Shown here: positions 1 through 27,244 of the stretch, piece by piece
How the letters are laid out: every line of letters begins with the position of its first letter
How positions within the stretch are numbered: the stretch's first letter is position 1
IMG/VR virus record: IMGVR_UViG_3300024518_004217
Location: 1-27,244 of that record
Source of the DNA: a virus
Length of the DNA stretch: 27,244 bases
Reading direction: 5' to 3' (one strand)
The notes under the pieces: model-generated
Seen by the model: the letters and a program-made list of their open reading frames with translations, nothing else
Database searches by the model: none
What the model was told of the DNA's origin: nothing
Program-made: the position numbers and the translations under genes

Positions 1-228
1 GACTCCGAACCCCCCCTGAGGCATCCCTCGCGCGCTCGCTCCCCCTCCGTTGCCTGGCCTGGGGCGTTCGCCAGGTGGTGGTTAGCAGGACGGGTGGCCG
101 GTATTGGGACCCGTCCCTGGGCTGGGGCGGTGTCGAGCCCCCGACGTCCCTATTCAGGGACCCCCGGGGGGGGGTAGGGCCGCGGGGCTGGGAGGGGCCC
201 GCTCCCCGATCCCCTCTCGAGCAATATC
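1..228. other. GC-rich left end without a convincing gene
   Basis: No reading frame here has a good start, ribosome site and protein-like composition. The stretch lies beyond the stop of the minus-strand zinc-ribbon ORF and is dominated by G and C runs, including nine consecutive G at 166-174. Two short hairpins (listed separately) lie inside it. A minus-strand ATG at 22-24 starts a frame that leaves the window after eight codons (MPQGGFGV); it has GAGGG immediately upstream but cannot be judged. The stretch could be a terminator, a packaging or replication site, or simply the contig edge. Confidence 0.5.
106..161. repeat. Paired GGGAC/GTCCC inverted repeats
   Basis: Two hairpins share the same stem. 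The first is GGGAC at 106-110, CC, then GTCCC at 113-117. The second is GTCCCT at 146-151, loop ATTC, then AGGGAC at 156-161. This gives four copies of the same pentamer in 56 bases, followed directly by a C5G9 run. The array lies downstream of the minus-strand mini-gene module, so it could end that transcript, although neither hairpin is followed by a T-tract. It could also be a protein-binding array. One further CAGGGAC occurs at 852-858 in the divergent promoter region, which may be chance. Confidence 0.5.
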
Positions 229-405
229 CTACGTCTCACCGTTGCTTCTGGCCGGGTGGTCGGAAAGGCAGTCGGCGCAGCGCCACAGGTAGGCGGTGGC
301 TGTTCCCTGCTTCGTCCAGTCCGGCACGGGCTCGAGGCGGCTACCACCACAGGTACGGCATGGGCCTTTGGGAGGCGTCGGGGGAGGGCTCTGCGAGCTG
401 GTCAC
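229..405 (-). CDS. Small zinc-ribbon protein
   Basis: A 58-residue protein whose core is CRTC (residues 16-19) followed about 25 residues later by WRCADCLSDH, a two-knuckle CxxC...CxxC zinc ribbon. The N-terminus is Ser/Pro-rich. The GTG at 405 was chosen because AGAAGGG lies 8 bases upstream. The same frame is open further up to a GTG at 540, which would add about 45 residues of Pro/Arg/Gly-rich sequence that does not look protein-like. It is the most downstream member of a minus-strand series of tiny Cys-containing ORFs. Zinc binding is inferred from the motif; the role (nucleic-acid binding or protein adaptor) is unknown. The intact, well-spaced motif argues for a real gene. Confidence 0.55.
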   Translation of the reverse strand: MTSSQSPPPTPPKGPCRTCGGSRLEPVPDWTKQGTATAYLWRCADCLSDHPARSNGET

Positions 406-454
406 GGTGGGAACCCTTCTTCCTTCGGGGGTTCCACTCGGTCCTGAGCGCCCT

Positions 455-535
455 CTACTCCCTTGCGGTCGAGGGTAGGGAGGGGTTGGGAGCTCTGTCC
501 AGCGTATTCGGGCCCATGTGACAGATGTGGCACAT
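455..535 (-). CDS. Possible 26-residue CxxC mini-protein
   Basis: An ATG at 535 is preceded by GAGGGG at a spacing of 4. It opens a 26-codon frame beginning MCHICHMGPN. The CHIC motif is a possible half zinc knuckle, and the rest is Pro/Ser/Thr-rich and ends at TAG 455-457. It lies between two other minus-strand Cys-rich ORFs and uses a different frame from the long extension of the 229-405 ORF. So short an ORF in GC-rich DNA may be chance. The ribosome site, ATG start and CxxC match to its neighbours are the only support. Confidence 0.3.
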   Translation of the reverse strand: MCHICHMGPNTLDRAPNPSLPSTARE

Positions 536-543
536 ATCACCCC

Positions 544-637
544 TCAAACGAGCCGGTCTTGGCGCCTTTGGCAGATCCCGTGCTCGGCTTGGTGGCATTC
601 CCGGCAGAGCCAGCGGACGGTTCGGGGGTCGGCATCA
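544..637 (-). other. Frame-shifted Cys-rich C-terminal segment
   Basis: Downstream of the G6 tract the protein-like frame on the minus strand is not that of the gene stopping at 635. It reads through RTVRWLCRECHQAEHGIC and ends at TGA 544-546. It contains CREC plus a later HGIC, a zinc-knuckle-like arrangement matching other small proteins nearby, but has no ATG, GTG or TTG of its own. Removing one G from the six-G run (plus-strand C at 639-644) would fuse it in frame to the 59-residue ORF starting at 814, giving about 89 residues. Explanations are a sequencing or assembly indel, a real mutation, or translational frameshifting at G GGG GGC UGA. Confidence 0.45.
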
Positions 638-814
638 GCCCCCCTCAGCGTCCGGCGCCCGGGCCAGCGCGAGCTCCAGAGGGGAACAGAATCCCTCGAG
701 CCTCTCGATGTAGGCCGTCAGCCTTAGCAGGCGGCCCTCGACGTCGCTCGTGGCGTACCTGTTGCGCAACGACCACATGATCCCCCCAGCGTCCGCTTTC
801 CAGTCGTAGCTCAT
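635..814 (-). CDS. MSYDW small protein, probably the N-terminal part of a shifted gene
   Basis: ATG 814 is preceded by GGGGAGGAG, an excellent ribosome site. The frame encodes 59 residues starting MSYDWKADAG, with a helical middle (residues about 24-41, LLRLTAYIERLEG) and a stop right after a six-G run. The first eight residues match the start of the plus-strand Cys-rich gene at 1338 (MTYDWRAD), suggesting a shared N-terminal tag or ancestry. It is the first minus-strand gene from the divergent promoter region. Beyond the G6 tract the +1 frame continues with a Cys knuckle (544-637), so this may be a truncated reading of a longer protein. Alternatively an ATG overlapping the stop (633-635) opens a 32-residue Ser/Gly/Lys ORF ending at 537. 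Function unknown. Confidence 0.6.
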   Translation of the reverse strand: MSYDWKADAGGIMWSLRNRYATSDVEGRLLRLTAYIERLEGFCSPLELALARAPDAEGG

Positions 815-836
815 CAGCTCCTCCCCTCAGAAACGA

Positions 837-865
837 CCATGGGTCACCAAACAGGGACTTGTCAA
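837..865 (-). promoter_or_regulatory. Possible minus-strand promoter
   Basis: On the minus strand a perfect TTGACA lies at 865-860, with CCATGG 17 bases downstream, or CATGGT at 18. The -35 is ideal and the -10 is poor (3 of 6 for CATGGT). Initiation near 829 would leave a very short leader before the ribosome site of the gene starting at 814. The -35 is embedded in the near-palindrome CTTGTCAAG and overlaps the plus-strand -35, so the two promoters would compete. Confidence 0.35.
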
Positions 866-876
866 GTGGGGTGACA
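842..876. promoter_or_regulatory. Operator-like nested inverted repeats
   Basis: GGTCACC (842-848) is partly complementary to GGTGAC (870-875), giving a 6-base GTCACC/GGTGAC arm pair. Inside it TGTCA (860-864) pairs with TGACA (872-876) around a 7-base centre. The repeats cover the plus-strand -35 and spacer and the minus-strand -35. That placement suits a dimeric repressor or activator choosing between two divergent transcripts. No regulator gene is recognised in the window. Confidence 0.4.
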
Positions 877-886
877 TCTCTATACT
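859..886 (+). promoter_or_regulatory. Sigma70-like promoter for the plus-strand operon
   Basis: TTGTCA at 859-864 and TATACT at 881-886, separated by 16 bases, each match the sigma70 consensus at 5 of 6 positions. They lie just upstream of the first plus-strand gene (ATG 905). Predicted start is near 893, so the leader is only about 12 bases. It is the best promoter-like pair noticed in the window and could drive the whole small-gene block and perhaps the late operon. Confidence 0.5.
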
Positions 887-904
887 GATGGGCGAGGTGG
901 GGAG

Positions 905-1126
905 ATGAAACGAGAGCACATCAGGGTCACCGGAGACTCGAGCTCCGAGAGCAGGCTGATCGAGGTCATCGATACCGGCGTCTCTCTCTTCAGGGCCGGG
1001 GGCCTCAGCGCTGAAAGGGCGGCCGATGAGGCCCTGCGCCGCCATGGCTTCAAAAGCCCAGAAAAAGGGGCTAGAAATTCGATCGTGCTCGCGATTGTCC
1101 GTGTTTCGATGAGAAAGCCCCAATGA
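905..1126 (+). CDS. Small protein, first gene of the plus-strand operon
   Basis: 73 residues, start ATG 905 with GAGGTGGGGAG just upstream. The sequence is mixed and probably helical: a polar N-terminus, a helix around residues 15-30, then SAERAADEALRRHG (about 35-48) and a basic C-terminus. The Ala/Arg helix pair is compatible with a small nucleic-acid or protein-binding fold, but no family is recognised. Its stop overlaps the next start as ATGA, so the two are translationally coupled. It is the first gene after the divergent promoter, a position where phages often place regulators. That is suggestive only. Confidence 0.7.
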   Translation: MKREHIRVTGDSSSESRLIEVIDTGVSLFRAGGLSAERAADEALRRHGFKSPEKGARNSIVLAIVRVSMRKPQ

Positions 1127-1341
1127 CTGACCTGACAGAGGCGATCGATCTGGTGGAATCCAGCTTGTTTCGGATGTTTGGGGACCGGCGCTACCTGGAG
1201 AGGTTGGGCTCACCCGCTCGCATCCGGCAGCGGGTCCGCTCCTACATAGCCGCTATCCGTGTGCTGCGGAGGGAGCAGGCCAAGCGAGAGAGGGACGCTA
1301 CGTCTGCCCGCTTCACTGTCTACTGGGGGGGCTGCCAATGA
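1123..1341 (+). CDS. Small basic helical protein
   Basis: 72 residues, beginning MTDLTEAIDLVESS. The C-terminal half is strongly basic and helical (residues about 29-60, rich in Arg with RIRQRVRSY and RREQAKRER), ending in an aromatic YWGG tail. ATGA overlaps join it to the genes on both sides. The basic helix suggests nucleic-acid contact. It is one of several small genes upstream of the large terminase where a small terminase subunit would be expected, but nothing in it identifies it as one. Confidence 0.7.
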   Translation: MTDLTEAIDLVESSLFRMFGDRRYLERLGSPARIRQRVRSYIAAIRVLRREQAKRERDATSARFTVYWGGCQ

Positions 1342-1889
1342 CCTACGACTGGAGAGCGGACGAGGCGGAGGTGGAACGCGCCTTTACCGCAGGCTACGAG
1401 CTCTGCCCGAGCTGCGGGGTTCAGTCGCTCACCCCCGCGCAGCCGGACCTGCCCTCGGCGATGCAAATCCCGACCAAGGGGACCGCGACCCGGGCGGACT
1501 ACAAGGGCCTGGCCGAACGGCGCGATTGCGTGGCCGTCCAGCGCGCCGACGCCTGCCCGGCTCCCGGCTGCAACGTCCCCGCCTGCGAGCGCACCGCCAC
1601 CCACGTCGCGGACGCACACACGCCCAGCCACACCGATTTCTGCGAGGAGCACTACAGGCTCTGGGACGAGTGCCACAAGGCCCACGGCACCCGACCCGAC
1701 CACTGGGTCGCCGGCCGAAAGCAGCCGACTCGCATGCCACCCCCGTGCCGCTGCCGCGTCCCCGAGAACCTGTTCCACGACGTCGACCGCGCCCAGTACC
1801 CGGGGCGAACCCCGCGCAAGACGCTCGCCGAGCGCATGAAGGAGCGGCAGCGGTCACGTGGTAGGGTCGCCGAGGAGGACGAGACGTGA
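1338..1889 (+). CDS. Cys/His-rich zinc-knuckle protein
   Basis: 183 residues with about ten cysteines. CPSC at 23-26 forms a first knuckle. C73-PAPG-C78-NVPA-C83 followed by FCEEHY at 101-106 matches a C-x4-C...FCxxHY zinc-knuckle pattern that I associate with small phage proteins. C112, C137 and C139 are additional. The last 25 residues are basic and charged. The start ATG overlaps the previous stop (ATGA). The N-terminal MTYDWRAD matches the divergent minus-strand gene at 814. Metal binding is well supported by motif, but the function is unknown. Candidates are a DNA-binding, host-takeover or packaging accessory protein. Confidence 0.75.
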   Translation: MTYDWRADEAEVERAFTAGYELCPSCGVQSLTPAQPDLPSAMQIPTKGTATRADYKGLAERRDCVAVQRADACPAPGCNVPACERTATHVADAHTPSHTDFCEEHYRLWDECHKAHGTRPDHWVAGRKQPTRMPPPCRCRVPENLFHDVDRAQYPGRTPRKTLAERMKERQRSRGRVAEEDET

Positions 1890-2125
1890 AACCACTGGAA
1901 AAGATGCACGACCACAACGGGCAGGTCTATCTGGCGCTCAACGGCCGGGCCGTGGCCAAGCTGACCGTCACCGAGGAAGACTTCGACCGGAAGCTGAGCG
2001 CAGCGACCGCCGCACCGCGCGCACCGACCCGTCCGGCCCCAGAGCCGGCCCCGGAGGTCGAAAAGCCGAAGGCACCGGCCAAAAAGAGCACCAAAAAGCG
2101 CAAAAAGACCCGCCCGGACTACTGA
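1886..2125 (+). CDS. Small protein with Pro/Ala linker and Lys-rich tail
   Basis: 79 residues from a GTG overlapping the upstream stop (GTGA). Residues 10-36 look folded (a short beta-type segment with GQVYLALNGR and VAKLTVTEEDF). They are followed by a Pro/Ala linker (about 44-60) and a strongly basic tail, KAPAKKSTKKRKKTRP (about 62-77). The tail resembles histone-like or nucleic-acid-binding tails. The architecture suggests a small domain tethered to DNA or RNA, but no family is recognised. Confidence 0.7.
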   Translation: MKPLEKMHDHNGQVYLALNGRAVAKLTVTEEDFDRKLSAATAAPRAPTRPAPEPAPEVEKPKAPAKKSTKKRKKTRPDY

Positions 2126-2144
2126 TCGGGCCAGAGGAGGGGAA

Positions 2145-2381
2145 ATGACGACCACAGAGATGATTCGGGCCCTCAAAGCGGCCCAGACGCGCACGATCCA
2201 GCACCGATTCATGTGTGAGGGCATCCGGGCGGTCTGCGAGGGCGCAGACGACATCGGGCTTCACGGTCCGCTGCTCGAGGAGCTCTCGGACTGCATCGTC
2301 ACCGCAGACGACCACGTTTCCGCCATCGATCACGTGGTGGTGCTCCTGATGGCGCAGGACGACGAGGACACGCAGTCGTGA
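2145..2381 (+). CDS. Small acidic helical protein
   Basis: 78 residues, start ATG 2145 with a strong GAGGAGGGGAA ribosome site. It is mostly helical and acidic, with two cysteines (24, 31) and an acidic C-terminus DDEDTQS. It begins 19 bases after the previous stop, the loosest junction in this small-gene block, so the strong ribosome site may set its own expression level. Its stop overlaps the next start (GTGA). No family is recognised. Confidence 0.65.
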   Translation: MTTTEMIRALKAAQTRTIQHRFMCEGIRAVCEGADDIGLHGPLLEELSDCIVTADDHVSAIDHVVVLLMAQDDEDTQS

Positions 2382-2578
2382 GCGATGGGCCCTACCGCAC
2401 CGCGCCCGCGCGCCGGGTCTACGTTCCGCACTGCGAATACTGCGGCCGCGCCGTCGAGCCAGACGCCACCTGGCGAAAGCACGACGTCTCGTACTGCGAT
2501 GCCTTCTGCGCCGTCCTGTACCTCAAGACGCGCGGGATCGGTCATGCGGCGATTGCGGAGCTCGAAGAGACCGGCTAA
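2378..2578 (+). CDS. Small zinc-finger protein (CxxC-17-CxxxC)
   Basis: 66 residues from a GTG overlapping the preceding stop. C19-x2-C22 and C40-x3-C44 are arranged as in small treble-clef/TRASH-like zinc modules (HCEYCG ... SYCDAFC), followed by a helix. It lies directly upstream of the terminase with a 9-base gap. The metal site is complete. A role in packaging, for example as a terminase partner or DNA-binding factor, is only a guess from position. It is the second clear zinc-knuckle protein in this block. Confidence 0.7.
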   Translation: MSDGPYRTAPARRVYVPHCEYCGRAVEPDATWRKHDVSYCDAFCAVLYLKTRGIGHAAIAELEETG

Positions 2579-2587
2579 TCCTGCTAC

Positions 2588-4030
2588 GTGGGCGGGCACG
2601 ACACCCTTCTGGCGCAGATAACGGCGCTCGAGGCCGAGGCAAAGCGCCGGGAGACCGTCGCCACCTCGGAGCGGTGGTGCCCCCATGACCCGACCGAAGT
2701 TCAACAGCGGTTCCTCGACCTCGACGACGAGGAGGCCCTGTACGGTGGCGCTGCCGGTGGTGGCAAGTCCGATGCGCTACTCATGGGTCTGTTGTCCCAC
2801 GTCCATATCCCCAAGTACGCCGGGCTGGGGATTCGGCGAACCTACGCAGACCTGTCCCTCCCTGGTGCCCTCATGGACCGGGCTGCCGAGTGGCTCGCCC
2901 CCACCGCCGCGCACTGGAACCACGACAAAAAGCGATGGACGTTCCCGAGCGGAGCGATCATCACCTTTGGCTACTGCGAGAGCGACAACGATCGATTCCG
3001 CTACGCCTCCGCCGAGTTCCAAGAGATCGCCTTCGACGAGCTCACCCAGTTCTCTGAGGTCCAGTACACCTACCTGAGCTCGCGCCTGCGCTCGCTCGTA
3101 GACTTCCCGTTCACCCCCCGCATGCGAGCCGCGTCCAACCCCGGCGGCGTCGGGCACAAATGGGTGCATGACCGGTTCCTCGGCGAGGATTCGGTGTTCC
3201 CGTTCGTCCCCGCGCGCATCGCGGATAACCCGTTCATCAATCAGGCCGAGTACGCGAAAAAGCTCAGCCGCCTCGACTCCATCACGCGCGCCCAGCTCCT
3301 GAACGGCGAGTGGGTCCAAGACGTCCAGGGGCTGATCTACCCGTACACCCGGGGCAACAAGATCGAGTCCGTCCCGGTCATCCCGGGCAAGTGGTATCAC
3401 GTGCTCGGGGTCGACCTCGGAGCGTCGGAATCCAAGCCCACGACCGCCTTTTGCGTCCTCGGCTGGTGCGATCAGGTCCCCCGCGGCGTGTGGGTCGTTC
3501 AGAGCGAAGTGCACGCGGGCATGATCCCCAGCACCATCGCGGCTCGCATCGAGGAGCTCATGACAGAATACGGGGGCTTCACCCAGATCGTGGTCGACGA
3601 AGGGGCCCTCGGTCGGGGCTACGGCCGGGAATTCCGCGAGGTGTACGCCCTGCCGACCCGAAGCGCTGAAAAGCAGTCCAAGATGGGCTTTCGAAAGCTT
3701 CTCCGGGGCGCGCTCGAGCGTCAGGAGGTGCAGATCGTCGAGATCAGCAACAAAGAGCTGCTCGGCGAGATGGATGCCCTGCGGTGGAACGAGGACGGCA
3801 CCGACAACGAGAAGGGGGCCGACAACCACGCCACCGACGCGCTACTGTACGCATGGAGAGCGACCAAGAGCCACGCGGCCAAGGCCCCCAAGGGCACCCA
3901 CAAGCGGTTCAGCCCGGAGTGGTATAAGGCCGAGGGCGAGAAAATGATGAAGGACGATCTAGAGGACTGTCGCAACCGGGCCAAGCGCGCCCGGAACCCG
4001 CGGGCCTGGTGGAGGCGTGATGGCGACTGA
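2588..4030 (+). CDS. terL: Terminase large subunit
   Basis: The 480-residue DNA-packaging motor: an ATPase that pumps DNA through the portal and a nuclease that cuts concatemers. Walker A is GGAAGGGKS (53-61), Walker B IAFDE (147-151) and the coupling motif SNPGG (183-187). The RNase H-like nuclease shows VDLG (D276), VVDEG (D337) and NHATDALLYAW (D417). Motif order and length are complete for a Terminase_6-type protein. GTG 2588 was chosen because the first in-frame ATG lies beyond Walker A; no strong ribosome site is visible. Its last 11 bases overlap the portal start. No small terminase subunit is recognisable next to it. Confidence 0.96.
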   Translation: MGGHDTLLAQITALEAEAKRRETVATSERWCPHDPTEVQQRFLDLDDEEALYGGAAGGGKSDALLMGLLSHVHIPKYAGLGIRRTYADLSLPGALMDRAAEWLAPTAAHWNHDKKRWTFPSGAIITFGYCESDNDRFRYASAEFQEIAFDELTQFSEVQYTYLSSRLRSLVDFPFTPRMRAASNPGGVGHKWVHDRFLGEDSVFPFVPARIADNPFINQAEYAKKLSRLDSITRAQLLNGEWVQDVQGLIYPYTRGNKIESVPVIPGKWYHVLGVDLGASESKPTTAFCVLGWCDQVPRGVWVVQSEVHAGMIPSTIAARIEELMTEYGGFTQIVVDEGALGRGYGREFREVYALPTRSAEKQSKMGFRKLLRGALERQEVQIVEISNKELLGEMDALRWNEDGTDNEKGADNHATDALLYAWRATKSHAAKAPKGTHKRFSPEWYKAEGEKMMKDDLEDCRNRAKRARNPRAWWRRDGD

Positions 4031-5951
4031 TCCGACGACACCCAGCAAGCCCCGGTCCATGTGGTTCAAGGAGTCCGGCGACGAGCTCGCAAATGCGATC
4101 TGGGGCACGGCCGAGTGGCTGGACGAGACCGACACCTCCCGGAACGCCCGCTTTCTCCGCCACGCCCGTCTGTACGCCAACACGGCGCTTTCCGCTCTCA
4201 AGCACAGCGCGATCGACAGCACGGACAGCGCACCGGCGGAGGATCCGCGCCTGAACGTGTCGCGCAACATGGTCGACGCCGTCACCGCGAAGATCGCCAA
4301 GAACCGACCCAAGCCCACCGTTCTCACCGAGGGCGGGGATTTCACGCTGCAGCAGCAGGCCCGGCGCCTCGATCAGTTCGTCTGGGGCCTGTTCTACAAG
4401 AACCAGGTTCACGCAAAGTCCCGGACGCGGTTCCGTGACGCGGGCGTGTTCGGCACCGGGATCCTCAAGGTGTTCTCCGAGGTACACGGCCCGGAGGGCA
4501 AGCGCGTCGGCAACATCAGGGTCGAGCGGGTCATGCCGTGGGAGCTCCACGTTGATCCTCTCGACGGATTCCACGGCTCCCCCCGTTCGATCTTCCGCAC
4601 CAAGCTCATCGATCGCCAGCAGCTCCGCGCGATGTTCGACGACCCCGACGATCCGAAGCGGGCGAAGAAGCTCGCGATGATCGACCGCGCGCAGAAGTCA
4701 CGCCTGAGCGCCGACCAGCCCGCGCCCGATGCGTTCGCCGATCAGATCCTCGTCATCGAAGCCCACCACCTGCGCAGCGGCCCCGACGCGAAGGACGCCA
4801 AGCACGCCATCATCATCAAAGAGGGGACGCTGCTCGAAGATGACGAGTGGCACGGCCGGCGCTTCCCGTACTCCTTCTTTCGCTGGGCTCACCCGCTCGC
4901 GGGTTTCTGGGGCGATTCTCTCGTCGGCGAGGTGGAGGGCCTGCAGCGCGAGCTCAACGAGCTGATGTTTAAGATCCAACAGGCCATGTGGCACCAGGCC
5001 ACGCCGAAGATCCTCGTGCCGACCGGCGGAGAGATCACGGAGGCCCAGATCGACAACGACGTGCGTGGCTGCATCGTGAACTACTCCGGCGGGGAAAAGC
5101 CCGAGTGGATCACGCACTCGACCGTGCACCCCGAGGTCTTCGCGCACCTGGACCGCATCTACGCGCGCAGCTTTGAGATCGCGGGCATCTCGCAGCTCTC
5201 GGCGCAGAGCCAAAAGCCGGCGGGCCTCGACAGCGGCCGGTCCCTGCTCGTGTTCAATGACATCGAGTCCGAGCGGTTCGCTCCCAGGGGGCAGGACTTC
5301 GAGGCTTCGTTTATCGAGCTGGCGATCCTCATGATCGACGAGGCGCGCAACCTGCACGATCAGGGGATCGACGTCGAGGTGGTTGCCGAGGACCGGCGCA
5401 GGCGGCAGTCGGTGCTCAAGCGCATCAAATGGAGTGAGGTCGACCTCGAGGAGGACGCCTTCGTCATGAAGATCTTCCCGGCGAGCTCGCTTCCGCAGAG
5501 CCCGGCCGGACGCATCGCCGCGGTGGAGGCCCTGGTCTCCGCGCAGCTCATCCCGCCCGAGGACGCGCTGGCGCTGTTGGACTTCCCGGATCTTCAGTCC
5601 GTCATGAGCCGGAACCTGGCGCCGTACCTCATCGTGCTTGATCAGATCGAGATGATTCTGGACGAGGGGGAGTACATCGCTCCCGAGCCGTTCCAGGATC
5701 TCAGCCTCACCAGGCGAATCGTGCAGCTGGCCTACCTCCGCGCGAAAATGGACAAGGTCCCCGACGAAAAGCTGCAGATGCTCCGGGATCACATCGACGC
5801 GGCCGACACGCTGCTTTTGAGGGCTGAGGCCGCGGCCCAGGCAGGGGCGATGGCCGGGATCCCGCCGACCGCACCTCCGGCCCCCGGCGGAGAGCCCGCC
5901 CTGATGGCCGCCCCCGATGCTGGTACAGTAGGAGCACCAGAGGCCGCATAG
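4020..5951 (+). CDS. Portal protein
   Basis: About 643 residues, forming the dodecameric channel through which DNA is packaged and ejected and onto which the short tail is built. Supporting features are its position right after the terminase, NVSRNMVDAVTAKI (about 79-92), the GTGILKV segment, and the P-L-x-G-F-W-G-x-S-L-V motif followed by a long helix with LQRELNELM (about 292-315), typical of portals in this class. The C-terminus is Ala/Pro/Gly-rich. The ATG at 4020 is preferred over the in-frame GTG at 4017; both overlap the terminase end. Length matches podovirus-type portals. Confidence 0.9.
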   Translation: MATDPTTPSKPRSMWFKESGDELANAIWGTAEWLDETDTSRNARFLRHARLYANTALSALKHSAIDSTDSAPAEDPRLNVSRNMVDAVTAKIAKNRPKPTVLTEGGDFTLQQQARRLDQFVWGLFYKNQVHAKSRTRFRDAGVFGTGILKVFSEVHGPEGKRVGNIRVERVMPWELHVDPLDGFHGSPRSIFRTKLIDRQQLRAMFDDPDDPKRAKKLAMIDRAQKSRLSADQPAPDAFADQILVIEAHHLRSGPDAKDAKHAIIIKEGTLLEDDEWHGRRFPYSFFRWAHPLAGFWGDSLVGEVEGLQRELNELMFKIQQAMWHQATPKILVPTGGEITEAQIDNDVRGCIVNYSGGEKPEWITHSTVHPEVFAHLDRIYARSFEIAGISQLSAQSQKPAGLDSGRSLLVFNDIESERFAPRGQDFEASFIELAILMIDEARNLHDQGIDVEVVAEDRRRRQSVLKRIKWSEVDLEEDAFVMKIFPASSLPQSPAGRIAAVEALVSAQLIPPEDALALLDFPDLQSVMSRNLAPYLIVLDQIEMILDEGEYIAPEPFQDLSLTRRIVQLAYLRAKMDKVPDEKLQMLRDHIDAADTLLLRAEAAAQAGAMAGIPPTAPPAPGGEPALMAAPDAGTVGAPEAA

Positions 5952-5960
5952 GAGGACGAG

Positions 5961-6215
5961 ATGGCGAAAACGACACCAGGACAGCGCTCGGAGGCCCGGA
6001 AGCGGCGGCGCCGGACAACCGAATTTGTGCGCGCGGCCTCCGGCGCCAATCTCACGCAGCGCGAGCTGGACGCCATTCGACGCCGCGGTGTCCCCACGTC
6101 GCAGGAGATCAATCGCCTTCGCCGCACGAGCGGCGGCGCCGTCACCGCCGAGGAAGAACGCGCGATCATGGAGACTATGGGCGCCGACGGGCGACGTCGC
6201 CGGAGGCGCAAGTAG
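5961..6215 (+). CDS. Arg-rich small protein 1 of 3
   Basis: 84 residues, with ribosome site GGAGGACGAG before ATG 5961. Extremely basic at both ends: ARKRRRRTT at about 12-20 and a C-terminal DGRRRRRRK. The middle is helical with SQEINRLRRTSGGAV. The last third lines up with the next gene (LR-x-TSGGA ... DGRRRRRR), suggesting duplication. It lies between portal and scaffold, a position where phages often place small head proteins. It may coat or condense DNA, or serve as a minor virion or packaging component. No known family is recognised. Confidence 0.75.
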   Translation: MAKTTPGQRSEARKRRRRTTEFVRAASGANLTQRELDAIRRRGVPTSQEINRLRRTSGGAVTAEEERAIMETMGADGRRRRRRK

Positions 6216-6466
6216 TGGCCAAGTCTCGTCGTGGATTGAAGCGTTCCCCCCGCCAGCGCGGAAGCAGGGCCGCCCGGCTGGCGACCACCGGCCTGCTCGG
6301 AGCTCCGGCGGCCATCGGCGCCGCGGTGGCTGACATCGATCGCCAGCTCGTGGGCGCCCGCGATCGGCTGCGCGCCACCAGCGGCGGGGCCATGAACGAG
6401 ACGGAGGCCCGCGAGCGCGCTACGACGACAGACCGAGACGGCAGGCGTCGGAGGCGGCGGCGATGA
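6215..6466 (+). CDS. Arg-rich small protein 2 of 3
   Basis: 83 residues from a GTG sharing its G with the upstream TAG (TAGTG), implying coupled translation. The N-terminus is basic (KSRRGLKRSPRQRG). A small hydrophobic Ala/Gly/Leu stretch at about 24-38 could be a short membrane-active or packing helix. The C-terminus repeats the first protein's LRATSGGA...DGRRRRRR pattern. The two proteins are probably paralogues that diverged at the N-terminus. Function unknown. Confidence 0.7.
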   Translation: MAKSRRGLKRSPRQRGSRAARLATTGLLGAPAAIGAAVADIDRQLVGARDRLRATSGGAMNETEARERATTTDRDGRRRRRRR

Positions 6467-6714
6467 CCAAGCGCAGGCGCCGGGTAAAGACGAACACGCG
6501 CCTCGACGCCCGCCCCTCGCTGCAGGAAGCAATCGAGTCAGCGGCCGGGGGCATGGGGGTCGCCGTTGTGCGTCGGGTCCAGAGGGCACGCAGCACAGGC
6601 CGCACCATCGAGGATCAGGCCCGGGCCCGCCGTCGACGAGAAGCACAAGATCGCGAGCGTGAGCGCCGCCGGGCGGCAAGACTACGGACGCGGCTCCGAA
6701 CCCGGGGCCGCTAG
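6463..6714 (+). CDS. Arg-rich small protein 3 of 3
   Basis: 83 residues, start overlapping the preceding stop (ATGA). It begins MTKRRRRVKT. The C-terminal 35 residues are almost entirely Arg, Ala and Glu in a long helix (ARARRRREAQ, ERRRAARLRT). It lacks the TSGGA motif of the other two, so common ancestry is less clear, but size, charge and coupling are the same. A charged helix of this type could bind DNA or RNA or stack against the acidic scaffold encoded next. Role unknown. Confidence 0.65.
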   Translation: MTKRRRRVKTNTRLDARPSLQEAIESAAGGMGVAVVRRVQRARSTGRTIEDQARARRRREAQDRERERRRAARLRTRLRTRGR

Positions 6715-6723
6715 GGAGGGACC

Positions 6724-7875
6724 ATGGCCGAGGAACAGACCGAGACCGCCCCCGAGGCGGGAGCCGAACCCGTGCAGCCGCCGCCGGACGTGTCCGCTGC
6801 GGACGGGGAAAAGATCATCGAATCCGCCGCCGAGGCGGCCGAGCTCCACGCAAGAGCGGGTGAGCGCAGAAACAAGGGCGATCAAGACGCCTTCGCTCGA
6901 GCCATGGAAGCCATGGGCGGGGAGCCGGAGGTTTCCGAGCCGAAGCCGGAGGTTTCCGAGCCGAAGCCGGAGGTTTCCGAGCCGAAGCCGGAAGCAGCGC
7001 CCGCGGAAAGCAAGGGGGCGGAGGCCGCCGCCGAGACGGGCGCCCCCGAGCCCGGGCCCGAGGCGGTTCCCCAGGAGCGTGCCCGGTGGGCGGCGCTGAC
7101 CCAGGCCGAGCAGCGCATCACCCAGCAGCGCCGGGAGATGAAAGCAGACATGGAGGCGCTCAGGCAGGAGCGCGCCAAGTTTGAGGCGAAACTGCAGGGC
7201 CTGGCCAAGCTCGACGGCGGCGACGCCGTCGGCGGGCTCGCGGATCTCGGGATCTCCTACAACGATCTCACCGCATCCGTGCTCAAGAGCGGCGACCCAT
7301 CGCAGAAGATCGAGCCGCACCTGGAGCCCCTACAGAAGCAACTGGCCGAGATGGAAACGCGCCTCAAGGCCCGCGAGGAGGCGGTGGCCCAGCGCGACCA
7401 ACAGCAACAGATGGCCGGGGTTATGACCACCATCCGCGCCACCATCGAGGGTGGAAAGGAGGAGCGATACGAGCTTCTGAGCTCCTATCCGAACGCGGAA
7501 CACGAGGTGTTCACGCTGATCAAAACGGAATGGGAGCGCGCGGGTTCTCCGTCTGATCTGAACGGCAACCCACAGGCCACGTTGACGAGGGAGCAGGCCG
7601 CGGATAGGCTTGAGGCGCATCTACTCGAGGAGGCGACCTCACGCCTGAGCGCCAAAAAGGTCCGGGCCCTCCTCGAAAACGGTGCGAAGCAGACGCAAAA
7701 GACACCGGCAGCTCCGAGCGCGAATCAGGGGCAGAAGACGGGACGAAAGCGTCCCAAGACCCAAACCCTGACAAACAACCAATCCGGGCAGGTGGCTCGT
7801 ACCGGTGGAGTGGACTACTCCGCCGCGGCGTGTCGCGCCCGGGCGCTCGAGGCGATGCAGGAGGAAGGGGAATAG
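6724..7875 (+). CDS. Probable scaffolding protein
   Basis: 383 residues, acidic, directly upstream of the major capsid gene, with AGGGA before ATG 6724. The N-terminal 110 residues are Glu/Pro/Ala-rich and include three identical 7-residue repeats (EVSEPKP, residues 69-89). Two coiled-coil-like stretches follow (about 124-162, with ALRQERAKFE, and about 199-230, with LQKQLAEMETR). The basic C-terminal region (about 330-360, GRKRPKTQT) would suit contact with the coat protein. Composition and position are classical for scaffolds that direct procapsid assembly and then leave. No protease motif was noticed. Confidence 0.8.
   Translation: MAEEQTETAPEAGAEPVQPPPDVSAADGEKIIESAAEAAELHARAGERRNKGDQDAFARAMEAMGGEPEVSEPKPEVSEPKPEVSEPKPEAAPAESKGAEAAAETGAPEPGPEAVPQERARWAALTQAEQRITQQRREMKADMEALRQERAKFEAKLQGLAKLDGGDAVGGLADLGISYNDLTASVLKSGDPSQKIEPHLEPLQKQLAEMETRLKAREEAVAQRDQQQQMAGVMTTIRATIEGGKEERYELLSSYPNAEHEVFTLIKTEWERAGSPSDLNGNPQATLTREQAADRLEAHLLEEATSRLSAKKVRALLENGAKQTQKTPAAPSANQGQKTGRKRPKTQTLTNNQSGQVARTGGVDYSAAACRARALEAMQEEGE
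6928..6990 (+). repeat. Three perfect 21-bp tandem repeats in the scaffold gene
   Basis: The unit encoding EVSEPKP occurs three times with no mismatch (6928-6948, 6949-6969, 6970-6990). Identity at third codon positions points to recent expansion by slippage. The repeat keeps frame and lengthens an acidic/Pro-rich linker between the N-terminus and the coiled coil. Copy number could vary between related phages, or reflect an assembly choice. Confidence 0.95.
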
Positions 7876-7913
7876 TCCCCGCCGGCCATCGCCCTCTATA
7901 GGAGGAGCCGACA

Positions 7914-9149
7914 ATGGCCGCCGATCAGACTACCTACGCTGCGGTACTCAAGCAGCTGTGGCCGCAGCGCCGCGTCAACAACCTCGCGTATCAGTTCAGC
8001 GCTTTCTGGGCCATGGTCGAGAAAGAACAGGACTTCTACGAAGAGATCAAGCACGTCGCGCTGCAGTACGGAAACCCACAGGGACGGTCCGCGGCATTCG
8101 CGACCGCCCAGAGCAACGCCGGCAACGCAGCGCTGGCAAAGTTCCAGGTCACGATCATCGACGACTTCGCGGTTGGCGTGGTCAACGGCCGGACGCTCGA
8201 GACGACTCGGCACAACAAGGGTGCCCTGCTCTCGGCGGTCGAGACCGAGACCAAGAGTTCCCTGGAGGAGCTCGCCAACACCCTGAGCTTCGACCTCTGG
8301 AGCGTGGGAGATGGCGTGCGCGGCGCGGTGGGCTCCGGCCTTTCCTCCGCGGATCTCGTCCTCGCGGACATCAACACCGTGGTCAACTTCGAGGTGGGGA
8401 TGACGGTCCAGCTGGCGCTGACCAGGACCGGCGCGGTTCGCGTGGGAACGGCGGTCATCTCGGACATCGACCCGGACACCGGCACCCTCACAACGGCCGG
8501 CGGCAACTGGGACGTCCAGATCACCACCCCCGCCAACGGAGACTTCATCTTCGTCGAGGGCGACGCGGCCAACACGGGCGCGCTCGTCAAGGCTTCGGGC
8601 GTCCCCGCCTGGGTCCCGACCACGACTCCCACCGCCACCACGTTCTTCGGCCTCGACCGGACCTCCCACACGGACCGCCTCGGCGGGATCCGTCAGGACG
8701 GCACCGGATTCGGCACCATCGCGGAGACGATCAAGGCGCTCGGCGCCAAGATCCGCTTCCGTGGCGGACGCCGGGCACGCCCCGATGTGGTGTTCATGAA
8801 CACCCTCGACATCGACAACCTCGACATCGAGCTGGGCTCCAACCGGCGTTACACCCGGGTGGACGTGCCCGATGCGGACGTCGGCTTCGACGCGATCGAG
8901 TTCGCGACCCCCGCGGGCCGCATCCGCGCCATCGAGGATCGGTATCTGCCGCCGGGCAACGCCTGGATGCTGCAGATGAACACCTGGAAGTTCGGCAGCG
9001 TCGATCAGGCGCCGCGGATCATCCAGCACGACGGAAACCGCCTGCTCCGGCAGAGCGCGGCGGACGGCGTGGAGTTCCGAGCGGTCTATCGTGGACAGCT
9101 CTGGTGCGACGCTCCGGGGTGGAACGGCTACACTTCGTTGCCGGCCTGA
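7914..9149 (+). CDS. Major capsid protein
   Basis: 411 residues with the strong ribosome site AGGAGGAG before ATG 7914. Assigned by position after the scaffold, by length and by overall pattern: an N-terminal arm with FWAMVEKEQDFYEEI, a long spine-type helix region (about 90-130), and a C-terminal stretch with NAWMLQMNTWKFGS (about 344-357) and an aromatic end, all typical of HK97-fold coat proteins of podovirus-like phages. Residues about 152-222 form a beta-rich stretch (FEVGMTVQLAL, GTLTTAGGNW, GDFIFVEGD) that looks like an inserted or extended surface domain. A strong hairpin follows the gene. Confidence 0.87.
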   Translation: MAADQTTYAAVLKQLWPQRRVNNLAYQFSAFWAMVEKEQDFYEEIKHVALQYGNPQGRSAAFATAQSNAGNAALAKFQVTIIDDFAVGVVNGRTLETTRHNKGALLSAVETETKSSLEELANTLSFDLWSVGDGVRGAVGSGLSSADLVLADINTVVNFEVGMTVQLALTRTGAVRVGTAVISDIDPDTGTLTTAGGNWDVQITTPANGDFIFVEGDAANTGALVKASGVPAWVPTTTPTATTFFGLDRTSHTDRLGGIRQDGTGFGTIAETIKALGAKIRFRGGRRARPDVVFMNTLDIDNLDIELGSNRRYTRVDVPDADVGFDAIEFATPAGRIRAIEDRYLPPGNAWMLQMNTWKFGSVDQAPRIIQHDGNRLLRQSAADGVEFRAVYRGQLWCDAPGWNGYTSLPA

Positions 9150-9159
9150 TGAGATGATC

Positions 9160-9185
9160 GGGGGGTCGGTGGGGCCTGACCCCCC
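9160..9185 (+). terminator. Hairpin after the capsid gene
   Basis: GGGGGGTC (9160-9167) pairs perfectly with GACCCCCC (9178-9185) across a 10-base loop, ten bases after the capsid stop. No T-tract follows, so it may act as a partial terminator, an attenuator or an mRNA stabiliser that raises capsid mRNA over distal genes. The 99-base gap around it (9150-9248) is the largest gene-free stretch in the structural block. Confidence 0.65.
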
Positions 9186-9248
9186 CTCGGCCTCGGCGCT
9201 TCTGCAGCCGGCCCCCCGCTCAACCTCTCATCACCTGGAGAAAAGAAC

Positions 9249-9620
9249 ATGGGAAGCACTCGCAACCTTCAGCTCGTCAAGTCCGGCACCCGGGAGCTCG
9301 TGATCGTCGCGGGCAGCTTTGCGCCGGACACCGCGAACCCACCGACCGACGTTCGGGGGGATGGGTTCACCGTCGCCCGGAGCGGCGCCGGTCTGTTCGT
9401 CCTCACGCTCGACAAGGTGTGGCCGGAGCTCGAAAGCGCCGTGGCCACCGTCCAGCTCGCGGTCGCCGCTGATCTGGATGCCCAGATCGGGTCGGTGGAC
9501 CTGTCGGCAAAGACCGTGGAGATCCGCCTTCTGGTGGCCGCGGTCGAAACCGACATGGCCGCGAACGCCAACAACAGGGTGAATTTCGTCCTGGCCCTCA
9601 AGAACACCTCGGTTTCGTAA
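9249..9620 (+). CDS. Probable small head or decoration protein
   Basis: 123 residues, ribosome site TGGAG before ATG 9249. Mostly alternating hydrophobic/polar beta-type sequence (LVIVAGSFAP, LFVLTLDKVW, VATVQLAVAA, VEIRLLVAA) with a short C-terminal strand. Its place straight after the capsid gene and its compact beta-rich nature suit a capsid decoration/cement or head-completion protein. It has no close match that I recognise, so the role is inferred from context. No signal peptide or membrane segment is seen. Confidence 0.65.
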   Translation: MGSTRNLQLVKSGTRELVIVAGSFAPDTANPPTDVRGDGFTVARSGAGLFVLTLDKVWPELESAVATVQLAVAADLDAQIGSVDLSAKTVEIRLLVAAVETDMAANANNRVNFVLALKNTSVS

Positions 9621-9845
9621 GTGCCCGAGGGGAAGGGGAAGTTGGCCCTTCTGGTAGCCGGTCCGCCTCCGGGTGAAAGCCCGGGGCCGACCGGCCCTCC
9701 GGGGAAGGCAGAGCCGGGCCTCGAGCTCGCAGCGCGCGACGTCATCGGGGCGCTCGAGCGCAAGGAGGCGGGGGCGTTCACCGACGCGATGCTAGACTTC
9801 ATCGCGATGGCTCAGGGGCGCATGGGCGAAGACGACGAGGGCTAA
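9621..9845 (+). CDS. Small protein with a Gly/Pro stretch
   Basis: 74 residues from a GTG immediately after the previous TAA. Residues about 13-31 are Gly/Pro-rich and briefly collagen-like (GPTGPPGK), followed by a helical acidic half (AARDVIGALERKEAG, DDEG at the end). It abuts the next gene without a gap (TAA then GTG). Probably a structural or assembly accessory protein by location. No family is recognised. Confidence 0.65.
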   Translation: MPEGKGKLALLVAGPPPGESPGPTGPPGKAEPGLELAARDVIGALERKEAGAFTDAMLDFIAMAQGRMGEDDEG

Positions 9846-10538
9846 GTGGCAAAGACGCGGACGCTTGGGGAGATGACGTGTGACGCTCGGGAGACGGCCG
9901 ACATGGTCCACTCCAAGTTTGTCACCGACACCGAGATCCGCCGACAGATCAACCTGGGCCTGGCCGACGTCTACGACAAGCTGGTGCAGGCCCGGGGGGA
10001 TCACTACTTCCGGGTGGAGCTCCCGGCCACCACGGTCGCCCTCGACCCGCTCGTTGGCCTGCCGGTGACCTTCTACAAGCTGCTCGGGATCGACGTCGCG
10101 GTGGGCGGTCGCAACTTCCAGGCGGAGCCGATGACGTGGCATCGCCGGAACGATTTCCAGTTTCAGGTCGGGTGGGCGACGGGCGCCCCGGTGTTCTACG
10201 AGCCCGAGGGCGCCAACCTGCGCTTTTGGCCGACCCCCGGAGCGGCTCACCCGCTCACGATCTGGTATGTGCCCTACTTCGTCGACCTCGAAAACGAAGA
10301 GGACCTCTTCGACGGCGTCAACGGGTTCGAGGAGTATGCAGTGCTGAGCGCTGCGATCTGGTGCGTCAACAAACAGGACGGCGACCCAACGGCGTTGCTC
10401 CTCGAGCGCAACCGCATCGAAAAGCGCATCCAGCGGATGAGCAAGACCCGGGACCAGGGCAACGCGACCCGCCCGCGCAACGTGCGCCGCAGCCACCGCA
10501 CGGATCGCGATCTGGTGGACCTGCGATACTGGAGGTGA
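9846..10538 (+). CDS. Head-tail adaptor (short-tail joining protein)
   Basis: 230 residues from GTG 9846, with GAGGG just upstream. The helical N-terminus TDTEIRRQINLGLADVYDKL (about 27-46), a central beta region with GAPVFYEPEGANLRFWPTP (about 117-135), and a C-terminal Arg-rich helix match the general pattern of podovirus adaptor proteins (T7 gp11/P22 gp4-type). These form the ring between portal and tail nozzle. It precedes the tail hub candidate, as expected. The family assignment is by pattern and context. Confidence 0.7.
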   Translation: MAKTRTLGEMTCDARETADMVHSKFVTDTEIRRQINLGLADVYDKLVQARGDHYFRVELPATTVALDPLVGLPVTFYKLLGIDVAVGGRNFQAEPMTWHRRNDFQFQVGWATGAPVFYEPEGANLRFWPTPGAAHPLTIWYVPYFVDLENEEDLFDGVNGFEEYAVLSAAIWCVNKQDGDPTALLLERNRIEKRIQRMSKTRDQGNATRPRNVRRSHRTDRDLVDLRYWR

Positions 10539-10542
10539 CCCC

Positions 10543-10869
10543 GTGGCGCGGCTCACCACACCCAAGCAAAAGCGGCTGCAGGAGCCGAGTTCGGCCGCAA
10601 ACCGCGACGCTGAGGCAACCCGGCAGCAGACTCGCCAGCTGTTCGACAACGTCCCGTTTCTCGACGGCAACGCCGTGATCGACATCACGATCCCCGCCGC
10701 GGTCCTGACCAACGTAGAGCACGGCCTCGAGCGCGTCCCCCAGGGCTACATTGTCACGAAGGCCACCCTGGCCGACACGGTTCCGCGCTTCGTGAGCGCC
10801 GACGACCGACTCGCTGTGATGTTCATCACCGGGGCCACGGACTGGAACGGGGATCTCTGGTTCTTCTGA
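10543..10869 (+). CDS. Small conserved podophage structural protein
   Basis: 108 residues from GTG 10543, with a very strong ribosome site (GGAGGTGA) at the end of the adaptor gene. The central motif VEHGLERVPQGYIVTKA (about 58-74) followed by beta strands and a C-terminal WFF is a pattern I associate with small proteins encoded beside the adaptor in many short-tailed phages (nHGLgr.P.G..v). Probably a minor virion protein or chaperone of the tail joint. Its stop overlaps the next ATG (TGATG). Confidence 0.65.
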   Translation: MARLTTPKQKRLQEPSSAANRDAEATRQQTRQLFDNVPFLDGNAVIDITIPAAVLTNVEHGLERVPQGYIVTKATLADTVPRFVSADDRLAVMFITGATDWNGDLWFF

Positions 10870-13800
10870 TGCCGCTGGACTTCACCAACATAGAGACCAA
10901 CTTCGGGCAGGGCCTCGACCAGAAAACCGAGGCCAAGCAGGTCCCCGCGGGAAAGCTGCAGCTCCTGCTCAATGGCGAGTTCTCCAAAGCGGGCTCGATC
11001 AACAAGCGCGCGGGCTACACCGCCCTGCCCGTGCCTGCGCGCGAGGTCTGCACCACGTTCACGCGCGGCAACGAGCTCGTCGTGCACAACGACAAGGGCC
11101 TACAGCACTTCCTGAGCAACCCGACCGTCACGGCATGGATCGACGCCAGCCAAGCCCCGATCGACGGGGACGAGGACCGCTCGCCGCGCTACTGCAACGT
11201 GAGCGCACGAACGATCCGGGGCGTCGAGGAGGAAACCCTCAGCCCTAACCGCCTGTATGTGGATTCGGCGGGCGCGAACGGCTACGACCTCTTCGTCTGG
11301 CACGTGGTCAATGACGCCTCGGGCTCGGGCGCCAACGGCCTGCAGCCCTCGGCGATGATCGTGGATCAGGAGACGGGCGCGGTGGTCCTGGGGCCATCGT
11401 TGCTCGATCCCACGCTTTCGCTCGACGTGACCGAACCGCAGGCCATCGCCATCGGGAACCGCCTGATCATCGTCGCACACGGAGCCCCGGGCACGCAGGA
11501 CATCTACGGCTGGAGCATCGACGTCACGGCGGCGCCGACGAGTTGGCCGGCGGGCACCCTGCTGCGGTCGGACGCCAACATCACCCAGATCCGCAAGGAC
11601 ATCTGCACCGACGGCACGACCCTGTTCCTGTACTACCGCAACAACGTCCCGACCATGACCGTTGCGGAGTTCTCGTCGGCGCTCGTCGCGGGGGTGTCGG
11701 GCACATACGGCGTGGATCCCGCGGACGTGCTGGCGTGCTGCCATCACTCGACCGCGGCGACCAACGCGGTTTTCTGGGCGTCGGCGGCAGCTCAACTCGA
11801 GGTGGCCGGCTACACATCCGGCGGCGGCTTCAGCAACCCATCGAACGTGTTTCCTGGGATGGCGTTGTCTGGTGCGGGTGTCATCAACGCCACATGCATC
11901 GAGGGCGACACCGGAACCTCCGTGTTCGTCATGGACAGCGAGTCGGCGACCGGAACGATCTTCGATCACGCCAAATTCAACGAGGTCACCGACATCACGG
12001 CCGACCCACCGACCATCGGCGCAGGCGAGAAGGGAATCAACCACCTCCGGCTCGGCGGGAAGGCGTTCCGCAACACCGCCACCTCTCCGACGGTCACCTA
12101 CTGGCCGCTCCAGTACGAGTCGGACGCCGATCCGGTGCTCATGATCGCCGAGCTCTTTTTCGAGTCGGTGGCGCAGGGGCACGAGTGGTCCTATTTCGCG
12201 CGCTGGCGGCAGGACACCGTGGAGACCGTCTCGCAGAACTACCTGCCGCTGGTCTCTCCGATCCAGGATACGTTTCCGGGCATCGAGAAGAACGAGCGTT
12301 TCCGCATGGCGATCCCGCGCCGGGTGGCCTTCGAGGTCGTCGGCGGCGTCAAGTCATACACCAAGGGCATCGATCAGGTTCAGGTAGATTTCGTCCGCCC
12401 GAGCGTTGCGAGCGCCGACGGGCTGTCCATCCCCGGCGACGAGCAGCAGGTGTCTGTGCGTCAGGACACCTCGCTAATCACCGGCGGCGTGCTGACCGTC
12501 TATGACGGCGTGTACGTGACGGAGAACGTCACGAACCACCGGCCCGTGATCGCCGAGGTCGACATCCCGGCCGGAACCCACGCCTACAAAGCGATCTATG
12601 AGTTCGAGGACGAGCGGGGCCTGCTCCACCGCAGCGGCCCAAGCGAGGTTATCCGGCTCAACCTCGGCGGCACGGGCGCGTTGATCGACGTCACCAGGTG
12701 CAATCCTTCGTTGTTCTCCGCGTCCCTGGCGTCCCAGCGAAAGATCCGGGTCGTTCTCTTCCGCACCAACTCGGGCGGCAGCCTGTTCTACCGCGCCGGC
12801 GAGCGTGACTATGCACCGACCTCCCTCTCGGCAATCCTCGCCGGCACAGGCACGGTAACGTTCATCGACTCCATCGTGGACGCGGACATCATCGACAACG
12901 AGCTTTTGTATACGACCGGCGGGGTCATCGAAAACGACGCGCCCCCCGCAGCCTTCGCGACCATCAACGCCAAGGATCGCGTATGGATGGTCAACGCCTC
13001 CGACCGCCGTGAAATCTGGTACTCCAAGCTGTTCAACCCGGGCATCGCGGCCGAGTTCGCCGCTTCGTTGACCAAGCGATCCGAGGACGGGGTGGGTCCC
13101 ATCAACGCCATTGCGTCGCTCGACGAAAAGGTTTTGGTTTTCCACGAGGACGAGATCTTCGTCCTGTTCGGCGACGGGCCCAACAACAGCGGACAGCAGG
13201 ACACGTTCTCGGAGCTCGAGCGCGTCACCACCCCCGTCGGCTGCATCAACAAAAACTCGGTCGTCACCACCCCCGTCGGCGTGATGTTCCAGTCCAAGCG
13301 CGGCATCGAGCTTATCGACCGCTCGCTGCAGGTCGGGTTCATCGGCGCCGCCGTGGAGACCTTCGGCACGCTCAAGGTCGCCTCCGCGGTCGTGCACTCG
13401 CAGAAGTCTGAAGTGAGGTTCACGCTGGCGAACGCCACGCGCAACGTCCTCGTCTACAACTACTTCTTCCAGCAGTGGGGGACGTACGCGATCAGCGGCA
13501 ACCCCACCATCAACTCGAGCGCCACGCTCTGGGAAGATCAGCATGTGATGGCGGGAGGCGTGTCCGGCGCGGGCGTCGCACACGTCCAAGAGGCGGACAA
13601 GTTCGAGGACGCGGGCAACTGGTACTCCCTGCTCCTGCAGACGGCGTGGATGAAGTTCGCTGGGCTGTCTGGGTTCAAGCGGATCCAGCGGCTCGCGCTC
13701 CTGACCGACAAGCTCAGCGAGTACCCGCTGCGGGTGATCCTGCACTACGACTGGGACCTGGCGGATTTCGACACCATCGACTTCGAGGCCAAGGCGATCA

Positions 13801-14018
13801 GCCTCGGCGGCACCCTGCCGGTGGGGGACGGGCGCTACCGTATCCACATGCCCCGGCAGAAGCTGACCTCGGTGGCCCTGACGATCTCGGATCAGGCCCC
13901 GGCGCGGCAGGGTCCTGTGCTACCCCAGTACGTGGACACGTTCAGCATCCAGGGGCTACAGTTCAGGGTGGGCCTGAAAAAGGGCCTGGCCAAGCTCGCG
14001 GCGGGGCGATCGGAGTAG
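10869..14018 (+). CDS. Large tail hub/nozzle protein
   Basis: 1049 residues, the largest protein in the window. The N-terminus (about 1-60), with NFGQGLDQKTEAKQVP then LLNGEFSKAGSINKRAGY, matches the start pattern of podovirus tail tube/nozzle proteins (T7 gp12/P22 gp10-type, where a 'gkl..l.N..f...G.i.kR.Gy' signature recurs). The remainder is beta-rich, with many short strands and no membrane segment. It would form the nozzle below the adaptor and carry fibres. It is longer than the P22-type protein (about 470) and T7-type (about 790), so extra domains are likely, probably in the middle and C-terminal thirds. Located exactly after adaptor and joint genes. Confidence 0.72.
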   Translation: MPLDFTNIETNFGQGLDQKTEAKQVPAGKLQLLLNGEFSKAGSINKRAGYTALPVPAREVCTTFTRGNELVVHNDKGLQHFLSNPTVTAWIDASQAPIDGDEDRSPRYCNVSARTIRGVEEETLSPNRLYVDSAGANGYDLFVWHVVNDASGSGANGLQPSAMIVDQETGAVVLGPSLLDPTLSLDVTEPQAIAIGNRLIIVAHGAPGTQDIYGWSIDVTAAPTSWPAGTLLRSDANITQIRKDICTDGTTLFLYYRNNVPTMTVAEFSSALVAGVSGTYGVDPADVLACCHHSTAATNAVFWASAAAQLEVAGYTSGGGFSNPSNVFPGMALSGAGVINATCIEGDTGTSVFVMDSESATGTIFDHAKFNEVTDITADPPTIGAGEKGINHLRLGGKAFRNTATSPTVTYWPLQYESDADPVLMIAELFFESVAQGHEWSYFARWRQDTVETVSQNYLPLVSPIQDTFPGIEKNERFRMAIPRRVAFEVVGGVKSYTKGIDQVQVDFVRPSVASADGLSIPGDEQQVSVRQDTSLITGGVLTVYDGVYVTENVTNHRPVIAEVDIPAGTHAYKAIYEFEDERGLLHRSGPSEVIRLNLGGTGALIDVTRCNPSLFSASLASQRKIRVVLFRTNSGGSLFYRAGERDYAPTSLSAILAGTGTVTFIDSIVDADIIDNELLYTTGGVIENDAPPAAFATINAKDRVWMVNASDRREIWYSKLFNPGIAAEFAASLTKRSEDGVGPINAIASLDEKVLVFHEDEIFVLFGDGPNNSGQQDTFSELERVTTPVGCINKNSVVTTPVGVMFQSKRGIELIDRSLQVGFIGAAVETFGTLKVASAVVHSQKSEVRFTLANATRNVLVYNYFFQQWGTYAISGNPTINSSATLWEDQHVMAGGVSGAGVAHVQEADKFEDAGNWYSLLLQTAWMKFAGLSGFKRIQRLALLTDKLSEYPLRVILHYDWDLADFDTIDFEAKAISLGGTLPVGDGRYRIHMPRQKLTSVALTISDQAPARQGPVLPQYVDTFSIQGLQFRVGLKKGLAKLAAGRSE

Positions 14019-14021
14019 AAC

Positions 14022-14897
14022 ATGGCAGGCGGCGGCGACATCTTCGGCATCACGCCCCCCGGCGCGGCAGGGATCACCCCCACGACGCCACCCCAGCGCC
14101 AGCATTTCGGCGGCTCGGCGGAAGAGGCCGAGCGCATGCGGACGCGCTCCGAGCGTGGCTTCGCCAACGCGCCCAACCAGCAGTCTGGGCAGGCGGACAT
14201 CGCTCGAGCCCTCGGAGCTCGTGGCCAGCAGCAGGATCTGGCGGGCAACATCCAGGGCTTTCTCAGAGGGGAGTCCCCGAGCCAGGCTGAGGCCCAGTTC
14301 CGGGAGAACCTCGCAAGCGCCATCGGCGGCCAGTTCGCCATCGGGGCATCGGGCAGGGGTAACCCTGCGCTGGCACTCCGGCAGGCGCAGCGCGGAGCCG
14401 GTGAGCTCAGTCTCACCGCAGCCCAGCAGGCGGCTCAGCTTCGGGCGGCCGAGGAGGCGCAGGCGCGCGCCCAACTCGGGCAGCTTCTCGGGCAGACCCG
14501 GGGCCAGGACATCAGCCAGCTTGGGGCAGCCCAGAACCAGCAGGCCCTGAACCAGCAGCAGCAGCAGGCGTTTCTGCAGGCCCTCCTGCAGCAGTCCCAG
14601 GGACAGCTCGGAGCAGACACCGCGCAGTCGCAGTTGCTCTTGCAGCAGCAGCTCGCGCAGCAGCAGGCCGAGCAGGGCCAGCAGGATCAACTGCTACAGC
14701 TTCTCGGAGCGGGCATCGGTGCTGCGGGCTCTATCGGCGGGGCTCTCCTCGGTGGCCCCGTCGGCGCAGCAGCTGGAGGCGCTGCCGGCGGGGCTCTTGG
14801 AAACGCTATCTCCGGCAAGGGCGGCGGGGGCGGGGCGGACAAGCCCCTACACCCCGGAACGATCGACCGAGGCCGGTCTGGCATCGGCGGGCTGTAA
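14022..14897 (+). CDS. Gln-rich ejection (internal virion) protein
   Basis: 291 residues. After an ordered N-terminal third, residues about 130-230 are strongly Gln/Ala-rich and helical (ALNQQQQQAFLQ, LLLQQQLAQQQAEQ). They are followed by a Gly/Ala hydrophobic segment (about 228-262) able to insert into a membrane, then a short polar tail. This is the common design of small podovirus DNA-ejection proteins that leave the head with the genome and help form a trans-envelope channel. ATG 14022 has GGAG upstream and lies 3 bases after the hub stop. No enzymatic motif is seen. Confidence 0.7.
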   Translation: MAGGGDIFGITPPGAAGITPTTPPQRQHFGGSAEEAERMRTRSERGFANAPNQQSGQADIARALGARGQQQDLAGNIQGFLRGESPSQAEAQFRENLASAIGGQFAIGASGRGNPALALRQAQRGAGELSLTAAQQAAQLRAAEEAQARAQLGQLLGQTRGQDISQLGAAQNQQALNQQQQQAFLQALLQQSQGQLGADTAQSQLLLQQQLAQQQAEQGQQDQLLQLLGAGIGAAGSIGGALLGGPVGAAAGGAAGGALGNAISGKGGGGGADKPLHPGTIDRGRSGIGGL

Positions 14898-14900
14898 CCC

Positions 14901-17081
14901 ATGGCCAAGGTACTCGGACCCAGCGCCAGTATCCCCGGCGCTTTCGACGTTCAGACCCCGGACGGGGAGACGTTCGCCGTGACCGAGGATCAGGCGCGGA
15001 TGATCGACCCGGGCGGCGTCGCCGGCGGTCTGCAGGAGCGGTTGCGCGAGATCGAGCGACGCAACGCCCTGCTCGAGTCCGAGCTTCGGGATGCGCGACA
15101 GAGCGGAGAGCAGCGCCGGCAGCAGGACGCCGACCAGTCTCGCCGGGAGGGGGAGTCGCGTTCGCCTGGCCAGGGAGGAAACCCGCTCGCCCCGCTGCCC
15201 CCCATCCTGACGGGCAGCGATCTCCCTCCGCTCTCAAGCCTGGAGCTCGAGCCCGCCCAGGCAGGCGGCGCTGGCGCGTCGGCCCAGTTCGCGCAGAGCC
15301 GCCCGTCTGCCGCAGACGCTGCAGCCCAGGCCCCGTTCCGGCCGCTTCCGGGTGTCACCCCCGACCAGGCAGCGCGCTTCGGCCAGCGCCCTGTGCCCGG
15401 TGCCCAGGCTTCCGACCTGTCGATCCCGCCGATGGGCGGGCCCACCGTCACATCACAGATCGGTCCGCTCCTGACGGGCCGGGGGCAGTCCTTGCAGGAG
15501 GGCCAGCGGCTGGGTGACAGCGGTGGTGGCCCGCCGCAGCAAGGGGTGTTCGCGCAGTCGTCCGGGACCCCAGGACAGGCGCTATCCCCAGAACAGGAAG
15601 CGCTCCCGGGTGGCGCTGGCGAGATCGCGGCGGCCATGGCGGTCTTCGACGCGGCAAACGCCCAGCGCCAGCGTGGCGCCGGTGGCCCTCGCGTGACTGC
15701 TACCGAGACGTTCCGGCAGGAGATCCCCCAACCCACCGCATCCCAGGCGGCGGGGATCGAGGCGGCGGGCCAGTCGCTCGAGGAGCAGCGCACCAACCAG
15801 CAGATCGACGCGGTCATCGCGGCCGAGGGAAAGGCCGAGCGCCTCGAGCAGGCCGCCCGGGCTCGCGCTGCAGGCCAGGAGCAGATGCGCAACTTCGAGG
15901 TGCAGCAGGCAACTCGACGGGAGGCTGCGCTGGCGGGCCTTCGGCGCTTCACCGACGAGACCAACCGGATCAACCAGGAGGTGGCCTCGCGTCGGGTCGA
16001 GCCGTTCCTTTCCCGCAGCACCGGCGCCCGCATCGGAGGAGCGATCTCCATCGGCCTCGGCGCCATCGGGCAGGGGCTCCAGCAGGCCGGCGGCAACCGG
16101 GAGGCGCAGAACACGGCCCTTGGGATCATCAACGACGCGATCGACCGGGACATCGCGGTGCAGCAGGCAAACATCGAGAACGCGCAGCGGGGCGTCCGCC
16201 AGCGCGAGGGGATCTATCAGGAGATGCTGGCCTCCCTCGGCGCCGAGGATCAGGCCGTGGCCGCCACCCGCGCTGCCATGCTCACCGACGTGCAGAATCA
16301 GGTGCAGGCGATCGCCACCCAGGCCGAGGCTGAGGGCGTGCGCAATGAGGCGGGCCAGTTGTTTCAGCAGCTGGGCGTGGCTCAGCAGCAGGCATCGCTC
16401 GCGGGACAGCAGGCCGCGGTGGGTCGTCTCACCATCGAGCGCGAGCAGCGCCAGCGTTCCGGCGGCGGGGGCGGCGGCGGTCCGCGCGTGACGTTCGAGC
16501 AGGCGCTGCAGTCCGTGCGACGCTCCGTCGATGCCGTCCGCGAGACGCGCGAGGTGGACCCGGCCCGCTTGGCCCAACTCTCCGAGCGCATGGCGATCCA
16601 CGCGGGCACCGAAAACGCCTTGGATAATCTCCGGGCGCTCATCCCGAGCACCGGAGACATCGAAGGCATCGGACCCATCGAGGGCGAGCTTCCCGAGCAG
16701 GTCCCCATCCTTTCGGCACTCCTCGGGGGCCCGGGCATTCTCGCCGCGGGCCAGCCGGTCCTGAGCGAGGAAGGGTTCGAGATTCGCCGCCATGTCCAGC
16801 AACTGCGCCTGTTCTTCCAGCGCGCGATTTCTGGCGCACAGATGACGGAGCAGGAGGCGGTGCGTATCCGGCAGGCTCTCGGCCTGCTCGAGACGGGCAA
16901 CGAGCGCGACTTCCGCCGCGCCCTGCAGGTCGCCGCAGAGGTCAGCCGCCGCATCAGGGCAACCACGCTTGCCGGCGCGACGGCGCCGACCCGCGCCGCC
17001 TTGCAGCAGGGCATCGAGGACGTCGGCGGGCTTGCGACGCCCCGCACAGACATCAGCGAGTTTTTGATCCCGGAGCAGTAG
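14901..17081 (+). CDS. Ejection (internal virion) protein, 726 residues
   Basis: The N-terminal region has FDVQTPDGETFAV and a short coiled coil (about 46-80). A long low-complexity Pro/Gly/Gln/Ala region follows (about 80-250), then helical charged sequence rich in Gln, Ala, Arg and Glu. A single Gly/Ile-rich hydrophobic segment at about 374-397 (IGGAISIGLGAIGQG) may be membrane-active. The C-terminal third is helical (LRLFFQRAISGAQMT). It sits in the middle of three likely ejection proteins. No transglycosylase or protease motif was recognised. The start is 3 bases after the previous stop. Confidence 0.65.
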   Translation: MAKVLGPSASIPGAFDVQTPDGETFAVTEDQARMIDPGGVAGGLQERLREIERRNALLESELRDARQSGEQRRQQDADQSRREGESRSPGQGGNPLAPLPPILTGSDLPPLSSLELEPAQAGGAGASAQFAQSRPSAADAAAQAPFRPLPGVTPDQAARFGQRPVPGAQASDLSIPPMGGPTVTSQIGPLLTGRGQSLQEGQRLGDSGGGPPQQGVFAQSSGTPGQALSPEQEALPGGAGEIAAAMAVFDAANAQRQRGAGGPRVTATETFRQEIPQPTASQAAGIEAAGQSLEEQRTNQQIDAVIAAEGKAERLEQAARARAAGQEQMRNFEVQQATRREAALAGLRRFTDETNRINQEVASRRVEPFLSRSTGARIGGAISIGLGAIGQGLQQAGGNREAQNTALGIINDAIDRDIAVQQANIENAQRGVRQREGIYQEMLASLGAEDQAVAATRAAMLTDVQNQVQAIATQAEAEGVRNEAGQLFQQLGVAQQQASLAGQQAAVGRLTIEREQRQRSGGGGGGGPRVTFEQALQSVRRSVDAVRETREVDPARLAQLSERMAIHAGTENALDNLRALIPSTGDIEGIGPIEGELPEQVPILSALLGGPGILAAGQPVLSEEGFEIRRHVQQLRLFFQRAISGAQMTEQEAVRIRQALGLLETGNERDFRRALQVAAEVSRRIRATTLAGATAPTRAALQQGIEDVGGLATPRTDISEFLIPEQ

Positions 17082-17084
17082 ACC

Positions 17085-20024
17085 ATGACGATCCGCATGG
17101 TCGACCAGCAGGGGAACGCGGTCGTTGTCGACTCTCCTGGCGAGGCGATGCGCCTCTGGCGCGCGGGCACCCTGGGGTTCGTCGGCGACACGATCCCCAT
17201 CATCGACGCATCCGGGAGCGTCCAGTCTCTGCGGAACGACCCGGAGGCCATCAGGCAGGCATTCGGCGCCGGGATCCAGCCCGCGACCGAGGGGGCGATC
17301 CAGGCCCACGTAGAGGGGGCGCAGCGCGAGCAGCGCACGGGCTCACTCATCGGCCTCGCGCAGACCGTCCAAGAGGGGCTCGAGGAGGGCGTGGCCCCGG
17401 GCCTCGCAACCCAGGCGCGTGTACAGGAAGGGCTCGTCGGGGAAGCGGCCAACCTCGCGCTGGGCGGTGTCTCGTCTTTTGGAGCCCAGCTTGAGGGCCT
17501 CGCTCGCGGGGAGCAGCTCACCCCCGAGGAGATCGCCGAGCGCATGCGCGAGCGTCGCGAGGACAACGCGGCGCTTTTCACCGGGGCGGAGATCGCCGGG
17601 GCCGTGGCCGGAGCTCGAGGCCCGACACCGGTGGGTGGGGCCGCGGCCCTCGGGGGCCTGGCGGAGCGTGCCGTGCTCGCTGGCACATCTCGGCTGGCGG
17701 AGCGGGGGGCAGCCGGGAGCCTGGCCGCTCGGGCGCTGGGCACCGGCGCCGCTGGGCTGACCGAGGGAGCGATCTTCGGCGCGGGCCACGCTCTCTCCGA
17801 GGACGCGCTCGGACGCGCGGATCTGACAGCAGACCGCCTTGCGGCCGGCATGGGGATGGGTGCGCTCCTGGGCTTCGGCGGCGGCGCCGCGCTCGGAGCT
17901 GGCGCGGCCGCCGGCGGGGACGCCCTCCGAGCCGCAGCCGGCTCAGGCCGTGCCGCGGCCCCGGGCATTCAACGGCTCTGGCAGCGCTCGCAGGGAACCC
18001 GTCTGCGCGAGGGCGTGGCGGAAGCCTTCACCAACGCATCGTCCCTGATGGGGTTCGGCGGGAGCCGGCAGATCATTCGGGAGTCGCTCGCGACTACCCG
18101 GGGCGGCCAGCGCATCCTCCGTGGGGAGCAGGAGATCGAGCGCGGGATCGGAACGTTCCGCCAGTTCCTCGACGACGGAGAAGACCTCGCGCGCCTGATT
18201 CAGGATGGCAGCGTCGGGAATTTCAAGCGCAGCGTCGTCCGTCGCTCGGTTCTGCCGGATGCGGCGCAGTGGCGCACCGCAGCGCAGCGGTCCCGGATGA
18301 GCCCGGAGACGCTGGCCCGCCTGGGCCCGGTCGAACCACGGCTGTCGGGGTCGGCGCAGATGGAGCTCCTGCAGCGCACCCGAGCCTTGGGCGAGGAGAT
18401 GGTGGCCCGGCCCCGCGCACAGTTCCCGTTCTCCAACGCCCCCGGCCGTCGACTGATCGACTTCGCCGATGGCTTCGGGGAGCAGATCAACGCGGCGGTC
18501 ACCCGTGGCGGGCGTGAGGGCGCAGCCGACCTGTTCATCGCGCTCGACAAAATGAAGCGCCGTCTCGGCGCGGAGTGGCGCCGCGCCGACAACTCCCGCA
18601 ACGCGGCAGAGGTGGCGGGGGCGGACGAGTTCCAGACCCTCTACCACCGCTTCCGCAACCACCTCGAAGACACCGCGTTTTATGGGGAGGCGGCGAACAT
18701 CCAGCGGGAGGTCAACGCCACGTGGACGCCGTTTATCGCCAACGCCCGCCAGTTCAGCCCCAAATTCATGTCCCGCTCCGGCGAGAAGCTGGCCGGAGAC
18801 GTGCGCGACCAGTTCACTGGAGACCCCCGCAAGATCGCGCGCCACCTCAACAGCCTCGGCACAGGCGCGGGCGCGCTCGACGATGAGATTTTCCGCCGGC
18901 ACGTGCGCACCCAGCAGGCTCTGAACGAGGCCATCGTCAAAAACATGGACCTGCCGCCAGAGCTCGCGGCACAGGTACGCGCCCGCCGCGCGAGCATGGA
19001 CAAGTTCGCGACGCAGCTCGACGACCTCACCGCAACGGTGGAGGCCCGGAACCAGTTCCGCGAGCTTCAGCAGACCGCGCAGACCAACAGCCAGCTTTCC
19101 ACCCTGCTCCCCGCTGGCGTGGGCCTCGCGATTGGCGGCCCCGGCGGAGCCCTGGCAGGCGCCGGGCTGGCCGCGCTGGCCCGCCCCGACTCGGTGATTC
19201 GAGCGATCGCGACCATCGAACAGATCGCCAACACGGTCAATCGACGGGTCGAGGGCGGGGTGGCCGGCTACATCCGCAGGAGCATCCAGCAGGGCCGGGC
19301 GGCTGTGGGCAGGGGGGCCAACGCAGACGCCCTCGCGCGCCGGGCCCCGGCTCAGTTCGCGGTGGCCGATTACGAAGACCGCGTAAACTCAATCCTCGAG
19401 TTCACCGGCCGTCCACAGGAGGCCAGCGAGAGAATCGCCCAGCAAACCGAGGGGTTGGCCGAGGCGGCCCCCAACGTACACACACAGACCATGCTCGCGA
19501 CCCAGCGGGGTGCAGCGTTTCTGCGGCGCCACATCCCCCCGGCCTCTCTGCCGCGCATCGGGCCCCAGTCCATGCTCCCCCGCCGCCCGCCATCCGACGT
19601 AGAGATCGACACGTTTATGAGGTATGTGCGGGCCGTAGACTCCCCCACTTCCATCATTGACGACCTCGAGGATGGGCGTTTGAGTGCCGCGGCGGTTGAG
19701 GCAATGCGGGCCGTGTACCCCGCAATGTACGAGCAGGTGGTGTCCAACGTGGTCGAAGCCATGGCGGAGGAGCGGGAGCCGGTGCCCTACGAGGCGAGGT
19801 TGCAACTCTCCACGCTGCTCGGAGTGCCGTTTGATCCGAGCCTCGAGCCGCAGAGCATCCAGCGACTGCAAATCAGCGTCTCGGGTGCTAACGTCCCGAC
19901 GGGCATCCCCGAGGAGCAGGCCGCGGGGGGCACACCGCCGGCCCCGTCGGCGCGGACAGACCTGGCGGGCAACGTGTTGAGCGACGCACAGGGCCTCGAG
20001 CAGAGACGCACCGAGCCCCGGTAA
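17085..20024 (+). CDS. Ejection (internal virion) protein, 979 residues
   Basis: Start ATG 17085 with GGAG upstream, 3 bases after the preceding stop. The N-terminal module (residues 1-70; GNAVVVDSPGEAMRL, GFVGDTIPIID) is a compact beta/alpha unit, followed by helices. Three Gly/Ala-rich hydrophobic stretches occur at about 162-205, 250-285 and 674-702 (AGVGLAIGGPGGALAG), which could insert in or line a membrane channel. The remainder is helical and charged. Size, composition and place make it the T7 gp16/P22 gp16-20-like long ejection protein of this phage. No peptidoglycan-cutting motif is visible, so wall passage may rely on another virion part. Confidence 0.65.
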   Translation: MTIRMVDQQGNAVVVDSPGEAMRLWRAGTLGFVGDTIPIIDASGSVQSLRNDPEAIRQAFGAGIQPATEGAIQAHVEGAQREQRTGSLIGLAQTVQEGLEEGVAPGLATQARVQEGLVGEAANLALGGVSSFGAQLEGLARGEQLTPEEIAERMRERREDNAALFTGAEIAGAVAGARGPTPVGGAAALGGLAERAVLAGTSRLAERGAAGSLAARALGTGAAGLTEGAIFGAGHALSEDALGRADLTADRLAAGMGMGALLGFGGGAALGAGAAAGGDALRAAAGSGRAAAPGIQRLWQRSQGTRLREGVAEAFTNASSLMGFGGSRQIIRESLATTRGGQRILRGEQEIERGIGTFRQFLDDGEDLARLIQDGSVGNFKRSVVRRSVLPDAAQWRTAAQRSRMSPETLARLGPVEPRLSGSAQMELLQRTRALGEEMVARPRAQFPFSNAPGRRLIDFADGFGEQINAAVTRGGREGAADLFIALDKMKRRLGAEWRRADNSRNAAEVAGADEFQTLYHRFRNHLEDTAFYGEAANIQREVNATWTPFIANARQFSPKFMSRSGEKLAGDVRDQFTGDPRKIARHLNSLGTGAGALDDEIFRRHVRTQQALNEAIVKNMDLPPELAAQVRARRASMDKFATQLDDLTATVEARNQFRELQQTAQTNSQLSTLLPAGVGLAIGGPGGALAGAGLAALARPDSVIRAIATIEQIANTVNRRVEGGVAGYIRRSIQQGRAAVGRGANADALARRAPAQFAVADYEDRVNSILEFTGRPQEASERIAQQTEGLAEAAPNVHTQTMLATQRGAAFLRRHIPPASLPRIGPQSMLPRRPPSDVEIDTFMRYVRAVDSPTSIIDDLEDGRLSAAAVEAMRAVYPAMYEQVVSNVVEAMAEEREPVPYEARLQLSTLLGVPFDPSLEPQSIQRLQISVSGANVPTGIPEEQAAGGTPPAPSARTDLAGNVLSDAQGLEQRRTEPR

Positions 20025-20036
20025 GGAGACGAGGAT

Positions 20037-20438
20037 ATGGGAGATTCCCCCATCGTAGTGAAGGCCATTCCCATTCAGGCGCCGATCGAGGTCTACGTGC
20101 GGGCGACCGTTGCCGCGTCGGAGTCGATCCGGTTGCCCGACGAGTTCAAGAGAAACCACGTCTCGGTCCAGGCGGATGGAGAGGACGTGTATGTGCGGTT
20201 CGGCATCACGGCCCAGACCGCGGACGACACGGCCGTGAGCGCCCTTGGGCCCCCGATTGTGGCTGCCGTCAACGGCACCGCGAAGGTCGCCAACGGAACC
20301 ACCGAGCGGTTCGATCTCGAAAAGATGTTCGGGAGCGAGCATGCCGATGGCGGGGATATCTTCATGGCCCACATCTCGCCGGTGGGCGGACAGTTCATGC
20401 GCTTCTGGCGCTCGAGCGGGCGCGTAGTCCCGACCTGA
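20037..20438 (+). CDS. Small structural protein, beta-rich
   Basis: 133 residues, ribosome site GGAGACGAGG before ATG 20037. Alternating strands (IQAPIEVYVRATVA, HVSVQADGEDVYVRF) suggest a compact beta-sandwich. No cysteine, signal or membrane segment. It is the first gene after the ejection set and before the fibre-like genes, so it may be a tail or fibre connector. No family is recognised. Confidence 0.6.
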   Translation: MGDSPIVVKAIPIQAPIEVYVRATVAASESIRLPDEFKRNHVSVQADGEDVYVRFGITAQTADDTAVSALGPPIVAAVNGTAKVANGTTERFDLEKMFGSEHADGGDIFMAHISPVGGQFMRFWRSSGRVVPT

Positions 20439-20448
20439 GCGAGGGCAG

Positions 20449-21051
20449 ATGATTCTGCGCCCGTTCAACGTCAACTCTCGGGGCACCCGATACTCGTTCA
20501 TCGACCAGCTGGCCGTCGACTCCGACGCGGAGCGCGCCGCGATCCAACAGGCCGTGCAGCTGCAGCTCGCCCTGATGCCCGAGGACGCCAAGTGTGCGGC
20601 GCTGGGGATCGCGGAGACGGGCACCTTCGGCAACATCCAACTCGGGGTGTACGACGGCTCGACCCTCACGGGTGCGTTCCTTCTGACGTCGCTCGACTAC
20701 CAGTCCGGTCCATGGGCCGACCTCGTAGACTGGCAGGTCACGAGCTCCGATCCCGCGGTGTTCCACGGCCGCCCGATGCCAGGCTTTCCCGCCCTGTCGC
20801 TAGCCGATTCGCTGGATCTGTCTGTCGACGCTGCACACCACATGCTTGCCCGCCGGATACAGTCCGTGGGTGGCCATGACGTGAAGTTCCAGCGCCTGAG
20901 CTGGGCTGTGTTCAAGGGCAGGGCCGACCCGCGGTCCCGTGCAGCCAACCGCGTGCACGACAAGGCCGCGGCGGACGGGCGGTTTCGCATGACGGAGGCG
21001 CCCGACGGCAATGATGCGACGCTGACCCGGGTGGACATCGAGCTGGCCTGA
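20449..21051 (+). CDS. Structural protein of unknown type
   Basis: 200 residues from ATG 20449, with GAGGG upstream. Residues 1-60 begin MILRPFNVNSRGTRYS and include a helical Gln/Ala segment. A beta-type middle follows (about 60-110, GNIQLGVYDGSTL, FLLTSLDYQSG), then a mixed C-terminal half with two histidine-containing helices. The stop overlaps the next start as TGATG. It is encoded directly upstream of the choice-of-anchor-like protein and may be its partner or tail attachment piece. No known family is recognised. Confidence 0.6.
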   Translation: MILRPFNVNSRGTRYSFIDQLAVDSDAERAAIQQAVQLQLALMPEDAKCAALGIAETGTFGNIQLGVYDGSTLTGAFLLTSLDYQSGPWADLVDWQVTSSDPAVFHGRPMPGFPALSLADSLDLSVDAAHHMLARRIQSVGGHDVKFQRLSWAVFKGRADPRSRAANRVHDKAAADGRFRMTEAPDGNDATLTRVDIELA

Positions 21052-22292
21052 TGCCGACCGTGATCTCGACCGCGAGCGTTGCGCAGGCGATCGATGAAAC
21101 GTACGGGTTCGACAACCTAGCCCCGCTCGCTGGCACGTGGCGGAACATTTCTTGGCCATCCAACACGCCGCTCGTGTGGGGGAGGCAGGCCGGAAAGTTC
21201 ACCTTCGACTTCGAAGAGGTGGTGTTCAAGTTCTCGAACATGACCCCCGCCATCCCGGCGGACGCCAAGATCGTGAGCGCCATCCTTCGCGGGCGTGCAA
21301 CCCAGACCTCGACGCCAGCTACGTTCTTTACCGTGATCCAGGTGAACGTGAACGACGGGCACTGGAACCTGCCGAGCGCATCGGGGTGGCGCACCGCGAG
21401 CCCGGTGGGAACGCCGTCCGAGGCGGATGTGCACGTGCGGAACCTCGGGCTCGGCACGATCGTGGACACGGCGGTAGCACCCACGCACCCGTGGGCGATC
21501 CGCGACAACACGGCGAGCCGCTACCTACGAGCTGGACAGGGTGTCGAGGTTGCGGTGGCCGGTACGCTCGGGTTCGTGGACATCACACTGAACCGGCTGG
21601 GTGCGGTGGGTGTCGGCAACGTCTGGTGCGAGGTCTATTCGCAGGACGCCGATGGGCTGGCCGACACGCTCCTCGCGACGAGCACGACGCGCCTGGCCTC
21701 AGCGGTCCCCGCGGCCGCGGCGCCGTTCCGGTTCACATTCCCTGCGCCGGAGCAGATCGCCCTGACGCTGGGGCAGGACATCGTGGTGGTCCTCAATGGC
21801 GACTACCCGGTCTCTGCAACGCAGAACATCGCCATGTGGTGGACGCCCACCGGCGGAGCTCACGGAGCCTTCCAGCTCGACGGCACGGGGATCGGGCTCG
21901 ACGACCAGAACTACCCGATGCAGGACAGCTTTAGGACGATCCCGACAACCGCCGGGTTCGTGGTGTGGGTCGCCCCACGGTTCTTCGTTGGCGTCGACTA
22001 TGACACCCCTTCGTTTGCCGCGCTGCTCCAGGCGTTCCTTCACTCCGGCAGCTATACCGAGGGCGATCCGTTTGCAGTGAGCGTGGCGCGCAACCTGCTG
22101 TTTTTCCCCGCCGGCACCGCTGACCGCCGCTGGGCCAACTTCGCCCACGCCTCCCCGTCTGTGCAGCTGATCGTGGAGTGGACGATCCTGCCTGACAGGC
22201 TATTTCTGCTATCGTCCCGCGGGACCCAGCGCCATAATCTGAAGGCGGCCACGTCCCGCCGGTTCCTGCTACCCGTCAAGAGGATCGAATGA
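21051..22292 (+). CDS. Fibre or adhesin protein with a choice-of-anchor-like domain
   Basis: 413 residues, beta-rich throughout. Residues about 1-140 look like a jelly-roll type domain (FTFDFEEVVFKFSNM, ILRGRATQT). Residues about 165-275 resemble choice-of-anchor R-type domains (GNVWCEVYSQDADGLADTLL, FTFPAPEQIALTLGQDIVVV), beta-sandwiches found in many surface and fibre proteins. The C-terminal 70 residues turn basic and hydrophobic (LFLLSSRGTQRHN). Probably a virion surface protein that contacts host glycans or forms a fibre. No depolymerase motif is visible. Its stop overlaps the next gene (ATGA). Confidence 0.6.
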   Translation: MPTVISTASVAQAIDETYGFDNLAPLAGTWRNISWPSNTPLVWGRQAGKFTFDFEEVVFKFSNMTPAIPADAKIVSAILRGRATQTSTPATFFTVIQVNVNDGHWNLPSASGWRTASPVGTPSEADVHVRNLGLGTIVDTAVAPTHPWAIRDNTASRYLRAGQGVEVAVAGTLGFVDITLNRLGAVGVGNVWCEVYSQDADGLADTLLATSTTRLASAVPAAAAPFRFTFPAPEQIALTLGQDIVVVLNGDYPVSATQNIAMWWTPTGGAHGAFQLDGTGIGLDDQNYPMQDSFRTIPTTAGFVVWVAPRFFVGVDYDTPSFAALLQAFLHSGSYTEGDPFAVSVARNLLFFPAGTADRRWANFAHASPSVQLIVEWTILPDRLFLLSSRGTQRHNLKAATSRRFLLPVKRIE

Positions 22293-22774
22293 GTGCACCC
22301 AAGTCCAGCGTAACGCGCACGGTCGATACCACCGGCGACGAGATCAAGAGTTTCCAAGATGGCTTGACCGTCCCGGGCGCTCGCGAGGTTCAGGGTATGG
22401 CCCTCGACCCTGAGATACAGGGCTGTCTGCTCACCAACGGGGTGACCAACGGCACGGCCGTCGATCAGGAAACGGTCACCGCGACCGCCGGGGCCCTGCT
22501 GTTCCGAGCCGACGCAATCCTCACCGACCCGGCTCCGTCAGGGGACCGGTGGCTGATGGTGTTCGACAAAGCGGGCGCCGCGATCAACACCGACCTGCCG
22601 ATCCTCCGCTCGCCCAAGCTGGTGGGTGGGTTCGCCAGCATCGACCTCGGGGTCTACGGGATCCAGGCCACCCTTGGCTTGGTCGTGGCGCTGTCCACCA
22701 CACCCGATGCCCTCACCCTGAGCACCGTTGGCGACGGGTTCTTTCAGTACGCCTATTCGCTGCCGTCCACGTGA
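22289..22774 (+). CDS. Small fibre-region protein
   Basis: 161 residues, starting at an ATGA overlap. Ser/Thr/Gly-rich beta-type sequence with an N-terminal polar segment (about 1-30), one cysteine in GCLLTNG, and a hydrophobic beta centre (ALLFRADAILTD, WLMVFDKAG). The segment from about 62 to 158 reads like a single beta-sandwich. It lies between the choice-of-anchor-like protein and the paired paralogues, so it is likely part of the same adhesion module. Specific function not recognised. Confidence 0.55.
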   Translation: MSAPKSSVTRTVDTTGDEIKSFQDGLTVPGAREVQGMALDPEIQGCLLTNGVTNGTAVDQETVTATAGALLFRADAILTDPAPSGDRWLMVFDKAGAAINTDLPILRSPKLVGGFASIDLGVYGIQATLGLVVALSTTPDALTLSTVGDGFFQYAYSLPST

Positions 22775-22782
22775 GGTGAAGC

Positions 22783-23520
22783 ATGGCACTCGCAACAGGT
22801 AGCGGCGTGAGGCCCGGCGCGGGCGGGGAGCTCGCCTTCGAGTGGAATCACACCGATCTCTCGCAGTTCGTGAGCGCCGGGGCGATGGACCTTGCGCAGG
22901 GAGGCGGCGGCGGAGCGTGGTCGGTATCGAACGTGGCCGAGCGCGGCAACTGCCTGCTCTACACCCCAGCCGGTGGGACCGGCGTCACCGAGATCGCGAT
23001 GTTCTCCCCGTCTCTCATCCACCCCACCGAGCGCAGGGATCTCGTCGTGGAGATGGAGCTCTACGATGCCACGTTTGGCAGCGGGTACGTCGGCCCGTTC
23101 GTGTTGGCCGACGCGGACACGCCAGCTCACGGGTTCGGTCACTTCGGCTCGGGCGTCCTCGAGTGGCAGCTGCTCCTGAACAATAGCGTCGTGGAGCATG
23201 ACGCCAGCACAGGGATCCAGGGCGATCGGTTCGCGCGCTACTTCATCCGCGGCCGCAAGCCAGCGGGGGCGGCGCCAGAGGTGTCGTCCTTCTTCGAGGC
23301 GTGGACGACGGTTGCGACGGCAGCGCCCCGGCCCCGCCGCAGCGGCAGCAGCGTTCCCATCCGCGGGTCGCTCAACAACTTCGGGAACAACAGCACCCTG
23401 GGAGCCACCTGGAACGCGCTGGACTGCAACCGCTTTGGCCTCGTGGTCGGCTCTAACGCTGGCGCTGCCCCGCCCCCCTCGATCCGCATCCTCGACTTCA
23501 AGGTCTACGTGGTGGGGTGA
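22783..23520 (+). CDS. Receptor-binding-type protein, paralogue A
   Basis: 245 residues; AGGTGA before ATG 22783. Its sequence lines up end to end with the next gene: GELAFEWNHTDLSQF versus GELVFEWNKVDISQW, PTERRDLVVEMEL versus PTTRRDFSIEVEF, the RGxKPAG loop, GNNSTLGATWNALDC versus GNNTTFNASWNAIEC, and ILDFKVYVVG versus ILDYRVYLVG. The pattern of strands, with a closing 'ildykVyvvg' strand, suggests a LamG/concanavalin-like jelly roll. It is a plausible tail spike or receptor-binding head, but no fold is proven. The middle (RDLVVEMELYDATFG) has diverged most from its partner. Confidence 0.65.
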   Translation: MALATGSGVRPGAGGELAFEWNHTDLSQFVSAGAMDLAQGGGGGAWSVSNVAERGNCLLYTPAGGTGVTEIAMFSPSLIHPTERRDLVVEMELYDATFGSGYVGPFVLADADTPAHGFGHFGSGVLEWQLLLNNSVVEHDASTGIQGDRFARYFIRGRKPAGAAPEVSSFFEAWTTVATAAPRPRRSGSSVPIRGSLNNFGNNSTLGATWNALDCNRFGLVVGSNAGAAPPPSIRILDFKVYVVG

Positions 23521-23523
23521 GCT

Positions 23524-24261
23524 GTGGCGATCTCCGCAGGAATCCCGCAGGGCGAGCTCGTCTTCGAGTGGAACAAGGTCGACATCTCCCAGTGGAATGG
23601 GATCAACCCAGTCTTTTCGACGCCCGCCGGAGCCGAAAACTCCACGCTGTCGGTGGTCGCCTCGAGCGAGCGCGGCAACGTCCTACGCATGACGGCCGAT
23701 GGCGTGGCCACGCCGAACATGCGGGCGGTGTGGATTTGCAACACGCCCATCCCGTTCCCGACCACGCGCCGCGATTTCTCAATCGAGGTTGAGTTTGCGG
23801 CCCAGGATGTGACGGCCTCCCGCCTCGCGGGCGTCGTCTTCATGGCCGACGGGTCAGCATCCAACTACTTCCAGCACTACTGGGCGACCACCGGCGAGGG
23901 CACCATCCTCCGCAACAACGGGGTGCAAGAGTTCGTCTCGTTCAACGCGAACCAGTTCAACGACGGCGGACGCAGCGTCTACACCATGCGCGGCGACAAG
24001 CCAGCGGGTGGTCCGCCCCGCTCCTCGGTCTACACACAGAACAGCGACGAAACGAACCTCAACGGGCACAGCTATCGCACCGGGAGCAGCTCGGCCATTC
24101 GCGGAGCCGTAACGGACATGGGGAACAACACCACCTTCAACGCCTCGTGGAACGCGATCGAGTGCGATCGGTTCGGAATCTCCATTCTCTCGGCCAACAC
24201 GGGCCCGCTGGCCATCGATATCCTAGATTATCGGGTCTATCTGGTGGGAGGCGGGTGCTGA
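23524..24261 (+). CDS. Receptor-binding-type protein, paralogue B
   Basis: 245 residues, the same length as its upstream paralogue, from GTG 23524 three bases after the previous stop. Conserved anchor segments are GELVFEWN, RGDKPAG, GNNTTFNASWNAIEC and ILDYRVYLVG. Differences cluster in the central loops (about 95-195), including NYFQHYWATTGEG and FNANQFNDGG. Such clustered change is expected of binding surfaces under selection. The two proteins could form a mixed trimer or bind two receptors. Whether this one carries an enzyme activity is not visible. Confidence 0.65.
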   Translation: MAISAGIPQGELVFEWNKVDISQWNGINPVFSTPAGAENSTLSVVASSERGNVLRMTADGVATPNMRAVWICNTPIPFPTTRRDFSIEVEFAAQDVTASRLAGVVFMADGSASNYFQHYWATTGEGTILRNNGVQEFVSFNANQFNDGGRSVYTMRGDKPAGGPPRSSVYTQNSDETNLNGHSYRTGSSSAIRGAVTDMGNNTTFNASWNAIECDRFGISILSANTGPLAIDILDYRVYLVGGGC

Positions 24262-24262
24262 C

Positions 24263-24361
24263 ATGAGCCTGTGCGTACTGTTTGATACCAGGGTCGCTGG
24301 CACCGGTAGGGCCATGCGCTTTATCCTAGCCGTGGCTGTGGTCAGGAGGTTTGTGCTGTGA
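24263..24361 (+). CDS. Possible 32-residue hydrophobic mini-protein
   Basis: ATG 24263 follows the paralogue B stop by one base. The frame encodes MSLCVLFDTRVAGTG then a hydrophobic run (MRFILAVAVV) and ends in a TGA overlapping the GTGA start of the next gene. No strong ribosome site is close (GGGAGG lies about 12 bases upstream), so it may be a leader that couples translation across the gap, or chance. AGGAGG inside it (24344-24349) serves the next start. Confidence 0.3.
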   Translation: MSLCVLFDTRVAGTGRAMRFILAVAVVRRFVL

Positions 24362-24693
24362 GCGGGTCTGGAGATTGCGATTTCCACCTCGGGGATACCG
24401 GGGTTGATCTGACGGTCGAGATCCCGGACTGCAGCGACGGGGCGGCGGCGAGCGATCGCCTCGACCTGACGGGTGCGACCACGACCGAGATCACCCTGAA
24501 GAAACCCGACGACTCGAGCACCACCAAGGTCGCCGTGATCGTTGGAGCTCCCACCAACGGGGTCATCGGCTACACCACGCTGGCTCCCGACCTCGACCAG
24601 ACGGGGACCTGGAAGATTCAGGGCCACGTGGTAGTGGGCACGCTCGACGTCCGAACCGAGGTCGGGGAGTTCATCGTCAGGGAGAACCTGTGA
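24358..24693 (+). CDS. Baseplate/fibre-like protein (BppU N-terminal type)
   Basis: 111 residues from GTG 24358, with AGGAGG 8 bases upstream. The pattern FHLGDTGVDLTVEI, LTGATTTEITLKKPD, GVIGYTT...DLDQTGTWKIQG and a final VGEFIV strand is the recurrent layout of small phage beta-sandwich proteins resembling the N-terminal domain of baseplate upper protein BppU. In larger proteins that domain attaches fibres to the tail. Here it is a stand-alone unit just before the lysis genes, so it may be a minor structural piece. GTGA overlaps its stop with the next start. Confidence 0.65.
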   Translation: MSGSGDCDFHLGDTGVDLTVEIPDCSDGAAASDRLDLTGATTTEITLKKPDDSSTTKVAVIVGAPTNGVIGYTTLAPDLDQTGTWKIQGHVVVGTLDVRTEVGEFIVRENL

Positions 24694-25109
24694 GGTCCAC
24701 GGCCCCGAGCGATACCCCTGTGGTTTCAGATCGCGAGGCGCGTGTGCGCAAGCTGGAGAAATGCCTGGGCGAGGTCGATGGAGATCTGAAGTCCATCCGC
24801 TCCGGGTTCGCCATCGGCAAGTGGATCGTGGGCCTGATGATGGCCTCGGTCCTGACCCTCGGGGGCTACGTGGTGAAGACCACGATCCAGACGGCCGCGG
24901 CTATCGAGGACATGGAGGACTCCCAGCTGGTGGCGCGCGAGGCTTCGACGGCGCAGACTCGGGACGCCCGGACGATCCAGGTCAAGCTCGGGGAGATCTC
25001 CGCGCACGTACAGAACCTCCGGGAGTCGCAGCGCACCGGCGACGAGGACCTAAAAGACCGCCTCGAGAACATCGAGCGGCGACTGGACAGGAGAGGATTC
25101 CCGCAATGA
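24690..25109 (+). CDS. Membrane-anchored coiled-coil protein (XhlA/i-spanin-like)
   Basis: 139 residues from GTG 24690. The N-terminal 40 residues are charged and helical (REARVRKLEKCLGEV). One membrane segment lies at about 41-63 (IGKWIVGLMMASVLTLGG), followed by about 75 residues of coiled coil ending LKDRLENIERRLDRR. With an inside N-terminus, the long coil would lie in the periplasm, as in i-spanins; the short membrane-plus-coil design also resembles XhlA-type lysis proteins. It is immediately followed by a holin-like gene. Which of the two roles applies cannot be decided from sequence. Confidence 0.65.
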   Translation: MRSTAPSDTPVVSDREARVRKLEKCLGEVDGDLKSIRSGFAIGKWIVGLMMASVLTLGGYVVKTTIQTAAAIEDMEDSQLVAREASTAQTRDARTIQVKLGEISAHVQNLRESQRTGDEDLKDRLENIERRLDRRGFPQ

Positions 25110-25267
25110 AAATCTCGTGGCAAGGCGTGGCGCTCGTGGCGCTGCTGGTCGCTGGCGCTGTGGTCGCCGGCATGTGGGGACCGCTTGAGCTCGCGACCGG
25201 GCTCCTCGGTCTCGCCGCTGGGCTCGTGCCCAAGTTCGGGGCGTTGGGTCGTGGCGCGGACGAGTGA
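25106..25267 (+). CDS. Small two-segment holin
   Basis: 53 residues starting MKISWQGV at ATG 25106, with GGAGAGG upstream. Two hydrophobic segments (about 6-23, VALVALLVAGAVVAGM, and about 27-41, LELATGLLGLAAGLV), separated by a short turn, and a charged tail (GRGADE) fit a class II-type holin. The start overlaps the end of the coiled-coil gene (4 bases). It would make inner-membrane lesions that time lysis and let the endolysin out. Small size and a weak second segment leave room for another membrane role. Confidence 0.65.
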   Translation: MKISWQGVALVALLVAGAVVAGMWGPLELATGLLGLAAGLVPKFGALGRGADE

Positions 25268-25745
25268 CCTGGCATTTCTCGCCTGGGCGCAACGCCTGGC
25301 GTGGGTGTCTGCGCTGGGCGGGGCGATGCTGGCCCTCGTTGGCTGCGGCGGCCCGCCGTCGGAGATCCAGTCTGCGCTATCCATCACGTCTCGCGCTCTG
25401 GTTGTTGTAGACGAGGAGTTGAGCCCTCGGGCTGACGCGGCGGGCCTCGAGTGCGAGGACTCCTCGGAAACCCTGGCCGAGTGGCGGGGCTGCTTCCGGG
25501 GCTGGAAGACGGCCGACGCTGCGCTGACCAACGCTGGCCGTGCGCTGCGCCTCGCTCAGCTCGCCCGTGATGGGTGGGAGCAGGGGTCGGACTCCGGCAG
25601 TTTCTTTGCTGCGGTGCCGTGCCTGTTAGTTGCGCTCGAGGAGCTGGCCGAGGGGCTCGAGGGGCTGGGGGTGGAGATCCCCGAAGAGATCACCGGGGCG
25701 CTGGGTCTGATCGGCGCGCTCGGGGGAGGGTCGTGCGATGGGTAA
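25251..25745 (+). CDS. Putative lipoprotein of the lysis cassette
   Basis: 164 residues from GTG 25251, which overlaps the holin end. An N-terminal signal (about 1-30, LAWVSALGGAMLALVGC) ends in a lipobox LVGC with Cys31, so outer-membrane attachment is expected after processing. A second in-frame GTG at 25305 would give a shorter signal. The mature part is helical, acidic and Ala/Leu/Glu-rich, with three further cysteines. In this position a lipoprotein is often the o-spanin partner of an i-spanin, but this one is longer and lacks the usual Pro-rich linker. Treat the spanin role as possible. Confidence 0.6.
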   Translation: MARTSDLAFLAWAQRLAWVSALGGAMLALVGCGGPPSEIQSALSITSRALVVVDEELSPRADAAGLECEDSSETLAEWRGCFRGWKTADAALTNAGRALRLAQLARDGWEQGSDSGSFFAAVPCLLVALEELAEGLEGLGVEIPEEITGALGLIGALGGGSCDG

Positions 25746-25920
25746 GGACCTGCTCAAGCTGGTGGCCACGCTGTCCGGTCTCATCTACGAGATCGTCAGC
25801 GCTGGGGAGGACGACGATCCCCAGCGGGTTCAGGACATCCTGCCGACCGAGTTCCGCACGAGCCTCTCGGTCAAGCGCGCCGAGCTCCGGGCTGCGCGGA
25901 AGTTCCGCAGCCAGCGATAG
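25738..25920 (+). CDS. Small helical protein in the lysis cassette
   Basis: 60 residues, ATG 25738 overlapping the lipoprotein stop, with GGGGGAGGG upstream. The amphipathic N-terminal helix (LLKLVATLSGLIYEIV, about 5-20) precedes an acidic patch (GEDDD) and a basic C-terminal helix (KRAELRAARKFRSQR). Not a clear membrane protein. It lies between lipoprotein and endolysin with its TAG adjacent to the next ATG, so its expression is tied to lysis. Function unknown; it could be a lysis modulator or chaperone. Confidence 0.6.
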   Translation: MGKDLLKLVATLSGLIYEIVSAGEDDDPQRVQDILPTEFRTSLSVKRAELRAARKFRSQR

Positions 25921-26595
25921 ATGCAGGCGATCGTCTACCGGGGGATGGAGATCCCCGCCAAGGTCGAGGTCGCCGACGGCCGCGACCTTGGTATGTGGTG
26001 GGAGCCTCCGAGCCGCGGCTGTCGCACCCGATACCTCCCCGTGCGGGCCGTGCTCCTGCACCACACCGGCGGCGAGGGCGACGCGGCGAGGGTCTATCGG
26101 GTCCTGAACGGGGGGCGGACGAATCGCCGATCGGGCAAGCCGATCTATCTCAGCGTTCACTTCGTCATCGACCAGACGGGGACCATTACCCAAATGGCAG
26201 ACCTTGCGACCGTCGCCTACCACGCGGGCAGGGTGAACGACTGGACCGTGGGTGTTGAGATCAGCAACATAGGCGCGGGCGACGACGCCCGCCGGTGGCC
26301 TCGCCAAGAGTACACGTGCATGGTTCACGGCCGGACCCGTACGGACTTCCTCCGCTTCTACCCAGAGCAAGTGGCCGCGGCCTTCGAGCTGACCACCGAG
26401 CTCACGGCGATCCTGGGGCTGCCGCACCGATTCCCCGTGGACGCCGTCGGCGAAGAGGTGAGCACGGACGTGGTGTCCGACAACATCCTCAGCACCTACC
26501 ATGGCCTACTGGGTCACCTTCACGTGAGCGGCCGGAAGATCGACCCAAGCCCACACATCATGGCGGAGCTCCAGGCCCGTGCGTCGCTGCCCTGA
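25921..26595 (+). CDS. N-acetylmuramoyl-L-alanine amidase (Amidase_2 endolysin)
   Basis: 224 residues starting at the ATG directly after TAG. It cleaves the bond between muramic acid and the peptide in peptidoglycan. The PGRP/Amidase_2 signature is complete: LLHHTGGEGD (H47/H48), VHFVIDQTGTI (79-89), AYHAG (99-103), VGVEISN (110-116) and GHLHVSGRKIDPSP (198-211). Likely zinc ligands are one of H47/H48, H199 and D208, with K206 two residues before D208. No signal peptide, so it should need the holin for release. No separate wall-binding domain is seen, normal for Gram-negative hosts. There is no good ribosome site, suggesting coupling to the preceding gene. Confidence 0.92.
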   Translation: MQAIVYRGMEIPAKVEVADGRDLGMWWEPPSRGCRTRYLPVRAVLLHHTGGEGDAARVYRVLNGGRTNRRSGKPIYLSVHFVIDQTGTITQMADLATVAYHAGRVNDWTVGVEISNIGAGDDARRWPRQEYTCMVHGRTRTDFLRFYPEQVAAAFELTTELTAILGLPHRFPVDAVGEEVSTDVVSDNILSTYHGLLGHLHVSGRKIDPSPHIMAELQARASLP

Positions 26596-26614
26596 CCGGG
26601 GTAGGCTGCGCGGC

Positions 26615-27232
26615 ATGAAACGCCTACTCTTCGTCTGCCTCCTCGTTCTGTGCGCAAGCTCTATTTCCCTAGCGGGCCGTAGTTCTGCAGACGAGGGGGC
26701 ACCATCGCCCCTCGCCCTGCAGGTGGCCCGGGTCGCCGCAAACGAAGCCTTCGGGAGCCCCGCCGACGTCGCGCTTGTCTTTCAGGTGGTCGAGGGCCGA
26801 GCACGCACCACAGAGGGGAGGCTGGCGTGGCTCCGTCGTCACTCCCCGTGCGTGGCTGGAGACGTGGACCCGTCGACGCGCCCGGGCCTGTGCCGATGGA
26901 CCAGGAACCTACAGCCCGATCTCTCTGAGCCCCTCGGGTGGGAGAGCGCCCTGCCTTGGGGTGGCCGCCCGCGTGGCGTCTGGCAGCGCACGCTCGACCT
27001 CGCACGCCGACTGGTGGAGGGCAGGGTTCGCAGCCGGCCATGCCCCATCACGCCCGAGACGTGGGGCGGCCGGGTCATCGACGACTACCAGGCTCGGCGT
27101 CGGGGTCTGGTTCCGGTTGGGTGCGTGGGGACTTTGAATGAGGGTTATAGGCGGGCCCCAGCAGCTTCGACGCGAGCGCTGGGTAGAGGTTCGTCCGCAG
27201 CGATGCCACCGGTCCGTGCTCCGGGCACTTGA
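26615..27232 (+). CDS. Secreted Cys-rich protein, possible second wall hydrolase
   Basis: 205 residues from ATG 26615. A classical signal peptide (MKRLLFVCLLVLCASSISLA) predicts export, with cleavage around residues 20-25. The mature part contains VARVAANEAFGSPADVALVF (38-56), which recalls the NEA-containing helix of SleB/lytic-transglycosylase-like wall hydrolases, with E44 as a candidate acid. Four cysteines (79, 93, 143, 170) could form disulfides in the periplasm, and a conserved-looking end NEGYRR is at 175-180. The last 25 residues look low-complexity and are overlapped by an opposing minus-strand gene, so the natural end may be earlier. Enzyme assignment is tentative. It follows the endolysin with a 19-base gap. 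Confidence 0.5.
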   Translation: MKRLLFVCLLVLCASSISLAGRSSADEGAPSPLALQVARVAANEAFGSPADVALVFQVVEGRARTTEGRLAWLRRHSPCVAGDVDPSTRPGLCRWTRNLQPDLSEPLGWESALPWGGRPRGVWQRTLDLARRLVEGRVRSRPCPITPETWGGRVIDDYQARRRGLVPVGCVGTLNEGYRRAPAASTRALGRGSSAAMPPVRAPGT

Positions 27233-27244
27233 TCAGCAGGAAAT
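27075..27244 (-). CDS. Partial minus-strand gene with a CPEHG motif
   Basis: Open at the right window edge; 55 residues are visible before the TGA at 27077-27075. It starts in mid-protein with FLLIKCPEHGPVASL then NLYPALASKLLG, which reads like coding sequence, followed by a Pro/Glu/Asp/Arg-rich tail. CPEH is a possible half metal site, in line with the Cys-rich minus-strand mini-genes at the other end of the window. It overlaps the last plus-strand gene by about 158 bases tail to tail. Start and full domain lie outside the window. Confidence 0.45.
   Translation of the reverse strand, partial: FLLIKCPEHGPVASLRTNLYPALASKLLGPAYNPHSKSPRTQPEPDPDAEPGSRR

Follow-up and report, generated by a model that had tools for sequence, protein, structure and literature searches.

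Several receptor-binding proteins per phage are already well-established biology. The podoviruses K1-5 and SP6 carry two receptor-binding proteins that dock by N-terminal peptides of 7 and 11 residues (PMC6872550), and K1-5, SP6 and KP32 illustrate that a single phage can use two different receptor-binding proteins and that such proteins can lack a large anchor (PMC6872550). In these phages, the proteins are big tail spikes that usually act as enzymes (lyases, endosialidases or depolymerases), and they are not necessarily homologous to each other. Concanavalin A (ConA)-like domains have also been documented in phage tail fibres (PMC11058221), for example gp22 of the Acinetobacter siphophages fLi-Aba02/03, where predicted ConA-type domains (SSF49899, Laminin_G_3) occur in a tail-fibre context (PMC11058221). 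Here, we describe two adjacent genes, A and B, from a 27,244-bp IMG/VR record, which was analysed over its whole length (the window) and may be an incomplete fragment. We consider it probable that A and B encode a pair of small, lectin-like (ConA-like sandwich) receptor-binding proteins in the tail-fibre slot of a probably short-tailed phage. The arrangement recalls K1-5, SP6 and KP32, but A and B are small proteins that are homologous to each other, predicted to be lectin-like and devoid of enzyme motifs, and no T4gp10-like adapter was identified. In contrast to gp22 of fLi-Aba02/03, the predicted domain constitutes the whole protein in A and B, and it has no detected sequence similarity to entries of Pfam, NCBIfam or the PDB.

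The two open reading frames of 245 residues each that had been noticed at 22783-24261 were confirmed (see the table below). GC3 is 0.865 in A and 0.849 in B, the same as in other structural genes of the window, and both therefore look like real genes. An AGGTGA-type ribosome site lies on the 5' side of the A start, and a G-rich stretch precedes B's own GTG. At the junction (window 23518-23526), the TGA of A is followed by GCT and then by the GTG of B, leaving a gap of 3 nt; B is in the same frame as A, and its open frame opens directly past A's stop. The earlier note also stated that the two proteins align along their length, which BLASTP bears out with 83/239 identities (35%), 111 bits and E 2e-34. 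Their Smith-Waterman score of 287 lies 45 SD above the 35.7 +/- 5.6 obtained in 1000 shuffles (best shuffle 63), and an all-against-all comparison of 23 window proteins yielded a strong match between A and B only. Judged from these alignments, A and B are homologous. Their equal length is in part a coincidence: both do have 245 residues, but A carries about five extra residues at the N-terminus and B about three at the C-terminus. Neither protein has a match in Pfam (none at E<=1), PHROG, NCBIfam or PDB sequences, and at the sequence level they are a new family, albeit of a known functional kind.

Features of the tail-fibre slot and its surroundings in the window
Feature	Coordinates	Strand	Remarks
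133-aa protein	20037..20438	+	similar-sized protein follows ejection-type protein in relatives; weak match, E 0.01-0.05
200-aa protein, unknown family	20449..21051	+	presumed tail-fibre slot
413-aa protein, unknown family	21051..22292	+	presumed tail-fibre slot; candidate structural partner
161-aa protein, unknown family	22289..22774	+	directly upstream of A; 4-nt overlap with preceding gene
A	22783..23520	+	245 aa, predicted lectin-like adhesin subunit; ATG; homologous domain about residues 15-245
B	23524..24261	+	245-aa paralogue of A; GTG; homologous domain about residues 10-242; AlphaFold model lectin-like
111-aa protein	24358..24693	+	sub-threshold match to BppU N-terminal domain, 19.9 bits vs gathering cut-off 23.1

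Two AlphaFold runs, one with two sequences (pLDDT 41, pTM 0.45) and one with three (pLDDT 44, pTM 0.49), returned models of very low confidence that share the same mostly-beta layout. Structural alignment (VIA-align) of the first model retrieved legume lectins, ERGIC-53 and phage baseplate proteins with Z up to 7.0. For the second model, the best 50 matches were almost exclusively legume lectins, with Z 9.2-10.2. Legume lectins matched at Z 9-10.2 over 182-202 residues; the best Z was 10.2, over 184-196 residues, and 133 of 1000 chains reached Z >= 8, for a model with a pLDDT of only 44. Foldseek placed a PL-14 alginate lyase first; ConA-type lyases, calreticulins and lectin domains of sialidases ranked high (E ~1e-4), and GH131 glucanases were also returned. 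When the first model was used for a fold search of BFVD, nothing scored below E 0.001, and neither A nor B has a Pfam sequence match at E<=1 to any family of the ConA-like superfamily, such as PF13385. Lectin-like baseplate or tail modules of phages E217, Pa193 and Douge are among the structural matches, with Z of only 5.6-6.6 for a weak model, but they have no sequence relationship to A and B. Given that both models are of very low confidence, the fold assignment rests on consistency rather than on quality; a concanavalin A/legume-lectin-like beta sandwich is the most likely fold, although not a proven one.

The earlier note had described conserved framework strands and divergent loops that are free to change. 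This picture was not recovered: with strands and coil assigned from the second, low-confidence model, A and B are identical at 36/108 strand positions (33%) and at 32/110 coil positions (29%; Fisher p = 0.56). Turn-like motifs (NNGVxE, RGxKPAG, RxGSSxxIR and GNNxT..WNA..CxRFG) account for several of the best-conserved blocks. As predicted strands and coil do not differ in identity, the data do not show that loops are freer to vary than the framework.

Along its + strand, the window encodes, in this order, a large terminase (phrog_979, E 1.5e-57), a portal protein (phrog_332/156), a scaffold-like protein and a major head protein (phrog_14242), followed by small genes, a protein of 1049 aa that matches phrog_511 (internal virion protein), and proteins of 291, 726 and 979 aa. 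The proteins just before the slot include two large ones of the ejection type; then come seven genes at 20037-24693, A and B among them, a protein of 139 aa that contains a hydrophobic segment, and an amidase. Together with this gene layout, the lack of a sheath, tape-measure or baseplate match in PHROGs among 20 window proteins suggests that the phage is probably short-tailed. Three consecutive small, very Arg-rich open reading frames lie between the portal and scaffold-like genes (5961-6714), the first two of which have a C-terminal GRRRRRR(K/R) and a common TSGGA motif; the scaffold-like protein (6724-7875) contains a short in-frame tandem repeat, EVSEPKPEVSEPKPEVSEPKPE. Within the slot, the overlap between the 161-aa gene and the preceding gene makes it likely that both belong to the same transcription unit. 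The BppU N-terminal domain, to which the 111-aa protein has its sub-threshold match, is a baseplate upper-protein domain usual in phages of Gram-positive hosts.

Among deposited phages, the terminase (2588-4030) has its top identity to archaeal psiM2/psiM100, at 48-50% across roughly half of the protein, unlike the structural genes of the window, which group with IMG/VR records. Relatives picked from IMG/VR by terminase alignment resemble the window in terminase (40-48%), portal (26-36%) and head protein (27-36%), and they also have the 1049-aa protein. Records G002-G005 and G013 have the portal, the major head protein and the 1049-aa protein in common with the window. None of the terminase-matched records searched contains a homologue of A or B, while the positive control (the L104 record) matched as expected. 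Because these closest relatives are devoid of a homologue, the A/B family cannot be followed within the lineage. The gene order can: in G003, G005 and G013, the gene after that of a large ejection-type protein encodes 132-142 aa, and large variable genes come next. The slot gene of G003 encodes 1046 aa and matches phrog_10356 (virion structural protein, E 1.3e-24), that of G005 encodes 324 aa with a weak match to phrog_10356, and that of G013 encodes 653 aa. In the window, the 133-aa protein occupies the equivalent place and is followed by the 200-, 413- and 161-aa proteins, A and B. This matching order places A and B in a slot of variable virion or fibre genes, and both lie between virion proteins and lysis genes, as expected for tail fibres.

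One true relative of A and B was found outside the window by a scan for the FEWN..D..Q motif common to both. It is a 277-aa gene (G040:C1:18498-19331) of IMG/VR record IMGVR_UViG_3300011253_000967 (44.5 kb), which is homologous to A and B over the whole domain (profile E 4e-55; 36-38% identity) and, like them, has no Pfam match at E<=1. With genes for a tail sheath (phrog_907, PF10758), a tape measure and Baseplate_J, the G040 record belongs to a contractile-tailed phage; in the comparisons made, no other gene of G040 is related to the window. The homologue lies downstream of Baseplate_J, with two genes between, and is itself followed by a Laminin_G_3 (ConA-like) gene (G040:C1:19822-20607) and an amidase. 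Profile comparison of the Laminin_G_3 neighbour with the A/B family was negative, which leaves its homology to the family unsupported. Orthology of the 111-aa gene at 24358 and a 108-aa gene of G040 was considered and rejected (E 0.024 in a single comparison). Whereas A and B are paired and start without a leader, the G040 gene is a single copy whose lectin part is preceded by 36 residues matching phrog_35750 (E 1.8e-4). The start of this leader, MSKKVTQLPAA, resembles that of the G013 slot gene, MSVKISELPAA (E 2e-4), and we read it as a fibre-type leader that is absent from A and B. Homology, the low-confidence lectin-like fold, the slot position and this leader-fused relative beside baseplate genes support in part the proposal that A and B are adhesin-like receptor-binding modules.

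The relative also bears on the origin of the pair, for which a tandem duplication had been suggested. On common columns, A and B share 32% identity, whereas A and the relative share 37% and B and the relative 36%. With this one outside sequence and an unrooted comparison, only 53 of 2000 bootstraps put A and B closest together. Paralogues may evolve faster. Given that A and B form the pair with the lowest similarity, the data give no indication of a recent local duplication. An old duplication, or the acquisition of two family members, fits the sequences better than a recent local event. Peptide-pattern scans with A, B and their alignment found no relatives in IMG/VR, and such scans of GTDB genomes found none either; two DNA-motif scans built from C-terminal motifs returned chance matches only, no significant match came from tblastn against phages and plasmids, and PDB sequence searches gave nothing. 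Same-record paralogue pairs were also sought among the genes predicted in the retrieved regions of G002-G005, G013 and G040, and none reached E<=1e-5.

As receptor-binding proteins, A and B would each be carried on the virion tail as binding subunits, and each would bind a surface glycan. Docking could occur via a short N-terminal peptide of 14 residues in A and 9 residues in B, which differ in sequence, or alternatively through a neighbouring slot protein. Neither protein has a recognisable tail-attachment or trimerisation domain, though short docking peptides would escape detection; likewise, genes around the slot (20037-24693) gave no T4gp10-like match in Pfam or PHROG, searches that may miss remote adapters. 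Given the 32-35% identity between A and B, different ligands seem more likely than redundancy, and two unlike copies would most simply correspond to two ligands. The pair would then work like the receptor-binding proteins of K1-5 and SP6, with simple binding domains in place of depolymerase spikes.

Other explanations of the pair have to be weighed against this one. A and B could jointly form one hetero-oligomeric fibre tip in which both are required for a single specificity, as their adjacency on the same strand, 3 nt apart, might indicate, and motifs conserved in both could make a shared interface. However, in-frame 3-nt gaps also separate three other, unrelated gene pairs of the window (14018/14022, 14897/14901 and 17081/17085), and the single copy in G040 implies that one copy can suffice elsewhere, so that we regard a mixed tip as rather unlikely. 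The same spacing also weighs against the idea that low-level readthrough of the TGA joins A and B into a two-domain protein of about 490 aa. While A, TGA, GCT and B do form one continuous frame, the recurrence of this gap at unrelated junctions downgrades the idea; B moreover has its own start with the G-rich stretch before it, and no recoding signal was identified, which makes readthrough highly improbable.

The missing tail-attachment domain would also be compatible with small lectin-like proteins that sit on the capsid or are released from the cell, serving decoration or glycan binding rather than the tail. Isolated lectin-like domains can decorate heads, but the head genes are distant from A and B, whose slot is occupied in relatives by fibre-type or virion structural genes, and the G040 relative adjoins baseplate genes; a function away from the tail is thus unlikely. 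The Foldseek matches to PL-14 and GH131 raise the question of whether A and B are ConA-fold enzymes that cleave polysaccharides, i.e. lyase or glucanase depolymerases. This we judge improbable, as none of the three sequences contains the E-x-D-x-E motif of GH16 enzymes or the QIH and R(S/T)EL motifs of PL7 enzymes, and their alignment has no invariant histidine.

A pair of lectin-like receptor-binding subunits in the tail-fibre slot is therefore the explanation we favour. It would add a host-recognition domain that current family libraries (Pfam, PHROG, NCBIfam) miss and that is present in two phages whose structural genes are otherwise unrelated. A profile of the three sequences could recognise fibre or adhesin genes that are now called hypothetical. 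The pair also illustrates that outside relatives should be consulted before adjacent homologues are taken for tandem duplicates: each of the two neighbours here is closer to an outside sequence than to the other. Tentatively, A, B and the G040 gene might form a new family whose stand-alone, lectin-type adhesins are exchanged between short- and contractile-tailed phages and may be stacked in unlike copies, a possibility that we regard with considerable doubt. If true, stacked unlike adhesins would provide several glycan specificities in one phage without large tail spikes.
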